64,000 nucleotides of DNA from Acidobacteriota bacterium (GCA_003224085.1 QHYK01000057.1:124001-188000), one strand, 5' to 3'; numbered from the stretch's first letter, positions 1-64,000 are shown. Numbers and translations: made by a program. Notes: generated by a model from the sequence alone, not told the origin.

Positions 1-1053
1 GCAGTGGGTCCCGGAGACTTGCCGAACGTGGACTCGGTGCGCAAGGCGCTGAACGTCACGTGCGCCGAATTGATGGCGCTGCGGTCCGCACCACCGGCGC
101 AGGATTACGCCGGACCAGTGCTTTTTGAAGCGCGAGCGGCGGGGGCGCTCCTGGCGCAGGTGCTTAGCCCGGCGATTAGTGGCGCACGGCCGCCTATTTC
201 TTTCAGCCCGGTGCTGGAACAAATGCTGACCGGACTGGGAGGAAAGAGCGACTGGGTCGGGCGGCTGGGCGCGCGGGTTTTGCCGTCCACGGTGACGCTG
301 GTCGATGACCCAAGCGAAAGGCAGTTCCAGGGCACCCCCTTGATCGGCGGATACGGAGTGGACGAAGAAGGTGTGCGAGGCGAGAAAGTCAGGCTCGTAG
401 AAAACGGCATGCTTAAGAGTGAACTCATGTCCCGCCGACCGGGGCCGGATTTTGAGCGGTCCAACGGCCACGGGCGCGCCGCGTTTTTGAACGAGGCCAA
501 GCCCACGATGAGCAACCTGGTTTTTTCTTCCTCGGAGACTCTTTCGCCGGCAGACTTGAAGAAGAAATTTCTCGACCAATGCCGCGCGGAAAAGAAGTCG
601 GAGCGCGAGCAGTATTGCCTGGTCGTGCGCGAGATGGACAACCCGGCGCTGAGCCTGCTCCATCAGGAGGACTTCTCCGAGTTGCTGGCGAGTTTCGGCG
701 GAGGTGCGGGAACGGGCGACCGCCTGCCGCTTGTTGTGTATCGCATCTATCCCGACAGCGGGCGCGAAGAAATGATCCGCGGAGCGCGCATCATTGGCTT
801 GAATACCCGCGCGCTGCGGAACATCGCCGGGATCGGGAGCGACAGTTTTGTGTACAACTACATGCAAAGCCAGGCCAACGGCTTCGCGGGCACGGCGCTG
901 AGCGCTTTCGGATCGGCACAACCTGGAGCTTGCTTGCCTGCTTCTCTTGTCGCGCCCGCTCTTCTCTTCGACGAAGTGGAAGTCCGCGGCGAGCGCGGCG
1001 AGGCCAAGCGGCTTCCACTCTTGCCCCCGCCGCCCTTGACGGCGTCAAAATGA
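1..1053 (+). CDS. TldE/PmbA-like metallopeptidase-family protein (5' truncated)
   Basis: The reading frame is open to the window edge, so the N-terminus is missing; at least 350 residues remain. They correspond to the C-terminal half of the TldD/PmbA family, which works as a TldD-TldE pair that degrades unfolded peptides and matures some modified peptides. The region that in TldD carries the HExxxH zinc motif aligns here with a segment around residues 46-60 (counting from the GTG at 4) that reads ALLAQVLSPAISG, without histidines. The glycine-rich stretch QGTPLIGGYGVDEEGV and the GHGR segment fit the family. This suggests the non-metal partner (TldE/PmbA-like); a catalytic TldD would be expected upstream, outside the window. 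Identification of the family is fairly sure, the subtype is inferred. Confidence 0.8.
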   Translation, partial: AVGPGDLPNVDSVRKALNVTCAELMALRSAPPAQDYAGPVLFEARAAGALLAQVLSPAISGARPPISFSPVLEQMLTGLGGKSDWVGRLGARVLPSTVTLVDDPSERQFQGTPLIGGYGVDEEGVRGEKVRLVENGMLKSELMSRRPGPDFERSNGHGRAAFLNEAKPTMSNLVFSSSETLSPADLKKKFLDQCRAEKKSEREQYCLVVREMDNPALSLLHQEDFSELLASFGGGAGTGDRLPLVVYRIYPDSGREEMIRGARIIGLNTRALRNIAGIGSDSFVYNYMQSQANGFAGTALSAFGSAQPGACLPASLVAPALLFDEVEVRGERGEAKRLPLLPPPPLTASK

Positions 1054-1130
1054 CCGTTCGATTAGTGACCGCGCACCGTTCACTTGTAAATCCGGGAATA
1101 ATGCAAAATCTGGGGTAGTCTAGACCCGCG

Positions 1131-2552
1131 ATGGAAATGCTTGCGCCAATCGAGGCGCGCGAGAAGAAGCGCGCCGCGCTTCTGAGCGTGGTTTCGGCGG
1201 CGCTCTTGGTTGCATTGAAGGCTTTCCTGGTCGTCCGCACGGGAAGCCTGGGAGTTTTGTCCGAGGCGTTGCACTCCGGCCTGGACTTGATTGCCGCCAT
1301 GGTCACTTTTCTTTCGGTTGGCATGTCGGACCAGCCGGCCGACGAGCGGCACCCTTACGGCCATGGAAAGTTCGAGAATTTTTCGGCGTTCGTCGAAACC
1401 GGTCTGCTGGCGCTGACGGCTCTTTACATCATTTATGAGGCCTTCGAGCGCCTGTTTTTCCGCAGCGTCCACATTCAGCCCAGTGCCACGGCGATCGTGG
1501 TGCTATGCGTCGCCCTGTTCATCGACCTTACTCGGGCACGGGCCCTCCGGCAGGCGGCCAGGAAATATTCGAGCGAAGCGCTGGAGGCGGATGCGCTGCA
1601 TTTTTCGACCGATGTTTGGAGCACCACGGTGGTCATCGCCGGAATCGGGCTGGTGTGGGCCGGCGAGACCTGGAATCTGCCTTGGCTGATTTACGCGGAC
1701 GCGCTGGCGGGCCTGGCCGTCGCCGGGGTGATCCTGTGGGTCGGGTCGCAGCTCGGCCGGCGCACTTTGGACGCGCTGCTGGACGCGGCTCCGAAGGGAC
1801 TGCAACAAGAGATCGCGCGGGCGCTTGAACGCATGGACGGCGTGTTGGACGTGGAGCGAGTGCGAGTGCGGCGCGCGGGCAACCGGCATTTCGTGGACGC
1901 GACCGTCAGCGTGGCGCGCACGGCCAGTTTGGAGCAGGTGCACACCCTGAGCGACGCCATCGAGAAGCGCATCGGGGAGATTGTTCCTTCCGACGTGATG
2001 GTGCACGTAGAACCGCGCGCGCCCGCGGGCGAGCATCTGTTTGAGGCCATCCGCGCCGTGGCGCAACGGATGGGATTGGCGATCCACGAACTGCAAGCAT
2101 CGCAGCAGGACGGCCGTCTGTTCATCGAGTTGCACCTGGAAGTGGATGAAAATTTGAGCCTGCGCGAGGCGCATCGGCGGGCCAGCGAATTGGAAGACAA
2201 GATTCGCGAGCTGCGCGATGGAGCGATGGAGGTGAACATTCACATCGAGCCGCTGGGACGCCACATTGCCACGCCGGACGCGGGCGCCGGAGAGATGGCC
2301 CAGCTCGCAAAGGCCATCGAGGATTTCCTGAACGGCCTGCCTTCGGAGTTCGATGAATTGGTGAATTGCCATGACGTGCGGGTGAGACAAGTCGAGCACC
2401 ATATCCTTGTGTCTTGCCACTGCACGATGAAGAGCGAACTGCCCATCACGCAAGTCCACGACGTGACCGCCGCTTTGGAAGACCGCGTGAAGGAAAACTT
2501 TCAGCAAATCTATCGCGTGACGATCCATCCGGAGCCGTCGGATGAGAAATAG
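1131..2552 (+). CDS. Cation diffusion facilitator (Zn-type) with three C-terminal domains
   Basis: A 473-residue inner-membrane metal/proton antiporter of the CDF family. Six membrane segments fill roughly residues 17-205. The metal site shows HxxxD twice, H48/D52 in TM2 and H157/D161 in TM5, the pattern of zinc-type CDFs; the family signature HPYGHGKFE lies near residue 74. Most CDFs end with one cytoplasmic ferredoxin-like dimerisation domain of about 80 residues. Here the tail is about 260 residues and appears to hold three related units (about 215-300, 305-375 and 390-470), each ending in a V/I-x-I/V-H-x-E-P-like strand. ATG start; it converges on the next, minus-strand gene. Substrate preference beyond the motif is an inference. 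Confidence 0.88.
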   Translation: MEMLAPIEAREKKRAALLSVVSAALLVALKAFLVVRTGSLGVLSEALHSGLDLIAAMVTFLSVGMSDQPADERHPYGHGKFENFSAFVETGLLALTALYIIYEAFERLFFRSVHIQPSATAIVVLCVALFIDLTRARALRQAARKYSSEALEADALHFSTDVWSTTVVIAGIGLVWAGETWNLPWLIYADALAGLAVAGVILWVGSQLGRRTLDALLDAAPKGLQQEIARALERMDGVLDVERVRVRRAGNRHFVDATVSVARTASLEQVHTLSDAIEKRIGEIVPSDVMVHVEPRAPAGEHLFEAIRAVAQRMGLAIHELQASQQDGRLFIELHLEVDENLSLREAHRRASELEDKIRELRDGAMEVNIHIEPLGRHIATPDAGAGEMAQLAKAIEDFLNGLPSEFDELVNCHDVRVRQVEHHILVSCHCTMKSELPITQVHDVTAALEDRVKENFQQIYRVTIHPEPSDEK

Positions 2553-2616
2553 CGGTGGCTGGCTCTACTATGCTACTTTCCGTTGTGAACCAAAAATGGC
2601 TGTGACTCGCGCGGGA

Positions 2617-4086
2617 TCAAATGCTTGGCTCGGGCCCGTCCTTGCCACCAAAAAGCTGAGCGCCGAGAGCGATGAGCATGGGAAAGCAGACCAGCACATA
2701 GCGCGGCTCGGGCGTTTCGAGCGTCGTGAGAAACGCCGTGCGCAGCACGATGAAAATGGTCAGAAACACCAGGGCCGGGCGGACGGCGGCGCTGGAGCGC
2801 CAGAGTTTTGCAGCACCCGAGACCCCTAGACCAACGAAGACGATATTCAAGAAGAAAAGCAGGATGGTGCAGGCCTGGTCCGCCGGATCTTCATCGAACA
2901 TTTGCGCAAGGGGAAAGACATTGCCGGAAATCGGCAGCAGCTCGATGCGCGGCGTGAACCACAGGACCACGGCCCGCAGGGCGGGAATCCACAGATAGGT
3001 ACGCAAAGGATGGCGGGCGGCGCGCTCCCTCGCGATCTGCCCGAAGGCGTCGTCCTCTTCCTGCGACCAGGTCAAGTCGTCGTTGTATTGTTCGAGGATG
3101 GCAGCGACGCGCTGCTTTTCTTCCGGGGAATCAAAGGCACGAGCGGGGATCGTGTCCGGGTCGATAGACTCTTCATTGATTTTCCACGGGACGAGGTAAC
3201 AGTCTTTCACGCGGAAGAGCCAAGTCCTTTCCCATGCCATCAAGCCCCGCGGAACTATCTCTCCAGGCAAAGTGGAGTATTTCGGGGTCAGGAATTGCAA
3301 CTCGTGAAAAGCAAGGGCGTTGCGAATCGCCCAGGGCACAAGAGGCAACACGCAGGCTAAGCTCGTGAAGAGAATCATGCGGAGCAAGTGCCTGGCTTTT
3401 CCGTGAGACAAGAGTAAGAAAGCATTGCCAACCCAGGCAGCGAACAAAAGCAAAGGCACTTCGGGCCTAAACAGCGTTCCGAAACCGGTCGCCAACCCAG
3501 CCGAAGGCGCGAAAAAGCGGAAGTCCTCCGACCCGTTGCATTCCCACCGCTTCCTTGGCTCAGGGAAAAGCAAATCATTACTGCTGGCGGCTAGCGCGAC
3601 AAGGAATAGAAGCGCCGTGGCGGTCCAAAACGTGGCCATGGTCTCGGTGAGCAAAACGGCCGTGTAATTGGCAGTGAAGGGACACAGCGACGCCAGCCAT
3701 AGAGCGGCGTTGAAAACCCGCTTGATCGAGCCACCTTTATCCGCCAGCATGAACATGGCGGCGGCAAGAGCAGCGATCACCAGGCAACAAAAAAGATCCA
3801 CGGCAATTTGAGCGAGCATGACCCACAAGCGCGCCGACTCTCCCGTGCGCCCTGTGAGCGCGTAGATCAACGCCAGGAAAGCGGGATAGCCGGGCATGCG
3901 CAGATCGACCGGCGTGAGAGAGCCATGCACGTCCATGGCATAGACATGGTGCTTTAGCCAGTTTGTAGCGATTTCTTCGTAAAGAGCGGTGTCGCCGGAA
4001 TTTGCCGGAAATTTCAGCACGAAAAACAGACGGAGGCACAGCCCTGCTGCCAGCGGAAAAACCGCCCTCGAGAAAAGTCGCTTCAT
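2617..4086 (-). CDS. GT39/ArnT-like integral membrane glycosyltransferase
   Basis: A 489-residue polytopic protein of the GT-C fold (PMT/ArnT-like), which moves sugars from polyprenyl-phosphate donors onto periplasmic acceptors. After a first hydrophobic helix comes the loop FPANSGDTALYEEIA with acidic residues D32 and E37, as expected for the catalytic loop of this fold, followed by many hydrophobic helices and a late ETPEPRY segment typical of the C-terminal half. I chose the ATG at 4086, which gives a basic residue pair followed by the first helix; the frame stays open another 34 codons upstream with no family features. Divergent from the GH18-NodB-GT2 fusion, with about 100 bp between the starts, so a shared promoter region is likely. 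Acceptor unknown. Confidence 0.75.
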   Translation of the reverse strand: MKRLFSRAVFPLAAGLCLRLFFVLKFPANSGDTALYEEIATNWLKHHVYAMDVHGSLTPVDLRMPGYPAFLALIYALTGRTGESARLWVMLAQIAVDLFCCLVIAALAAAMFMLADKGGSIKRVFNAALWLASLCPFTANYTAVLLTETMATFWTATALLFLVALAASSNDLLFPEPRKRWECNGSEDFRFFAPSAGLATGFGTLFRPEVPLLLFAAWVGNAFLLLSHGKARHLLRMILFTSLACVLPLVPWAIRNALAFHELQFLTPKYSTLPGEIVPRGLMAWERTWLFRVKDCYLVPWKINEESIDPDTIPARAFDSPEEKQRVAAILEQYNDDLTWSQEEDDAFGQIARERAARHPLRTYLWIPALRAVVLWFTPRIELLPISGNVFPLAQMFDEDPADQACTILLFFLNIVFVGLGVSGAAKLWRSSAAVRPALVFLTIFIVLRTAFLTTLETPEPRYVLVCFPMLIALGAQLFGGKDGPEPSI

Positions 4087-4187
4087 CGACGAAACGCATC
4101 TTACAATAGGGGAGACGGAATCGCGCGGAAAGGCTCCCCGCACCCGAGAGCCGTATTGGCCGCCATCCCGAAGGCTAAGCAGATTCA

Positions 4188-7100
4188 ATGAAAGAACGAA
4201 GGCCGATATTTTACGACGCAGAGCGTGTGCGCTGGCGCCACACTCGCCGTGCGCTGGAGATTAGCGGAGCGCTGCTCACCCTGCTGTTGGTTTATTTTTT
4301 CATTACCATCGCGGCGAGCGTGGATTTGCCCGCGGGCCTGCTTCCAGATACCAAGCTCGGATACCACGCGCTGAAAACGAAGAAGAAGCTCCTGCCCGTG
4401 CGCGAAGGCCGCCGGCGCCGCGTGGCCAACATTGGGAGCGTGCCTGCCAGCTACGACCCTGTCCGCGCTGCTTTTTTCGTGAGTTGGGACCCCAACAGCC
4501 TCGCTTCCTTGAAAAAGCATTACCGCGAAATCGACCTTCTGATCCCGGAGCAACTTCATGCCGTGAGCGCCGATGGCGCTTTGACGGTCGTGGATTACGA
4601 GCATGGCCAGAATCGAGCCAAAGTTTCTCCGACGAAAGCCATCGCCATCCTGAAACAAGACGAGTTGCACCAGTGGATGAAGTCGCTTAATCCTCCCGTC
4701 GAACTTCCGATGATGGCATTGCTGAACAACTACGACGGCGTCCATTGGCGGATCGACGATATGGTGAAGCTGCTGGCCAACCCTGCGTCGCGTCAAAGGC
4801 TGGTGACTGACGCAGTTGAATTCGCAGTGCAATCCCATGAGGCCGGGATCGTTGTGGACTTTGAAGAAGTCCCGGATACAAGCCAGGCGAACTACCGAGA
4901 ATTCGCCGCTGAACTAGGGCCCGCGCTACATTCCGTAGGCCTGAAGTTGATGCTTGAGCTCCCCGCGCGCGACGATGCGTATGACTACGGATTCTTTGCC
5001 CAACAGTGCGACGCCATCGTGCTCTTGAACTACGACGAGCACTGGCAAAGTTCACCGCCGGGCCCCATTGCTTCCCAGGACTGGTATGTGGAGAACCTGC
5101 GGCAAATCAGGGAAGTGGTGCCGCCGAGGAAACTGATCGTCGCGGTGGGCAGTTACGCGTACGACTGGTCGGAAGCCGCGACGAAAACTCATGAGCCAGC
5201 GCAGTCCCTAACCATACAGGAAGCCCTTCTTCATGCCTTTGAGTCTGAAACGCAGGTGGAGATCGATTCCGCGTCGTTGAACCCGCATTATTCCTATTCC
5301 GACGAGCACGGTCACGTGCATCAAGTGTGGATGCTCGACGCCGTGACCGCCTACAACGAACTACGCGCGAGCGAGCGCACGGGGGTGCAGGGCACGGCTT
5401 TGTGGCGGCTCGGCTCCGCCGACACTTCGCTTTGGCCGGTTTGGGACGCCACCCGCCCGGACGACGCCATCCGTCAAAAATTGGAAGACCTTCCTCCGGG
5501 CCCGGATCTCATCCTGGAAGGCGATGGGGACGTGTGGCACTTCCTCGATACTCCGAAACGCGGTCACCGCACTTTTACTTACGACTCCACCGCTGACCTC
5601 ATTACCAGCGAGAAGTACGATGCCTATCCTCTCTCCTACCACATCGACCAGATCGGAGCAGCCAAGAAAAAACTTGCTATCACCTTCGATGACGGGCCGG
5701 ACCCAACCTGGACGCCAAAAATCCTGGACGTCTTGAAGGAAAAGAATGTCCCGGCGACGTTCTTCGTGATTGGTTTGTCGGCGAACAAGTGGCCGCAAAT
5801 TCTTCGCCGGGAATACGCGGAAGGGCACGAAATCGGGAATCACACCTATTCTCATCCGGACTGGGAGAGCCCCAATCTCTCTGCGACCCAAATCCGCTGG
5901 GAACTCAATCTCACTGAGCGCTTGATCGAAAGCCTAGTGGGCGCCAAGCCTTTGCTCTTCCGGCCGCCCTATGGCATCGACCACCAGCCCGAATTCGCGG
6001 AAGAAGTAGCGCACCTTCCGACGGCGCAGGAGATGGGATACATCATCATCGGCCAGAAGGTGGATCCACACGATTGGAGCCAGCTGAGTCCGGGCGTTCC
6101 GCTTCCCGCGGCCACCATCGTAGAGAACGCCCTGCGCGAGGCACCCGAGGGCAACATCATTCTCCTGCACGATGGCGGCGGCAACCGCTCGCAAACGGTG
6201 CTCGCTCTGCCCCAACTCATCGATGCTCTTCGTGCGCAAGGATACGAATTTGTGTCGGTGCCGGAGCTTATCGGCAAGACGCGCGCCCAGGTCATGCTGC
6301 CGCTATCTAGGAAAGAACAGTTTGAGGCGCGGGCCGACGGCTTTATTTTCGGCATATACCATTGGTCCTGGGTGGTCATCAGCGCCACGTTTATTCTGGG
6401 GATTATTCTGGTCAGCGGCCGCACGCTCATCATCGGCATTCTCGCGTTGATTGAGAAGCTGCGGCCAGACGGTCCGGAAATTCGCGGGCCGCTGCCTGGT
6501 GTGACCGTCCTGATTCCCGCGCACAACGAGGAGAGCGTCATCATCCAAACGGTAAACTCGGTGCTCGAATCGGACTACCTGGACCTGCAAATCATCGTTG
6601 TGAACGACGGATCTACGGACAAAACCAGAGAGCTGCTGGACGCTCACTTCTCGCGCCAACCCCGTGTGCGCATCATTCATCAAGTGAATCGCGGAAAGGC
6701 GGCAGCGCTGAACGTCGCCATGTCGCAAGCAGAAACCGAAATCGTAGTGACCATCGACGCAGACACAGAAATCGAACCGGATGCCATTCGCAAACTGGTG
6801 CGGCATTTCGCGGATCCTACCGTGGGCGCCGTGGCCGGTAACGTTAAAGTCGGCAATCGCTCGCGCTGGCTCACACGCTGGCAGGCACTCGAGTACATCA
6901 CCAGCCAGAACATGGAAAAGCGCGCGTTCGACCTTTTGAATTGCATCACCGTGGTTCCCGGAGCTCTCGGCGCCTGGCGCAGGCAAGCCATCGAAGCCGC
7001 GGGCGGAATCACGGCGGACACTGTGGCCGAGGACGCCGACCTTACGATTGCAATTCGCCGGCTCGGTTGGCGAATCGGCTACGATGAGGAGGCCATCGCC

Positions 7101-7661
7101 TGGACGGAAGCTCCGGAAACGCCTGCCCAGCTCATCCGCCAGCGTTTCCGGTGGACATTTGGCACATTGCAATCCTTCTGGAAACACAGCAGCACGCTGT
7201 TCCGCCCGAAGTATGGAACACTCGGGTGGGTTGCCCTGCCAAACATCTTCGTTTTTCAGTTGGTCCTTCCTCTTATCTCACCGATCATTGATTTGCTTTT
7301 CCTCTGGTCCCTCGCGCTGTGGGCGCTCGAAAAGCTGCAACTCTCCTGGTTGCCGACGCTTCATGCAACCACCGGCGACTTGATGCGCTCCATCTTTTTC
7401 TTCATTGGCTTTTTGCTGATTGACGTGTTCACGTGCGTCCTTGCCTTCGCGCTGGAGCGAAAAGAAGACTGGTCCCTGCTTGTTCCCGTTCTCCTGCAAC
7501 GCTTCTACTACCGCCAGTTAATGTACGTGGTGCTCTTCCGCTCGGTAAAGGAGGCCGTGCGTGGCCGGCCCGTGGGCTGGCGCGGCGTCGAGCCGGAAGG
7601 ACCACCGGCGCCGACGCTTCCTGAGGCTCCTGCTAAACCCGCGGCGGTCGCGGGAAACTAA
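4188..7661 (+). CDS. GH18-polysaccharide deacetylase-GT2 trifunctional fusion
   Basis: 1157 residues joining three carbohydrate-active modules. An N-terminal anchor (about 23-43) is followed by a GH18-like domain (about 75-430) with D224-F-E226 at the position of the catalytic DxE. Then comes a NodB deacetylase (about 490-700) with D501/D502, H552/H556 and the RPPYG motif at 592. After a helix near 725-755 lies a GT2 synthase (about 770-1000) with DGS at 807-809, D857-A-D859, E948-D949 and QRFRW at 985-989; further helices close the protein. The logic is synthesis of a beta-linked N-acetylglucosamine-type polymer on the cytoplasmic side, with deacetylation and trimming outside. All catalytic motifs look intact except that the GH18 motif is short. 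Glycan identity is inferred. Confidence 0.9.
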   Translation: MKERRPIFYDAERVRWRHTRRALEISGALLTLLLVYFFITIAASVDLPAGLLPDTKLGYHALKTKKKLLPVREGRRRRVANIGSVPASYDPVRAAFFVSWDPNSLASLKKHYREIDLLIPEQLHAVSADGALTVVDYEHGQNRAKVSPTKAIAILKQDELHQWMKSLNPPVELPMMALLNNYDGVHWRIDDMVKLLANPASRQRLVTDAVEFAVQSHEAGIVVDFEEVPDTSQANYREFAAELGPALHSVGLKLMLELPARDDAYDYGFFAQQCDAIVLLNYDEHWQSSPPGPIASQDWYVENLRQIREVVPPRKLIVAVGSYAYDWSEAATKTHEPAQSLTIQEALLHAFESETQVEIDSASLNPHYSYSDEHGHVHQVWMLDAVTAYNELRASERTGVQGTALWRLGSADTSLWPVWDATRPDDAIRQKLEDLPPGPDLILEGDGDVWHFLDTPKRGHRTFTYDSTADLITSEKYDAYPLSYHIDQIGAAKKKLAITFDDGPDPTWTPKILDVLKEKNVPATFFVIGLSANKWPQILRREYAEGHEIGNHTYSHPDWESPNLSATQIRWELNLTERLIESLVGAKPLLFRPPYGIDHQPEFAEEVAHLPTAQEMGYIIIGQKVDPHDWSQLSPGVPLPAATIVENALREAPEGNIILLHDGGGNRSQTVLALPQLIDALRAQGYEFVSVPELIGKTRAQVMLPLSRKEQFEARADGFIFGIYHWSWVVISATFILGIILVSGRTLIIGILALIEKLRPDGPEIRGPLPGVTVLIPAHNEESVIIQTVNSVLESDYLDLQIIVVNDGSTDKTRELLDAHFSRQPRVRIIHQVNRGKAAALNVAMSQAETEIVVTIDADTEIEPDAIRKLVRHFADPTVGAVAGNVKVGNRSRWLTRWQALEYITSQNMEKRAFDLLNCITVVPGALGAWRRQAIEAAGGITADTVAEDADLTIAIRRLGWRIGYDEEAIAWTEAPETPAQLIRQRFRWTFGTLQSFWKHSSTLFRPKYGTLGWVALPNIFVFQLVLPLISPIIDLLFLWSLALWALEKLQLSWLPTLHATTGDLMRSIFFFIGFLLIDVFTCVLAFALERKEDWSLLVPVLLQRFYYRQLMYVVLFRSVKEAVRGRPVGWRGVEPEGPPAPTLPEAPAKPAAVAGN

Positions 7662-8166
7662 TCCTGCTCACTTTCGAATCACGCTAACGTCAGACGGCAA
7701 TAGCACCTCTCTGTTCTCCGCCGCTCGGAGAAAGTTCGTTTTGCTCCCCAGTTTTCGCGGCGGCATCCGGTGCGCGGGTTCATCGTGGCCGGCTCCCGGG
7801 GGCGGACCTGGTTCAAACACATGATTGAAAACGAGCGGGTGCGCCTCACAAGTCAAGGCAAGACAGCTTCCGGAGTGAATGACGCGGTGAAGGTGTTCTC
7901 GCAGTTCTACGACCTCTACCTGATGCAGGGACAAACGCCAGGACAAATACTCGCTCTGCGTCCGCAGGGGAGGTATGTGGAAGCGGACGAAATGACCCAC
8001 GGCTTCACTCGGGGACACGAAGTTTTGTGCCGAGGTTGTTTCCATCGTTTTGGGACCGGGCCAAAGAAAAATCGGCGGGTGCGAATGGTGCGAATTGGCC
8101 CATTTCCGCTCGGGGCTTGAGTTGTTGTACGATATCCACCTTCGCTAGCTAAGCTAGGAGGTCCCC
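7662..8166. other. 505-bp intergenic stretch with no recognisable gene
   Basis: Two overlapping open frames exist, one on each strand (7770-8120 plus, 116 codons; 7668-8045 minus, 125 codons). Neither has a convincing ribosome site, signal peptide, membrane segment or family motif, and they overlap almost fully, so at most one could be real. The last 50 bases contain GCTAGCTAAGCTAG-like repeats just before the ribosome site of the next gene. I see no terminator after the fusion gene. Confidence 0.4.
8156..8161 (+). promoter_or_regulatory. Strong Shine-Dalgarno site for the iorA-like gene
   Basis: AGGAGG lies five bases before the ATG at 8167. It fixes the start of the iron-sulfur subunit. 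Confidence 0.8.
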
Positions 8167-8652
8167 ATGGCAATCAGTTTCACCCTAAATGGCAAGCCGG
8201 AATCGGTCGACGTCAGCCCGGACATGCCTCTGCTCTGGGTGCTGCGTGACACACTGGGCAAGACCGGCACGAAGTTTGGTTGCGGTATGGCACTTTGCGG
8301 CGCATGTACGGTGCACATCAACGGTGAAGCTACGCGCTCCTGCATCACGCCCGTCTCCAGCGTGGCTGGAAAGAAGGTCACCACCATCGAGGGTCTGGCC
8401 ACGGACGAAAGCCACCTGCACCCCGTTCAGCAAGCCTGGATGGAGGAAGACGTACCCCAGTGCGGTTACTGCCAGTCCGGGCAAATTATGTCTGCCGTGG
8501 CATTGCTCGCCAAGAAACCCAACCCGACCGACGCCGACATCGACGATGCCATGAGCGGCAACATCTGCCGTTGCGGCACCTACCAGCGAATTCGCAAAGC
8601 CATTCACCGCGCCGCCTCCACAATGGCGGGCAAGGCGCATTCAGCCGCGTAA
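8167..8652 (+). CDS. [2Fe-2S] subunit of an IorAB-type molybdenum hydroxylase
   Basis: 161 residues, the usual length of small subunits of the isoquinoline 1-oxidoreductase/aldehyde oxidase branch of the xanthine oxidase family. The plant-ferredoxin-type cluster is held by C39, C44, C47 and C59; the second, helical cluster by C99, C102, C134 and C136. The spacings CGMALCGAC and CGYC...CRC are all intact. It passes electrons from the molybdopterin subunit encoded 44 bp downstream. It has no signal peptide of its own, whereas its partner has a Tat signal, so the folded complex is probably exported together. Substrate (N-heterocycle or aldehyde) cannot be told from sequence. Confidence 0.92.
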
Positions 8653-8696
8653 TTCTATCTCGATCGCTTTCTAACCATTCCGTCCCGAGGTGTGCC

Positions 8697-10919
8697 ATGG
8701 CAACTGCTCCCGTTGTGAATCGCCGTGACTTTCTAAAAAAGAGCGCCGCGGGCAGCGCGGCACTGGTGATTGGTTTTCACTTGAGCCCGCGGGCATTTGG
8801 CGATCAGGCGAAGGATCAGGAAGAGAAGACTCCGAATCCATTCGACGCCTGGGTGCGCATTACGCCGGATAACCGCGTCACGTTGGTCCTGGGGAAGTCG
8901 GAGATGGGTCAGGGTGTCTATACCTCCTTGCCGATGATTCTTGCCGAAGAGCTGTGCGCGGATTGGAAACAGGTGCGTGTGGAGCAGGCCCCTACCAATC
9001 CCAAGATTTATGACCTCGGAACCGGCGGCAGTGGCAGTGTCGAGGGCTCCTGGCTTCCTTTGCGGCAGGCCGGCGCCGCCGCGCGCGAGCTGTTGATTGC
9101 TGCCGCGGCGAAGAAATGGGAGGTTGGCGCGGACACTTGCAAAGCCAAGAATGGCTACGTTGTTCATGGCCATCCGGAGCGGTCCTTCCGTTTTGGCGAA
9201 CTCGTCGCCGAAGCTTCAAAGCTCCCGATTCCCGACCTGCACAAGGTGCCGCTCAAGAATCCCAGCGACTTCGTCATCGTTGGCCGCGAAGTGCTCCGCC
9301 TCGACGCGGCAGCAAAATCCACCGGCTCGGCCAAATTCGGCATCGATTCGCGCGTGCCCGGTATGCTTTACGCGGTGATTGCGCGTTGCCCCGTGTTTGA
9401 AGGCAAAGTGGCTTCCTTCGATGCCACCAAAGCAAAAGCCGTTCCCGGCGTGCGCGACGTTTTCGAGATAAAGACCAGCGGCCGGGGAGCTTCCACCACC
9501 GGTGGCGTGGCCGTTCTTGCTGACAATTCCTGGGCTGCCATCCAGGGCCGGAAAGCTCTCGCAGTGAATTGGGACGAAGGCCCGGCCGCAAACGAATCGA
9601 GCGACGAGCTGCGGAAGCAGTTCCTGGAAAACGCAGCGAAGCCTGGAAAAAACGTCCTTCGCAACGACGGCGACGCGGATGCCGCCCTCTCCGCTTCCGC
9701 AAAGAAAGTGGAAGCGATCTACGAACTACCCTTTGCGGCCCACGTTTGCATGGAGCCAATGAATTGCACCGTGCACATTGGTCCGGACAGCGCCGAGGCT
9801 TGGGTGCCCTCCCAAGGGCCACAGTGGGCGCAGGCCGTGATTGCGGAAATTGCCAAACTTCCTCCGGAAAAAGTAGTTGTGCACACCACTTTGATGGGCG
9901 GCGGCTTCGGTAGACGCTATCACGCGGACTTCGTGATGGAAGCAGCACAAGTAGCGAAGATTTCCAGCAACCCAGTCATGGTGCTATGGACCCGCGAAGA
10001 CGACATGCAGCACGATTTCTATCGTCCCGCGTCCTATCACAGGCTGCAAGGCGCCCTGGATGGCGAAGGCAAGCTGGCCGCCTGGAAGCATTTTCAGACT
10101 TCCACTTCCATTGCCGCAAAGTGGAGCCAAAAAGGTGCCGATGATCCGGGGATGGGAGAATTCGGTAGCGGGGCAACCATTCCTTATTCCACGCCGAACG
10201 TCCGCATTGAATACACGCTTGCGCATTCCAGCGCGCCTCGCGCCTGGTGGCGCTCGGTTGAACATTCCAGCAGCGGCTTTGTCATGGAAAGCTTTGTGGA
10301 TGAACTAGCCCATGCTTCGGGACAAAATCCGCTTGCCTTTCGCCTGAAGTTGATTGGGGACGACCGCAAGATTCCGCAGTTTGGCGAAGGCCGAGAGGAC
10401 TATCATCCGCTCGACACCGCTCGGCTGAAAGGCGTACTGCGGCTCGCTGCCGAAAAGGCGGGCTGGGACAAGCCCCTTCCCCAGGCCCAAGGCCGCGGTA
10501 TCGCTGCCTTTTACTCCTTCTTCAGCTACGTGGCGGCGGTAGCGGAGGTTGCCGCGCATCCCAGCTCGTTCAAGGTCAAGCGTTTGGTTTGTGCGGTTGA
10601 TTGCGGCCGCGTGGTCAACCCCAACGGCGTGCGCGCCCAGGTAGAAAGTGCGGCGATTTATGCGCTTGCCGCGACCGTCAAGGACGCTATCACCGTAGAC
10701 CGCGGCCGTGTTGTGCAAGCCAATTTCAACGATTACGAAATGATCCGTATGAACGAAGCTCCGCCGATCGACGTTTACCTCGTGCCTAGCTCAGAGGACC
10801 CGAGCGGCATCGGCGAGCCAACCGTTCCCGTGATTGCCCCGGCCCTCTGCAATGCCATTTTCAACGCCACCGGCAAGCGGCTGCGCCGTTTGCCGATTCG
10901 CGGTGAGGACCTAGGGTAG
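8697..10919 (+). CDS. Molybdopterin-binding subunit of an IorAB-type hydroxylase, Tat-exported
   Basis: 740 residues. The ATG at 8697 is chosen because it begins a twin-arginine signal (NRRDFLKKSAAGSAALVIG, residues 8-26); the open frame upstream is only an overlap with the preceding gene. The body is a xanthine dehydrogenase-type large subunit with the glycine-rich molybdopterin-contacting segments GTGGSGSVEGS and MGGGFGRR, and the C-terminal GIGEPT motif whose glutamate (about E707) is the catalytic base in this family. With the preceding small subunit it would hydroxylate a heterocycle or aldehyde in the periplasm. No cytochrome subunit or XdhC-type maturation factor lies next to it, so the electron acceptor is unknown. 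Confidence 0.9.
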   Translation: MATAPVVNRRDFLKKSAAGSAALVIGFHLSPRAFGDQAKDQEEKTPNPFDAWVRITPDNRVTLVLGKSEMGQGVYTSLPMILAEELCADWKQVRVEQAPTNPKIYDLGTGGSGSVEGSWLPLRQAGAAARELLIAAAAKKWEVGADTCKAKNGYVVHGHPERSFRFGELVAEASKLPIPDLHKVPLKNPSDFVIVGREVLRLDAAAKSTGSAKFGIDSRVPGMLYAVIARCPVFEGKVASFDATKAKAVPGVRDVFEIKTSGRGASTTGGVAVLADNSWAAIQGRKALAVNWDEGPAANESSDELRKQFLENAAKPGKNVLRNDGDADAALSASAKKVEAIYELPFAAHVCMEPMNCTVHIGPDSAEAWVPSQGPQWAQAVIAEIAKLPPEKVVVHTTLMGGGFGRRYHADFVMEAAQVAKISSNPVMVLWTREDDMQHDFYRPASYHRLQGALDGEGKLAAWKHFQTSTSIAAKWSQKGADDPGMGEFGSGATIPYSTPNVRIEYTLAHSSAPRAWWRSVEHSSSGFVMESFVDELAHASGQNPLAFRLKLIGDDRKIPQFGEGREDYHPLDTARLKGVLRLAAEKAGWDKPLPQAQGRGIAAFYSFFSYVAAVAEVAAHPSSFKVKRLVCAVDCGRVVNPNGVRAQVESAAIYALAATVKDAITVDRGRVVQANFNDYEMIRMNEAPPIDVYLVPSSEDPSGIGEPTVPVIAPALCNAIFNATGKRLRRLPIRGEDLG

Positions 10920-10949
10920 CCCCGAACGCCCTTTGCTGCACCATAGCAA

Positions 10950-12104
10950 GTGCCCCTGACGCTCGCAGCTATCGCCGCTGTTCCGCTGGCCATTTGGCTG
11001 TACCTTTTCTTTGCCCGCGGAAATTTCTGGCAGTTGCAGGAAGACCGTACCGAGCCGACGCCACTCGAACGGTGGCCACGAGTTGCTGCCATAGTTCCCG
11101 CGCGGAATGAAGCGGAAATGATTGAGCGCTCCGTCGCTTCCTTGTTAGGCCAGGACTATCCCGGGGAGCTTTTTGTAATCGTGGTGGATGATCAGAGTAG
11201 TGATGGCACTGCCGAGCTGGCGCGAAAAGCTGCCGAACAATCCGGGGCAGCCGGCAAAGTCGCAATCCACACCGCCGCCAGTCTTCCTTCGGGCTGGACG
11301 GGAAAGGTCTGGGCCATAAAAGAAGGAATTGCGGAGGCCGCAGGAAAATCCCCCGAATACTTTTGGTTTGTGGATGCTGACATCGTTCATGCACCGGATA
11401 CCCTCGGCCGCTTGGTGTCTCGCGCAGAGAACCATTCCCTCGACCTGGCTTCCTTGATGGTGTTGCTGCAAACGAGAACTTTTCCCGAGCGGCTCCTCAT
11501 TCCATCGTTTCTTTTTTTCTTCCTCATGCTTTATCCGCCGAGTTGGATTGAGAATCCAAGGTCGCGCGCCGCCGGCGCGGCTGGGGGCTGCATCTTGTTG
11601 CGGCGCGCGGCGCTCGAGCGTTTAGGCGGCATGGCCGCGATTCGTGGCGAGATCATTGACGACTGCGCTCTCGCGCGTCTGGTGAAAGAGAGCGGGGGAA
11701 AGATCTGGATGGGACTGACCCGCGGAAGTATGAGCTTGCGCGATTCCGCCAGCTTCGCCGAGATTCGCGACATGATTGCGCGCACCGCCTTCACGCAGCT
11801 CCACTACTCCTTTGTTTTGCTGCTGGGCACGCTTGGAGGGCTCTTCGTGACCTTTTTGCTGCCTTGGGTGCTCTTCTTTGTCTACCCGGGAGAAGCTTGG
11901 TTGCTTGTGGACACGACCGCCGCGTTGATGGCGGCTTGTTTTGCGGTAACGGTGAAGTTTTACGGACTTTCTTGGCTTTGGGCTTTGACTCTGCCTGTTG
12001 CCGTTCTTTTCTACGCTTACGCCACGTGTGTTTCAGCCGTTCGCTACTGGCTCGGCCGAGGCGGACAGTGGAAAGGCCGCGCACAGACGCCGCAGAAAAC
12101 CTGA
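10950..12104 (+). CDS. hpnB: Hopanoid-associated GT2 glycosyltransferase HpnB
   Basis: 384 residues starting with GTG, 30 bp after the hydroxylase. An N-terminal helix (3-22) precedes a GT-A domain with PARNE at 50-54, DDQSSDG at 80-86, D142-A-D144 and an IIDDCALA segment; C-terminal helices follow (about 285-375). The segments LPSGWTGKVWA, LIPSFLFFFLMLYPP, AAGGCILLRR and IARTAFTQLHYS are characteristic of HpnB proteins, which occur in hopanoid gene clusters and are thought to act on hopanoid head groups. No other hpn or squalene-hopene genes are seen here, so this copy is separated from its usual partners. The family call is strong; its acceptor is unproven in general. Confidence 0.8.
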   Translation: MPLTLAAIAAVPLAIWLYLFFARGNFWQLQEDRTEPTPLERWPRVAAIVPARNEAEMIERSVASLLGQDYPGELFVIVVDDQSSDGTAELARKAAEQSGAAGKVAIHTAASLPSGWTGKVWAIKEGIAEAAGKSPEYFWFVDADIVHAPDTLGRLVSRAENHSLDLASLMVLLQTRTFPERLLIPSFLFFFLMLYPPSWIENPRSRAAGAAGGCILLRRAALERLGGMAAIRGEIIDDCALARLVKESGGKIWMGLTRGSMSLRDSASFAEIRDMIARTAFTQLHYSFVLLLGTLGGLFVTFLLPWVLFFVYPGEAWLLVDTTAALMAACFAVTVKFYGLSWLWALTLPVAVLFYAYATCVSAVRYWLGRGGQWKGRAQTPQKT

Positions 12105-12150
12105 ACTGACCGGGGGTCCATATGCTGTCATCGTAACCGTTCCGCAAGCC

Positions 12151-12564
12151 TCAATCGGTGATCAGGTGAGCCAGGACAGCGGCGAGAATCGCGCCGGCAA
12201 GCAACGTTCCTGATCCCAGAATTGCGATAGCCAAATGCCGGCGAACATTTGCCACCATCGCTTGCACGTCCTGGCGCAAAGCTTCATTTCCGCGCCACAC
12301 AGCCAGGAGCACAGCGCAGCCTGCGACCACGGCAACCATCGGCAAGCCAACAAAGAGCAGAGCCGCGCCGGTGCGCGAGATGTGCGTGCCGGCCCACTCG
12401 AAGATCGCCCAGCTTGTCCGAGCTGGTTCGTATTGACGGGGCTGCAAGAGGCGCAGCGCGGCGGCTGCCAGAAGCAGGGCCGGGGGCAAAATCAGCAGCC
12501 ATTCCGTAAAAGCAACGGCAAACAGTTTGGTCGAGCTTGCGGGACGGTCCATGGCAACCCCCAT
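12151..12564 (-). CDS. Small inner-membrane protein of unknown function
   Basis: 137 residues with three hydrophobic segments (about 15-40, 65-88 and 110-132) separated by a short soluble loop that contains a basic/acidic stretch near residues 90-108. I do not recognise a family. ATG at 12564; an alternative ATG at 12552 removes four residues. It is divergent from panB and convergent with hpnB. The hydrophobic pattern, fully open frame and lack of a better frame support it as a real gene. Confidence 0.6.
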   Translation of the reverse strand: MGVAMDRPASSTKLFAVAFTEWLLILPPALLLAAAALRLLQPRQYEPARTSWAIFEWAGTHISRTGAALLFVGLPMVAVVAGCAVLLAVWRGNEALRQDVQAMVANVRRHLAIAILGSGTLLAGAILAAVLAHLITD

Positions 12565-12760
12565 AGAGTACTTTGTATTGCAAAGCGCATGAACTTGTCA
12601 AGCGCGATCTTTTGGCAGACGCCCCGCCCGACCGTCGCATATCTCTCGAAGCCTACCTGGCATCAAAATTCCTGGAGCTTCGCATCGCGTTTTGTTATTC
12701 TTGCGGAGTCCAAGGTACAGGGCTGCATCCAGAAGTCAAGGAGCGGCACCGGAGGACAAG

Positions 12761-13663
12761 ATGAGCGTTGTTCCTAATCCTGGGAACGGCAAGATCACCG
12801 TCCCGGATCTTCTCCAGCGCAAGGCTCAGGCCGCCAGTTCTTATTCCAAGCCAAACAAGATTACCTCCCTGACGGCATACGACTATCCGACCGCGCGGCT
12901 GGTTGATGAAGCCGGCGTGGACGTGATTCTCGTCGGGGACTCCATGGGCATGGTCGTGCTCGGCCATGAGAGCACTCTTCCTGTCACTCTCGAGGACATG
13001 CTGCATCACACGCGAGCGGTGAGGCGCGGCGTGCGGCGCGCTTTGCTGGTGGCAGACATGCCTTTCGGCAGCTACCACACGGACACGGCGGATTCACTGC
13101 GCAATGCTGTTCGTTTCGTGAAAGAAGCAGGAGCGGAGGCGGTGAAAGTGGAAGGGGGCGAACGGCGCTTAGAGCTGATCGCCCGCCTCACCGAGGCGGA
13201 AATTCCGGTGATGGGGCACATCGGCCTGACGCCGCAATCAGTGAACGCGCTCGGCGGTTACCGGGTACAGGGAAAAACGCCAGACTCCGCGGAGCACTTG
13301 ATTCGCGATGCGCGCGCGGTGGAAGCCGCGGGCGCGTTTGCTGTGGTGCTCGAAGCCGTGCCGCGCGAACTGGCAGCCCACATTACCCGGGAGCTGCGGA
13401 TTCCCACGATCGGCATTGGCGCTGGGCCTGACTGTGACGGCCAGGTGCTCGTGCTCCACGATATCCTGGGGCTGTCTTTCAGCCCCTTGCCGAAATTCGC
13501 ACGGCCCTACGCCGAGGTCGGAGAAATCATCTCGAACGCGGTGCGGGAATATTGCCAGGATGTGCTGAGCGGAAGATTCCCGTCTGACGCGGAATCGTAT
13601 CATTCCGGACCGATGACCAAGGAAGAGAGAGAGGCGCCCGTCAACACCGACGGCGATTGGTAG
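12761..13663 (+). CDS. panB: 3-methyl-2-oxobutanoate hydroxymethyltransferase
   Basis: 300 residues; PanB makes ketopantoate from 2-oxoisovalerate and methylene-tetrahydrofolate, the first committed step to pantothenate. Visible signature segments are TAYDYPTARLVDEAGVD (38-54), LVGDSMGMV with the metal-binding aspartate D60, DMPFGSY, KVEGG, MGHIGLTPQSV and the IGIGAGP loop. The tail beyond about residue 275 is slightly longer than in Escherichia coli. The ATG at 12761 is chosen because GGAGG lies close upstream and the family N-terminus begins there; the open frame extends 23 codons upstream without conservation. First gene of a cluster with a DinB-like gene and panC. Confidence 0.97.
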   Translation: MSVVPNPGNGKITVPDLLQRKAQAASSYSKPNKITSLTAYDYPTARLVDEAGVDVILVGDSMGMVVLGHESTLPVTLEDMLHHTRAVRRGVRRALLVADMPFGSYHTDTADSLRNAVRFVKEAGAEAVKVEGGERRLELIARLTEAEIPVMGHIGLTPQSVNALGGYRVQGKTPDSAEHLIRDARAVEAAGAFAVVLEAVPRELAAHITRELRIPTIGIGAGPDCDGQVLVLHDILGLSFSPLPKFARPYAEVGEIISNAVREYCQDVLSGRFPSDAESYHSGPMTKEEREAPVNTDGDW

Positions 13664-13680
13664 AAAGGAGAACGTCTCTC

Positions 13681-13725
13681 ATGGTCAGCATCAGTCAAAC
13701 TGAAAAATCCACGGTCACGAAATGA
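13681..13725 (+). CDS. Possible 14-residue peptide ORF between panB and dinB
   Basis: An ATG at 13681 preceded by AAGGAG (13665-13670) opens a 14-codon frame ending TGA. A second micro-frame starts at 13722 (ATGA overlap) and runs 25 codons into the dinB-like gene. The strong ribosome site is otherwise unexplained, since it does not serve the gene at 13768. It could be a translated leader, a coupling device or the remnant of a lost gene. No function is claimed. Confidence 0.3.
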   Translation: MVSISQTEKSTVTK

Positions 13726-13767
13726 TCACCAAGTGCATTTTGGCCGCAGGCCAGACAAGAGGGGGCC

Positions 13768-14277
13768 ATGTCACCAGAAGAGATGCGCACGCTCTATGAC
13801 TATAATTCCTGGGCCAACCATCGCCAGTTGCAGGCCGCTTCCAAACTCACCACCGAACAGTTCCTCAAGCCCATGGGCTCGAGCTTCGCATCCGTTCGCG
13901 ACACCTTGGCGCACATTTACGGAGCGGAGTGGTTGTGGTTGGAGCGTTTTCAGGGCCGTTCGCCGTCCTCGCTTCCAGACACCGCGCAGTTCAAGGATGT
14001 AAGCAGCTTGCAAGAGCGGTGGACCGGGTTCGAACCCCGGCTTCTGAATTTTGTCCGCGGGGTGACCCAGGCGGATCTTGATCGTGTGATGGAATACAAG
14101 ACGCTCAACTTCGGCGTTTACAAGAATCCGCTGTGGCAATCGATGCAGCACCTGGTGAATCACGGAACGTATCACCGGGGCCAAGTCACTACGCTTTTGC
14201 GGCAACTCGGGGCCGCGCCGATTTTGACCGACCTGATGCACTTTTACCGCGAGCGCTCCGCGGCCGCGGGAGCGTAG
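13768..14277 (+). CDS. DinB/YfiT-like metalloprotein
   Basis: 169 residues of the DinB four-helix bundle superfamily, many of which are thiol-dependent transferases or metal-binding proteins of unknown role. The three expected metal ligands are present: H49 in helix 2 (TLAHIYGAEW) and the HxxxH pair H132/H136 (NHGTYHRGQ). The initial YNSWANHR is also typical. The gene is preceded by a G-rich ribosome site (AGAGGGGG) and sits between panB and panC in the same direction, 18 bp before panC, so it is probably co-transcribed with pantothenate genes. A role in that pathway is not known and is not claimed. Confidence 0.85.
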   Translation: MSPEEMRTLYDYNSWANHRQLQAASKLTTEQFLKPMGSSFASVRDTLAHIYGAEWLWLERFQGRSPSSLPDTAQFKDVSSLQERWTGFEPRLLNFVRGVTQADLDRVMEYKTLNFGVYKNPLWQSMQHLVNHGTYHRGQVTTLLRQLGAAPILTDLMHFYRERSAAAGA

Positions 14278-14295
14278 TTTCTTGCATTTCTTCCA

Positions 14296-15177
14296 GTGGA
14301 AATCATTCGAACGATTGCATGGATGAAGGAGATGGCGAGGCAGGCCCGCGAGCAGAATCGCATCATCGGACTGGCGCCGACGATGGGCGCGCTGCACGAA
14401 GGCCATGCTTCCCTGATCGCGAGAGCGAAAAGAGAATGTTCTCCGGTCATCGCATCGATTTTCGTCAACCCGAAACAGTTCGGCCCGAACGAGGATTTTG
14501 CAAAATACCCGAGCGCGTTCGAAAGCGACACCGAAAAGCTGAAGCAGGCCGGCGTGGATGCGTTGTTCGCGCCGGAGGCGGCGGAGATCTATCCAAGAGA
14601 TTTTTCAACCTATGTCCACGTCGAGGGTCTCAGCGAAAGATTAGAAGGCCGCTCGCGGCCGGGGCACTTCCGCGGCGTCACAACCATCGTGATGAAGCTG
14701 CTACAGATTGTGCAGCCGCATCGAGCCTACTTCGGTAGAAAGGATGCCCAGCAGGCGCGCCTCATCGAGCTAATGGTCCGCGACCTGAATCTCGACGCGG
14801 AGATTGCCGTTTGCCCCATTGTGCGCGACCCGGATGGGCTGGCTCTTTCTTCGCGCAACGTTTACTTGAATGGGGAAGAGCGCAAAGCCGCCACAGTTTT
14901 GTTCCGCGCGCTGCAAGCGGTAAAAAAGGAGCTGGAGGCGGGAAGCCGCGACGCGTTGCATTTGCAAGCAACTTTGCGGCGAAAACTCGAAAGCGAACGG
15001 CTCGCGGCCATCGATTACGCGGAAATTGTGGATGCCGAATCCTTCGAGCCAGTGACGCGAGTCGCCAAAGCGTGCTATGTGCTCCTCGCCGTCTTCATCG
15101 GTAAGACGCGGCTAATTGATAACCTCTACCTGGAGCCGAAGTCCCCCGGCTCCGACCATTTGGCATTTCATCTTTAG
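14296..15177 (+). CDS. panC: Pantoate-beta-alanine ligase
   Basis: 293 residues; PanC adenylates pantoate and joins it to beta-alanine to give pantothenate. The nucleotide-binding signature PTMGALHEGH is at 28-37; NPKQFGPNEDF, GRSRPGHFRGV, FGRKDAQQ and the KMSKS-like LALSSRNVYL loop are intact. Start is GTG at 14296, which puts the signature at its usual distance from the N-terminus. The C-terminal ten residues are not conserved. Third gene of the panB-dinB-panC cluster; panD is not in the window. Confidence 0.96.
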   Translation: MEIIRTIAWMKEMARQAREQNRIIGLAPTMGALHEGHASLIARAKRECSPVIASIFVNPKQFGPNEDFAKYPSAFESDTEKLKQAGVDALFAPEAAEIYPRDFSTYVHVEGLSERLEGRSRPGHFRGVTTIVMKLLQIVQPHRAYFGRKDAQQARLIELMVRDLNLDAEIAVCPIVRDPDGLALSSRNVYLNGEERKAATVLFRALQAVKKELEAGSRDALHLQATLRRKLESERLAAIDYAEIVDAESFEPVTRVAKACYVLLAVFIGKTRLIDNLYLEPKSPGSDHLAFHL

Positions 15178-15269
15178 CGTCCTCCCTCTGGAGTTCTGCT
15201 GCGGTTCAAGAATTCGTTCTGCTAAGATTTTTCTCACCGGCTCCAACTCCAAGTTCTGAGGTGACGGAA

Positions 15270-15848
15270 ATGAATTCTAGTATTCGAGCGGTGGCAGTCT
15301 TTCTTTTGGCGGTATTTCTGCTCCCCACATTGTCGCCGGCCGGCGGGACCATTCCCGCAGGAACGCGCATTCCCGTGGTGACGGATCAGGCGGTCAGTTC
15401 GAAGGATGCGAAGGTCGGGCAGACCATCACGGGCTCGCTGGCCAAAGATGTGCTGGTAGGGGGCAAGGTCGTAATTCCGAAAGGTTCCGAGGTCAAGCTG
15501 TCTGTCAGCAGCGTGCAGACTTCGGGTCGGCTTTCAACGCCCGCGAAACTCTACCTGCGGTTGCGCGCGGTGACCGTGAGAGGCAAGGCGTACACCATGG
15601 CAACCAACTCTGCCGGCAGAACCGAGAAAGGCAAGGGCAAGCGCGATGCCGGTTTCATCGGCGGGGGCGCGGCCGGTGGAGCGGCCCTTGGCGCTCTCGC
15701 AGCAGGAGGCAAGGGCGCGGCCATCGGCGCAGCGGCGGGCGCGGGAGCGGGCACCGCTGGCGCTGCCGCCACGGGCAAGAAAGACATCGAGTTTCCCGCC
15801 GAAACCCGGCTGGTGTTCACCACGCGGGCCGACCTGATCATCAAGTAG
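15270..15848 (+). CDS. Secreted/envelope protein with glycine-zipper segment
   Basis: 192 residues. The ATG at 15270 follows a GAGGTGA ribosome site; a GTG three codons upstream overlaps that site. A signal peptide (about 1-25) leads to a beta-rich region, IPAGTRIPVVTDQAVSSKDAKVG and onward, resembling the TrbI/VirB10-like or periplasmic-stress protein fold. Residues about 127-165 form an Ala/Gly-rich glycine-zipper hydrophobic segment (GGGAAGGAALGALAAGG), often seen in envelope-associated proteins. A beta strand region closes the protein. Monocistronic as far as can be seen. Function unknown. Confidence 0.7.
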   Translation: MNSSIRAVAVFLLAVFLLPTLSPAGGTIPAGTRIPVVTDQAVSSKDAKVGQTITGSLAKDVLVGGKVVIPKGSEVKLSVSSVQTSGRLSTPAKLYLRLRAVTVRGKAYTMATNSAGRTEKGKGKRDAGFIGGGAAGGAALGALAAGGKGAAIGAAAGAGAGTAGAAATGKKDIEFPAETRLVFTTRADLIIK

Positions 15849-15907
15849 AGTGCATGATCATTTAGAGTCCGCCGCGCGCACGAATCACAACCTTCCTGAG
15901 AGGCTCT

Positions 15908-17245
15908 TCAGGGAGCCGCAACGGTGTGTTGTGTGGGATCTTTCTTGCGACGGTACAGGCGTTGGTCGGCTGCCTCGATAATCTCGGCTGGACTTCTGCC
16001 ATCGTCTGGATAAACTCCTATCCCCATACTGACACTGAGCTGAGGCTTCTCGTCATCCGCACTCAGCCGCCGCTCGATGCGCTGGGCAACCTGTTCCGCC
16101 ATGCCGCGGTCGGAATCGATCAGCAACACGGCAAATTCGTCGCCCCCATAGCGCGCCGCCACATCCGTTGACCGGCAATGCTCCATCATGACCGCGGCCA
16201 CCCGGCGAAGGGCGCGATTTCCGGCCAGGTGGCCTTGCAGGTCGTTGATGCGCTTTAGTTCGTCAAGATCGAGAAGCAATAGCGTGAAGGAATCGTGGCT
16301 GCGCTCGGCGCGTCGCACTTCTCGCTCCAATCGATCCATAAATTCGCGGTAATTCGCCAGACCCGTCAGTCCATCGTGGCGCGCCTGATGGAGGGCCCGT
16401 TCTTCGGTTTTTTTGTGTTCGGTGATATCTACCGCCGCGCCGAGGCATCCGATGATCTCGCCGGAAGCCGAGCGTAAAGGTCCCGCGCGTATCTCGAGCA
16501 CGCTGCTCTTCCAAGTGTGCTCAAACCGCGAAACAACTCCGCGCAAAGCGGAGTAATGTTCCGCTATAGGCGTGGAGCGCGGATCGGCAGCTCCCAGGAA
16601 CTCACGAACATCTTTTCCCGCCAAGGAACCGGGACGAATCTTTGCCGCCGGCAATCCCATGCCCCAGTGGGCGGAGATTCTCAGATTCCGATCCGTGGTC
16701 CAAAGGAGCCCCGGCACCTGCTCCATCATCAGGCGAAGAGAAGCTTGCTGTGGCGACCAGGGCGCTTCCTGCGGGTCGAGAACTTTGGCCATCTCCAGAA
16801 CCCCTTCCGCCTCGCCGTTTGCCCCGCGAATGACGCTGCGTCTTATGGAGAGAAGAATCCGTGAGCCGTTTCTGTGGAGCCGCTCTCCTATCTCGATCCA
16901 CTTGCTTTCAGACCCGTCTCTTGGCGAGCGAAAGCTATCCAGTTGCGGCAGTTCATAAACCGGCAAAAGACGCTTCAGGTATTGTCCGACCATCTCCCCT
17001 GCGGTGTAACCGTAAACGCGTTCAGCGCCAGCGCTCCAAGTCTCAATAACGCCCTCAAGCGACAGGCTGACCACCGCGTCTTCCGAGGATTCAAGAAGAG
17101 CGGCAAGCAGATGCTCATGGGCCAGGCGATGAGCCATCCATTGCGCTGTGTCTTTCCGAACGGAGGGGCGTTCGCAGGGGGTGTTTCCGGTCGGCGAGAG
17201 GGTCGGGCCTATGGGCAAGTTTACCTGATGCGAGCGTTCTCGCAT
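15908..17245 (-). CDS. PAS-PAS-GGDEF diguanylate cyclase
   Basis: 445 residues with two PAS sensor domains (about 45-155 and 170-275) and a GGDEF domain (about 285-440) that makes c-di-GMP from two GTP. The active-site motif GGDEF is intact at 367-371 and the inhibitory I-site RSTD (358-361) lies exactly five residues before it, so product inhibition is expected. The metal-binding DLD is at 326-328. There is no membrane segment or receiver domain, so the signal is cytoplasmic. ATG at 17245 is preferred over a TTG five codons upstream. The window also encodes two PilZ proteins that could read its product. Confidence 0.92.
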   Translation of the reverse strand: MRERSHQVNLPIGPTLSPTGNTPCERPSVRKDTAQWMAHRLAHEHLLAALLESSEDAVVSLSLEGVIETWSAGAERVYGYTAGEMVGQYLKRLLPVYELPQLDSFRSPRDGSESKWIEIGERLHRNGSRILLSIRRSVIRGANGEAEGVLEMAKVLDPQEAPWSPQQASLRLMMEQVPGLLWTTDRNLRISAHWGMGLPAAKIRPGSLAGKDVREFLGAADPRSTPIAEHYSALRGVVSRFEHTWKSSVLEIRAGPLRSASGEIIGCLGAAVDITEHKKTEERALHQARHDGLTGLANYREFMDRLEREVRRAERSHDSFTLLLLDLDELKRINDLQGHLAGNRALRRVAAVMMEHCRSTDVAARYGGDEFAVLLIDSDRGMAEQVAQRIERRLSADDEKPQLSVSMGIGVYPDDGRSPAEIIEAADQRLYRRKKDPTQHTVAAP

Positions 17246-17461
17246 TCCTAACACCAGCAAGTCTATCTAGACTGAGTTCCAGGGCAAGCATTAAGCGCTA
17301 CCATGGCTACCAGGAAGTAATCCTCGGCCCGCTGAACCTAGTAGTGCTCTGTTGCCAGGGAAGAGGCGCAATCTCCTTGGAAAAAGCCAGGGTTGAAAAC
17401 AATCTCGGACTGTTTTAGTCTTATATCTAGTTGCAAACAATTTGCAAGGAGCGCCTCTTTC

Positions 17462-18349
17462 GTGACCTTTCTTAAGGCCCTTGTCCCTGTCCTTGTGGTG
17501 TTTTTCACCATCACCAGTTTTCCCGCAATCTCCGGAGCGCAAGAAAACCCCTATTTTGTTGCTTATGACCACTATCTAGAGGAGCCGGGGAACCTTGAGA
17601 TTGAATTTTTCTCCACGTTTGGCACGCAGCGTCAGGGCAATGACTTTCAAGCCTACTGGATGGAGTTTGAATACGGCGCCAAGGCCTGGTGGACCACCGA
17701 GTTCTATCTCGACGGCCAGACCACCTTCGGCGACAGCACCATCTTCACGGGGATTCGCTGGGAGAACCGCTTGCGCCCCTTCAAGCAAGAACACTTCATC
17801 AATCCCCTCTTGTACGTCGAATACGAACACAAGAGCGGCGCCGACAAAATCCTGAAAGAAGGCGAAGGGCACGACCTCGAAGCCGACTTTCTCACGCCCA
17901 ACGCTGTGGCACGGCGGAAGATTAGCAACGAAATGGAGCTGAAGCTCATTCTTTCCACCACTCGCAAAGGCTGGAACTTCACGGAAAACACTTTGGCGGC
18001 GAAGAACTTCTCCAACTTGCCCTGGGAATTTGGCTACGCGCTCGGTGCGAGCCGGCCTCTGGCATTAAAGGCTTCCGCGAGACGTTGCTCTTTCTGCCCG
18101 CAGAATTTCATTGCCGGAGCCGAAATGTACGGCGGGCTTGGCGACCGCTATCATTTCGGCTTGCATGATACGTCGCACTACGCCGCGGCGGTGATGGGTT
18201 GGAATTTTCCTTCAGGCTGGACGCTCAGAATCTCTCCCGGCTTCGGGCTGAATGAGAATAGCCACCAATTTCTGCTCCGCTGGGGCCTCTCGCGGGAAAT
18301 CAGCGGCTTTGGCTCGATGATCGGCCGACTCTTCCGGGGCCGTCCATGA
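17462..18349 (+). CDS. Outer-membrane beta-barrel-like protein
   Basis: 295 residues with a clear signal peptide (MTFLKALVPVLVVFFTITSF followed by AISGAQ) and a long series of amphipathic, aromatic-rich strands such as EIEFFSTFGTQ, YWMEFEYG and WTTEFYLDGQ, as in outer-membrane barrels. A single CSFC pair lies mid-protein. The GTG at 17462 is chosen because AAGGAG stands ten bases upstream and it gives the best signal peptide; a TTG 23 codons earlier lacks a ribosome site. The stop overlaps the start of the cytochrome c gene (ATGA), so the two are translated together. It may be a periplasm-facing or outer-membrane partner of that cytochrome. Confidence 0.7.
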   Translation: MTFLKALVPVLVVFFTITSFPAISGAQENPYFVAYDHYLEEPGNLEIEFFSTFGTQRQGNDFQAYWMEFEYGAKAWWTTEFYLDGQTTFGDSTIFTGIRWENRLRPFKQEHFINPLLYVEYEHKSGADKILKEGEGHDLEADFLTPNAVARRKISNEMELKLILSTTRKGWNFTENTLAAKNFSNLPWEFGYALGASRPLALKASARRCSFCPQNFIAGAEMYGGLGDRYHFGLHDTSHYAAAVMGWNFPSGWTLRISPGFGLNENSHQFLLRWGLSREISGFGSMIGRLFRGRP

Positions 18350-18849
18350 ACATTCGTGGCCTCGGTTTCACCACGCTCTTGATTTGCTCCGTCATTCTCC
18401 CGGCGATGGCAACACAGCAGCTTTGCAGCACCGCCTCCCCCCAAAACCCCAAGGCAGAGTCGGTTTACTCCGAAATCGGCAAGGCGCCGGAAAAAGCCCG
18501 TGCCAAACGCAATCCTCTAGAAAAAGACCCCGACGCAATTGCGGCAGGCCGAATCCTGTTCGAACAGCGTTGCGCCGAATGCCATGGCCACAACGCCGAA
18601 GGCGGGAAGAAGGGACCCGGCCTGCGCGCGCCCGAGATTCAAAACGCCGAGCCCGGCGCGATTTTCTGGATCCTCACGAACGGTGTCGTCCGAAAGGGAA
18701 TGCCCGTGTGGGCAAAGCTGCCCGAGCCGCAGCGCTGGCAACTCGTGAGTTTCCTCAAATCGTTGGGTGCCACACCCGCCAAGACTGAAACATTGCTTTC
18801 TGGACCTCGTCAGCCGCAGCCTAGGGATTTGTCTTTGCCGCATCATTGA
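18346..18849 (+). CDS. Exported monohaem cytochrome c
   Basis: 167 residues with an N-terminal hydrophobic signal (about 5-23) and one haem site CAECH at 76-80, followed by GHNAEGGKKGPGL and a likely distal methionine M119 in GMPVW. This is a class I cytochrome c of the type found as small electron carriers or as fused domains. Its start overlaps the preceding outer-membrane gene by four bases. Its 3' end overlaps the convergent S1/P1 nuclease gene by 29 bp. Redox partners are not evident, although the periplasmic molybdenum hydroxylase at 8.2-10.9 kb would need one. Confidence 0.9.
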   Translation: MNIRGLGFTTLLICSVILPAMATQQLCSTASPQNPKAESVYSEIGKAPEKARAKRNPLEKDPDAIAAGRILFEQRCAECHGHNAEGGKKGPGLRAPEIQNAEPGAIFWILTNGVVRKGMPVWAKLPEPQRWQLVSFLKSLGATPAKTETLLSGPRQPQPRDLSLPHH

Positions 18850-19792
18850 GGATCATCGCCAACCGCACTCCGGCTTCCGCTAAGCCTGTCTCGGCGGCCT
18901 TTGCGGCTCTGTCTTGGTAAGCCTCATCGGCCCTCAAATGCTTTTCGAACATACGCCGCCCGATGTGATTATTGTCCGAACAACCTTTCGGCTTCACGTC
19001 CGGTTCGACGGGAATTTTCGCTGCCAACGCGCCGTACACGTCTGCTTCCGCGCGCTCGTGAACTTCCCAGGCCCATTTTTCCACATCAAAAGCGGTAGCT
19101 TCCCACTTAGCCCCCTCCGCCCGGAACCTTTCGTCAAGATCATCCGCGTAGCGGTGAGGATTGGAGACTTCCATATCGCGCTCGACAACCTCGGTGTCCC
19201 AAATCTGGTGAAGATTAGGAGAGTAGTCTTCCCGCTCAGGAGGCAGCGGATTGGGCAGCGGCTGGTGATGAAGATACTTGACCGGAGCGCAGTTTCCCCC
19301 CTTGTCCCCGTTGTTTATGACATGCAAAGGCTGATGCATGTCGCCGACAAAATGAACCAGGTAGCGGACAGCTTCGGCGCGCTTTGCCGCGTCGGCAAAT
19401 CTATCTTTCAAAATGGCGCGCTGTTCTTCGATCGCTCGCGTCACGCATCCGTCGGCTCCGCAATACTCCTCGAGCGAGCCTTTATGCTTTCCTCGCGGAA
19501 TATCGATGTAATGCCAAGGACCATTGCGTCGCTCGTTGCGAACGTCGTCTGCCCATGTCGAAGCGTCCACCATAAGGTCCGGGGAGGCATTGCCACAGTA
19601 GCGCTTCAACTCCGGATCGATCGGATTTTCGCTGAGCAGCTTGTCTACCAGCTGTCGCGCTTCCGGTGTTAGATGCTTCTCTGCAATAAGCGCAACGGTT
19701 TGGTGTCCCCTGCAGCCCCAAGCTTGGGCCTGAGGAGCCACACAAAAAGAAACTGCGAGCCCACCTATGGCAACAACCAGCTTTCGATTCAT
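18821..19792 (-). CDS. Secreted S1/P1-type nuclease
   Basis: 323 residues with a signal peptide cleaved before W25, which becomes the N-terminal tryptophan that binds zinc in this family. The other expected zinc ligands are visible: H30 (GCRGHQ), D82 (STWADD), H94 (WHYIDIP), H147 and D151 (LVHFVGDMHQPLH), H157, H195 and D199 (NLHQIWDTE). S1/P1 enzymes cleave single-stranded nucleic acids and remove 3'-phosphates. The ATG at 19792 gives the signal peptide; the frame is open upstream only because it antisenses the next gene. It lies 50 bp downstream of the AI-2E exporter gene on the same strand. Confidence 0.93.
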   Translation of the reverse strand: MNRKLVVAIGGLAVSFCVAPQAQAWGCRGHQTVALIAEKHLTPEARQLVDKLLSENPIDPELKRYCGNASPDLMVDASTWADDVRNERRNGPWHYIDIPRGKHKGSLEEYCGADGCVTRAIEEQRAILKDRFADAAKRAEAVRYLVHFVGDMHQPLHVINNGDKGGNCAPVKYLHHQPLPNPLPPEREDYSPNLHQIWDTEVVERDMEVSNPHRYADDLDERFRAEGAKWEATAFDVEKWAWEVHERAEADVYGALAAKIPVEPDVKPKGCSDNNHIGRRMFEKHLRADEAYQDRAAKAAETGLAEAGVRLAMILNDAAKTNP

Positions 19793-19842
19793 GATTCCCG
19801 GCCCTGCCAGGAAATTTAACACGAACAGAGGCGGCGGTTGCC

Positions 19843-20943
19843 TCAATCGCTCAGCCAGCGCCCAATCGGCTTCCATGATTCGGTATGGTCGCAGATCACC
19901 CGCAGCGTGGCGGTAATCGGAATTGCCAGCACCAGCCCCATTGCCCCCCACACCCAGCCCCAGAACAGCAGCGCTACAGTAATGGCAACTGCGTTCAAGC
20001 GCACGCGCCGGCCCACCAGCTTAGGAGCGACGAGATTTAGCGCCAGCAGGTGAATGGTGGTCAACACTACCGCAATGAACGCGAATTGGCCGACATTGGT
20101 CCATTTTGCAAGTGCAATCATGAAGGCCGGCAACCAGGCCAGGACGGTGCCAATGTACGGCACCATGTTCAGCAAGCCGGAGACAATCCCCGTCAGCACG
20201 GGAAACTCCATCCCGAGCGCCCAGAAGAATAGGCTGCTTGCGGCAATGACCAGGAGAGTCACCAAGCTCATTCCCGCCAGGTAATCCCGCAGCACGTCGC
20301 GCACGTCTTCCAGGGTCTCCTTGACCTGTGTCCGTCGCGATGCGGGAAAAAGCTGCAAGGTCCCGTGCCACACCTGACGCTTTTCGGCCAGCATGAAAAA
20401 CACGAGAAAAGGCACGAAGGTGACTACCAGAAAGAGAGCAAACAACGAGCCGATCCCACGTTGGATGAGCGTGCGCACGACACTTGGTTCCGAAGACGCG
20501 CTCACAGACGAAGCAACTCCTTCGTCCCGCGCAATCTGTGAAACCTGACCCTCGATTCCCTGAATCTTGCCTTGCACGCTTGTGGCTAGGTGTTGCAAAA
20601 GGCCGCGGTACCTCGGCCAGTCGTCGGTGAAATCCGCAACCCGGGTCCCAAGGCCGTAACCAACGGCAGCCATAATGGCGATGAGGGCCAAGACTATGAT
20701 CATGGCACCCAGTGTTCGCGGGAGTTTGAATTTCTCCAAGAATTCCACCGCTGGATCCAGAAAATACGCAAGAAGAATGGAAAACAGCAGCGTAATGATC
20801 ACACCGGCGGCGTAATAAAAAAACAGCAGGATGATGGCGGCGGCGACCACCCGCGCGCTGAAGCTGGTGCTGGTAATACGCACGATAGATGGCGGGGACT
20901 GGGTAGCGGACACAAGCGGCTCCGACGGTACAAGGTAGCACAT
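19843..20943 (-). CDS. AI-2E family transporter (PerM/UPF0118)
   Basis: 366 residues with about eight hydrophobic segments. The typical order is seen: two helices (about 32-85), a long periplasmic loop, then a helix cluster with VPFLVFFMLAEKRQ, PVLTGIVSGLLNMVPYIGTVLAWLPA and a terminal GAMGLVLAIPITATLRVIC. Members of this family have been linked to autoinducer-2 export, ion or sodium efflux; the name does not prove the substrate. ATG at 20943, 240 bp from the divergent glmM start. A possible two-gene unit with the nuclease downstream. Confidence 0.9.
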   Translation of the reverse strand: MCYLVPSEPLVSATQSPPSIVRITSTSFSARVVAAAIILLFFYYAAGVIITLLFSILLAYFLDPAVEFLEKFKLPRTLGAMIIVLALIAIMAAVGYGLGTRVADFTDDWPRYRGLLQHLATSVQGKIQGIEGQVSQIARDEGVASSVSASSEPSVVRTLIQRGIGSLFALFLVVTFVPFLVFFMLAEKRQVWHGTLQLFPASRRTQVKETLEDVRDVLRDYLAGMSLVTLLVIAASSLFFWALGMEFPVLTGIVSGLLNMVPYIGTVLAWLPAFMIALAKWTNVGQFAFIAVVLTTIHLLALNLVAPKLVGRRVRLNAVAITVALLFWGWVWGAMGLVLAIPITATLRVICDHTESWKPIGRWLSD

Positions 20944-21183
20944 TCCCGCAAGCGGTACGTCGCAGGGTACTGAATTGTTTCCCTGCGGCGTTCCCCGCGC
21001 GATCTAAGAGTTCAATCTGCCGGCCGCTCTGTTTGCGATTTCTTGTCACGGAGCGATCAGCTGAGGCCGATTGCAAGCTCCTCGTTTGCATATGTTAAAC
21101 TTTCGGAGTTGTCCTCCAATACGCGGGGCCGCTGCCGCAACCCTTTCCGCGCGGCGACCCTTGAAGGAAATGCTCTCTGTTTC

Positions 21184-22527
21184 ATGACCAAAGAGCTCTT
21201 CGGAACCGACGGCATTCGCGGTATCCCCGGCACTCCACCGCTCGATGACGCCACCCTGTTCGCCACTGGGCATTCCCTCGGCACCTATCTAAAGCGCGCA
21301 CATGGCTCTGCGCAGGTTCTCATTGGCATGGACACGCGGGAATCCGGCCCGCACATCGCCTCTGTTCTCGCTGCAGGACTCACGCAAGCCGGAGCGAGCG
21401 TTGCCTTCGCCGGAGTCATTACGACCCCGGGCGTCGCGTGCCTGGTCCGCCAAAATGATTTCCAGGCCGGTGTCGTGATTTCTGCCTCGCACAATCCGTT
21501 TCAAGACAACGGCGTAAAGCTTTTTTCCCACGCAGGCATGAAGTTTCCCGATGCCGTGGAGGAGGAACTCGAGGCCGACATTCTTAAGCATCGCAAGGAA
21601 CCAGCGCCTAAGAACACGTTGCGCCTCACGGCCGACGAGTCACTCCATGCCCAATATCTTGACTTCCTGCAAAAAAGGCTGATTCCCGGCGCCAAGCTGA
21701 GCGGCTTCCGCATCGCTCTCGATTGCGCCAACGGCGCGGCCTACAAGCTTGGCCCGGAGCTGTTTCGTTCGCTTGGTGCGGACGTGATTGCGATGAACGT
21801 CTCGCCCGACGGACGCAACATCAACGCCAACTGCGGGTCGCTTCATCTGGAGGGGCTGCAGAAGCGTGTCGTCACAGAGAAAGGGCGATTGGGCGTGGCT
21901 TTCGACGGCGACGCTGACCGCGCGCTCTTCGTCTGCGAAACCGGAAAAGTCGTGAACGGAGACGGCGTCCTTCTCGCCGCCGCCCGTTTTCTGAAATCCC
22001 AAAATATGCTCAAGGGCAATCGCGTGGTGGCTACTTCGATGTCCAACCTCGGCCTCGAGCGCATTCTCGCCCAGGAAAAAATCACCTTGGCTCGCACTGC
22101 CGTCGGCGACCGCTACGTCCTCGAAGAGATGCTGCGCAGTGGGAACGTGCTCGGGGGAGAGCAGTCCGGCCACATCATCTTTCTCGACGACAGTCCTGCG
22201 GGCGATGGGCTCGTTACCGCGGTAAAGATCGCTTCTCTAGTCTCCCTGCACGGAAAAATCGAGTCGCTGGTCCAGGGCCTGAAGGATTACCCGCAGCAAA
22301 TCGTCAACGTGAAGGTGCGCTCGAAACCGCCGCTCGATTCCCTCCCGGAAGTTTCCCGCGCGCTCGCCGAGGCGCAATCCGCTCTTGGCGAAAATGGCCG
22401 CATCGTTCTTCGCTATTCCGGGACCGAGCAGCTCGCGCGTATCATGGTGGAAGCCGAACACGAGGCCGATGTCCACCGCTTTACCCAGTCCCTCGCCGTC
22501 GCCCTGCGCTCCTCGATCGGCGCTTGA
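21184..22527 (+). CDS. glmM: Phosphoglucosamine mutase
   Basis: 447 residues, the normal GlmM length. The enzyme converts glucosamine-6-phosphate into glucosamine-1-phosphate for UDP-GlcNAc and thus peptidoglycan and lipopolysaccharide. It begins FGTDGIRG, has the phosphoserine loop ISASHNPFQDNG with S102, the metal loop FDGDADR near residue 241, a GGEQSGH sugar-binding loop and the C-terminal RYSGTEQLARIM phosphate-binding loop. ATG at 21184 is where the family N-terminus begins; the open frame continues 47 codons upstream without conservation. Followed by more than 1 kb without a gene. Confidence 0.97.
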   Translation: MTKELFGTDGIRGIPGTPPLDDATLFATGHSLGTYLKRAHGSAQVLIGMDTRESGPHIASVLAAGLTQAGASVAFAGVITTPGVACLVRQNDFQAGVVISASHNPFQDNGVKLFSHAGMKFPDAVEEELEADILKHRKEPAPKNTLRLTADESLHAQYLDFLQKRLIPGAKLSGFRIALDCANGAAYKLGPELFRSLGADVIAMNVSPDGRNINANCGSLHLEGLQKRVVTEKGRLGVAFDGDADRALFVCETGKVVNGDGVLLAAARFLKSQNMLKGNRVVATSMSNLGLERILAQEKITLARTAVGDRYVLEEMLRSGNVLGGEQSGHIIFLDDSPAGDGLVTAVKIASLVSLHGKIESLVQGLKDYPQQIVNVKVRSKPPLDSLPEVSRALAEAQSALGENGRIVLRYSGTEQLARIMVEAEHEADVHRFTQSLAVALRSSIGA

Positions 22528-23040
22528 ACAAAGCGGCCGGAACGCTGGAATTCGGTAGCGCTTCGATGCACCATCAACGGCTTTCGCTGCGCGCTCAAGA
22601 GTCTCTTGGCCCTGGTTCTTTTTTCTCGCCGAGTCAGGCCCCAGCCTCTTGCTTTGGCTTGCCCTCCTGGGCATTCCGGCGTGGCGCCGTTAGCGCCGCG
22701 CACAATCTCGGCCCGCCCGCCCGAGCCTAAGCGTCGCTTTTTGCACACTTTGAAACCAACATTTGCCAGTCGTTTCTCGGATACCCTGACCGGGCTTGCG
22801 GATGATGATGATATGGTTGAGTCGATCGGAAAATAACGATTTTGTTACCTCCCATGCAAAGAGGATGAAACCGCTAGCGTCACGATACCTCGTTAGCTTG
22901 CTCCCAAAGAATGGAGGACCCTCTGCAAATTCCTGTGGGATTTTGTAGGCTTCCCTCCGGCCGTTTCATGTTCAGCTGTCACTCTTCTCTCCTAAACACT
23001 TTGGTTTCAATGACCTTCGTAAGGTTGTTGTAAACTAAGC
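22528..23040. other. Gene-free region after glmM
   Basis: About 500 bp with only short frames lacking ribosome sites or family motifs. It is slightly less GC-rich after 22740 and grades into the candidate small-RNA region. I see no terminator immediately after glmM. Confidence 0.5.
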
Positions 23041-23182
23041 CCCCCTGGCATCAGACTTGCTCCCTTCTGTTTAACTTACAAAGATTGGCTTCCCGGGGTG
23101 GCCGGAACCGATCCTCGACTCGGTTACCGGTTTAGGGGCGTCAATTGATGAAGAAGGGGGCTTGCACCGGCCCCCTTTTTCG
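23040..23182 (+). ncRNA. Candidate structured small RNA ending in an intrinsic terminator
   Basis: No frame here resembles a protein. The segment contains an imperfect hairpin (23102-23111 with 23120-23130, one bulged base) and ends with a strong intrinsic terminator. Its first bases (GCCCCCC at 23039-23045) could alternatively pair with the GGGGGC arm of the terminator. A weak promoter-like TAAACT precedes it at about 23031. No gene follows on the plus strand, so this is better explained as a free RNA than as a leader. It matches no RNA family that I can recall; confidence is low. Confidence 0.3.
23154..23182 (+). terminator. Rho-independent terminator
   Basis: GGGGGC (23156-23161), an eight-base loop and GCCCCC (23170-23175), extended by two A-T pairs and followed by a run of five T then CGTTTTTT. 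Confidence 0.8.
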
Positions 23183-23314
23183 TTTTTTATAGGCACTCTG
23201 AGTACTTCCATAGCCGCATTCCTGAATTTCCGGCTAAAAGGGTGAGTCCACTGTTCGCCTTCCCGGTTTTCTCCGCCTCGGACTTACAACTTACAAATGA
23301 GAAACTCTGAACTC

Positions 23315-23349
23315 AAAAAGTGAGCGGCCGGTGGGGGCACCGGCCGCTC
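23315..23349 (-). terminator. 12-bp perfect hairpin, likely terminator of a minus-strand transcript
   Basis: GAGCGGCCGGTG (23322-23333) and its exact reverse complement (23338-23349) enclose a GGGG loop. On the minus strand the stem is followed by ACTTTTTG, so it reads as a terminator for transcription coming from marR, about 260 bases upstream. Confidence 0.65.
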
Positions 23350-23561
23350 GGGCGTGGGGGGGATGGAGGGTAACCGTAATCCAAAGGGCCGGGCCCGGCC
23401 GGCGCGATTTGCCGCGCTCGCGAGCGGCCAACCGGCGCCAAGGAGATAGCTTTACCTCCAGCGGGCCAAACCACTTCCGACTACGGGTCAAGTCTGTTTT
23501 TTGCAACATTGCCCGTCGATAGGTCGCGGGGTTCATTCTCCCCGGTACTTTTCCTTCCCAC

Positions 23562-23594
23562 AGAAGTACTTTGCCTGGGTACAAAAGTACTTCT
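23562..23594. repeat. 11-bp inverted repeat beside the marR 3' end
   Basis: AGAAGTACTTT (23562-23572) and AAAGTACTTCT (23584-23594) are exact reverse complements separated by 11 bases. Each arm contains the palindrome AAGTACTT, and a related GGTACTTTTC lies at 23544. It lies 18 bp beyond the marR stop and could be a protein-binding site or an RNA hairpin in the marR 3' region. Confidence 0.45.
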
Positions 23595-23611
23595 CTTTTC
23601 AGGAGTCGCGC

Positions 23612-24064
23612 TTAGATTTTTCGAACGATCTTTGGAAGCAAGTCCACCAATCCGCGCAAACGTCCCCTTTCAGCCTCTCCTAGAAGCGCTAAAGCATTTG
23701 CTAAGGACTCCACGCGCCGCTTGCGCCCCTCCCAAAGGATCTTCGCGCCCTTTGCTGTAGCCACCAGCCGCACACGCCGCCCATCTTCGGTAGCCTCGCG
23801 CTTCACCAGACCTGCCCGCGCCAGGCCCGAGACGATGCGGCTCATCGTCGGCGGACGCACCTGTTCGGCGTCGGCAAGCTCTCCGAGCGCCTTTGGCCCG
23901 CCAAACACCAGCACCGAAAGCGCCGAAAGTTGCGCCGGGCCAATCCCGCTTTCGCGGTCGCGCACCCTCAAGCGCCTCAAAAGATGAATCGTCGCGGAGT
24001 GCAGCTTGTCTGCGGTCTCCAGCAATGCCGGTGTTAGAACACTTTTCTGCTTGACACCCGTCAT
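23612..24064 (-). CDS. MarR-family transcriptional regulator
   Basis: 150 residues with the winged-helix layout of MarR proteins: a dimerisation helix at the start, a helix-turn-helix around LGELADAEQVRPPTMSRIVSGLARAGLVKRE (about 60-90) and the wing DGRRVRLVATAKG, which holds the usual D-x-R-x-x-x-x-x-T. These dimers bind short inverted repeats and release DNA on ligand or oxidant binding. It has no cysteine, which argues against thiol sensing. Its start is 50 bp from the divergent VOC-domain gene, and an inverted repeat fills that gap; control of both genes is the natural reading. Confidence 0.92.
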   Translation of the reverse strand: MTGVKQKSVLTPALLETADKLHSATIHLLRRLRVRDRESGIGPAQLSALSVLVFGGPKALGELADAEQVRPPTMSRIVSGLARAGLVKREATEDGRRVRLVATAKGAKILWEGRKRRVESLANALALLGEAERGRLRGLVDLLPKIVRKI

Positions 24065-24070
24065 AAGATA

Positions 24071-24089
24071 TAGTTAGCTATGCTAACTA
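24071..24089. promoter_or_regulatory. Probable MarR operator between marR and the VOC gene
   Basis: TAGTTAGC and GCTAACTA form a perfect 8-bp inverted repeat around TAT. It is centred between the two divergent starts (24064 and 24114), the usual place and size of a MarR dimer site. A TTGACA at 24051, inside the 5' end of marR, could be the -35 box for the VOC gene. Confidence 0.75.
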
Positions 24090-24113
24090 AAGTGCCTCGT
24101 GGAGGTCCACCTT

Positions 24114-24521
24114 ATGAGTACCGCTGCCATGAACCCGCAAGACCGTACCGCGCTAGCCCGCATCGGGCAGATCGCCATCAACGCTCATGACGTGGATCGC
24201 GCCACGGCATTCTATCGCGACGTCTTGGGACTCCAGCATCTGTTTCGCGCCGGCCAACTGTCCTTTTTCGACTGCGGCGGCGTCCGCCTGATGCTGGACA
24301 GGCCGGAAAAACCGGAATTCGACCACCCGAGTTCTGTCCTTTATTTTCAAGTTGGGGATATTCGCGCCACCCACCGGCGCCTCAAGGACGCGGGAACTAA
24401 ATTCGAAGACGAGCCTCACGTGATTGCGCAAATGCCGAAGTACGATCTGTGGATGACCTTCTTCCGCGACAGCGAAGGCAATCTGCTCGCGCTCATGAGC
24501 GAGGTGCCACGCTCGTCGTAA
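24114..24521 (+). CDS. VOC-superfamily (glyoxalase-like) protein
   Basis: 135 residues, a single vicinal-oxygen-chelate module pair: beta-alpha-beta-beta-beta units begin at IGQIAINAHDVDRATAFYRDVLGL and at VLYFQVGDIRATHRRLKDAG. The likely metal ligands include a histidine in the second unit (about H102, EDEPHVI) and a late glutamate (about E121, DSEGN); substrate cannot be predicted and enzymes of this type act as lyases, dioxygenases or resistance proteins. The ATG at 24114 is chosen because GGAGGT lies eight bases upstream; a GTG five codons earlier would place that site inside the gene. Divergent from marR, which probably regulates it. Confidence 0.85.
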   Translation: MSTAAMNPQDRTALARIGQIAINAHDVDRATAFYRDVLGLQHLFRAGQLSFFDCGGVRLMLDRPEKPEFDHPSSVLYFQVGDIRATHRRLKDAGTKFEDEPHVIAQMPKYDLWMTFFRDSEGNLLALMSEVPRSS

Positions 24522-24600
24522 TCCGCTCTACGCTGCGACACTATTATAGGGTCTGGACCGGCTACAAGCCTCATGCAGATTACGGTATTCTTTTCACGCC

Positions 24601-25878
24601 ATGCATGATCTTAGCTACTTCCGTGACCACCTGGACGTCTTCGCCGACATGGCCAAGAAGCGCTGCATGACCCTGGATCTGAACGGCTTCCGCCAACTCG
24701 ACAAGGAGCGCCGCGAGCTCATTACCGCAACCGAACAACTGAAAGCCCAGCGCAATAAAGCCACTGACGAAATCGCCCGCCTCAAGAAAGAAAAAAAGAT
24801 CGCCGACGCTCTGATCGCGGAGATGAAGCAGGTTTCCGAGCGTATCAAGCAGGCTGACGAACAAATCGCCGCACTCGATGCCAAGCAGCGTGAACTGCTG
24901 CTGACCATTCCCAATGTGCCCCATTCTTCAGTTCCCCTCGGCGCCAGCGCTGCGGAGAACAAGCAAGTGCGCTGCTGGGGCACGCCTCCGAAGTTCGATT
25001 TCCAGCCCAAACCGCATTGGGAAGTCGGCGAGCGCGCAGGCATCCTGGACCTGGAGGCGGCCGCCAAAATCACCGGCGCGCGTTTTGCTGTCTACAAAGG
25101 CTGGGGAGCGCGTCTCGAACGCGCTTTGGCGAATTTCTTCCTCGACGTGCACACCCGCGAGCACGGCTACACGGAAATTCTTCCGCCTTTTCTTGTGAAT
25201 AGCGCCTCGCTCACCGGCGCCGGCCAGTTGCCCAAGTTTGCCGCCGACCTGTTCCGCCTGGAAGGCTCGGACTTCTGGCTCACGCCCACGGCCGAGGTCG
25301 AATTGCACAATCTCCATCGCGACGAAACCATTCCCGAGGAAAAGCTTCCCATCAACGTCACCGCCTGGACCGCCTGTTTCCGCTCGGAAGCCGGAGCTGC
25401 CGGGAAAGATACCCGTGGCATCCTTCGTCAGCATCAGTTTCAAAAAGTCGAGCTCTTCAAGTTCACCCACCCGGAAAAGAGTTACGAAGAGCACGAAGCT
25501 CTCACCCGAAACGCCGAGGTGATTCTTCAAAAACTTGGCCTGCACTATCGCACCGTGCTGCTTTGCACCGGCGACATGGGTTTCGCCTCAGCAAAAACCT
25601 ACGACATTGAAGTTTGGCTCCCCTCCAGCAACGAATTCCGCGAAATCTCTTCGTGTTCCAATTGCGAAGCTTTTCAAGCGCGCCGCGCGGGCATCCGATT
25701 CAAACCAAAGGGCGGCGGCAAAAGCGGCTTCGTTCACACACTCAACGGTTCCGGACTCGCTGTGGGCCGCACCTGGATTGCGGTGGTCGAGAATTTTCAA
25801 CAGGCCGACGGTTCCATTTTAATCCCTGAAGTTCTCCGCCCCTACATGGGCATTGATCGCATTCCCGCAGCTAAATAG
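24601..25878 (+). CDS. serS: Seryl-tRNA synthetase
   Basis: 425 residues with the full class II layout. The N-terminal coiled-coil arm (about 30-105) reaches the long variable arm of tRNA-Ser; the core holds TPTAEVEL, motif 2 [21 protein letters not shown] and motif 3 [17 protein letters not shown]. In organisms that use selenocysteine this enzyme also charges tRNA-Sec with serine, relevant because selB is encoded at 36.8 kb. ATG at 24601; no T-box leader is seen in the 80 bp before it. Confidence 0.98.
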
Positions 25879-26137
25879 TGTATTTTCAACCGCCTCCGAG
25901 ATCTTGCGGTGCTTTTCGGTCAACATTTCCGTTTGCATACCTCGGCCCGTGTTTAAACTGTTGGTTAGAAAAGACTTACACTCAATTCGGCCTTCCCTGG
26001 CACATTCCTGCCCGGGGTTTCCACCCCGCAACCTCTTGAATTCACGCCTTTTCGTTTGACTACCGCTTTTCGCCTTACATACACTCACCTCACTGGCACT
26101 TGGGGGGTACCAGCGCAGTAAGTCGGTCTTAGCGCCC

Positions 26138-26452
26138 ATGACACTTCTTGCCCGCATCCTCCGGTTTTTGTTTTGGCTGCTCGTGCTCTCCTGGAGCGTT
26201 CGGCTTCTTAGTCGTCTTTTCGGTTCGCTACCGCAGAACACCGCTGCACGGCAGGCAGGCAGGAACTCCGCGGGTAATGCACAGACTTCGAGTGTAGCGC
26301 GCCGGCTGGTACGCGATCCTGTTTGCGGAATGCACGTGGACGAAACGCTCTCCATTCCCATGCGCGAAGGTGATGAAATCTTGCACTTTTGCTCTATCGC
26401 TTGCCGCGATGCGTATGTTGTTGGTTCCAAGAAATTTGCCGCGCACGGCTAG
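26138..26452 (+). CDS. Membrane-anchored YHS/PP0621-like metal-binding protein
   Basis: 104 residues: an N-terminal membrane helix (about 4-28), a Gln/Ala-rich linker and a small C-terminal treble-clef region VRDPVCGMHVDETLS ... LHFCSIACRDAYV with three cysteines (about C63, C84 and C88). This layout is that of the PP0621 group, which is related to YHS/TRASH-type domains that may bind metal. ATG at 26138, no strong ribosome site. Alone between serS and the glutamate dehydrogenase gene. Confidence 0.75.
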   Translation: MTLLARILRFLFWLLVLSWSVRLLSRLFGSLPQNTAARQAGRNSAGNAQTSSVARRLVRDPVCGMHVDETLSIPMREGDEILHFCSIACRDAYVVGSKKFAAHG

Positions 26453-26563
26453 AGAAACGGTCATGGATTGCGAGGGTGGAGCAGAGCTCGAATTGGGCAG
26501 GTAGTACGAAGGCGAGTAATTAGCACGAGCGCTTAAATCAAGTTGACGAAAGGACCGACGCTG

Positions 26564-27886
26564 ATGGCCACGGTCGCAAAACCCACAATCCCAGGCAAAC
26601 AGATCGGAGCACCCCCGCTGGTACCGCGCATCGCTCCGCGCGAAGACCTTAACCCATTTCGCATCGCGCAAATTCAGTTCGATATGTCCGCGGAATTCCT
26701 AAAACTCGATCCCGGCCTGCGCCAAATCCTCCGCACCCCGAAGCGCGTTCTTGAGGTTTCCCTGCCCACAAAGATGGACAACGGCCAGGTGAAAGTCTTC
26801 ACCGGCTATCGCGTCCAGCACAACATCTCTCGCGGCCCCGGCAAAGGCGGCATCCGCTACCATCCCAACGTTACCCTCGACGAAGTGAAAGCTCTCGCCG
26901 TCTGGATGACCTGGAAAACAGCCACGGTGAACGTTCCCTTTGGCGGCGCCAAGGGTGGCGTCGTCTGCGACCCCAAGCGAATGTCCAAGAGCGAACTCGA
27001 GCGCATGACCCGTCGTTATGCCAGCGAGATCCTTCCGCTCATCGGCCCGGCGCAAGACATTCCGGCGCCAGACGTCTACACCGACGCGCAAACCATGGCC
27101 TGGATCATGGACACTTATGCTATGACCATCGGCCATGCGGCTCATGGCGTGGTCACCGGCAAGCCGGTTTCCATCGGAGGTTCCGAAGGGCGCGGCGAAG
27201 CGACGGCGCGCGGCCTGCTTTACGTGGTGGAAGAAGCCTGCAAGGTGAAAAAAATCCCGCTGCGCGGCGCGAGTGTCGCGATTCAGGGTTTTGGCAACGC
27301 CGGAGCCACCGCCGCCCGCCTGTTCGCCGAGAAGAAAGCCAAAATCGTGGCCCTCAGCGACACCCGGGGCGGGGTCACCAATTCCCGCGGCATCGATCCC
27401 ATCAAAGCCATGCGCTACAAGGAGCGTTCCGGCACAGTCGTTGGCATGCCCGGCGCTTCCCGCATTAGCAACGACGAGCTGCTTACCATGAAGTGCGACA
27501 TTCTTGTCCCCGCCGCGCTCGAAAACGTCATTACCCTGCACAACGCCGAGGCCGTCAAAGCCCGCATCGTCGCCGAAGCCGCTAACGGCCCTACCACGCC
27601 GCATGCTGACGAAATCCTGGCGCGCCGCGGCATCACAGTGCTCCCGGATATTCTGGCCAACGCCGGTGGCGTCACCGTGAGCTATTTCGAGTGGGTGCAG
27701 AACCAGGAAGGCCTCATGTGGGACGCTGACGAAGTCAACGCTCGGCTGCAAAAGGTCATGGTGCGCGCGTTCCAGGAAATGCTCGAAACCATGCGCAAGC
27801 ACCACGTTCCCCCGCGCGCCGGCGCCATGATTCTTGCTGTCGGCCGCGTCGCCGAAGCCACCCTCGTTCGCGGCCTCTTTCCATAA
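26564..27886 (+). CDS. Glu/Leu/Phe/Val-family dehydrogenase, probably glutamate dehydrogenase
   Basis: 440 residues. The N-terminal substrate domain carries GPGKGGIRYHP (92-101), TWKTATVNVPFGGAKGGV with the catalytic lysine region near K130, and PAPDVYTDAQTMAW; the NAD(P) domain has the GFGNAGATAA dinucleotide loop. Length and segments match hexameric glutamate dehydrogenases. The acidic residue that would set NAD versus NADP preference cannot be judged with certainty. ATG at 26564 follows AAAGGA; a TTG seven codons upstream overlaps that site. No obvious operon partner. Confidence 0.93.
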   Translation: MATVAKPTIPGKQIGAPPLVPRIAPREDLNPFRIAQIQFDMSAEFLKLDPGLRQILRTPKRVLEVSLPTKMDNGQVKVFTGYRVQHNISRGPGKGGIRYHPNVTLDEVKALAVWMTWKTATVNVPFGGAKGGVVCDPKRMSKSELERMTRRYASEILPLIGPAQDIPAPDVYTDAQTMAWIMDTYAMTIGHAAHGVVTGKPVSIGGSEGRGEATARGLLYVVEEACKVKKIPLRGASVAIQGFGNAGATAARLFAEKKAKIVALSDTRGGVTNSRGIDPIKAMRYKERSGTVVGMPGASRISNDELLTMKCDILVPAALENVITLHNAEAVKARIVAEAANGPTTPHADEILARRGITVLPDILANAGGVTVSYFEWVQNQEGLMWDADEVNARLQKVMVRAFQEMLETMRKHHVPPRAGAMILAVGRVAEATLVRGLFP

Positions 27887-28414
27887 TCTCTGCGGGAGTA
27901 AGCAATGGGAGTTCAGGCAGCGTCATCGGCCAGTCGGCTTGATTTGCCTTGCTGGTCCTGACGCTGTCTTATCCCCGGTATGGGCGTTCTTCGGCGCAGC
28001 CGTTTTCTTTCCTCAACTATGGTCGCTCCAAGCCGCTTACTTATGCTTGCCTGCCATTGCTTCCTGTGTTTTGAATCGAAACCTCCGGCTCAGACGAACC
28101 TCTAGATTTCTTCCGGCCGATTTCGAGTCGCGATTCCTGCATGAATTTCTTAATTTTTCCCTTGCGTTGGAAAAAATCTGCGCGTACATTCGCATTTGCC
28201 GGCGTGCTTCGAGGCCGCGGTAGAGAAATCGTCACGCGGAGTCGAGCGCAGCCGGCAATTTTCGCTTAGGGTAAGCAATTTTGGTGAATTAAGGGCCAAC
28301 GCGCTTCTGTCCGCAGGAATCTAAATGAAGTGCGGCGGCAAGCCGCAAGATGAAGGAAGTCGACAAACCGAAGTTGAAAGCCAGAAGTGGGAAGGAAAAC
28401 AAGAAAGCAACAAG
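27887..28414. other. 528-bp intergenic region between the dehydrogenase gene and thiD
   Basis: No gene found. CAGCGTCA (27918-27925) pairs with TGACGCTG (27959-27966) and an inner GGCCAG/CTGGTC can extend the stem, giving a long hairpin shortly after the dehydrogenase stop; it may act as a weak terminator. I searched by eye for a TPP riboswitch before thiD and saw none of its conserved segments. Confidence 0.45.
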
Positions 28415-29299
28415 ATGACCAACGGGCATAACGGCCATAGCGCCCCGCCGATCCTCTTGACCATCGCGGGGTTTGACCCCTCCTGCGGCGCGGGAACCGC
28501 TGCGGACTTGAAAACATTCGCCGCCCACGGCTGCTACGGCATTGCCGCCATCACCTCTCTGACCGTCCAGAACACCCAGGGAGTTGAAACCGTTCACGAC
28601 ACGCCTAGCGCTGAGCTTCGCGCGCAGCTCGAAGCGCTCGCAAAGGATTGCAGCATCGCCGCCGTGAAGATCGGCATGCTCGGCAACCGCGCCAACGCTG
28701 CCGCCACCGCGGAATTCCTCGATGCAAACAAATTCGCTCACGTCGTCCTGGACCCGATAATGAAATCCTCAGGCGGGACGGAACTTCTCGATCCTCCCGG
28801 GGTCAAGTTTGTGGCCACAGAAATGTTGAAGCGCGCCAGCGTGATTACGCCAAATGTTCCCGAAGCAGAGGTCTTGACTGGCCTGACCATCAAGGACGTG
28901 GCAGGCATGGAAGCAGCCGCGCGCAAACTCGTGGAGATGGGCGCCCGCGCGGTGATCGTCAAGGGCGGGCACATGGAAAAGGCCGTCGACGTCTTGTTCG
29001 ACGGCAGCGAAATGATGCCCCTGGTGGGCGACAAAGGCAAAGAGGAAACGCTCCACGGCACGGGCTGCACGTTTGCCTCGGCGCTTACAGCGCACCTGGC
29101 TGTTGGCCGTGGATTGCTCGAAGCCGCCACCCTCTCGAAAGCCTACGTGATGAAGGCCATTGAAAAGGCTTACCCCATCGGCAAGGGCCGCGTTCCCCTC
29201 GATCATTTCTACCGTCAGCGCATTGAGCCGCCCGCGCGCGGCATCCACGAAGTGCCCCAGCACGGTCTCCACCCCGCCGCCGAGCCCGCCACCCACTGA
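28415..29299 (+). CDS. thiD: Hydroxymethylpyrimidine/phosphomethylpyrimidine kinase
   Basis: 294 residues of the ribokinase-like ThiD family, which phosphorylates HMP twice for thiamine synthesis. Seen are LTIAGFDPSCGAGTAADLKTFAAHGCYG at the start, VKIGMLGN, VLDPIMKSSGG, TPNVPEAEVLTG, VIVKGGH and the catalytic anion-hole loop LHGTGCTFASAL. The tail beyond about residue 268 is an extra Pro/His-rich extension. The start at 28415 is preferred because GGAAGG lies upstream and family similarity begins there; the frame is open 30 codons further up. Confidence 0.95.
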   Translation: MTNGHNGHSAPPILLTIAGFDPSCGAGTAADLKTFAAHGCYGIAAITSLTVQNTQGVETVHDTPSAELRAQLEALAKDCSIAAVKIGMLGNRANAAATAEFLDANKFAHVVLDPIMKSSGGTELLDPPGVKFVATEMLKRASVITPNVPEAEVLTGLTIKDVAGMEAAARKLVEMGARAVIVKGGHMEKAVDVLFDGSEMMPLVGDKGKEETLHGTGCTFASALTAHLAVGRGLLEAATLSKAYVMKAIEKAYPIGKGRVPLDHFYRQRIEPPARGIHEVPQHGLHPAAEPATH

Positions 29300-29374
29300 G
29301 GCTTATTACCGGCTCGGGGGCCTCCCTTTCGATGGCAGTCTCTCTGTGGTTTCCGTGTCTTTGCGTTGGGATTC

Positions 29375-30649
29375 TTAGTTTTTGTAGACCACTTGTCCGT
29401 CAACAATCGTAGCGATCGGTCGGCCCTTGAACTTCCGCCCATCAAAAGGCGAATTCCGTGATTTGCTTGACGACTCCTCCACTCTGTACGTCCAGGCGTG
29501 GTCCGCTGAAAAAACTGTCAGGTCGGCCGCTTGGCCCGCAGCAATCTGGCGCTCCATCCCCAGGACCCGCGCCGGACCTGTCGCGAACAGCTCAATCATG
29601 CGCATCAGCGAAAGCTTCCCCGAATGCACCAGTTGTTCCAGCGCCAGCGCCAGCGCCGTTTCGAACCCCAGCACACCAAACGGCGCGCGGTCAAACTCCA
29701 CATCTTTCAGCGCCGGCTCGTGCGGCGCGTGATCGGTCGCAATCGCGTCCACCGTCCCGTCCGCCAGCCCTTCCAACAGCGCCACCCGGTCCTCGCGCGC
29801 CGCCAGCGGCGGATTCATCTTGAACCGAGAATCGTACGTCACGTCCTCATCGATCAGCGTGAAGTGGTGCGGCGTCACTTCGCAGGTTACCCGCAACCCG
29901 CGCGACTTTGCCCAGCGCACCTGTTCGATCGATGCTTTCGCCGAAAGGTGCGCGATATGCACACGCGCCCCGGTCAATTCCGCCAGTTGCACGTCGCGCC
30001 CCACGCAAACCGACTCCGCCGCCGCTGGCATTCCGCGCAGTCCCAGCCGCGTCGAACTTACCCCCTCGCGCATCACCGCACCCGCCGCAAGCGAAACGTC
30101 TTCCGCATGCTCAATCACCGGCAAGTCCAGCGACCGGCAATAATCCATCACCTGCCGCGCCAGCTTGGCCGTCGCGATGGGCTTGCCGTCGTCGGAAACC
30201 GCCACGATGCCCGCCTCTTTCATCCCCGCAATTTCCGAAATCGCCTCGCCTTTGCTCCCGAGTGACGCCGCGCCAATCGGCCACACTCGCACGCTGCCCG
30301 TAGCCTTCGCCCGGTCCAGAATGAATCGCGTCACCGAGGCATTGTCATTCACCGGCTTTGTATTCGGCATGCAGCATACTGCCGTGAAGCCTCCGTGCGC
30401 CGCCGCGCGTGTTCCCGTCTCAATCGTTTCGGACGATTCCTGCCCCGGCTCACGCAGGTGCGCGTGCAAATCAATGAACCCGGGCGCGACAATCAGGCCT
30501 TTCGCGTCAAATACTTCCGCACCTGGAGCGGTCCGAGTTTTCCCGGTGAGAGCCACCTCTTTTATCTTTTCCCCGTCCAGCAACACGTCCAGCGCCGCAT
30601 CCGTTTTGCTGGCCGGATCTATCACCCGACCGTTTCTAACCAGTAGCAT
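29375..30649 (-). CDS. pyrC: Dihydroorotase (type I)
   Basis: 424 residues, a class I dihydroorotase that closes carbamoyl-aspartate to dihydroorotate. The metal-binding HxH is at H62/H64 in GFIDLHAHLREPGQ; MPNTKPV, VIEHAED, HIAHLSA, CEVTPHHF and ATDHAPHE supply the other ligands and the catalytic aspartate. ATG at 30649 lies 14 bp inside the end of pyrB, so the two are translationally linked. Third gene of a pyrR-pyrB-pyrC unit. In bacteria of this type the enzyme often associates with PyrB. Confidence 0.96.
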   Translation of the reverse strand: MLLVRNGRVIDPASKTDAALDVLLDGEKIKEVALTGKTRTAPGAEVFDAKGLIVAPGFIDLHAHLREPGQESSETIETGTRAAAHGGFTAVCCMPNTKPVNDNASVTRFILDRAKATGSVRVWPIGAASLGSKGEAISEIAGMKEAGIVAVSDDGKPIATAKLARQVMDYCRSLDLPVIEHAEDVSLAAGAVMREGVSSTRLGLRGMPAAAESVCVGRDVQLAELTGARVHIAHLSAKASIEQVRWAKSRGLRVTCEVTPHHFTLIDEDVTYDSRFKMNPPLAAREDRVALLEGLADGTVDAIATDHAPHEPALKDVEFDRAPFGVLGFETALALALEQLVHSGKLSLMRMIELFATGPARVLGMERQIAAGQAADLTVFSADHAWTYRVEESSSKSRNSPFDGRKFKGRPIATIVDGQVVYKN

Positions 30650-31661
30650 TCGCGGATTCCTTGGATTTCTTATCAGCACGCACATCAAAAGACACGGCTT
30701 TCCCTTCCAAAGCCGGATGCTCTCCGCCTTCCGAGGCGCCCGCTATCAATAGATAGAGGATGGCCATCCGCACCGCCACGCCATTGGTCACCTGTTCAAG
30801 CACGCAGGACTGCGGTCCGTCCGCGACGTCCGGCGTAATCTCCATGCCGCGATTGATCGGCCCGGGATGCAACACAATCGCGTCGCGATGAGCCCGCTTC
30901 AGCCGTTCGGCATTCAATTGATACAGCAAAATGTAGTCGTTTGCCGATAGCGGCGGATCGTTCAGCCGCTCCGTCTGCACCCGCAACATGATGATGACGT
31001 GCGCGCCCGCCAACGCCTCTTCCATCTTGTAAACGCAGCGGATGGGCACGCCCGGGGCGATTTTCTCCAGCTCGCGCGGCACCCAAATCGCCGGCCCGCA
31101 AAGCGTGAACCTGCACCCAAATTTTCCCAGCAAGTGAATGTTCGAACGCGCTACGCGGCTGTGCAAAATGTCCCCGAGAATCGTTACCTTGAGATTCTCG
31201 ATCGTTCCCAGGCGGTCCCGAATTGTCAGTGCGTCCAGCAACCCCTGCGAAGGATGCTCGTGCGCGCCGTCCCCCGCGTTCACCACCGGAACGTCCAGAT
31301 GCCGCGCCACATAATCCGCGGCGCCCGAAGCCGAGTGCCGCATCACCAGGCAATCCGGCTTCATGGCGTTCAAGTTGAACGCCGTGTCCAGCAGCGTCTC
31401 GCCCTTTTTGATGCTCGACGCTTCGGCCTGCAGGTTCATGGTGTCCGCGCCGAGCCGCGAGGCCGCCGCCCCGAAGCTGATGCGCGTGCGCGTCGAGTTT
31501 TCGAAAAACGCCAGCGCTACGCTCTTGCCGCGTAGCGTCGCCAGTTTCTTCAGCGGATGCTTCTGAATCTCCTGGAAAGGTTTGCTTTGGTCAAGAAGAA
31601 ATCTGAGTTCGTCCGCCGTGAGCGGTTCCAGAGCGAGCAGATCGCGGAAGCGGTAGGTCAA
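30636..31661 (-). CDS. pyrB: Aspartate carbamoyltransferase catalytic chain
   Basis: 341 residues; PyrB joins carbamoyl phosphate and aspartate in the first pyrimidine-specific step. The carbamoyl-phosphate loop FFENSTRTR is at 52-60, with VNAGDGAHEHPSQGLLDALT, GDILHSRVARSN and LHPGPINRG further on. The extension after about residue 318 is non-conserved and Lys/Glu-rich. No pyrI regulatory chain is seen. It lies 268 bp downstream of pyrR and overlaps pyrC by 14 bp. Confidence 0.97.
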   Translation of the reverse strand: MTYRFRDLLALEPLTADELRFLLDQSKPFQEIQKHPLKKLATLRGKSVALAFFENSTRTRISFGAAASRLGADTMNLQAEASSIKKGETLLDTAFNLNAMKPDCLVMRHSASGAADYVARHLDVPVVNAGDGAHEHPSQGLLDALTIRDRLGTIENLKVTILGDILHSRVARSNIHLLGKFGCRFTLCGPAIWVPRELEKIAPGVPIRCVYKMEEALAGAHVIIMLRVQTERLNDPPLSANDYILLYQLNAERLKRAHRDAIVLHPGPINRGMEITPDVADGPQSCVLEQVTNGVAVRMAILYLLIAGASEGGEHPALEGKAVSFDVRADKKSKESANATG

Positions 31662-31755
31662 TGTACCGGCTCAGATTTTAGCAACATGCCCAAAAATTCT
31701 ACAACCTGTCATTCCGAGGGCCGACTTGCTGCCGCATGCCAGTCGATCCTTGGCA

Positions 31756-31823
31756 AACTTGGGGGTTCTCTCTCTCCCCAACCTTAACCGCTATTCTCAG
31801 GTCGCGGTCTTCCGCGGCCTGAG
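31756..31823. promoter_or_regulatory. Two hairpins in the pyrR-pyrB gap
   Basis: CTCAGGTCGCGG (31796-31807) and CCGCGGCCTGAG (31812-31823) form a 12-bp stem with a TCTT loop; read on the plus strand it has one G-U pair, on the minus strand one mismatch. TTGGGG (31759-31764) and CCCCAA (31776-31781) form a second stem. They sit where a pyrimidine attenuator could be, but neither is followed by a T-run on the minus strand and no PyrR-binding consensus was recognised. Confidence 0.4.
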
Positions 31824-31929
31824 GCGCGGATGGTGCGCCCCCGCGCTTGGCCGGAGCGGAGGGAACTGCTTTTTTTGAGCGATGGCAATTCCCCGCAAGA
31901 CTCAGATTCCTGCCGAAGGCGGCCAAAAA

Positions 31930-32478
31930 CTAATCCACGCGATCGACGAGCATCACTCGTTCTTCTTTGTCAATCTCCCGCAGCCTCACTTCAATGATTT
32001 CCGTGTTGCTGGTCTGTACCTGCCGCCCGGTGTATTGCGCCTCGATGGGCATCTCGCGGTGCCCACGGTCAATTAGCACGCATAGCCTCACGCGCTTGGG
32101 CCTCCCCAGGTCGAAAATGCCATTCATCGCCGACCGAATCGTCCGTCCTGTATACAGCACATCGTCTACCAGCACCAAATCCATATTGTCGACGCCGAAG
32201 GGAATGTCCGAAGAGCGCAGCACCGCCTGCGGCGCGACTTTCGAAAGGTCGTCGCGGTACAAGGTAATGTCCAGCACGCCCACCGGCACTTCCACGCCGT
32301 CGATCCCGCCCATGGCTTGCGCAATTCGCTGTGCCAGCGGCACTCCCCTCCGCACGATGCCGACGAGCGCCAGGCGTTTCGTGCCCCCGCTCTTTTCCAC
32401 GATTTCGTGCGCCAGCCGCTGCAACGTCCGGTCGATTTCCTCCGCGGACATCAATTGTGCTTTTTCGACAATGCGCAT
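31930..32478 (-). CDS. pyrR: Bifunctional pyr operon regulator/uracil phosphoribosyltransferase
   Basis: 182 residues with a type I phosphoribosyltransferase fold. The PRPP loop VLVDDVLYTGRTIR is at 102-115 and the flexible loop LYRDDLSK near 73-80. PyrR proteins bind UMP/UTP and nascent pyr mRNA to cause attenuation, and carry weak uracil phosphoribosyltransferase activity. The ATG at 32478 matches the usual PyrR N-terminus; the frame is open 20 codons more. It heads the pyrR-pyrB-pyrC unit. Confidence 0.95.
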   Translation of the reverse strand: MRIVEKAQLMSAEEIDRTLQRLAHEIVEKSGGTKRLALVGIVRRGVPLAQRIAQAMGGIDGVEVPVGVLDITLYRDDLSKVAPQAVLRSSDIPFGVDNMDLVLVDDVLYTGRTIRSAMNGIFDLGRPKRVRLCVLIDRGHREMPIEAQYTGRQVQTSNTEIIEVRLREIDKEERVMLVDRVD

Positions 32479-32671
32479 GGGTCGCGTAATCGTATCATTG
32501 GTGCCCGCCGCGCGGTCAATTGGGCGTCCCGCGAGCATTCACTCTGCGCCGTAATAAGTGGACGGGTGCGCAGCTCGCGCCTGTCCAGAACCGTTGCATC
32601 TCAGCGGAATTGAACAAAGCAACAGGAAGGCCGTGATACACTGCGCCGTCGCACCGGGAGGACCACTGGCC

Positions 32672-34459
32672 ATGTCATGCGGGGCGGGAAGCTCATTCCA
32701 ACGCGGAGGGATAAAGGTTACAGCGCTTCTCTCACTGCTTGTGTGTCATCCTCTGTTAGCTCGGACACAAGGCGCAACCGCTGGCGCCCCAACGATCCAG
32801 ACAAGGCCCGCCAAGTCTTCCGACCGACCGAAACTCGTGGTCCTCCTGGTCGTCGACCAGATGCGCGCCGACTATGTCGACAAGTTTCGTTTTCAGTGGA
32901 CCGGGGGCCTGAAGCGCCTCGTCGAAGAAGGTGCGTGGTTCCGCGACGCTGCCTTCCCCTACGCCGCCACGGAAACCTGCGTGGGCCACGCCACCATCTC
33001 CACCGGCGCCTTTCCCGCCACCCACGGCATGGTCGCCAACGCCTGGTGGGACCGCGATGCGAAGAAACTCACAACTTGCACCGCCGACCCCAGCGTGAAA
33101 AACATCGGCTACCTTGGCGCCACTCCGCAGGGTGGCGATTCCGCCTGGCGCATGGCTGTGCCGTCGTTCGCCGAGGAATTGAAATTTCAAACTGGCGGCG
33201 CCACCCGCATCGTCTCCTTCTCCCTCAAAGCCCGCGCCGCCATCACCATGGCCGGCCACAAAGCCGACGTGGTCACGTGGTTTGATAGCGGCAACTGGGC
33301 CAGTTCGACTCCTTACACCGTCGAGCCCTTCATCGAGGAGCAAGCCAAGGCGCATCCCCCGAAATCAGACTTCGGCAAGACCTGGGCGCCCTCGCTCCCT
33401 GAGAAATCCTACTTATACAGTGAAAAGGCCCTCGGTGCTGTTCCCCCCGACGGCTGGGACCTCGCCTTTCCTCATCCCCTTCGCGGAAAAACCGGTGCCG
33501 GTGCACCTGACGCCGCCTTTTTCAGCCAGTGGGCCTGCAGCCCTTATGCCGATACCGCACTGACAGAAGTTGCGCTCAAAGCCGTCGACGCCTTGCAACT
33601 TGGCAACGCAACCGGAACCGATTTTCTCGCCATCAGCTATTCCACGGTGGATTACGTCGGCCATGCCTTCGGGCCTCGCAGCCGCGAAATTCAGGACGTT
33701 CTCATTCGCCTGGACAAGGATGTCGGCAACCTCCTCACTCACTTAGATCAAAAAGTTGGCCGCGGAAATTACGTCGTCGCGCTTAGCGCCGACCACGGCG
33801 TCGTTCCCGTTCCGGAAGACATGCAAACCACCGGTGCGGACGCGGGTTTGCTGCGTTTGCCCGAACTCCAAGACAAGATCGAAAAAGCTCTTGAGCCGTT
33901 TCACTTGCCCAAGCCGGCCGTTGCCTCTGTCAATGGCAGCGACGTTTATTTTGTGTCGGACGTTTATGAAAAGTTGCAGCACGATCCTGCCGCCATGCAG
34001 GCCGTCATCGAAGCGGCGCTGTCGCAACCCGGCGTCGCCGCCGTCTATCGCGCTGACGAATTAGCCAACCGGCCCGCGACGCAGAGCCCCTTGCTTCGCG
34101 CCTTCGCCCTGAACTATTTCCCCGGGCGCAGCGGCGACCTGTTGATTGTTCCAAGACCCTACTGGTTGTTGGATAGCACTCCGATAGGAAAACCTCGCAC
34201 CTACGGCACCGGCCACGGCGTGCCTTACAACTACGACCAACACGTTCCTGTCCTGTTCATGGGCTATGGAATCCAGCCCGGCGAATACTTTCAGTCCATC
34301 ACTCCTGCGGACATCGCACCCACGTTCGCCGCTCTCTGTGGCATCACCCTTGCCCCGCGCGACGGCCACGTCCTCTCCGAAGCCCTGAGGAAATCCCAGC
34401 CGACACCCGTCACCGCAACCCGAGCACCTGCAGGCATCCGACACTCGTCTCACGACTGA
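32672..34459 (+). CDS. Exported alkaline phosphatase-superfamily enzyme (PafA-like)
   Basis: 595 residues with a signal peptide (about 1-33). The phosphatase core has the metal aspartate D62 in VVDQMRADY and the nucleophile motif ETCVGHATISTG, with T102 at the expected position; the later YSTVDYVGHAFGP and LSADHGVVPVPED segments supply the other metal ligands, and a GHGVPYNYDQHVPVLF segment supplies the last. This fits the PafA/type I phosphodiesterase group of phosphate-monoester hydrolases. ATG at 32672 follows GGGAGGACC and yields the signal peptide; the frame is open 38 codons upstream. Divergent from pyrR. Confidence 0.88.
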   Translation: MSCGAGSSFQRGGIKVTALLSLLVCHPLLARTQGATAGAPTIQTRPAKSSDRPKLVVLLVVDQMRADYVDKFRFQWTGGLKRLVEEGAWFRDAAFPYAATETCVGHATISTGAFPATHGMVANAWWDRDAKKLTTCTADPSVKNIGYLGATPQGGDSAWRMAVPSFAEELKFQTGGATRIVSFSLKARAAITMAGHKADVVTWFDSGNWASSTPYTVEPFIEEQAKAHPPKSDFGKTWAPSLPEKSYLYSEKALGAVPPDGWDLAFPHPLRGKTGAGAPDAAFFSQWACSPYADTALTEVALKAVDALQLGNATGTDFLAISYSTVDYVGHAFGPRSREIQDVLIRLDKDVGNLLTHLDQKVGRGNYVVALSADHGVVPVPEDMQTTGADAGLLRLPELQDKIEKALEPFHLPKPAVASVNGSDVYFVSDVYEKLQHDPAAMQAVIEAALSQPGVAAVYRADELANRPATQSPLLRAFALNYFPGRSGDLLIVPRPYWLLDSTPIGKPRTYGTGHGVPYNYDQHVPVLFMGYGIQPGEYFQSITPADIAPTFAALCGITLAPRDGHVLSEALRKSQPTPVTATRAPAGIRHSSHD

Positions 34460-34511
34460 CGAGTCACCCGTCACGTGACCTGTATTCCGAGTCCGTGTTA
34501 TTCTCCCTGAA

Positions 34512-35450
34512 GTGACTCCCGCCCGCGCGGTCGACTTAAGTGTGCAGATTGGCGCGTTGCGCCTGCGGAATCCTATTCTCGCCGCCAGCGGCACCTTCGG
34601 TTACGGCGTCGAATTCGCCCACCTCGTCAACCTGAACCGCCTTGGGGGCTTGGTCACGAAAGGCCTCTCCCTGGAGCCCATTGAGGGAGCGCCTCCGCCG
34701 CGGCTCTACCCCACCCCCTCCGGCATGCTCAATGCCGTAGGCCTCCAGAACGTGGGCGTGCGCGCCTTCGTGGCCGAAAAACTCCCGGCACTGAGAGAAT
34801 TCGATACCGCCGTCATCGCCAACGTTTTCGGTTACACCCTCGAAGATTATGTCGAGGTGATTCAGGTCCTCGAAAGTGCCGAGGGGCTAGCTGGCTATGA
34901 ACTGAATATCTCCTGCCCAAACGTCAAGAGGGGAGGTAGGCAGTTCGGCAGCGACCCCAGTCAGGTCTCCGAAGTCGTGGGAGCTGCACGAAAAGCAGCC
35001 ACGAACCGGCCTCTCTGGGTCAAACTATCCCCCCTTGTTGCAGATATTGGCGTTATCGCACAGGCGGCTGAAGAAGCCGGAGCCGACACCCTCACGGTGG
35101 CAAATACTTATCCCGCAATGGCGCTCGATTTCCGCACCGGAAGGTCTCGGCTAGGGTGTCCGACCGGGGGTCTTTCCGGACCGGCCATTAAACCCATCAC
35201 TTTGAGGCTCGTATGGGAAACTCGGAAGGCGACTCGGTCACCAATTATAGGTCTGGGAGGCATCGAGACGGTAGACGACGTGCTTGAATACGTCTCCGTA
35301 GGCGCGTCGGCAGTACAGGTCGGAACGGCCAGTTTTGCTGACCCCAAGGCCAGCGAGCGGCTGGTTGATGCCCTCCCCAGCGCGCTCATGGAAGCTAACA
35401 TACTTAGTGTCAACGAGTTACGCGATCGCCCCCTTGCAGAAAACAGTTGA
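34512..35450 (+). CDS. pyrD: Dihydroorotate dehydrogenase, class 1 (probably 1B)
   Basis: 312 residues; oxidises dihydroorotate to orotate with FMN. It starts VQIGALRLRNPILAASGTFGYG and has the catalytic cysteine C135 in NISCPNVKRGG, WVKLSPLVADI, TVANTYPAMALD and the phosphate-binding IGLGGIETVDDVLEYV and VQVGTA. The absence of an N-terminal membrane helix and the KRGG-QFG segment fit class 1B, which needs the iron-sulfur subunit PyrK; none is next to it. GTG start at 34512, 52 bp after the phosphatase gene. Confidence 0.95.
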   Translation: MTPARAVDLSVQIGALRLRNPILAASGTFGYGVEFAHLVNLNRLGGLVTKGLSLEPIEGAPPPRLYPTPSGMLNAVGLQNVGVRAFVAEKLPALREFDTAVIANVFGYTLEDYVEVIQVLESAEGLAGYELNISCPNVKRGGRQFGSDPSQVSEVVGAARKAATNRPLWVKLSPLVADIGVIAQAAEEAGADTLTVANTYPAMALDFRTGRSRLGCPTGGLSGPAIKPITLRLVWETRKATRSPIIGLGGIETVDDVLEYVSVGASAVQVGTASFADPKASERLVDALPSALMEANILSVNELRDRPLAENS

Positions 35451-35475
35451 CAGAGCGAGGTTTTTCTGCTACACT
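35447..35475 (+). promoter_or_regulatory. Sigma-70-type promoter for rlpA-like gene
   Basis: TTGACA (35447-35452), a 17-base spacer and TACACT (35470-35475). It overlaps the pyrD stop and sits 32 bp before the ATG of the next gene, so rlpA and pyrF can be transcribed independently of pyrD. Confidence 0.7.
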
Positions 35476-35507
35476 TTTTTGTAGTTTTGTAGCACAAAAC
35501 ACACACT

Positions 35508-35933
35508 ATGAGACATCGACTCTTCATGATCTGGGCTGCGTTTCGGTGGGTGCTTCTCATGTTCCTCATCGCTCCGGGGATGGAAGCTCCCCTCGTGGCG
35601 CACTTAAGTCAACCGATAAAGCCGATTAAGACCTGGGCTGGGAATGCCAGTTGGTATGGCCCCGGCTTCAATGGCCGCAAGACCGCCAACGGCGAGATTT
35701 TCTCAACCGAGGCTTTGACCGCCGCACACCCCAACCTCCCCTTCGGTTCCCTAGTTCGTGTCGTCAATCCCCGCAGCGGCAAGTTTGAACTGGTACGTAT
35801 CAATGACCGGGGGCCCTATCAAGAAGGGCGTGAAATTGATGTATCCTATCGTGTCGCCCGGAAACTTGGTTTAATCCACGCGGGCGTGAGCCAGGTCCGG
35901 CTCGAGCTGATGGAGTTGCCCGAGAAGCGCTGA
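35508..35933 (+). CDS. RlpA-like double-psi beta-barrel exported protein
   Basis: 141 residues: a signal peptide or anchor (about 1-27) and a double-psi beta-barrel domain (about 45-137). The family segments ASWYGPGFNGRKTANGE, LPFGSLVRVVN, VRINDRGPY and EIDVSYRVARKLG are complete and include the putative catalytic aspartate of INDRGP. RlpA proteins act on peptidoglycan denuded of stem peptides at the septum; here there is no SPOR domain, so it is the short form. It sits between pyrD and pyrF, with its own promoter. Confidence 0.9.
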   Translation: MRHRLFMIWAAFRWVLLMFLIAPGMEAPLVAHLSQPIKPIKTWAGNASWYGPGFNGRKTANGEIFSTEALTAAHPNLPFGSLVRVVNPRSGKFELVRINDRGPYQEGREIDVSYRVARKLGLIHAGVSQVRLELMELPEKR

Positions 35934-35957
35934 CCCCGAAGGAGGCCGGGGTCAACT

Positions 35958-36710
35958 ATGACCCAGACCACCTTCGATGCCCATCCCCGCAGCAGCCTGA
36001 TTGTCGCGCTCGACTTCGACTCCTTATCCTCCGCGGTGAAGTTTGCCTCGCAGATTGCCGATCTTGTGGGCATGTTCAAGATCGGCAATCAGCTGTTTAC
36101 GGCTGCCGGTCCTTCCGCTGTGAAGGAAATCGCCGCGCTCGGCACCGGCGTCTTTCTCGACCTGAAATACCATGACATTCCGAACACTGTCGCCGGAGCG
36201 GTGCTCTCCGCGGCAGGGATGCCGGGTGTTCAGCTCTTAAACGTTCATGCGCTCGGCGGCAAAGCCATGATGGTGGCCGCTGCGCAGGCTATCAGCGCCG
36301 GAGTGCCCATGGGCGCCGACCGGCCGCGCTTGCTGGCCGTCACGATTCTCACAAGCATGGACCACAAAACCATGAAAGAAGTTGGCGTGGGCGGCACGCC
36401 GAAATCGCGGGTCGTCAAGCTCGCGCTGCTGGCGAAGGAATCCGGGGTCGATGGTGTGGTCGCCTCCGTTCAGGAAGCAAAGGCCATTCGCAAAGCGTGC
36501 GGCGATGGCTTTTTGATCGTTGCTCCGGGCGTGCGCCCGAAAGATTCCGAAGTGCAGCCTGCAGCCGACGATCAATCACGAAAGGCGTCGCCCAGGGAAG
36601 CCCTTCGTTCCGGCGCCGACTTCGTTGTCGTTGGTCGCCCGATTCTCGCCGCGGCCGACCCGCGCGCCGCCGCGCAATCCATCGTCGACGAAATCGCCGC
36701 CGCAAAATAG
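35958..36710 (+). CDS. pyrF: Orotidine 5'-phosphate decarboxylase
   Basis: 250 residues of the TIM-barrel enzyme that makes UMP. IVALDF (15-20), KIGNQLF (41-47), the catalytic DLKYHD (D68, K70, D73) and the C-terminal VAPGVRPKDSE ... GADFVVVGRPI phosphate loop are intact. The insert around QPAADDQSRKAS matches the mobile loop of the family. ATG at 35958 is 24 bp after the rlpA-like stop and follows an AAGGAGG ribosome site (35939-35945), so the two are probably one transcript. Confidence 0.96.
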   Translation: MTQTTFDAHPRSSLIVALDFDSLSSAVKFASQIADLVGMFKIGNQLFTAAGPSAVKEIAALGTGVFLDLKYHDIPNTVAGAVLSAAGMPGVQLLNVHALGGKAMMVAAAQAISAGVPMGADRPRLLAVTILTSMDHKTMKEVGVGGTPKSRVVKLALLAKESGVDGVVASVQEAKAIRKACGDGFLIVAPGVRPKDSEVQPAADDQSRKASPREALRSGADFVVVGRPILAAADPRAAAQSIVDEIAAAK

Positions 36711-36779
36711 CCTCGCGCGTTTGACCCCCGAATCTTTCCTCCAGTAGCATCCAGAGTGGCGGAAGTTTGCCTAGCAACA

Positions 36780-38720
36780 ATGTCTAGCGCGACGCAATCT
36801 ACGGTGACTCAAATCGCGGCCACCAAGAGTGTGATTGTCGGCACCGCCGGACACATCGACCACGGGAAATCCGCATTGGTCGAAGCGCTGACCGGCACGC
36901 ATCCCGACCGCCTCGAAGAAGAGAAGCGCCGCGGTATCACCATTGACTTGGGGTTTGCCTTCCTCGAAGAGCATGGCGTGCGCTTCGGCTTTGTGGACGT
37001 GCCGGGACACGAGCGCTTTGTGAGTAACATGCTGGCTGGCGCCGCGGGAATTGACGTTTTGCTGCTCGTGATCGCCGCCGACGAATCCATCCAGCCGCAG
37101 ACGCGCGAGCACTTCGACATTTGCCGGCTGCTGGGAGTTCAGCGCGGCGTGGTCGCGCTGACAAAAAGCGACCTGATGGATGCCGATACGCTCGAACTTG
37201 TCCGGCTGGAAGCGGAGGAGTATTTGCGCGGGTCGTTTCTTCAGAACGCGCCGCTCGTTCCCGTCAGCGCCAAAACACGCGCCGGATTGGAGGATTTAAA
37301 GAAAGCTTTGAACGATGCCGCCGCAAGCGTCGCGGCCAGGGATGCGTCGCACTATTTTCGCCTGCCCATTGACCGCGCGTTCGCCATGAAAGGATTCGGA
37401 GCCGTGGTGACGGGCACGCTGATTTCCGGAAGCGTCGGCGCCGGCGATGAAGTGGAATTGTTTCCCGGCGGCGAACGCTTGCGCGTCCGCGGCGTGCAAT
37501 CAGGCGGGAAAGCTGCGGATCGCGCCATGCCGGGACAGCGCACGGCGGTGAATTTGGCGGGCATTGAACACACGGCGCTGAAGCGCGGCATGGTGCTGGC
37601 AAGTCCGGGAAAATTCCGGAAGACGCGTCGAGTGGATGTGCGACTGGAGTTGTTAGCTTCGGGGAGAAAAATGAAGCACGGAGCGCGCGTTCATTTTCAC
37701 GCGGGGACCGAGGAAACCATCGCTGAGGTTTTTTTTCACCGGGAAAGGGAAGGGCAGCCCGGCGGCAGCGCCTTCGCGAATCTGAAGTTGCAGGACGAAA
37801 TCCTCGTGTTGCGCGGGGACCGTTTCATCCTGCGGCAATTTTCCCCGGTGGTCACGATCGGAGGCGGAGCAGTCCTCGATCCGCTCGCGCGGCGGCCGAC
37901 ACTGCGCGACGCGGGACGAGTGGCCTATCTCGAAACCCTGGAGCGCGGAAGTCGCGAAGAGATTCTCGCGGCCATGACGGAGCGCGCGGTCCTCGGCCTC
38001 GGATACGAAGAGATTGTCGCCCGCACCGCGTGGCTGGACAACGAAATCCGCGACACCGCGAAGAGGCTTTCCGAAGCAGGCCGGGTAAACACTGTCTCCC
38101 GTGAACCGCTGGTGCTGGTCTCCGAAAAGGTGTTCGCGGAGGTTCGAAAAAAGATTCTGGAGAAGGTGGAGAAGTTTCAAAAAGAAAACCCGCTGCTTCC
38201 GGGAATAATGCGCGAGGACTTGCGGTCTAGCGTAGGCAGGCGCGTTAGAGCGGAGACGTTCCGAGCCGCGCTCGGAGAACTGGCCGCGCAAAAGCAACTA
38301 GAGCTAGCCGGCGAACTGGTGAAAAGAGCCGGCTCGGAAGTAACGCTGCAGCCGGAGGAAGCGAAGGCAAAGGACCAAATCGAGGCGGCTTTCGCGGCGG
38401 CCGGCCTGGAAGCTCCCTCGGTGAAGGAAGTCTTGGCCAGGCTCGCCATCGAAACCAAGCGCGCCGAGCGGCTCTTGCAAATTCTGCTGCGCGGGAAAAA
38501 TCTCGTGCGCGTGTCACCGGAGCTGATTTTTCACCGCCAGGCGCTGGCGCAGCTGAAACAGCGTTTGGCCAGCTACAAGAAATCCAAAGGAGAGCGCATC
38601 TCGGTGCCGGCATTCAAGGACTTGGCCGGCGTCACTCGGAAATATGCCATCCCCTTGCTCGAATACCTCGACCGCGAGCGGGTGACTCGGCGCGCGGGTG
38701 ACGAGCGTGTTATCCTATAG
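36780..38720 (+). CDS. selB: Selenocysteine-specific elongation factor
   Basis: 646 residues: an EF-Tu-like GTPase (GHIDHGKS at 24-31, DVPGHE at 73-78, TKSD at 128-131), two beta-barrel domains (about 180-340) and a long C-terminal part with winged-helix repeats (about 375-646) that in SelB binds the SECIS hairpin in mRNA. It delivers Sec-tRNA to in-frame UGA codons. No selA, selD, tRNA-Sec or recognisable selenoprotein gene is seen in this window. The start is uncertain: ATG at 36780 or GTG at 36756, neither with a good ribosome site. Confidence 0.95.
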
Positions 38721-38811
38721 GTGCTACCCACAGGACAGTCTTGCCGCACACGAAAGACTGCGCTAGGGTTGATATTGGCGCGCTGCCATGGGGAGCGCTT
38801 GGAGGCAGTTC

Positions 38812-39027
38812 ATGGGTGAGTTCAGCGTTTTTCATTGGATGGTTGTACTTGCGATTATTTTGATTTTCTTTGGCGGAAAGCGCATTCCGGAAATCATGAA
38901 AGGCTTCGGCGAAGGCATCCGCAGCTTCAAAGAAGGCATGTCCGGCACTTCGCACACGCCGCAGACGCCTCCGGCACAAGCTCCACCCTCCGTTCCGGCA
39001 CAACCGGCTTCGGAAGAGAAGAAGTAA
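38812..39027 (+). CDS. tatA: Twin-arginine translocase subunit TatA/E
   Basis: 71 residues: an N-terminal membrane helix FSVFHWMVVLAIILIFFGGK with the FGG-K hinge, the amphipathic helix RIPEIMKGFGEGIRSFKEGM and a Pro/Gln-rich tail. TatA forms the pore ring of the Tat system, which exports the molybdenum hydroxylase encoded at 8.7 kb. The ATG at 38812 is chosen because GGAGG (38801-38805) lies seven bases upstream; an in-frame ATG at 38788 would put that site inside the gene. tatB and tatC are not in the window. Confidence 0.92.
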   Translation: MGEFSVFHWMVVLAIILIFFGGKRIPEIMKGFGEGIRSFKEGMSGTSHTPQTPPAQAPPSVPAQPASEEKK

Positions 39028-39064
39028 GGGCCACTACGGCAGAGATTTCATCACGATTTGCACA

Positions 39065-39092
39065 GGGCGGCCCGTGTGGCCGCCCTTTTCTT
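39065..39092 (+). terminator. Rho-independent terminator after tatA
   Basis: GGGCGGCC (39065-39072) and GGCCGCCC (39078-39085) form an 8-bp perfect stem with a five-base loop, followed by TTTTCTT. Confidence 0.85.
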
Positions 39093-39477
39093 CCATCGCC
39101 AGTAAGGCGTCAGTTCTGCGCTACAAACACCGGCAAAAGGGTACATTCTCGGATCTGGCATCCCCCCTGCTCGCTCGCCCTGCTCTTTCTCTATCCATCG
39201 CCCAAGAACCAAGAGGTTTCAAGTAGGCCACTGTCAGACAATTACCGTGTTGACAGAGACTTGGAAGCGGGCATAGACTTCACAGTACCTCCCAGCCTCC
39301 CTTAACTTGCAGGGGATCGAGTCATCCCCGGGGATAGTTCTACGTCCCAGTTAAGGTTCTCTATTATACTTAATTCGGAGTGTCAGTCTGTTGGGGGCTG
39401 TGCACTCCAGCTGAAGAAGCCGGACTCAAAAAAAAACCAATCGCAGGGCGAAATTTTCGTACGACACGGAGGTCCCA
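39093..39477 (+). promoter_or_regulatory. Intergenic region with promoter-like boxes and hairpins
   Basis: No gene found in 385 bp. TTGACA (39250-39255) with TAGACT 18 bases later (39274-39279) is a plausible promoter. Downstream, GGGGAT/ATCCCC (39312-39317 with 39324-39329) and GGAGTG/CACTCC (39377-39411) can form hairpins in the leader, and a TATACT occurs at 39365. A G-rich ribosome site (GGAGG) precedes the GTG at 39478. I compared it by eye with c-di-GMP riboswitches and saw no match. Confidence 0.4.
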
Positions 39478-40032
39478 GTGTCCAGGAAAGATTGGGTCAC
39501 CATTTTAGGGTCGGCGGGAGCGGGGCTGTTTGTTCTTGTTATTTGGACCCTTGTCGCACCTGCATTCAAGCATCCGTCGAAAGAATCTCGCAAGGAGTGG
39601 AACCAGGAGGCGATCAAAGCCGCCTACGTGGCCATTCAGCTCCGCGAAGTGGATAAGACGCACTCTTCGCTGATTCTTTCTTACGATTTGAGTAATTTCA
39701 CGGACCTCGATTACCGCCTGGCCGAGAGTTCGGGCGCGGTGATTATGAGCAAGTTGAGGTCGGATGGAAGCTTCAGCCAGGAAGAGCCAGTCCGCCTGAG
39801 CTACCCCGTCTTCCTGCCGGCCCGGCAGCACGCTCGCATGGCCATAGAAATCTCGCAGCCGTTTGCCTGGCCTCGGGAGGATTCCCATTATGAGGAGAGA
39901 CTCAAGGAATTCGTGAAGCAGCGGCTCGGGGGAGTCCGCGGATTTGTCCTGTTTGATGAAGCCAGCCACAGCCAGGTCGAACTTCCGGCTGTCTGGCCGC
40001 AGCTACGGGATGGGATGCCAGTGGGGGGTTGA
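39478..40032 (+). CDS. Membrane-anchored protein of unknown function
   Basis: 184 residues with one N-terminal membrane helix (about 7-28) and a periplasmic domain rich in beta strands, with segments such as SSLILSYDLSNFTDLDYRL and VRLSYPVFLPARQHARMAIEIS that resemble immunoglobulin-like DUF-type folds. Not recognised as a named family. GTG at 39478 is supported by GGAGG seven bases upstream. It is 22 bp before the PilZ-TonB gene in the same direction, so it is probably a functional partner of it. Confidence 0.65.
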   Translation: MSRKDWVTILGSAGAGLFVLVIWTLVAPAFKHPSKESRKEWNQEAIKAAYVAIQLREVDKTHSSLILSYDLSNFTDLDYRLAESSGAVIMSKLRSDGSFSQEEPVRLSYPVFLPARQHARMAIEISQPFAWPREDSHYEERLKEFVKQRLGGVRGFVLFDEASHSQVELPAVWPQLRDGMPVGG

Positions 40033-40054
40033 ATCGCCAACCAGTTTCAGAGTC

Positions 40055-41923
40055 ATGAACGAAGACGAGTTCCAGAAGCCTGCCCGGCCCTGGAAAAAAC
40101 GATCGATAAATGGGGATGCACCTATGTACACTTCAGCGACAGCTCACAAGCATGATTGGAGAACCGGCGAACGGCGCTCGTGCCACCGAGAGCCACTGCA
40201 ATGGGCCGTCCTGGTGTTCTTCGGGGATAACTGGGGCAAGCTCATTGACTTGAGCGAAAGAGGAATGTCCTTTCAATTCGCTCACGCCCCCGCTCTGAAT
40301 GAACCTATCACTTTTACCTTTGAAGCCATGGGCTGCGGACCACTGTCACGCGATCGAAGAGACTTCGGCGATGCGGTTCAGGCGACTGGCCAGGTCGTGT
40401 GGGCACAGGAGTTTGAGAGAACAGCGGGCGTGCAATTTTTGGAGCTCTCTCCGAGAAGCCGAGACCAGATTCGGCATTGGATGTCATCGGCACCAGGGCA
40501 AGAGGCGGCCCCGGCAGGCAACCAGCCGCAGGAGGAATTGACCGAAGAATGGAGCCGGGAATGGAATAACCACACAAGTCGGGAGGGACAAGAGGCGACT
40601 CCGGCACCTTTTCAGGTAGAAGAACCCGTGGCGCCCTTCGCCGAGGCGCCCGACGAACCTCTCAGCGAGATCTCGGAAGGCGAACTCGAAAACCTGGATT
40701 CCCAAGCCAGAGCCAACTGGGAGCCCGGGCCAACCTTTGAACCGCCAAGCCTTGATCCGGACACCTCCGATGCACAGTCCCCTCAAGAGCCCGAATATGG
40801 ATTTGAGCCGAGACCGCTTGACCAGCAAGCTGACGACATGGAACGGCCGGGGAGAGCAAGGTCTGCTTTTGCCCGGCTTGGAGCATCGGCTCCCGAGACC
40901 GAAGGTCTATGGGAGCCCAATCCGGAATCTGCGGCACAGGATAACTTGGCTGATGATCGGCGAGGCCTCTGGGAACCCAAGCCAGCGCCTGAGGTCCAAG
41001 AGGCGGGATCTTTCGGCTTTGATTTGCCTCCCGGCTTCTTGGAGCACGAGGAGCGGCAACGACGCGGACAGACCTTGGTTCTGAGACAGCGGAGAACCCG
41101 GGTGGGGTCTCTGGCGGTGCTGAGTTTTCTAACTTCGGTCGGTGCGGTCGCCGGGATTATTGCGTTTATATCCAAGTTCAGTGAACGGCCCGAAGTTGCC
41201 GCGAGCACCTCCCATCCCTCAGCAGGCCAAGCGGAGGGGGGACTGACAGAGAGCACCACGCCATTCCTTGTCGAAGTGCTGGACGCGAATCATCGGCGGT
41301 CGGTCCTGTGGTTCTCAAGCGAAGTCCCCAAGAATACGGCCGCTCACACCGCCGAAAGCTCTGCGATTCCTGCGACGCTTGCGAGCGACAAGCAAGCATC
41401 GCAAGAGGAAAGCGAACCCCCGGTGACAAAGCAAAGCGGGCCATCGCATGATTTCAGTCTCGGCGCGCCTCACGCCAGCGATCCCGCGACGAACGCGACG
41501 AAGGATTCCACACAGAGTTCAACCGCGCTCGTGGAGCCGGCGCTTTCCGGAGACCTGCCGGTTCCAGCGGACGTGCCCCTACAAACGGCTCTGTCGAGCC
41601 CAGGCATCCCCGCTCCGGTCGAACAGGCACTGCAGCCGGGCGGAGCTGTTCAGCCAGCGCGCCTGATTCGTGCCGCTGCCCCGGTCTATCCGCGGTTAGC
41701 CAAATCCCTCCGCGTCTCCGGGGACGTCACCCTGGATGCGCTGATCGATGAATCTGGCAATGTACGGGATGTCAAAGTGCTCGACGGCGACGTGCTTTTG
41801 CGAGAGGCTGCGAAGCAGGCACTGCGCCAGTGGAAATATGAGCCCGCGAGGCTGGACGGGCGGCCGACCGCCATGCACCTCACCGTCACCCTCAAGTTTC
41901 ATAACGACCAAGGCGGCCATTAG
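40055..41923 (+). CDS. PilZ-TM-TonB C-terminal domain fusion
   Basis: 622 residues (from ATG 40055; an ATG at 40124 is also possible). The N-terminal PilZ domain (about 33-140) shows the c-di-GMP motifs R41-SCH-R45 and D65-L-S-E-R-G70. A long acidic, proline-rich, low-complexity linker with repeated GLWEPxP units follows (about 150-335), then one membrane helix (about 350-372), a second disordered periplasmic linker and a TonB C-terminal domain (about 530-620, AAPVYPRLAKSLRVSGDVTLDALIDESGNV). The order places the nucleotide sensor in the cytoplasm and the TonB domain in the periplasm. The fusion suggests c-di-GMP control of a TonB-driven or TonB-like envelope process; this is inference. Confidence 0.85.
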   Translation: MNEDEFQKPARPWKKRSINGDAPMYTSATAHKHDWRTGERRSCHREPLQWAVLVFFGDNWGKLIDLSERGMSFQFAHAPALNEPITFTFEAMGCGPLSRDRRDFGDAVQATGQVVWAQEFERTAGVQFLELSPRSRDQIRHWMSSAPGQEAAPAGNQPQEELTEEWSREWNNHTSREGQEATPAPFQVEEPVAPFAEAPDEPLSEISEGELENLDSQARANWEPGPTFEPPSLDPDTSDAQSPQEPEYGFEPRPLDQQADDMERPGRARSAFARLGASAPETEGLWEPNPESAAQDNLADDRRGLWEPKPAPEVQEAGSFGFDLPPGFLEHEERQRRGQTLVLRQRRTRVGSLAVLSFLTSVGAVAGIIAFISKFSERPEVAASTSHPSAGQAEGGLTESTTPFLVEVLDANHRRSVLWFSSEVPKNTAAHTAESSAIPATLASDKQASQEESEPPVTKQSGPSHDFSLGAPHASDPATNATKDSTQSSTALVEPALSGDLPVPADVPLQTALSSPGIPAPVEQALQPGGAVQPARLIRAAAPVYPRLAKSLRVSGDVTLDALIDESGNVRDVKVLDGDVLLREAAKQALRQWKYEPARLDGRPTAMHLTVTLKFHNDQGGH

Positions 41924-42276
41924 TCTTTCAACCTGGCTGGGTCGTGCTTTCTTCTGGTTTGCCGAGCAGCGAGGCCTCCCCTGGATTTCCGCGTGGCAGC
42001 ACACCGGGTGCCCCCCGGGGATTGGCAAGGCCGCGATTTACCCACTGGTAGGCCGGGCTGGATGCGCACGGCTTCGCAGTCCACAACCTTGCCAACTCAT
42101 CCGCTTTGCCCGTTACGGTTGCTTCGACATCCTGCCGATGAAGCAACTCGGTTGCGGCTCTGTCAGCGGCTGCTTTGTCCTGACGCAAAGGGAAGCGCGT
42201 AACTCCAGGGCCGGTTCTGTCGTAGACAGAGTGAAGGGGGATTCCTCCGGGCGGGGTCAACGCCTACTCCCTCGTC
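41924..42276. other. 353-bp gap without a recognisable gene
   Basis: The plus-strand frame crossing it (41748-42314) lies mostly in the end of the PilZ-TonB gene and has no family features. No terminator or clear promoter was seen. Composition is like the neighbours. Confidence 0.4.
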
Positions 42277-43548
42277 GTGAATTTGATAGAGTTAGGAAAA
42301 GAAATCACCCCTAGACCTAGATCGATGCTGGCCGTTCGAGACAATCTGGCGCAATGCCTGAGCGCGCTCGATGCCCACAAGCTGCGGTCGTCGCTGACCA
42401 TGCTGGGGCTGACGATGGGCGTGGCAACACTCATCACGGTGATGACCATCGTGCAGGGAGCGAACGCCTATGTGGAAAACAAGATTGCCAACCTGGGCAC
42501 GAACGTGTTCCAGATTGCACGCACGCCGTTTGCGGTGACCGACTTCAACATCATCATCAAGGCGCTGAAGTACAAAAAGATGGAGATGGACGATGTGCGG
42601 GCGATCGAAGAAGCATGCACGGCGTGCGGGGAAGTAGGGGCGACGGCCAGCGCTTCGGTGAAAGCCAGATACGAAGACAAAGAGTCGACGGAGGTTAACT
42701 TCTACGGGCAGACGCCCAGCATGGCCAATATCGATTCGCGAACCGTGGAGCTGGGCCGCTACTTCAGCACCTGGGAAGCGGAGCATCGTACGTATGTCTG
42801 CCTGATCGGGGACACCATCGTGCAGCGGTTGTTTCTCGGCGTGGATCCCATTGGCAAAAGCATTCGCATCGGCAATGACGAGTTCGCGGTCATCGGCGTG
42901 ATGGAGAAGGTCGGCAGCGTGCTTGGGCAAGATCAAGACAACTTCGTGATCGTGCCGCTGCCGGTGTTCCTGGAAATCCTCGGGAGTCACGCGACGAGCC
43001 TGACCATCAACGTGAAGACGAGCGCGACTAATTTCGAGCCGGCACAGGACCAAGCGCAGCTCATTTTGCGGGCCCGGCGGCACTTGAGCGGCAAAATGGA
43101 AAACGACTTTTTTATCGGCACCAAGGACAGTTACATGGCGCTGTGGAAGAGCATCAGCTCGGCGTTTTTTGGGGTGTTTATCCTGGTGAGCACGATTTCG
43201 GTGGTCATCGGCGGCATCGTGATTATGAACGTGATGCTGGTGAGCGTGACGCTGCGGCGGAGGGAAATCGGCGTAAGACGGGCGATGGGCGCGACGCAAG
43301 GGGATATCCTGAAGCAATTCATCACGGAAAGCTTTATGCAGTGCATCGCAGGAGGAGTCATCGGCATTGCGCTGGGATTTCTGGTGGCGCTGGCGCTGCG
43401 GACGTATACGCCATTCCCGGCTTCGGTGCGGACGTCCGTAGCAGTGATGGGGGTAATCATGAGCTCGGCAGTGGGATTGTTTTTCGGGATCTATCCGGCG
43501 CTGCGTGCGGCGCGGCTCGATCCCGTGGTCGCGTTGAGGTCGGACTGA
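42277..43548 (+). CDS. MacB/FtsX-type ABC transporter permease (first of a pair)
   Basis: 423 residues with the four-helix layout of MacB-family permeases: one helix near residues 38-62 (LRSSLTMLGLTMGVATLITVM), a large periplasmic MacB_PCD domain (about 65-275) and three C-terminal helices (about 290-415) including NVMLVSVTLRRREIGVRRAMGA. Such permeases work with an ATPase as mechanotransmission or export devices rather than classical importers. Two cysteines lie in the periplasmic domain (EACTACGE). Start GTG 42277 or ATG 42325; the latter is closer to the family N-terminus. Its stop overlaps the next start (TGATG). Confidence 0.9.
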   Translation: MNLIELGKEITPRPRSMLAVRDNLAQCLSALDAHKLRSSLTMLGLTMGVATLITVMTIVQGANAYVENKIANLGTNVFQIARTPFAVTDFNIIIKALKYKKMEMDDVRAIEEACTACGEVGATASASVKARYEDKESTEVNFYGQTPSMANIDSRTVELGRYFSTWEAEHRTYVCLIGDTIVQRLFLGVDPIGKSIRIGNDEFAVIGVMEKVGSVLGQDQDNFVIVPLPVFLEILGSHATSLTINVKTSATNFEPAQDQAQLILRARRHLSGKMENDFFIGTKDSYMALWKSISSAFFGVFILVSTISVVIGGIVIMNVMLVSVTLRRREIGVRRAMGATQGDILKQFITESFMQCIAGGVIGIALGFLVALALRTYTPFPASVRTSVAVMGVIMSSAVGLFFGIYPALRAARLDPVVALRSD

Positions 43549-44813
43549 TGGCGCTGATGACACTCGAGCAGGCGCGCGAAAACTTCCTGGCGGCGATGGA
43601 AACGCTGCGGTCGTCGAAGGTGCGGTCAGCTTTGACCGTGCTGGGAATCGTGATCGGCGTCTCTTCCGTGATTTCCATGGCCGCGATCATCCAGGGGCTG
43701 AACAAGTTCGTGCAGGACCGCGTTGAGTCGCTGGGTTCGCGGACGTATTTCCTGACGCGCTTTCCCCCAGGGACGGACCCTTCGCGCATGCCGCAGCGGA
43801 TTCGCGTGCGACGCTATTTCGAATACAACTACGCCGAGTACATTCGGCAGGCGGCGCCCGACGTGGAGGACGTCAACACCGTGGGGACGCGCGGGTTTTT
43901 CCTGGGCGACACGAACCTGATCACCTACGGCGACCACAGCGTGGAGAAATTGATTGTGCGCGGAGCGGAGCCGTCTTATACGACAGCCCTGCCGCTATTT
44001 ACGATTGCCCGCGGCAGATTCATCAGCGCGTTCGACCAAGCGCATGCGCGGCCGGTGGTAGTGCTGGGAGCGGCGATAAGCGAATCGCTTTTCCCGAATG
44101 AGGATCCGCTGCGGAAGACGGTGCGAATCAATGGAAGCACGTACGAAGTAATCGGGACCTTCGAGCACGATCAAGGACTATTTCTCGGCCCCGGTGTGGA
44201 TATTTTCGCCATCATCCCGCTGAGCAAATTTCACAAGGAATATCCGGAAGCGAAAGAGCTGATCCTGATTTTCACGATTCCCAAGAACGTGAACGTAGAA
44301 ACGGCACAGGGAGAAGTGATTCAGGCGATGCGGCGGCTGCGGCGGATACAGGCGGAGAAGGAAAATGATTTCGAATTGAGCTCTCCCGACTTTCTGAGCA
44401 ATCTGTGGAACCAGTTGACAGGAGCGCTCGTGATTCTGACGACAGTCATCAGCTCGATCGGGCTGCTGGTGGGCGGCATCGGGGTGATGAATATCATGCT
44501 GATTTCCGTGACCGAGCGCACGCAGGAGATTGGCGTGCGCAAGGCCATTGGTGCGCGGCGGGCGGACGTGCGGCTGCAGTTCTTGCTGGAGGCGGTCGTG
44601 CTCACGCTGGTCGGAGGAACGATCGGAATTCTCATGGGAGCAGGCATTTCGACGCTGGTGCGACTGACGATCCCATCGGTCCCGGCAACGCTTTCCTATT
44701 TGTGGGTGACGATGGGGTTTGTGATTTCGGTGAGCGTGGGATTGTTCTTCGGGTACTATCCAGCGAATCTGGCAGCGAATCTGGATCCCATTGATTGCTT
44801 GAGGTACGAGTAG
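43548..44813 (+). CDS. MacB/FtsX-type ABC transporter permease (second of a pair)
   Basis: 421 residues, a paralogue of the preceding permease with the same layout: helix 1 near 30-52 (VRSALTVLGIVIGVSSVISMAA), a MacB_PCD periplasmic domain and three C-terminal helices with NIMLISVTERTQEIGVRKAIGARRADVRLQF. The ATG at 43548 shares one base with the previous stop, so a heterodimer made in equal amounts is likely. The frame is open upstream only through overlap. No ATP-binding subunit or adaptor protein is adjacent on either side. A hairpin terminator follows. Confidence 0.92.
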   Translation: MALMTLEQARENFLAAMETLRSSKVRSALTVLGIVIGVSSVISMAAIIQGLNKFVQDRVESLGSRTYFLTRFPPGTDPSRMPQRIRVRRYFEYNYAEYIRQAAPDVEDVNTVGTRGFFLGDTNLITYGDHSVEKLIVRGAEPSYTTALPLFTIARGRFISAFDQAHARPVVVLGAAISESLFPNEDPLRKTVRINGSTYEVIGTFEHDQGLFLGPGVDIFAIIPLSKFHKEYPEAKELILIFTIPKNVNVETAQGEVIQAMRRLRRIQAEKENDFELSSPDFLSNLWNQLTGALVILTTVISSIGLLVGGIGVMNIMLISVTERTQEIGVRKAIGARRADVRLQFLLEAVVLTLVGGTIGILMGAGISTLVRLTIPSVPATLSYLWVTMGFVISVSVGLFFGYYPANLAANLDPIDCLRYE

Positions 44814-44851
44814 GCCATGGCTCAGAAGAGAGAGAGCCGCAACGATAGGAC

Positions 44852-44903
44852 GAAAATAGCCAACTAAGTGCTGTGTTTTCAACAGCGACGGCTGGCTATT
44901 TTC
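44852..44903. terminator. Inverted repeat, probable bidirectional terminator
   Basis: GAAAATAGCCA (44852-44862) and TGGCTATTTTC (44893-44903) are perfect 11-bp complements, with a smaller GCTGT/ACAGC stem inside. A/T-rich ends on both sides suit termination in both directions between the convergent permease and maf genes. Confidence 0.65.
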
Positions 44904-44945
44904 CTAGCCGTGAGCAAGCACGTTCTATCGGCCAGTGGGGGCGAA

Positions 44946-45539
44946 CTAAATCACGGCCGAGGAATACTCTTCGGTCCAGCCGAGTTCGGTGAGCGCCTGC
45001 TGAAGGCGCGCCAGAGGTAGGCCGACCACGTTGAAATAGCACCCTTCAATGCGAGGAATGTAGCGAGCGGCATAGCCCTGGATGGCGTAAGCGCCGGCCT
45101 TGTCGCGCGGCTCGCCGGTGGCGAGATAGCGGGCGATTTCCTCGTCGGTGAGAGCGGCGAATTGCACAAGCGTAGTTTCGACAAAGGAGACGCGTTCGGC
45201 GTCGGGAAGGCGGATGAGGCATACACCGGTCAGGACGGAATGGCTGCGACCGGAGAGCTTTTCGAGCATTCGGCGAGCGTCGTCAGAAGAACGCGGCTTG
45301 CCGAAGATGTGGCCGTCGAGAACGACTTCGGTATCGGCGGCGATGAGGATCGCGGGACCGACGGCGCGGGCGGCGGCGAGCTCGGCCTTGGCTTGGGCGA
45401 GACGCAGGACGAGATCTTGCGGCGATTCGTCAGGGAATGGCGTCTCGTCGACCGCCGAGGAAAGCACCGTGAAATGATAGCCCGCGTCGCGAAGAATCTC
45501 TGCGCGGCGGGGAGAAGAAGATGCGAGGATCAGCTTCAT
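44946..45539 (-). CDS. maf: Maf-family nucleotide pyrophosphatase
   Basis: 197 residues. Maf proteins hydrolyse dTTP, UTP or modified nucleotides to monophosphates. The N-terminal SSSPRRAEIL (7-16), DETPFP, ADTEVVLDG, GKPRSSDDARRML and DKAGAYAIQGYAARYI segments are intact, and the DKAGAYAIQG segment points to the dTTP/UTP (YhdE-like) subgroup. ATG at 45539. It lies 200 bp downstream of the methylmalonyl-CoA mutase gene on the same strand, without evident functional relation. Confidence 0.94.
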   Translation of the reverse strand: MKLILASSSPRRAEILRDAGYHFTVLSSAVDETPFPDESPQDLVLRLAQAKAELAAARAVGPAILIAADTEVVLDGHIFGKPRSSDDARRMLEKLSGRSHSVLTGVCLIRLPDAERVSFVETTLVQFAALTDEEIARYLATGEPRDKAGAYAIQGYAARYIPRIEGCYFNVVGLPLARLQQALTELGWTEEYSSAVI

Positions 45540-45739
45540 GCTAGCGACCCGTTGCGGGTGACTGGTGGAGAAAGCTGACAGTGGACGGCTGACAGCTAAC
45601 CGTCAAAAACCATGAGTAGGCTTGCATAAAATCCCCTGAAAGTACGCAACTACGCGGAGGGCAGGCCTTTTCGCAAGGATACTACAGCGCGCGGCAGATC
45701 ACAGCCTGTGCCGTGGGACAGGGGCGGAAGGCCACTAGT

Positions 45740-47365
45740 CTAGATGACGACGGACTCTTGATATTCGCCGAAGAGGCGGCGGAGGGCGTCAGAGATTTCG
45801 CCGACCGTGGCGTAGGCTTCGACGGCCGTGAGGATGGCGGGAAGAAGATTTTCGTTGGTGGAGGCGCGGCGCTGGAGTTCGGAGAGGGCCGATTGGACGC
45901 GGGCGGAATCGCGGCGGGCGCGGAGAGCCTTGAGGCGGGCGATTTGCGAGCGCTCGATCGCTTCGTCGATGCGAAGAGTCGGAATGGCGCTTTCTTCTCC
46001 CGCGACGAAGTCGTTGACGCCGACGACGATTTGCTCTTTTTTCTCGATGGCGCGCTGGAATTCGAACGCGACTTTCTGGATTTCCCCTTGCACAAAACCG
46101 GATTCGATGGCGCGCAACATGCCGCCCAGCGCGTCAATCTTGGCGATGTATTCCTCGGCAGCGCGCTCGATTTCGTTGGTCAGATGCTCGATGGCGTAAG
46201 AACCGGCGACAGGATCAATAGTGTTGGTCACACCGGTTTCGTGAGCGATGATTTGCTGAGTGCGCAAGGCGATGAGCGCGGACTCTTCGGTGGGTAATGC
46301 GAGCGCTTCGTCCAACGAGTTTGTGTGTAGCGACTGACAGCCGCCGAGAACCGCGGCGAGGGCTTGCATGGCGACGCGGACGATGTTGTTCTCCGGCTGC
46401 TGCGCGGTGAGAGAGGAGCCGGCGGTTTGCGCGTGAAAGCGGAGGAGGAGCGAACGCGGATCCAGCGCGCGGAAGCGGTCGCGCATGATTTTGGCCCAGA
46501 GGCGGCGCGCGGCGCGGTACTTGGCGATTTCTTCGAGCAGATCGTTGTGCGCGTTGAAGAAGAAGGAAAGCTGCGGGGCGAATTCGTCGACCCCGAGGCC
46601 GGCATCGAGCGCAGCTTGCACGTAAGCGATGCCGTCGGCTAGGGTGAAGGCGACTTCCTGGACGGCCGTCGAGCCGGCTTCACGGATGTGGTAGCCGGAG
46701 ATGGAGATGGTATTCCAGCGGGGGAGATGGTCGCGGCACCAGGCAAAGATGTCGGTGACCATGCGCATCGCGGGACGGACGGGATAAATGTATGTGCCGC
46801 GGGCGATGTATTCCTTGAGGACGTCGTTCTGCACGGTGCCGGAAAGTTTTTGTAGATTGGCGCCCTGCGCTTTCGCCACCGCGACGTAGAGGCAGAGAAG
46901 AATCGCGGCGGTAGCGTTGATGGTCATGGAGGTAGAAACTTTTTCGAGCGGGATGCCGTCGAAAAGCGTTTCCATGTCTTCCAGAGAATCGATGGCCACA
47001 CCGACTTTGCCGACTTCGCCGAGGGCCAGAGGATGGTCGGAATCGAGGCCAATTTGCGTGGGAAGATCGAACGCGACGGAAAGGCCTGCTTGGCCCTTGC
47101 TCAAGAGATAGCGGTAGCGCCGGTTGGATTCGGCGGCGGTGCCGAAGCCGGCGTATTGACGCATGGTGTAGAAGCGGCCGCGGTACATGGTGGGGTAAAT
47201 ACCGCGGGCGTAGGGGAAATCGCCGGGGTAGCCGAGGGCGGTCTCGGGATCCCAGGCGCCGAGGCTTTCTTCGGTGTAGACGGGATCCAGAGGCAAGCCG
47301 GAGAGCGTGGTGAATGTTTGTTTGCGCTCGGCCGAAGGGGCGGATTTGGCTTTGGTTTCAGGCAT
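45740..47365 (-). CDS. Methylmalonyl-CoA mutase, large (catalytic) subunit
   Basis: 541 residues covering the acyl-CoA TIM-barrel part of the mutase. Substrate-defining residues match methylmalonyl-CoA mutase rather than isobutyryl-CoA mutase: Y61 in YPTMYRGR and R201 in [62 protein letters not shown] and [14 protein letters not shown] are characteristic. There is no C-terminal cobalamin-binding domain, so a separate B12-binding subunit is needed; none is in the window. The ATG at 47365 begins MPETKAK; the frame is open ten codons more. A small membrane protein gene lies 75 bp upstream. Confidence 0.95.
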
Positions 47366-47440
47366 GCGGTTCAAAGAAAATGGAAAACGGAGCACGGCAG
47401 CTTGGTCTGGCGATTGAGGTTCAAGGACATGACATTGCCT

Positions 47441-47695
47441 TCACAACTTGCGGGCGTAGCGGAACGAAGTTACCGCGAAAAACACAAGCAAGCCCGCCAC
47501 GGCAACAGCAAGAACGACGAGCCAGCGAGACGCGTCGCGCGTCCAAGCGCGAAACGCTGCGTTGAGCCAGCCCAGCGCCAGAACGGCAAACACCGCGCCG
47601 ACGAATTCGTGAAAAAGCTGGCGCATCACGCGCCACAGCCGGCCAAACCCGCCCTGCGGCGGTGAAGCGGCCGGAGCGTTGGCGGTTGTGGACAT
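47441..47695 (-). CDS. Small membrane protein of unknown function
   Basis: 84 residues with two hydrophobic helices (about 28-47 and 57-78) and a Pro/Ala-rich start. It is upstream of the mutase on the same strand and probably co-transcribed. I do not recognise a family. Confidence 0.55.
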   Translation of the reverse strand: MSTTANAPAASPPQGGFGRLWRVMRQLFHEFVGAVFAVLALGWLNAAFRAWTRDASRWLVVLAVAVAGLLVFFAVTSFRYARKL

Positions 47696-47860
47696 ACCAG
47701 CATCTTAGCGCAAAAACCGCAAAGGAGCCGGAAACCAGCGTGCCACGCAGGCGATGCTAGTAAAGGGGGGGTGGACGGATTGGAGACAACGGCGCGATGC
47801 TCTCTTGTATCCAACCATACGTAAGCCTAAAATGGCAGTGGAAGTACGGGAGAATCCCCC

Positions 47861-48217
47861 TTGCAACTCGACGATCACTTGAAAAACCTCCTCCGCGAAT
47901 TGGGACACGCCATTAACGACACGGTCTCCGAATCCGATCGCATCACCGGCGCGATTGCAGGAGTGCGGGCGCACGGCTACGACATCGTGCTGAAATTGGA
48001 CGCCACCATAGGGCTGGCAAAGCGCGATGGGGCCGCGCCTGAGGATGCCAAACTCACGACGCACGACCGGCGCTTTCTCGAGTCCTTGCGGATCCAAGTG
48101 GACCAGGAATCAGCGGCCGAGGATGCGGAAAAGAAACCGGTGGCGCGGCTGGCCATGACGCCGCAAGACGTGCGGTTCTTGAAATCGCTACGGATTGCCA
48201 CGGACGACACGGAATGA
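47861..48217 (+). CDS. Small soluble protein of unknown function with an internal repeat
   Basis: 118 residues, charged and helical, no signal peptide. Two copies of a short motif lie at about 66-76 (THDRRFLESLRI) and 99-109 (TPQDVRFLKSLRI), suggesting a duplicated helix. The start appears to be TTG at 47861 with GGGAGA upstream; no ATG or GTG is better placed. Its stop overlaps the next start (ATGA), so the pair is translationally coupled. Confidence 0.6.
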   Translation: MQLDDHLKNLLRELGHAINDTVSESDRITGAIAGVRAHGYDIVLKLDATIGLAKRDGAAPEDAKLTTHDRRFLESLRIQVDQESAAEDAEKKPVARLAMTPQDVRFLKSLRIATDDTE

Positions 48218-48606
48218 ACAGTCTTGCCAAGACGGCGGGACTGGCGCTGCCAGCAGCGTTTCTTGCAGCAGCGTTTTTTTGTCCCCCGGCCGCGGCACAG
48301 GCGCCGACCGTCGTAACTCTGGTAACACCGATCGTCGTAAACATGCTAAAGCCCAAAACTAATGCGAATGGGCTAGCGAAATTCGAAGGGTTCGTGATGC
48401 ATGCGAACATCGCGCAAATCACAGCGCGCTCCAAGGAAAACGAACTGACCATCCTGACTTTCCCGTTGTCGCAGGAAGCCTCGCAGAAAATGCAGCAGCT
48501 CGTGGACCGGGGCGGCTACCAGTACGGCGACAAAGTGACGATTTATTACAACCCCAGCACCATGCAAGCGATGAAGGTCAAAGGGAAACCCTCGAGGCCG
48601 ATTTGA
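48214..48606 (+). CDS. Exported protein of unknown function
   Basis: 130 residues with a signal peptide (about 1-29, ending AAAQA). The mature part is a small beta-rich domain containing TLVTPIVVNMLKPKTNANG and an IYYNPSTMQAMKVKG C-terminus, suggestive of an OB-like or DUF-type fold; I cannot name it. Its start shares four bases with the preceding gene. Confidence 0.65.
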   Translation: MNSLAKTAGLALPAAFLAAAFFCPPAAAQAPTVVTLVTPIVVNMLKPKTNANGLAKFEGFVMHANIAQITARSKENELTILTFPLSQEASQKMQQLVDRGGYQYGDKVTIYYNPSTMQAMKVKGKPSRPI

Positions 48607-48625
48607 TTTTCTTGTGAGGCGGCCC

Positions 48626-49435
48626 ATGTTGCGCCTCCCTGCCGTTGCCGGACGCTTTTATCCCTCCGATCCCAAGGAACTCACTTCCGTCGTGCGTGAA
48701 TATTCGCGGGCTGATGCGCGGTATTCGCCGATGTCCGTAAAAGCATGCCTCCTGCCGCACGCGGGATACCTCTATTCGGGCCACGTGGCGGGCGCGGTGT
48801 TTGCGCGGATCACCTTGCCGCGGAAAATCATTGTCCTTGGCGTGAGGCATTATCCGCGGGGCGAACCGGTGGCCATTCTGTCGAGCGGTTCCTGGCGCAC
48901 ACCGCTGGGGGACGCGCCGATAGACGAAGGGCTCGCGGCGGAATTGCGCCAACAAAGCGCGTTGCTCTGCGAGGACAGCCTGGCGCACAGCACGGAACAT
49001 TCGCTCGAAGTCCAGGTGCCGTTTCTGCAGGTGCTGGCGCCGGGATTTTCCTTTGTGCCGGTTGCGCTGGGAACGGTGCAATTCGAATCGCTAGTGAGCG
49101 TGGGAGAAGGGATTGCACGAGCGCTCGGGAGTGCGAAGGACAGCGTGCTGCTGTTGACGACCTCGGATCTGAATCACTACGAAGATGACGCAACGACGCG
49201 CATCAAGGATGGCAAAGCGATTGACCGGCTGCTGGGGCTTGATGCGCGAGGACTGTATGACACATGCCGCAAGGAGGAGATTTCCATGTGCGGACTGGGA
49301 CCAGCGGTGGCGATGCTCACGGCGCTCAACGCCATGGGTGCGAAAAAAGCGGAGCTCGTGAAATACGCGACGTCGGGCGACGTTTCCGGGGATCGTAGCC
49401 AGGTGGTTGGCTACGCAGGCATGATTTTTTCCTGA
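48626..49435 (+). CDS. MEMO1-family protein (AmmeMemoRadiSam system protein B)
   Basis: 269 residues. Conserved family segments are LPHAGYLYSGHVAGAVF (36-53), STEHSLEVQVPFLQ, LLLTTSDLNHYEDD, CGLGPAVAML and a C-terminal TSGDVSGDRSQVVGYAG. MEMO proteins share the fold of class III extradiol dioxygenases, and in bacteria are often encoded with an AMMECR1 protein and a radical SAM enzyme; neither is next to this copy. ATG at 48626 follows GAGGCGG; a GTG four codons upstream is less likely. Convergent with the FecR gene. Confidence 0.93.
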   Translation: MLRLPAVAGRFYPSDPKELTSVVREYSRADARYSPMSVKACLLPHAGYLYSGHVAGAVFARITLPRKIIVLGVRHYPRGEPVAILSSGSWRTPLGDAPIDEGLAAELRQQSALLCEDSLAHSTEHSLEVQVPFLQVLAPGFSFVPVALGTVQFESLVSVGEGIARALGSAKDSVLLLTTSDLNHYEDDATTRIKDGKAIDRLLGLDARGLYDTCRKEEISMCGLGPAVAMLTALNAMGAKKAELVKYATSGDVSGDRSQVVGYAGMIFS

Positions 49436-49470
49436 GCGGCGAGTAAGAATTGCGCTTTGGGGTCCCCAAA

Positions 49471-49506
49471 AAAACGGCTCTTCCGCTTTCACGAAAGAGC
49501 CGTTTT
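49471..49506. terminator. Bidirectional intrinsic terminator
   Basis: AAAACGGCTCTT (49471-49482) and AAGAGCCGTTTT (49495-49506) form a 12-bp stem, with A-run upstream and T-run downstream on both strands, between the convergent memo and FecR genes. Confidence 0.9.
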
Positions 49507-49526
49507 CGCTTTTGGAACCGAATCCT

Positions 49527-51254
49527 CTAGTGCGGGCGACCGCCGCCAGAGCCGTGCGACGCGGGCGCCGGAGCAGGCGCGGAATGCGTGGAAGCGCCGC
49601 CGGCGCTCGATGCGCTGGAAGAATGGGAGGCACCCCAACCGCCCGAATTGCTGTGTGAACCACCCCAACCACCCGCACCGGCAGCAGAAGTGCGCTCTCC
49701 GCCGGGTGCATAACGGGGCACCCGAGGCGGAACGATGTTGCGCGGCGGGGCAGGAAAGTTGCGCGCGGAAGTTGCGGCAGGCGGAGTTCCAGACACGTGG
49801 TTGCGGGAATCGCGATTCGTCGCTTCCGTGCGTTCGCCTTGCGCGAGGCTCTCTTTTTCGTCGCGCGATGCGGGATTGGCGGCGTGGTTTGAGTTCACGA
49901 AGCGATGCTCCTTCGGATCATAACTGATCGAGGAGTCTTTGCCCGTCGAGACCACGCGCGTGCCGGAGCTGGTTTCGACCACGGTTCTCGAAACGCGAAC
50001 GGGAGCAGCGGCGGGCGCGAGGGCGCTGCGGAAAGCGTCTGTGGGCGCGGACTTCAAGGTTTCCCATTTTTGTCCGGGCTCGGAAGCGACAAGCCCGCCA
50101 CGCGGATTCGTTGGGGAAACAATCCCATGCTCCAGGTTCAGCGGAGCTTTGCCCTTGGCATCGAGCGGATGCATGGGAACGATACCGACCGTGCTGTGGT
50201 TGCGCACGAAGACAGCGGTCACCGGATGGTAGACCGGGCGGGGAGCGCGAATCCTTGGCGGGGGGCGCCGCATGGGACCGCCAGGGTAATATCCGTAAAC
50301 CACCGGCGGTGAATAAAACCACCCGCCGCAGCCCGAGTCAAAAAGCCATCCACCATAATGATAGGGAGCCCAGCCCCAAGGCTGGAAACTGACCCAAGTC
50401 CAGCCGAAAGCGGGATCAAGGATCCATTGCCCATCGGTAAAGGGCGACCAGCCATAGCTCGCGCCAAAAGGCCGCCAACCGAATCCGTATGCCCCGCAGT
50501 TAAAGAATGAACCATACGAATACAGGCTCGCGAATCCTGCTGCGTAATACGGAGAAGTTCCGGTGTACTGCATGGCGGCAGAAGTCGCGTCGGAAACGGA
50601 GGCAATCTGCCCGGAAACCCATTGGTCAAATTCATCCGGCTCGAGCATGCGGCCAATCTTCACCGAGGATGCCCCGCCTGCTTTCATGGAAAGCGACTGG
50701 CCTTTTTCGAGCGGGGTGGTCTCCTCTTGATGCAGAACGGTGAGGTGGCCGGAGAGTCCCAGGACGGTGCTGCCGTCGTCAAAATTGTCCAAACGGAAAG
50801 TGGCGCGGCTGCCAGCTTCGACGGTGAAATCGCCCCCGGTGACACTGAAATAATCGCCGCTTACGGGATTCACGTGGAAGGAAGCGCTGCCCTGCCGCAA
50901 AACCAGGCGCGTAATCAGCGCGCCATCTTTCAACGACAGGTCATAAAACTCAACAACCGTGCTTTCTTTCAAGAAAGCCAGCGTGCCGTTTTCAAATTCC
51001 ACTCCCGCGCGGCCGTTACCGGTGGCCAGAACATAGCCCTGGCGAATGGGCAGGTTCAATGGCGCGGTTTCCCAGTTCGCCTTTGCGTCGGCCAGCGGGT
51101 CGCCGTGTGTTTTCGCGGCAAAGCGCACGTCACCGCTGACCAGGCTGATCCGGATAATGCGGGCGTGGCCCGAATCAGCCGAAGCCGACGGCACACTGAG
51201 GAACAGCGCCGCCAGGAGAACCAAAAGCAAGGGAAACAGTCTACGGAGAGTCAT
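49527..51254 (-). CDS. Exported FecR-domain/DUF6600-like protein
   Basis: 575 residues: a signal peptide (about 1-27), a FecR-like beta domain (about 38-190), a Trp/Tyr/Gly-rich region (about 240-330, with GWSPFTDGQWILDPAFGWTW and GWAPYHYGGW) typical of DUF6600, and a long Pro/Ser/Gly/His-rich tail ending with serine-glycine repeats. FecR proteins without an adjacent sigma factor, as here, are common in this kind of genome and may be surface or scaffold proteins. ATG at 51254. The gene is divergent from the Oar-like receptor. Confidence 0.85.
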   Translation of the reverse strand: MTLRRLFPLLLVLLAALFLSVPSASADSGHARIIRISLVSGDVRFAAKTHGDPLADAKANWETAPLNLPIRQGYVLATGNGRAGVEFENGTLAFLKESTVVEFYDLSLKDGALITRLVLRQGSASFHVNPVSGDYFSVTGGDFTVEAGSRATFRLDNFDDGSTVLGLSGHLTVLHQEETTPLEKGQSLSMKAGGASSVKIGRMLEPDEFDQWVSGQIASVSDATSAAMQYTGTSPYYAAGFASLYSYGSFFNCGAYGFGWRPFGASYGWSPFTDGQWILDPAFGWTWVSFQPWGWAPYHYGGWLFDSGCGGWFYSPPVVYGYYPGGPMRRPPPRIRAPRPVYHPVTAVFVRNHSTVGIVPMHPLDAKGKAPLNLEHGIVSPTNPRGGLVASEPGQKWETLKSAPTDAFRSALAPAAAPVRVSRTVVETSSGTRVVSTGKDSSISYDPKEHRFVNSNHAANPASRDEKESLAQGERTEATNRDSRNHVSGTPPAATSARNFPAPPRNIVPPRVPRYAPGGERTSAAGAGGWGGSHSNSGGWGASHSSSASSAGGASTHSAPAPAPASHGSGGGRPH

Positions 51255-51634
51255 AAGTCACCCCCTCGCGGGGAACCATCATCAGCCGGCAGGGGTGGCG
51301 GTCCCGCTGCACCCGTCACGCTGCCTAAGAGGATAGTCTCGCCGGGAGCGGGCGGCGTCAAGTGGGGCCGCGCGCAGGGGGATTCGAGGGGTTAGGAGCG
51401 TCGCTGCCAAGCGCATGAGGTGCGTCCGGAATCTGAGGCATTCGTTTCTGATGCATCTGCTGCATTCGTTTCTTGACACTGCAAAGACGAAACGCTAGCT
51501 TCCGAGCGGGGGATATGCAGTTTGTCAGCATGGTGTTCTCGCAAGACCGTTCGTCTTTCCTCGGATGTGCGCCTTAGGCACATTGGAGTTGCTCACCACT
51601 GCGGGGCGGCGGAGCCCCATCGCTAGGGGGGGTT
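51255..51634 (+). promoter_or_regulatory. Regulatory region before the Oar-like receptor
   Basis: A 12-base direct repeat, GCATTCGTTTCT, occurs at 51438-51449 and 51462-51473 (24-base period, about two helix turns). It runs straight into a promoter, TTGACA (51473-51478), 17 bases and TAGCTT (51496-51501). CGTTTC (51467-51472) also pairs with GAAACG around the -35 box. Two hairpins (ATGTGC/GCACAT and GGGGC/GCCCC) follow in the leader, and an AGGGGGG ribosome site precedes the ATG at 51635. Confidence 0.6.
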
Positions 51635-54600
51635 ATGCCAATCGTTTATCGAGCGTTATCGACCGCGGCATTCCTGATCACCCTGTCCGCGGCGCGATGC
51701 GCTTACGGCCAAGGCGGCGCGACGGGCGCCATCAGCGGCACGGTGGTGGACACGAGCGGAGGGTCGGTGGCCGGCGCGGATGTACAGATCATCGATACAC
51801 GCACAGAAACGGCCGTGCGAAAGCTGCCCGCGGGCTCGGACGGTTCTTTTGTTGTGCCGTTGCTGCCCCCGGGTACTTACTCGGTGATGGTGAACAAATC
51901 TGGATTTTCTCAGGCCAAGGCGGACGGCATTGAAGTGCGCGTGACGGAAACCACCAAGGTGACCATTACGCTGAAGCCGGGAGCGGTCAGCGAAAAAGTG
52001 GAGATTTCGGCGCAGGTCGCGACCGTCGACACCACCAGCGCCACGACCGGAGAGTCGCTCGGCACGGAAACGGTGCGCGAGCTACCCCTGGCCACGCAGA
52101 ACTACCAACAATTGCTGACACTATCGGCCGGCGCGCAGAGTGAACTAAACGCTGCGGCGCAGCTCGGCCGGGGCAGCGTGAAACTGTTCGTGAACGGGCA
52201 GCGCGAGGACAACAACAACTACCTAATCGAAGGCATCAGCGCGACCGACTACAACGTTGCGCAAGCGACCTACGTTCCGCTGCCGAATCCCGACGTGATC
52301 CAAGAGTTCAAAGTCCAGACTTCGCTGTATGATGCGAGCCAGGGAAGGAACGGCGGGGGAAACGTCAATGCGATTTTGAAGTCCGGCACAAGACAATTGC
52401 ATGGCGACGCTTACGAGTTCTTTCGAAACGATGTTCTGAACGCCAACGAATATTTCCTCAACCGGCAGGGACAGCCGCGGCCGGCCGTAAAACAGAACAT
52501 TTTCGGAGGGAGCCTGGGCGGGCCGGTGGTCAAAGAGAATTACGGCTTTTTCTTCGTGAACTATCAGGGGACCCGGCAGCGCAGCGGGCTTTCACCGGGA
52601 ACCTTCATAAGCACCAACATTCCTTATATTCCGGCGGCGGACCGCGCTTCGACGACCCAGCTGGAAGCCGATTGCGGCGTGCCTAGCATCGATCCTGTGG
52701 TCTTTGCGTTGCTCAATTTCAAACAAAACCAGTTTGGAGGTGGCGCCGGCGGTTACCTGTTCCCGGCACCAGCGAATGTTCCCGCAGGCGCCAAGCTCTG
52801 CGACCCCGCGAACCCGGTGCCCTTTGTGGTCAGTCGTCCGGGGAAATATACCGACGATCAATTCACGAGCAACTGGGATCGCGAATTCCGAGGCGGAACA
52901 GACAAACTTTCAGCGCGATTCTTCTTTTCCGATTCGGAAAGCTTTCTTCCGTTTGGCGCGGGCGACTTGCAGGAATCCCTGGGGAGCACGCTCGCCAGCA
53001 GCATCAGTTCAGCATCGCTGAATTTTCCTTTCGATACGCCGGTCGACGCGCGCTTTTTTAACCTTACCGAGACGCACCTTTTTTCTCCGGCGCTCGTGAA
53101 TGAATTTCGTTTCGGGTTCGTATACATCAACGACAACCTCGATAACCTTCCCCCTGTGACGGCGAGTGATTTGGGCGTTGACCGGCCGACGAACAATGTC
53201 ACCAGTTCCATTTATAAATTTGTACTGGCAAGCTCCGGCTTTGAGATCGGGCCAGCGCCTTTCGCCGACCAGCACCAAACCCAGAACAACTACAACTTCG
53301 TGGACACGGTGAGTTGGGTGAAAGGGAAGCACGTGCTTCGCTTCGGCGGCGAATACACGCGCGTGCATCTCGACAAGTTATTTCCACAAGTTTTCAATGG
53401 CGAGCTGTTCTTCACTAACACCACAAATGGTAATACCGATTTCCAGAATCTTCTTCTGGGTTCGCCACAATTCAGTTTTGGCGGCGGCGGTGTCTATAAC
53501 CACGAATACCGCACCAACAATTATGGATTCTTCGCGCAGGATGACTGGAAAATTCGCCGCGACCTGACTTTGAATCTTGGTCTGCGCACCGAGGTTTTTG
53601 GCGCTTTTTACGATAATGCTTGTCATATCGGGAACCTGAACCCCGGTCTCGCGAACGCTGGCCGGTTTCCGTTTGTCTATCCTTCTTGCGTGAAAAGCCT
53701 GAGCCTCGCGGGCCTTACCGGCAGCGCCAACCGCACCACTCTCGACAACAACTACTCCACGGGGCTGGGGCCGCGCATCGGACTGGCATACGACGTCTTT
53801 GGCCACCATACCACCACCATTCGCTCAGGCTACGGCATCTATTACGTACGCGAAGATGTGGGAAACGTCGACCAGCTTTCCTTCCAGACGCCGTTCTTGC
53901 CGGTGGCGTTTGGCGGAGGTCCACCGAACTGCCTTGGCCTCTTTTTCTCCGAGACGCCGCCTCCAGCAACCGGTCCGTTAAGTGGCTGCCCGAATCCCAA
54001 TCCAAACGGCCTGCCGAGAGCCGGAACGCTCGATCCCACTTTTGTTCCTTGCTTGTCGGTGCTCACCGGGTTTGTCGATTCCAGCGGGAACCCCACATCC
54101 GATACTTCGCAAAACGCCGTGTACGGACCAACAGCCGGAAGCACTTGCCCAGGCCCGCTCCTGTCCACGAACATTTTCGGGCTGCAAGTGCCGCGGCACT
54201 TTGTTGTGCCCAACACACAGCAATGGAACCTGACGGTGCAACGTTCCCTCGGCAAGCAGTGGGTTCTCGAGGTGGGCTACGTCGGAACGCACGCCGTGCA
54301 TTTGCGCGAGACGCGCGACAATCTTCAGTCACTGCGCGCTTCCGCAGCCAACTCCGTGAAGGTCAATAGTCCATTCTGCAATCCCAATCCCTGCGTTATT
54401 ACCACCAACACGCTTGGGAATGCCGTCGCGCGGTCGCGGGCCCAAGGCATCAACGGCTACGGGGGTTTCCAGCTCTTCGCCGACGACGCCTATTCCCACT
54501 ACCACTCGTTGCAGACCACGCTTTCCCGGCGGTGGGTTGCAGGGTATTTTCAAGCTGCCTATACGTTTTCGAAATCCACCGACGCGACTTCGTCTGGAAA

Positions 54601-55318
54601 CACCGCGTTCAACACCGCCTTCAACGACGAATCGACGCTTGCGGCTTCGCGCGGGCCCTCGGACTTTGACCGCCCGCACCGCTTGAGCGTGAGCTACCGC
54701 TACGAACTGCCGTTTTACAAGGGTGCGACCGGTTTTGGGAAAAAACTGTTGGCCGGCTGGGCACTGAGCGGCATCACCATCTTCCAGTCCGGTACGCCTT
54801 TCTCCGTGACGGATTCCGGTGCAGGCACGGCCTTCCTTGTGGCCGGCTTTACACCCGGTACACTCTCAGGAAGCCTCGGAAGCGGCAGCACGCTTGCGCG
54901 TGCGGTGACCACCGGCGACATGCATAAGCGAATCGACGGGTATTTGAACTCGAGCGCATTCTCGACGGCGCCATTACTCTATGGGCCTAGCCTGTGCAAT
55001 CCTAACCAGTCCAACACAAACATTTTGCCAAACGCGAACTATTGCACGACCGACTTCGGAAACCTGGGCAGAAATGTGTTTCGCGGGCCGCATCAGCAGA
55101 ATTGGGACTTCTCGCTCATCAAGAATTTCAAACTGACAGAGCGGCAAGCACTGCGGTTCACCGCGGACTTTTTCAATATTTGGAATCACGCCAACTTTGG
55201 TAACCCCACGGTGACGGATGTGGAAACCATCGGGGGAGCCAATAGCCAGTTCGGCAAAATCACGAGCACCGTGGGGACGCCGCGGCTGGTTCAGTTTTCG
55301 CTGCGCTATGCGTTCTAA
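51635..55318 (+). CDS. Oar-like TonB-dependent receptor with carboxypeptidase-regulatory domain
   Basis: 1227 residues: a signal peptide (about 1-25), a carboxypeptidase regulatory-like beta domain (about 30-115, GAISGTVVDTSGGSVAGADVQI), a TonB plug (about 135-245, with VKLFVNGQREDNNNYLIEGI) and a long 22-strand-type barrel ending in the outer-membrane sorting signal FSLRYAF. This is the Oar/Cna_B-like receptor type abundant in acidobacteria, thought to import large oligosaccharides or peptides. No glycoside hydrolase or SusD partner is adjacent. ATG at 51635 with a strong ribosome site. Confidence 0.93.
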   Translation: MPIVYRALSTAAFLITLSAARCAYGQGGATGAISGTVVDTSGGSVAGADVQIIDTRTETAVRKLPAGSDGSFVVPLLPPGTYSVMVNKSGFSQAKADGIEVRVTETTKVTITLKPGAVSEKVEISAQVATVDTTSATTGESLGTETVRELPLATQNYQQLLTLSAGAQSELNAAAQLGRGSVKLFVNGQREDNNNYLIEGISATDYNVAQATYVPLPNPDVIQEFKVQTSLYDASQGRNGGGNVNAILKSGTRQLHGDAYEFFRNDVLNANEYFLNRQGQPRPAVKQNIFGGSLGGPVVKENYGFFFVNYQGTRQRSGLSPGTFISTNIPYIPAADRASTTQLEADCGVPSIDPVVFALLNFKQNQFGGGAGGYLFPAPANVPAGAKLCDPANPVPFVVSRPGKYTDDQFTSNWDREFRGGTDKLSARFFFSDSESFLPFGAGDLQESLGSTLASSISSASLNFPFDTPVDARFFNLTETHLFSPALVNEFRFGFVYINDNLDNLPPVTASDLGVDRPTNNVTSSIYKFVLASSGFEIGPAPFADQHQTQNNYNFVDTVSWVKGKHVLRFGGEYTRVHLDKLFPQVFNGELFFTNTTNGNTDFQNLLLGSPQFSFGGGGVYNHEYRTNNYGFFAQDDWKIRRDLTLNLGLRTEVFGAFYDNACHIGNLNPGLANAGRFPFVYPSCVKSLSLAGLTGSANRTTLDNNYSTGLGPRIGLAYDVFGHHTTTIRSGYGIYYVREDVGNVDQLSFQTPFLPVAFGGGPPNCLGLFFSETPPPATGPLSGCPNPNPNGLPRAGTLDPTFVPCLSVLTGFVDSSGNPTSDTSQNAVYGPTAGSTCPGPLLSTNIFGLQVPRHFVVPNTQQWNLTVQRSLGKQWVLEVGYVGTHAVHLRETRDNLQSLRASAANSVKVNSPFCNPNPCVITTNTLGNAVARSRAQGINGYGGFQLFADDAYSHYHSLQTTLSRRWVAGYFQAAYTFSKSTDATSSGNTAFNTAFNDESTLAASRGPSDFDRPHRLSVSYRYELPFYKGATGFGKKLLAGWALSGITIFQSGTPFSVTDSGAGTAFLVAGFTPGTLSGSLGSGSTLARAVTTGDMHKRIDGYLNSSAFSTAPLLYGPSLCNPNQSNTNILPNANYCTTDFGNLGRNVFRGPHQQNWDFSLIKNFKLTERQALRFTADFFNIWNHANFGNPTVTDVETIGGANSQFGKITSTVGTPRLVQFSLRYAF

Positions 55319-55451
55319 GGGCGGCAAAACCAAATTGCCTTTCTGCTAAGGGGTAAATGCGGCTGCGGCTGCTGGAGTTTCCATGAGCGGGAACCGGCTC
55401 TGGGCCTTGCGGCCGCCCGAGCAGTGCTACCATCGTTTCCGGATACCACCG

Positions 55452-56636
55452 ATGACCCGCATCGCATCGCGCGTTTCGCAATTGAACGGAGAAGGCGCGC
55501 TGGCCGTGTACTCGCGGGCGAAGGAGCTTGAACGTCTTGGGCGCTCGATCATTCATCTGGAGCTGGGGGAGCCGGATTTTCATCCCGCCGCGCCCATCGT
55601 GGATGCCGTGCGGGCGGCGGTGGCGGCTGGGCGCGACCGCTATTGCGCCACCCGCGGCCTGCCCGCGTTGCGCGAAGCCATCGCCGGTTACTTGAAGCGC
55701 ACGCGACGGCTCGACGTCGCGGCGGAACAAGTGCTTGTCGCGCCCGGCTGCAAGATGGCGCTTTCTCTGGCGATGATGGCGCTCATCGAGCCGGGTGACG
55801 AAGTGCTGTATCCCGATCCGGGCTTTCCGATATATCCGTCTTTCACGCGCGGCCTCGGCGCGAAGGCCGTGCCTTTCCTTTTGCAAGAGGAAAACCGCTT
55901 TCAACCGGATTTGGAGGAGATCTCGAGAAAGATCACGCCGCGCACCAGCATGATCATTTACAATTCTCCGAATAATCCGACAGGCACGGTTTTTGCTTTG
56001 CGCGCGCTCGAGAGGATCGCCGAGCTCGCCGGGAAACACGATTTGTGGGTTGTCTCGGACGAGATTTATGCGCGCATTCTGTTTGGCGGCGAGTACAAAT
56101 CCATCTGGGCGCTTCCCGGCATGGCCGAGCGCACCGTGATTATTGACGGCTTCTCGAAGAGTTTTGCGATGACCGGCTGGCGGCTAGGATACGCGATCGC
56201 GCCCGTGCCCCTGATCGATGCGATGGATTTGCTGGTGCTGAACACGTTTACTTGCGCCGCGGAATTTACGCAAGTGGCCGCGATCGAAGCGCTGCGCGAC
56301 ACCGCCGGGGCGGTGGATGCAATGGTCGAGGAATACCGCAAGCGGCGCGAGCTGTTCGTCGCGGGGCTGAATCGAATCCCGGGCTTCCGCTGCCAGGCGC
56401 CGCAGGGCGCGTTCTATGCATGGGTCAATATCCAAGACACCGGGCTCTCCGCCGAGGAAGTGCAAGCTATTTTGCTCGAAGAAGGAGGCGTGGCGGGAAT
56501 TGCCGGAGCGGCGTTTGGCCCGGGCGGGAAAAATTATCTGCGCTTTTCGCTGGCCAGCGCGCGGAACTTGCTCGAAGATGCGCTCGAACGCACGCAGCGG
56601 GTTTCCATGCACTGGCGAGCCGCGGTTTCGCGATGA
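55452..56636 (+). CDS. PLP-dependent aminotransferase, class I/II
   Basis: 394 residues of the fold type I AspC/AlaT-like group. The pyridoxal-binding lysine is K236 in DGFSKSFAMTGWRLGY; NSPNNPTG, SDEIYA and the late LRFSLASAR arginine region are intact. Preferred amino donor cannot be told. ATG at 55452 puts family similarity at the N-terminus; an ATG at 55383 would add 23 unlike residues. Its stop overlaps the amidohydrolase start (ATGATGA), so the operon is aminotransferase-amidohydrolase-cupin. Confidence 0.9.
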   Translation: MTRIASRVSQLNGEGALAVYSRAKELERLGRSIIHLELGEPDFHPAAPIVDAVRAAVAAGRDRYCATRGLPALREAIAGYLKRTRRLDVAAEQVLVAPGCKMALSLAMMALIEPGDEVLYPDPGFPIYPSFTRGLGAKAVPFLLQEENRFQPDLEEISRKITPRTSMIIYNSPNNPTGTVFALRALERIAELAGKHDLWVVSDEIYARILFGGEYKSIWALPGMAERTVIIDGFSKSFAMTGWRLGYAIAPVPLIDAMDLLVLNTFTCAAEFTQVAAIEALRDTAGAVDAMVEEYRKRRELFVAGLNRIPGFRCQAPQGAFYAWVNIQDTGLSAEEVQAILLEEGGVAGIAGAAFGPGGKNYLRFSLASARNLLEDALERTQRVSMHWRAAVSR

Positions 56637-57994
56637 TGCCGAGGAAAAAATGCATTCGCATGGCCGTGCTTTCCTTCGCGGCTCTGTTCGCTTCAACGGC
56701 CGCCCACGCGCAGGCCGAACCGTTTCCCCTTGGCGACGTGCAAAAGATTTACGAGCGGCTGCTCCAGCAGATTGATCGCATCCCCATCTACGACAATCAT
56801 TCGCACGCTACCTTTCCCGACGATTCCGACATGGACGCGCAGGCCGCTCCACCCGATGAAAGTTCCGTGATTCGCTTGCGCGACGACAATCCGGAATTCG
56901 TGGCCGCCGCCAAAGCGCTTTTCAACTATCCCTACGATGATTTCAAGCCGGAGCACGCCAAGTGGCTCATCGACAAAAAAAAGGCCGCCGAAGCTTCCGG
57001 GAGCACCGCGTATTGGGACAGCATTCTGGACAAGCTGAATATAGAAACCTGCCTCGCCAATCGCGTTGCGCTCGCGCCCTATCTGAATCCCAAACGTTTT
57101 CACTGGGTTTTCTTCGTCGATTCTTTCCTGTTTCCCTTCGACAACCGCGATCAGACGGGCAAGAATCCCGATATGGGCGTCTACATCCCGCTGCAGGAAA
57201 AAGTACTGCATCGGTACATGAAACAAGAACAGCTGAGCGGTTTGCCCTCCGATCTTGCCGGATACGAGAATTTCGTTCGCCAAACGGTAGCCGACAACAA
57301 GAACCGAGGCGGCGTGGCCATGAAGTTCGAAGCCGCCTACTTCCGGTCTCTCTACTTTGGCGATCCCCCGCGGGCCGCTGCCGAAGCAATTTACGCGAAA
57401 TTCCGCAACGGAGGCGTGCCTTCCGAGGAGGAGTACCGCAGGTTTCAGGATTACGTTTTTCGCGTGTTGATCGATCAGGCGGGCAAATTGAATTTGTCCG
57501 TGCATTTTCACAGCGCCGTGGGCATCGGCGATTACTTCAGCTTGAACAACGGAAATCCTTTGAACCTTGAAAACGTGTTGCGTGACCCGCGCTACAAGAA
57601 CGTGAAGTTCGTGCTGATTCACGGGGGCTATCCCCATACGTTGGAAATGATCTGGATGACCGCAGCAAAAAACGTGTACACGGATTCGTCTCTGATGGGC
57701 TATTACGTTTATCCCTCCGAGCTCAAAAACATCCTTAAACAGTGGATTTCTCTTTATCCCGAAAGAATGATGTTCGGCTCCGACGCTTTCCCTTTTAATG
57801 ATGCCGTCGGCGCGGAAGAAACTTTTTGGCTGGCAGCGCGATCGGCGCGTACCGCGATCGCCCGAGCGCTCGCCGAGTTGGTCGCCGAAGGCGCGTTCAC
57901 GGAAGCAAGGGCTCTGGAACTCGCGCGCATGTACCTGCACGACAACGCCGCAAAACTCTATGGAGACGCGAAATGGGCAGCTCAGCACAACTGA
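56633..57994 (+). CDS. Exported amidohydrolase (amidohydrolase_2 type)
   Basis: 453 residues with a signal peptide (about 1-27, VLSFAALFASTAAHAQA). The TIM-barrel metallohydrolase core has the HxH motif H56/H58 in IYDNHSHATF, further metal residues in SVHFHSAVG and VKFVLIHGGYP, and the conserved aspartate of MMFGSDAFPF. Members include decarboxylases and lactonases; the exported location is unusual for those. The ATG at 56633 is coupled to the aminotransferase stop. Its 3' end overlaps the cupin start by 22 bp. Confidence 0.85.
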   Translation: MMPRKKCIRMAVLSFAALFASTAAHAQAEPFPLGDVQKIYERLLQQIDRIPIYDNHSHATFPDDSDMDAQAAPPDESSVIRLRDDNPEFVAAAKALFNYPYDDFKPEHAKWLIDKKKAAEASGSTAYWDSILDKLNIETCLANRVALAPYLNPKRFHWVFFVDSFLFPFDNRDQTGKNPDMGVYIPLQEKVLHRYMKQEQLSGLPSDLAGYENFVRQTVADNKNRGGVAMKFEAAYFRSLYFGDPPRAAAEAIYAKFRNGGVPSEEEYRRFQDYVFRVLIDQAGKLNLSVHFHSAVGIGDYFSLNNGNPLNLENVLRDPRYKNVKFVLIHGGYPHTLEMIWMTAAKNVYTDSSLMGYYVYPSELKNILKQWISLYPERMMFGSDAFPFNDAVGAEETFWLAARSARTAIARALAELVAEGAFTEARALELARMYLHDNAAKLYGDAKWAAQHN

Positions 57995-58344
57995 AATATA
58001 TCCCCTGGAAAAGCGTGGAACATGAGGAGTTGAGTCCGCTTATCGGCCGCGAAATGGTAGTTGGCGACAAAATCATGCTCGCCCGCGTATTTCTCAAGAA
58101 GGGCGCGCATGTCCCCCTGCATCATCACCACAATGAGCAGGTCACTTACATCCTCGAAGGCGCACTGAAGTTTGCCATCGGCGGCAAGGAGATTGTTGTG
58201 CGTGCGGGGGAAGTGTTATGCATCCCCTCGAACATGCCGCATGAAGCCTGGGCCATCGAAGACACCCTTGACCTCGACATCTTCGACCCTCCACGAGAGG
58301 ACTGGCTGAGTAAGAACGACACCTATTTGCGCCGCGGCCGCTAA
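57973..58344 (+). CDS. Single-domain cupin protein
   Basis: 123 residues forming one cupin barrel. Motif 1 is GAHVPLHHHHNEQVTYILEG, with histidines 50-53 and E55; motif 2 is GEVLCIPSNMPHEAW, with H90. All metal ligands are present, so it probably binds iron, manganese or nickel. Cupins of this size include isomerases, dioxygenases and storage-like binding proteins. ATG at 57973 follows GGAG and lies inside the end of the amidohydrolase gene. The arrangement suggests that the three products handle one metabolite. Confidence 0.9.
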   Translation: MGSSAQLKYIPWKSVEHEELSPLIGREMVVGDKIMLARVFLKKGAHVPLHHHHNEQVTYILEGALKFAIGGKEIVVRAGEVLCIPSNMPHEAWAIEDTLDLDIFDPPREDWLSKNDTYLRRGR

Positions 58345-58659
58345 GGTCTCCGCCCCCAAAGAGGCCAGGAAACTCCTCAGTCGGCCTCAGTACTACTTGA
58401 TCTTACTAACGGATTAATGCAGTCTCCAACGGATTGTGCTCCCTCTCGAAACAGTCTCTAATAGGCCCTGGCTCATTATGGTGGCTTCTCCGATGGGAAG
58501 CGCCAAAAACAAGACGGACGCCACACTTTAACGAACTGTCCACGCACGAGCCCAGACGCCCTGAACTGACTCTCCAGCAAGGCCCGCGCCCCAAACCAGC
58601 CCGGTGCGGCGCAACATCGTCTGCCTTGGTCAGAAACAGCTTGCGCGGCATGTGACGGT
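58345..58659. other. 315-bp gap between cupin and PilZ genes
   Basis: No gene or clear terminator. AACGGATT occurs twice within 30 bp (about 58408 and 58429). No promoter of good quality was seen for the PilZ gene. Confidence 0.4.
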
Positions 58660-58992
58660 ATGCATTTTGACAAGAACCTAACCGGAAGAACGGAAAAAAG
58701 ACTACCCATCATGGTGGTGGTGCGCCTCTCGGCCTTGGAACCGGGGGGCGGGGAAGTAGAGGAAAAAACCTACACCGATAATCTGAGCTCTCGCGGGGTT
58801 CGCGTGTGCTCCGCTCATCGCTGGCAACCGGGGGACATTGTGCAAGTTGCTCCCGTAGATCAGGGGCCGCCCATGGACGGCGAGGTCGTCTACTGCGAGA
58901 GGTTTGACAAGTCCCGTTTTTTTGTGGGCCTCAAGTTCCCTCGCGGACGCGCTCCCTGGCGCATCCTGCAACGCTATGAAGGCGCTTCTTGA
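58660..58992 (+). CDS. Stand-alone PilZ-domain protein
   Basis: 110 residues consisting of one PilZ barrel. The c-di-GMP motifs are R10-TEK-R14 and N41-L-S-S-R-G46, both complete, so ligand binding is likely. PilZ proteins of this kind act as adaptors for motility or polysaccharide secretion. ATG at 58660, no clear ribosome site. No partner gene is adjacent. Confidence 0.88.
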   Translation: MHFDKNLTGRTEKRLPIMVVVRLSALEPGGGEVEEKTYTDNLSSRGVRVCSAHRWQPGDIVQVAPVDQGPPMDGEVVYCERFDKSRFFVGLKFPRGRAPWRILQRYEGAS

Positions 58993-59485
58993 AGATTCCA
59001 GCACACCCCTGCGGTGAAAGCAGAATTCCCGAACCAAGGTCTGGGCCTACATGCGGATGGCGTGAACTGAAAACGCGCTCCCCTCGGTAAGGCTTCCTCC
59101 AGGCGGCTTCTCCTTTTTTGGTTTTGGCCTTCGCAAAGGAAAGGGCGCGGACAAACGCTCCGGTGTTGTTTACCGTAGCGGCGTGGCTGACGCTGGTGGG
59201 GGGGCAGCCCTCGGAGAGGCGAATGAGGAAGGGGTTGGGGGTGTCGGCATTCTTGCTGCTTGACATGGTCAGCGAGTCGAAAGCGCAAGACAACGTAGCG
59301 AAGCCGGTATTCGATTTGGACAACGCCGCTCCGGATTTCTCTTCGACTTCGGCGGCGAAAGCAACTCTTCCCCATTTTCTTGCTGTGGCTGACTCTCTTG
59401 CGCAACCAAGCACTCCTTCAGCGCCAGCTTTCCAATTTTCAATTCCAACGAATTCGGAGTAAAGACTACGGCTAGACAACATGGC
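58993..59485. other. Stretch open on both strands, gene status unclear
   Basis: Frames 59118-59462 (plus, 114 codons) and 58931-59482 (minus, 183 codons) overlap. The plus frame has a hydrophobic start (VLFTVAAWLTLVGG) but no good ribosome site; the minus frame is Ser/Arg-rich with no known motif. Neither matches a family that I know. It may hold a small unannotated gene, a decayed gene or a repeat element. Confidence 0.35.
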
Positions 59486-61180
59486 TCACGGCGTGCGCAA
59501 AACTGTTCCGTAGAACACGCCTTTTCCTCCCTGCAGACTGCGCCCGTAGGAAAACACCACATTCACGCCCCCCAGGATGCGCACCTTGCATTGCAAGCCG
59601 GAATCCCACAGCCAGCCCCGCGAGCCGAAAAACCCCGAGGAATCCGCGATAGCGCCATGGTCGAGGAATGGTCCGAGCTTCACAGCGAAAAAACCATTCC
59701 CGTAAACATTCTTATCCATCTCCCCGTTCGCAAGGAAATATCGCCGCCCGAGCGGCGCAGCTCCCTTCCTGCCGTTCATCGCTCCGGCATGGCCGCGTAG
59801 CCACAGATCATTGTCGCGCTCCACTCCGAGTTGGAAAAGCTCATCGAGAGACGCTTTGCCAGCGGTTGCGCCTGCGCGAATCTGCCCTCGGATCTCGAAG
59901 TCATCTCCTCTCGCGCGAGGGAACCAGTGCGCGTCAAGCGATCCCCGGAAAGTCGCGAAGGGCCCGAGCGCGTTTGCAAACTCGCGGCCCGCCCTGGCCT
60001 CGATCGAAGAATCGAGCCTGAAGCGGCGCTCGGGAACGCGCAACAAAGTACGCTGAACGCCCACCCAGCCTGCAAGCGAACTCCCTCTGCTCGAAACCCC
60101 GCGCACCGCAGGCGAAAGTCCCCTGTTAACATTTCGAATATTGCGATTGGCAGCCTCTGCGCCGGCGCTCCAGCTCCAAAGCCCATTTACAACATCGCGA
60201 AATTCGGTGCCAGCGGCGATCCGGCGGAGGTTCACGTCCGTGAGCGGTGTCACGGCGCCGAAAAAAGTTTGCGACAGATTCCAATTCTCATTCCGCGCAT
60301 CGGCAAAAATACGTAAACGCAAGCTGGGATCGCCGTAAACCGGCAGGGAAGCCGCAACCAAGACACGGCGCTTCTGCGCGTCCCACCGCACAAGCGAGGT
60401 CAGATTCACAGCGCGGTGGCCCAAATTATAGAGTTCCGGATAGACGGTTGTATAAGGCAGGCCGCTCAAAAGAGAAATGACCCCTTCGACTTTCGAATCG
60501 CCCCAGAGATTCCTCTCCGCCAGCCGTACGGTAAGGTCATAGTTTCCGGATTCCGCAGCCGTGAGTTCCATCCGCCGGCTGGTGAAAATGCCCAGATTGT
60601 CCAGGCGCGACTCTGCGGTGTGCAGCGCGTCCGTGGTCAAAACTTGCGGGGCGTTGAAACCCAGGGCGCGGTTTCGCAGCGGCTCCGACACTTGCGGCGA
60701 GGGCGAGAAACTGACGCTTCGCAAGCGAGGCCTCTGCTGGCGATTCCAATACTTAACGGCCGCTTCGAGGTTTCCTTCGAGAAAGTAGATGGTAGCGAGA
60801 AACTCGTGCGTGTAGGCGTCGCGCGGGTTCAGCCGCAGCGCCCTTTGCAGGTTTTTCTTGGCGAGAGGGAAATCTTTCTGTTTGTAGGCGATGCCCGCCA
60901 GTTCCACCGGAAACCGCGAGTCGCGCGGTGACTTTCGCGCGCCGGTTTCGAATGCCAGGGTTGCCTGCTCCCATTTTTTCAGGCGTGCAAGGGCGAGCCC
61001 TCGCAGAAAATCCAACTCCGCGGATTGACCCGCGGGCCCTTGGGAAAGCTGGGCCGCCTCATCCCAATGTCCGGCCTCGAATGCACTTTGCGCAGCCGCG
61101 AGCCGCGCTTGCTCGGCGGCGCGATCTTGGCCGAAACCTGGAAGGGCAAGAAAAAATAGGGCGAGGACAAAGCGATTCAC
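59486..61180 (-). CDS. TPR-POTRA-Omp85 outer-membrane protein
   Basis: 564 residues: a signal peptide (about 1-18), a TPR region (about 22-150, e.g. ALARLKKWEQATLAFETGARKSP), a POTRA-like domain (about 178-225, LTTDALHTAESRLDNLGIFTSRR ... YDLTVRLAERN) and a C-terminal Omp85-type barrel (about 230-564). The Omp85 loop-6 signature appears as LDELFQLGVERDNDLWLRGH, with LRGH (461-464) in place of VRGF, and the chain ends in strands with terminal aromatic residues. GTG at 61180 is chosen because it overlaps the C39 peptidase stop (GTGA), follows GGAAAAGG and yields a signal peptide; the frame continues far upstream as antisense-like overlap. The fold assignment is from visible motifs, not a search. 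Confidence 0.78.
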   Translation of the reverse strand: MNRFVLALFFLALPGFGQDRAAEQARLAAAQSAFEAGHWDEAAQLSQGPAGQSAELDFLRGLALARLKKWEQATLAFETGARKSPRDSRFPVELAGIAYKQKDFPLAKKNLQRALRLNPRDAYTHEFLATIYFLEGNLEAAVKYWNRQQRPRLRSVSFSPSPQVSEPLRNRALGFNAPQVLTTDALHTAESRLDNLGIFTSRRMELTAAESGNYDLTVRLAERNLWGDSKVEGVISLLSGLPYTTVYPELYNLGHRAVNLTSLVRWDAQKRRVLVAASLPVYGDPSLRLRIFADARNENWNLSQTFFGAVTPLTDVNLRRIAAGTEFRDVVNGLWSWSAGAEAANRNIRNVNRGLSPAVRGVSSRGSSLAGWVGVQRTLLRVPERRFRLDSSIEARAGREFANALGPFATFRGSLDAHWFPRARGDDFEIRGQIRAGATAGKASLDELFQLGVERDNDLWLRGHAGAMNGRKGAAPLGRRYFLANGEMDKNVYGNGFFAVKLGPFLDHGAIADSSGFFGSRGWLWDSGLQCKVRILGGVNVVFSYGRSLQGGKGVFYGTVLRTP

Positions 61181-61704
61181 GAGGCCTTTTCCGGGACCGC
61201 TAGCACCATCCAATTGCGGCTGGACCGCCATTGTCTTTCGAAGAGTGCGCGCTCTACGCGGAGAAGCTTGCCACGAGCGGGGTCGTGGATAAAAACCGCT
61301 TCGTGTTGCCAGTCGATCCCGGCGACCACCACGTAATGGAGCGGGGCACTGGAACTGCCGGGCTGGAGGCTTACAATCAGCGGCCTCCCCTGCCTCAGAT
61401 GCTCCTGAAGGTCTCTCCAACTTCCGTCCATCGAGAAAACCTGAAAGCCGGAAGATTTCAAATACTTCACCAGGTCGAAAGCGAAAATGCCGCGCGCCTT
61501 GCGCGAATAAAGCTGCTTTTGAATGGCCGCAGCGTCCACCCGCTGGGAGTCCAGCCGAACGCCATGCTCCTTCCAATACTGCAAGACCATGGAGATTGCC
61601 GCAGCCCCGCAGCCGTCCTCGCTCTGTTTCACGAATGGCACGTCAAGCCAGACTCCCGCACTGTCCTGAGGCGCGGGTTGCACCGCGCACCCCAGGAACA
61701 GCAT
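61177..61704 (-). CDS. C39-type cysteine peptidase lipoprotein (PA2778-like)
   Basis: 175 residues. Catalytic residues of the C39/papain-like fold are all present: Q27, C32 in EDGCGAAAISMV, H123 in PLHYVVVAG and D141 in HDPARG. The N-terminus MLFLGC carries a lipobox-like Cys6, but the signal is very short; in the same frame just upstream the codons read ESFLTRRKRATFGFIL, a perfect basic-hydrophobic signal start, yet no ATG, GTG or TTG precedes it. A non-standard start or a longer gene is possible. It pairs with the PA2779-like gene upstream and overlaps the Omp85 gene downstream by four bases. Confidence 0.85.
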   Translation of the reverse strand: MLFLGCAVQPAPQDSAGVWLDVPFVKQSEDGCGAAAISMVLQYWKEHGVRLDSQRVDAAAIQKQLYSRKARGIFAFDLVKYLKSSGFQVFSMDGSWRDLQEHLRQGRPLIVSLQPGSSSAPLHYVVVAGIDWQHEAVFIHDPARGKLLRVERALFERQWRSSRNWMVLAVPEKAS

Positions 61705-61765
61705 CAGGATGAAACCGAAAGTGGCTCGTTTCCGCCGCGTAAGGAAAGACTCCGCGGTTCTGGAG

Positions 61766-62170
61766 TTACCGCAGCGCTAGCGCCAGGACAATGATGCCCA
61801 GGGCGATCACAATGATCCAAAGCAGGTCGCGGTCGGAAATGCGTCCCGCGGCAAAATCCGCTTGCGCTTGCCGGGAACGCTCCGCCAGCTTGGCGAGGTC
61901 TTCGTCGCTCAATTGGCCGATGGCCTTGTCCACCTTTTGGTAATCGAGCTTGCCGGATTTCAGCGCTTTTTGGCCCTGGTCGGTGGAAAGCAAGGTTCGT
62001 ACGGCTTCTTCGTTCGCTCGCCGGGTCTGCGAAAAACGCGCCGCGTCTTTGCTCAAGTCGCTCAGAGAAATGACGTGCGGCCGGTCCTGCGCCCGCGCCG
62101 GAAACGCCGTGGCTACGAACAGTACGGCGAGCCCTAGCAGACACGCTTTCCACTTGAGGCGAGAATGCAT
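61766..62170 (-). CDS. PA2779-family-like membrane protein
   Basis: 134 residues: a signal peptide (about 1-28, ending PARAQ), a helical middle with VRTLLSTDQGQKALKSGKLDYQKVDKAIGQLSDEDLAKLAERS and one C-terminal membrane helix (about 115-133). In pseudomonads a protein of this shape (PA2779) is encoded next to a C39 peptidase (PA2778); the same order is seen here. Its function is unknown. The ATG at 62170 follows AGGAGGA. 61 bp separate it from the peptidase gene. Confidence 0.72.
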   Translation of the reverse strand: MHSRLKWKACLLGLAVLFVATAFPARAQDRPHVISLSDLSKDAARFSQTRRANEEAVRTLLSTDQGQKALKSGKLDYQKVDKAIGQLSDEDLAKLAERSRQAQADFAAGRISDRDLLWIIVIALGIIVLALALR

Positions 62171-62295
62171 TCTTCCTCCTAATGCTGGCTGGGGCAGGAT
62201 TAGTTTACGAAGTGCCGGACGCCGTTGACAAGAAACTTCTGTTTACGCGCCCGGAAATCCAAACCACTTTCGTCGCTTCCCAAACAACGGTCTGG

Positions 62296-62787
62296 TTATT
62301 TTGCCGGAAGCAACTGCTGGTACTTGGCGGCATCCACGGACTTCCATTCACCCTTCCTGATTCCTTCGCGAATCTGCTTGGCCGTTTTGCCTTTGCGAAC
62401 CTGTTCGTAGCTGTAGAAGTCTTCGTAGATGCAGGTGCCGCAGCCTGAACCGTGCTCGCTGGCGAAACAATCAAACAAGCTGGTGTGCCCCTTGCTGCGG
62501 TCACAATGGCAATAGCAAGGCTGCTGGTAGAGCGTCTTCTTGATCTTCGCAGCAATGGCGTACGCGTTTTTCACCATGGGTTGGCTGAACAGGTCCGGGT
62601 TCATGGTTTCCGGCAGTCCACCTTTGGGAGCTTGCGCGTGATAGGCCGGAACGTCGTTATCGGCCCCTTCCTCGGTTGAGCTTCCCTGTTGGGATGACCC
62701 GGAAGCCGCCGGCAGAGGAACGAAGGTGAACGCCAGCGCCGCACCAAAGAGAATCATCGCGCTTCCCACTCTCGCAACTCCGCTCAT
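62296..62787 (-). CDS. Exported PCYCGC-motif protein
   Basis: 163 residues with a signal peptide (about 1-29) and the cysteine-rich signature PCYCHCDRSKGHTSLFDCF ... GCGTCIYE (about 90-122), seven cysteines that match the PCYCGC-motif lipoprotein family. No lipobox cysteine is seen, so this one is probably soluble in the periplasm. The motif is thought to bind metal, but no function is established. ATG at 62787. It is upstream of the PA2779-like gene by 125 bp on the same strand. Confidence 0.82.
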   Translation of the reverse strand: MSGVARVGSAMILFGAALAFTFVPLPAASGSSQQGSSTEEGADNDVPAYHAQAPKGGLPETMNPDLFSQPMVKNAYAIAAKIKKTLYQQPCYCHCDRSKGHTSLFDCFASEHGSGCGTCIYEDFYSYEQVRKGKTAKQIREGIRKGEWKSVDAAKYQQLLPAK

Positions 62788-62856
62788 ACGCTCCTCCCAA
62801 CCATCGTTAATCTTCGCTTGCGCTTTAGCAGAAGCCGGATAGCGCCTCGCGCTTCC

Positions 62857-63555
62857 CTACACAACGGCGCACGCAGGCGACCGCCGCGTTGCGGCGGCCT
62901 GGGCCTCGAGATGTCTCGCGCGGAGGTGCCGCTGAGCCCGCCGGCCCCAGCCGCGCACGAACGTAAAATTCAGTGCCCCGCCGATGGCTGAGCTGGCCAG
63001 CGGCACCATACGCCCAACCCATTTCTCTGCGCTCTCCGTTCCGAGCTTCGCTGCCAGTTGCCTTGCGATCCGCGGCGCGATTTTTTCGCAAATCTGTTTT
63101 CCTGCCAAATCTTTCCCGTAATCAACCCCCGAGGCAGCCGCGGCGGCCTTCCACATTTCCATGCGCTGTTCGGTTTCTCCCGCTTCGAATCCGTAGAGCA
63201 GCGCAAGCCTCTGAAGCAAGCGCAACGTAATGATCGTCAAAAAGCTGGCGTCCGGGAGAAACGTGATCATGCCTCCCAGCCCAAGCCCCGCACCTTCGAC
63301 CAGCGCAAGGCGCTCCGCATCACGGATCAATTTCGCTGCGATAGCGTCCAGATGATCTATGGGAACGTCCTTCATCCGTGTGAAATTCGGCACCCACAGA
63401 CCATGCTTCTCCGCCAGCTGCCGCCGGAACGTTTCCGGGTCAATTTCAATGGAGCGCATTCCCCGAAGCGCGCCTAATTTCAGGAAACGCCGCGCCATGC
63501 GGCCCGTCAAAGAAGCCTTCGCCGAATTGTGTAACTTTGCCATGCTCTCTCTCAT
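62857..63555 (-). CDS. EcsC-family protein
   Basis: 232 residues (from ATG 63555; ATG 63543 is an alternative). The family pattern is visible: IDHLDAIAAKLIRDAERLALVEGAGLGLGGMITFLPDASFLTIITLRLLQRLALLYGF in the middle and MVPLASSAIGGALNFTFVRGWGRRAQRHLRARHLE at the end. EcsC of Bacillus is linked to an ABC transporter that affects secretion and proteases, but most members are uncharacterised; in this genome no EcsA/B neighbours are seen. It is the first gene of the envelope cluster, 70 bp upstream of the PCYCGC gene. Confidence 0.85.
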   Translation of the reverse strand: MRESMAKLHNSAKASLTGRMARRFLKLGALRGMRSIEIDPETFRRQLAEKHGLWVPNFTRMKDVPIDHLDAIAAKLIRDAERLALVEGAGLGLGGMITFLPDASFLTIITLRLLQRLALLYGFEAGETEQRMEMWKAAAAASGVDYGKDLAGKQICEKIAPRIARQLAAKLGTESAEKWVGRMVPLASSAIGGALNFTFVRGWGRRAQRHLRARHLEAQAAATRRSPACAVV

Positions 63556-63728
63556 CTTAAAGTCTTCGAAGGCCGGCTGCAATGTCAGGAAGCCTGCCTG
63601 GTCCAAAGAACTGGTCCAAAGAACAGGTACGCAAACGTCGAGAAATGGGAGGGTTACCTGCCAAGCGTCATGAAAACACAAGTCCTACTTGACGCGGAAA
63701 CTCTTTTGGGTAAACTGCATTTTTCTTG

Positions 63729-64000
63729 ATGGCCACGCTGCCACAGTTCGTTCCCGCCGATACGCTGCAGGATCTCGAGTATCCGCAGCGCGAGGCGGCG
63801 TTTTTCTACGGCCTGTTTCTCCGCGGTCATTCCGCCGACCAACTGCGTCGCGATATCGAGGTTCCCAGCGCCGTCCTCGCCAAGTGGCACCGCGAGGCCG
63901 AACGCGACCCGCAACTAAAAGATGTTTTTGAGCGCATGGTCGATTACCGGCGCCACGTGCTGGCAATCTTCGATGCCCTGGTCGGGTCCGATGGCCAGCC
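63729..64000 (+). CDS. Start of an unidentified gene cut by the window end
   Basis: An ATG at 63729 opens a frame that is still open at 64000 (90 codons), reading MATLPQFVPADTLQDLEYPQ and onward. The sequence is rich in charged residues with YGLFLRGHSADQLRRDIEV and KWHREAERDPQLKDVFERMV, which look like a helix-turn-helix or anti-parallel helix pair. No family is assigned. It is divergent from the EcsC cluster. Codon use agrees with a real gene. Confidence 0.6.
   Translation, partial: MATLPQFVPADTLQDLEYPQREAAFFYGLFLRGHSADQLRRDIEVPSAVLAKWHREAERDPQLKDVFERMVDYRRHVLAIFDALVGSDGQ

What the first reader, a model, noticed from the sequence alone, without database searches (positions are those of the whole stretch)
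59486..62170. C39 peptidase coupled to a TPR-POTRA-Omp85 pore and a PA2779-like protein
Seen: three consecutive genes, with the Omp85 start overlapping the peptidase stop (GTGA) and all peptidase catalytic residues present. Known: PA2778/PA2779-type pairs are conserved but uncharacterised, and Omp85 proteins insert or secrete proteins. Inference: the peptidase, anchored at the outer membrane or periplasmic face, may process a substrate secreted or assembled through the Omp85 pore, a system I do not know to be described. In pseudomonads the TPR is fused to the peptidase; here it sits on the barrel.
Basis: partly seen in the sequence, partly recalled or inferred. Interest (0 to 1): 0.75.

Follow-up and report, generated by a model that had tools for sequence, protein, structure and literature searches.

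The report
Protease wired to an outer-membrane channel
A soil acidobacterium carries a three-gene unit in which a cysteine protease works beside, and in some relatives is fused into, an Omp85-type outer-membrane barrel, next to a small membrane-tailed protein that is probably its dedicated target; this combination appears not to have been described and suggests a new way of coupling cutting to the outer membrane.

Summary
On the minus strand lie a PA2779-like protein, a C39 peptidase and, overlapping its stop by GTGA, a TPR-POTRA-Omp85 protein. The predicted structure (pLDDT 87.5) has TPR helices, one POTRA and an Omp85 barrel, matching BamA, TamA and FhaC at Z 24-26. The trio keeps order and strand in 33 of 33 testable C39 loci. 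Across 297 Acidobacteriota genomes the barrel co-occurs with the C39 (20/21) and with PA2779-like proteins (21/21). In seven genomes C39, TPR, POTRA and barrel form ONE polypeptide, a single clade, so peptidase and barrel are one machine. The PA2779-like protein carries an [Ala/Gly]-Gly motif directly before its C-terminal hydrophobic tail; its Gly is the family's most conserved residue (67/68). The one exception is the one barrel genome without this C39; in another genome the partner keeps little beyond a signal peptide and the GG tail. I infer that this protein is the C39 substrate, cut at [AG]G. Whether anything crosses or enters the outer membrane through the barrel is unknown. Closest precedents: PlpD, FapD/FapF and PA2778/PA2779. 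Verdict: real, a new variant of known kinds.

The parts
61766..62170 (-). PA2779-like protein (134 aa): signal peptide, helical domain, motif D-F-A-A-G at residues 105-109, C-terminal hydrophobic tail (about 113-133); proposed substrate
   Evidence: NF033919 36.2 bits and 32 of 32 homologues match that model; Gly109 invariant in 32 homologues and in 67 of 68 wider relatives; low-confidence AF2 model puts the AG in the loop between a helix and the tail helix
61844..61858 (-). codons for the D-F-A-A-G motif (residues 105-109), proposed C39 cleavage site
   Evidence: most conserved column of the family; AGG in Azoarcus and YGG in G011
61177..61704 (-). C39-like cysteine peptidase (175 aa), presumed periplasmic; catalytic Gln27, Cys32, His123, Asp141; true start codon uncertain
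   Evidence: PF13529 5.9e-17; NF033920 1.4e-17; expected catalytic residues invariant in 34 homologues
61177..61180 (-). GTGA overlap: stop of the peptidase gene and GTG start of the barrel gene
   Evidence: sequence; a start 4 bases before the C39 stop is also available in several relatives
59486..61180 (-). TPR-POTRA-Omp85 protein (564 aa): helices/TPR 20-148, one POTRA 152-222, barrel to 562
   Evidence: AF2 pLDDT 87.5; Foldseek and VIA matches to BamA, TamA, FhaC; TPR profiles
59789..59800 (-). LRGH (residues 461-464), variant of the Omp85 loop-6 VRGF/Y hallmark
   Evidence: Arg462 nearly invariant, His464 invariant, Asp507 (putative partner) invariant in 32 homologues

Best explanation
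It is a self-contained envelope-processing module. SHOWN computationally: a C39-like cysteine peptidase, a TPR-POTRA-Omp85 barrel and a PA2779-like protein that ends in an [AG]G motif plus a hydrophobic tail are inherited together; in one clade peptidase, TPR, POTRA and barrel are a single chain. INFERRED: the peptidase is exported by Sec, sits on the TPRs at the periplasmic mouth of the barrel and cuts the PA2779-like protein after [AG]G. That frees its helical domain from its C-terminal membrane tail, much as other proteases cut tripartite C-terminal signals. MORE SPECULATIVE: the freed part, or the tail peptide, is handed through the single POTRA to the barrel and inserted into or moved across the outer membrane.
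For: Omp85 fold. Seven single-chain C39-TPR-POTRA-barrel proteins; one clade at support 99/94. Co-occurrence in 297 genomes: PA2779 with C39 29/32, p=2e-28; barrel with C39 20/21, p=2e-19; barrel with PA2779 21/21, p=2e-24 (the genomes are related, so the p-values overstate). No other gene is conserved around the trio across diverse loci, so the substrate is in the trio or unlinked. The motif Gly is the most conserved residue of the PA2779-like family, 23-28 residues before the C-terminus in nearly all, and recurs in a betaproteobacterium (PAGG). Correlated loss: G005 has the barrel and a PA2779-like protein without [AG]G, and no C39 of this type. Converse case: G289 keeps the C39 while its partner is reduced to a signal peptide, a short linker and ..VVGG + tail. 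In the window's genome only one protein carries this tail, so the pairing is one to one. Precedent: FapD, a periplasmic C39 whose catalytic Cys is needed for secretion through an outer-membrane pore (PMC5557850).
Against: No cleavage has been shown. AAG is not the canonical GG/GA of cytosolic C39 sites. If the tail sits in the inner membrane, a barrel-bound peptidase must reach across the periplasm. Six genomes have PA2779 and a canonical C39-TPR peptidase without any adjacent Omp85, so cutting would not need the barrel. Four genomes have the PA2779-like gene elsewhere in the genome. Correlated loss of motif and C39 rests on one genome. The model of the PA2779-like protein is poor (pLDDT 63).
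Confidence: 0.5

Rival explanations
1. The Omp85 barrel is only an anchor. It holds the C39 peptidase at the inner face of the outer membrane, doing the job that a lipid does for the canonical PA2778-type peptidases; nothing passes through or into the barrel.
For: The six canonical C39-TPR peptidases with a PA2779 partner carry lipobox-like signals (TSC, SSC, VSC, CGC, ASC, AGC), whereas the trio and fused peptidases generally do not. In PlpD the enzyme domain stays periplasmic (PMC11116518).
Against: The loop-6 Arg/His and barrel Asp/Gly signature residues are kept, more than an inert anchor would seem to need; PMC11116518 states that previously studied Omp85 proteins promote assembly or translocation.
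Confidence: 0.25
2. The PA2779-like protein is an inner-membrane adaptor or regulator of the peptidase, not its substrate; the peptidase trims some unlinked protein, perhaps one that passes through the barrel.
For: PA2779-like proteins are small and co-occur tightly with the C39. Some genomes hold extra orphan copies.
Against: The most conserved position is the Gly before the tail, not a surface of the helical domain. The helical domain can be lost while GG and tail remain (G289), and GG is lost where the C39 is absent (G005). No further conserved gene marks another substrate.
Confidence: 0.2
3. The barrel is a TPR-16-strand exopolysaccharide exporter (PgaA/BcsC type) or a Slam-type TPR-barrel, and the peptidase is incidental.
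For: TPR followed by a barrel is also the layout of PgaA, BcsC and Slam; weak TPR_Slam matches occur in 6 of 32 homologues.
Against: A POTRA lies between TPR and barrel; the structure matches BamA/TamA/FhaC. A distant relative matches the POTRA, Omp85 and BamA models. No other gene of any kind is conserved nearby, and the C39 is fused to the barrel in seven genomes.
Confidence: 0.03

Closest known systems
PlpD, patatin-like Omp85 (type Vd)
   Same: An enzyme domain, one POTRA and an Omp85 barrel; the fused relatives have the same layout with C39-TPR in place of patatin (PMC11116518)
   Different: Cysteine peptidase instead of lipase; TPRs between enzyme and POTRA; a conserved third gene; in the window the enzyme is a separate protein
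FapD/FapF of the Pseudomonas Fap amyloid system
   Same: A Sec-exported C39 peptidase dedicated to an outer-membrane translocation system encoded beside it (PMC5557850)
   Different: FapF is a trimeric 12-strand barrel with a coiled coil, not Omp85; no amyloid subunits here; FapD is not fused to the pore
PA2778/PA2779 pair (NF033920, NF033919)
   Same: C39 of the same kind next to a PA2779-type protein; [AG]G before the C-terminal tail also in Azoarcus
   Different: Canonical PA2778 carries its own TPR and, in the acidobacterial cases seen, a lipobox-like signal; no Omp85 adjacent
BamA / TamA / FhaC (Omp85/TpsB superfamily)
   Same: POTRA + barrel fold, Z 24-26
   Different: One POTRA, N-terminal TPRs, protease partner; VRGF/Y replaced by LR[AG]H
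GlyGly-CTERM / rhombosortase
   Same: Gly-rich motif, then hydrophobic tail at the C-terminus of the target (PMC3237569)
   Different: C39 instead of an intramembrane rhomboid; one target in the window genome, not many; no basic cluster at the end

Membership tests
Omp85/TpsB superfamily | At least one POTRA domain before the barrel | tested here: met
   Beta-alpha-alpha-beta-beta at 152-222 in the model; VIA alignments to BamA/TamA/FhaC begin at 143-152; Pfam POTRA 22.1 bits over the cut-off of 21.3 in relative L016
Omp85/TpsB superfamily | 16-stranded Omp85 barrel fold | tested here: met
   Z 22-26 over 280-384 residues against Omp85 structures; 15 strands counted, the first strand region (224-247) is modelled partly as helix
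Omp85/TpsB superfamily | Loop-6 VRGF/Y motif | tested here: inconclusive
   Variant LRGH / LR[AG]H at the expected place; Arg nearly invariant, His in place of Phe/Tyr
Omp85/TpsB superfamily | Match to a curated Omp85 sequence profile | tested here: inconclusive
   No Pfam Omp85 match for the window protein; relatives score 22.8 (cut-off 24), NF047779 1.6e-7 and BamA model 1.5e-7, all under cut-off
Peptidase C39 / C39-like | Gln-Cys-His-Asp catalytic set and C39 profile | tested here: met
   Q27, C32, H123, D141 invariant in 34 sequences; PF13529 and PF03412 over cut-off; ComA/PCAT relatives in PDB. Activity not tested
PA2778 family cysteine peptidase (NF033920) | C39 domain fused to C-terminal TPR, score over 150 bits | tested here: not met
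   63.9 bits, C39 half only; TPR lies on the next gene. Some single-chain relatives match positions 2-247 of 255 but stay under the cut-off
PA2779 family (NF033919) | Profile score over 40 bits | tested here: inconclusive
   36.2 bits for the window protein; 21 of 297 phylum genomes hold a member over the cut-off
PlpD / type Vd | Patatin domain on the same chain as POTRA and barrel | tested here: not met
   No patatin match; enzyme is a separate C39
Fap secretion (FapF) | Trimeric 12-strand FapF-type barrel and amyloid subunits | tested here: not met
   Omp85 fold with POTRA; no further gene conserved beyond the trio
PgaA/BcsC or Slam TPR-barrel exporters | TPR joined directly to a non-Omp85 barrel of that family | tested here: not met
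   POTRA between TPR and barrel, BamA/TamA-type barrel
All of the above | Demonstrated substrate, cleavage or translocation | not testable with these tools
   Needs experiment

The most novel reading that the evidence does not exclude
A new protease-coupled Omp85 translocon. The C39-TPR-POTRA-barrel (one chain or two) cuts a dedicated cargo at a C-terminal [AG]G-hydrophobic tail, releases it from the inner membrane and passes it into or across the outer membrane: a hybrid secretion route distinct from types I, V and VIII.
Probability: 0.27. Interest if true: 0.85.

Novelty: new variant of a known kind. Interest (0 to 1): 0.62.

Why it matters
The 2014 superfamily survey PMC4104836 sorts Omp85 proteins into 10 groups; a word search of its text found no C39, tetratricopeptide or acidobacterial member. 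A natural C39-TPR-POTRA-Omp85 fusion gives a direct genetic argument that proteolysis and an Omp85 barrel work as one unit. It also gives the uncharacterised PA2778/PA2779 pair a testable role: protease and target, with a named cut site. C39 peptidases are mostly known as cytosolic parts of ABC transporters; with FapD this would be a second, independent case of a periplasmic C39 serving the outer membrane.

Tried and rejected
Pfam/NCBIfam on the window protein alone: TPR only, the barrel is too diverged. PDB sequence-profile search: TPR proteins only in the list shown. Lipoprotein anchoring of the peptidase: lipobox not conserved. Exopolysaccharide exporter and Slam readings: contradicted by POTRA and fold. 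Search for a second protein with the [AG]G tail in the window genome (many-to-one sorting tag): none. Search for further conserved neighbours: none across diverse loci. NF033920 as a phylum-wide probe is swamped by unrelated TPR matches, so a C39-only profile was used. Literature: no characterisation of PA2778/PA2779 in the held library; no paper found pairs Omp85 with a C39. I could not read the NCBIfam entry texts, which may already suggest PA2779 as the peptidase's partner or target. Operon promoter: only a weak promoter-like match at 62231-62202.

Full report
WHAT IS THERE. Window 59486-62170, minus strand, holds three genes in one direction: a 134-aa PA2779-like protein (62170-61766), a 175-aa C39-like peptidase (61704-61177) and a 564-aa protein (61180-59486) whose GTG start overlaps the peptidase stop (GTGA). 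The peptidase matches Peptidase_C39_2 (5.9e-17) and the C39 half of the PA2778 model (1.4e-17); Q27, C32, H123 and D141, the residues expected for C39 catalysis, are invariant in 34 homologues.

THE 564-AA PROTEIN IS TPR-POTRA-OMP85. Sequence profiles see only TPRs in it. A model built from 32 homologues has mean pLDDT 87.5 and pTM 0.81: paired helices 20-148, then one beta-alpha-alpha-beta-beta POTRA (152-222), then a barrel; 15 strands were counted and the first strand is not well formed. Foldseek's best matches are TamA and BamA (E about 1e-13); VIA-align gives Z 25.7 to F. nucleatum BamA (rmsd 4.2, 369 residues, 151..561), 25.4 to TamA and 23.9 to FhaC. Diverged relatives also reach Omp85-type models by sequence: L016 matches POTRA over its cut-off and Omp85 just under, and BamA and Omp85 NCBIfam models at about 1.5e-7. 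The loop-6 hallmark is present as LRGH (LR[AG]H in most relatives), with an invariant barrel Asp507 that may pair with the Arg, as is known for BamA and FhaC (the pairing is recalled, not tested).

CONSERVATION. A scan of one genome per species found 36 C39 loci, all acidobacterial (groups 1, 2, 3, 11, 13, 18 and others). All 36 have the PA2779-like gene upstream. All 33 that extend far enough have the barrel downstream, same order and strand. Nothing else is conserved around the trio across diverse loci. In 297 genomes of the phylum, a POTRA-barrel profile finds 21 strong members (more than 300 bits; most of the rest, under 60 bits, look like BamA-type POTRA cross-matches; G062 is intermediate at 111 bits). 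Of the 21, 20 have the C39 adjacent or fused and all 21 have a PA2779-like gene somewhere (17 adjacent by my count of the maps). Fisher p-values are 2e-19 and 2e-24; PA2779 with C39 gives 29/32, p=2e-28. Shared ancestry inflates these values, but the pattern is clear.

FUSION. In G014, G143, G175, G231, G245, G269 and G285 the C39, TPR, POTRA and barrel are one open frame of 673-793 codons, with C39 and TPR matches in order, and POTRA/Omp85 matches at the C-terminal side of some. These C39 domains form one clade (support 99/94). This is the strongest evidence that peptidase and barrel act together.

THREE STATES OF ONE MODULE. (a) Canonical PA2778 type: C39-TPR with a lipobox-like signal plus PA2779, no Omp85 adjacent (G029, G042, G066, G185, G254, G286). 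(b) The window type: C39 alone, TPR on the barrel, PA2779. (c) Single chain. The C39, a TPR and a PA2779-like partner are the constants; the means of holding the peptidase at the membrane varies. A further clade of C39-TPR proteins (G034, G146, G264, G288, G296) has no PA2779.

THE LIKELY SUBSTRATE. Among 69 distinct PA2779-like sequences the most conserved column is a Gly (67/68) preceded by Ala or Gly, followed by 23-28 residues in nearly all, mostly hydrophobic, to the C-terminus. The same motif stands in a betaproteobacterial member (..PAGG, Azoarcus plasmid, next to an annotated PA2778 peptidase) and in the diverged G011 (..YGG). The only exception, G005, has the TPR-POTRA-barrel and a PA2779-like gene but no C39 of this type in a genome rated 100% complete. 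Conversely G289 has the C39 without barrel, and its partner is reduced to a signal peptide, a short linker and VVGG + tail. In the window genome no other protein carries this tail. In a weak model the AG lies in a loop between a helix and the tail helix. I therefore infer cleavage after [AG]G by the C39. This is not shown.

MECHANISM. Shown: parts, fold, linkage, fusion, motif. Inferred: Sec export of peptidase and PA2779-like protein; peptidase docked via TPR at the POTRA side; cut at [AG]G. Speculative: transfer of the product into or across the barrel. PlpD is a caution: its enzyme domain, once thought to be secreted, stays in the periplasm (PMC11116518). FapD is an encouragement: a periplasmic C39 whose active-site Cys is required for secretion through FapF (PMC5557850).

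COMPARISON AND NOVELTY. The window protein fits Omp85 by fold. It is not a canonical PA2778 (TPR absent, 63.9 of 150 bits) nor PlpD nor Fap. A word search of the Omp85 survey PMC4104836 gave no hit for peptidase, tetratricopeptide or Acidobacteria (it does discuss a group it calls Omp85-metalloproteases), and no paper found joins Omp85 with C39. BBJ25 of Borrelia is an Omp85 encoded near TPR proteins but without POTRA, and no protease is named in its cluster. I rate it a new variant of known kinds.

LIMITS. Distribution outside Acidobacteriota could not be surveyed. Start codon and signal peptide of the window peptidase are unresolved: no ATG/GTG/TTG lies in frame upstream of the short ATG. 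Metagenome-assembled genomes may miss genes.

Noticed in passing
window 61704 (peptidase start): The only standard start codon gives a very short signal (MLFLGC..); an RRKR + hydrophobic stretch lies in frame upstream without ATG/GTG/TTG. Close relatives show TTG or ATG at other places; a rare start codon is possible.
   Followed up: partly
window 62296-62787, minus: CYCXC-family (seleno)protein (NF041379, 97 bits; Pfam PCYCGC), here with Cys; found next to the trio only in group-2 acidobacteria among the loci compared.
   Followed up: partly
L201 (G062), 7110-8831: A distant stand-alone TPR-POTRA-Omp85 protein (111 bits) between a UbiD-like and an oxidoreductase-like gene, with no C39 or PA2779 beside it.
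   Followed up: partly
L153, L154, L156, L159-L161 (G221, G242, G024, G050): PA2779-like genes away from the C39, most with the AG motif intact; in L160 and L162 just downstream of a gene that looks like a TonB-dependent receptor.
   Followed up: partly
L139:7861-8172 (G289): PA2779-like partner reduced to signal peptide, short linker and GG + hydrophobic tail next to an intact C39; no Omp85 of this family found in the genome.
   Followed up: yes
L134, L136, L150-L152: A separate clade of C39-TPR proteins without a PA2779 partner; in L136 a small membrane protein gene precedes it.
   Followed up: no
window 62857-63681, minus, and 58660-58992, plus: EcsC-family protein and a PilZ-domain protein flank the region.
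   Followed up: no
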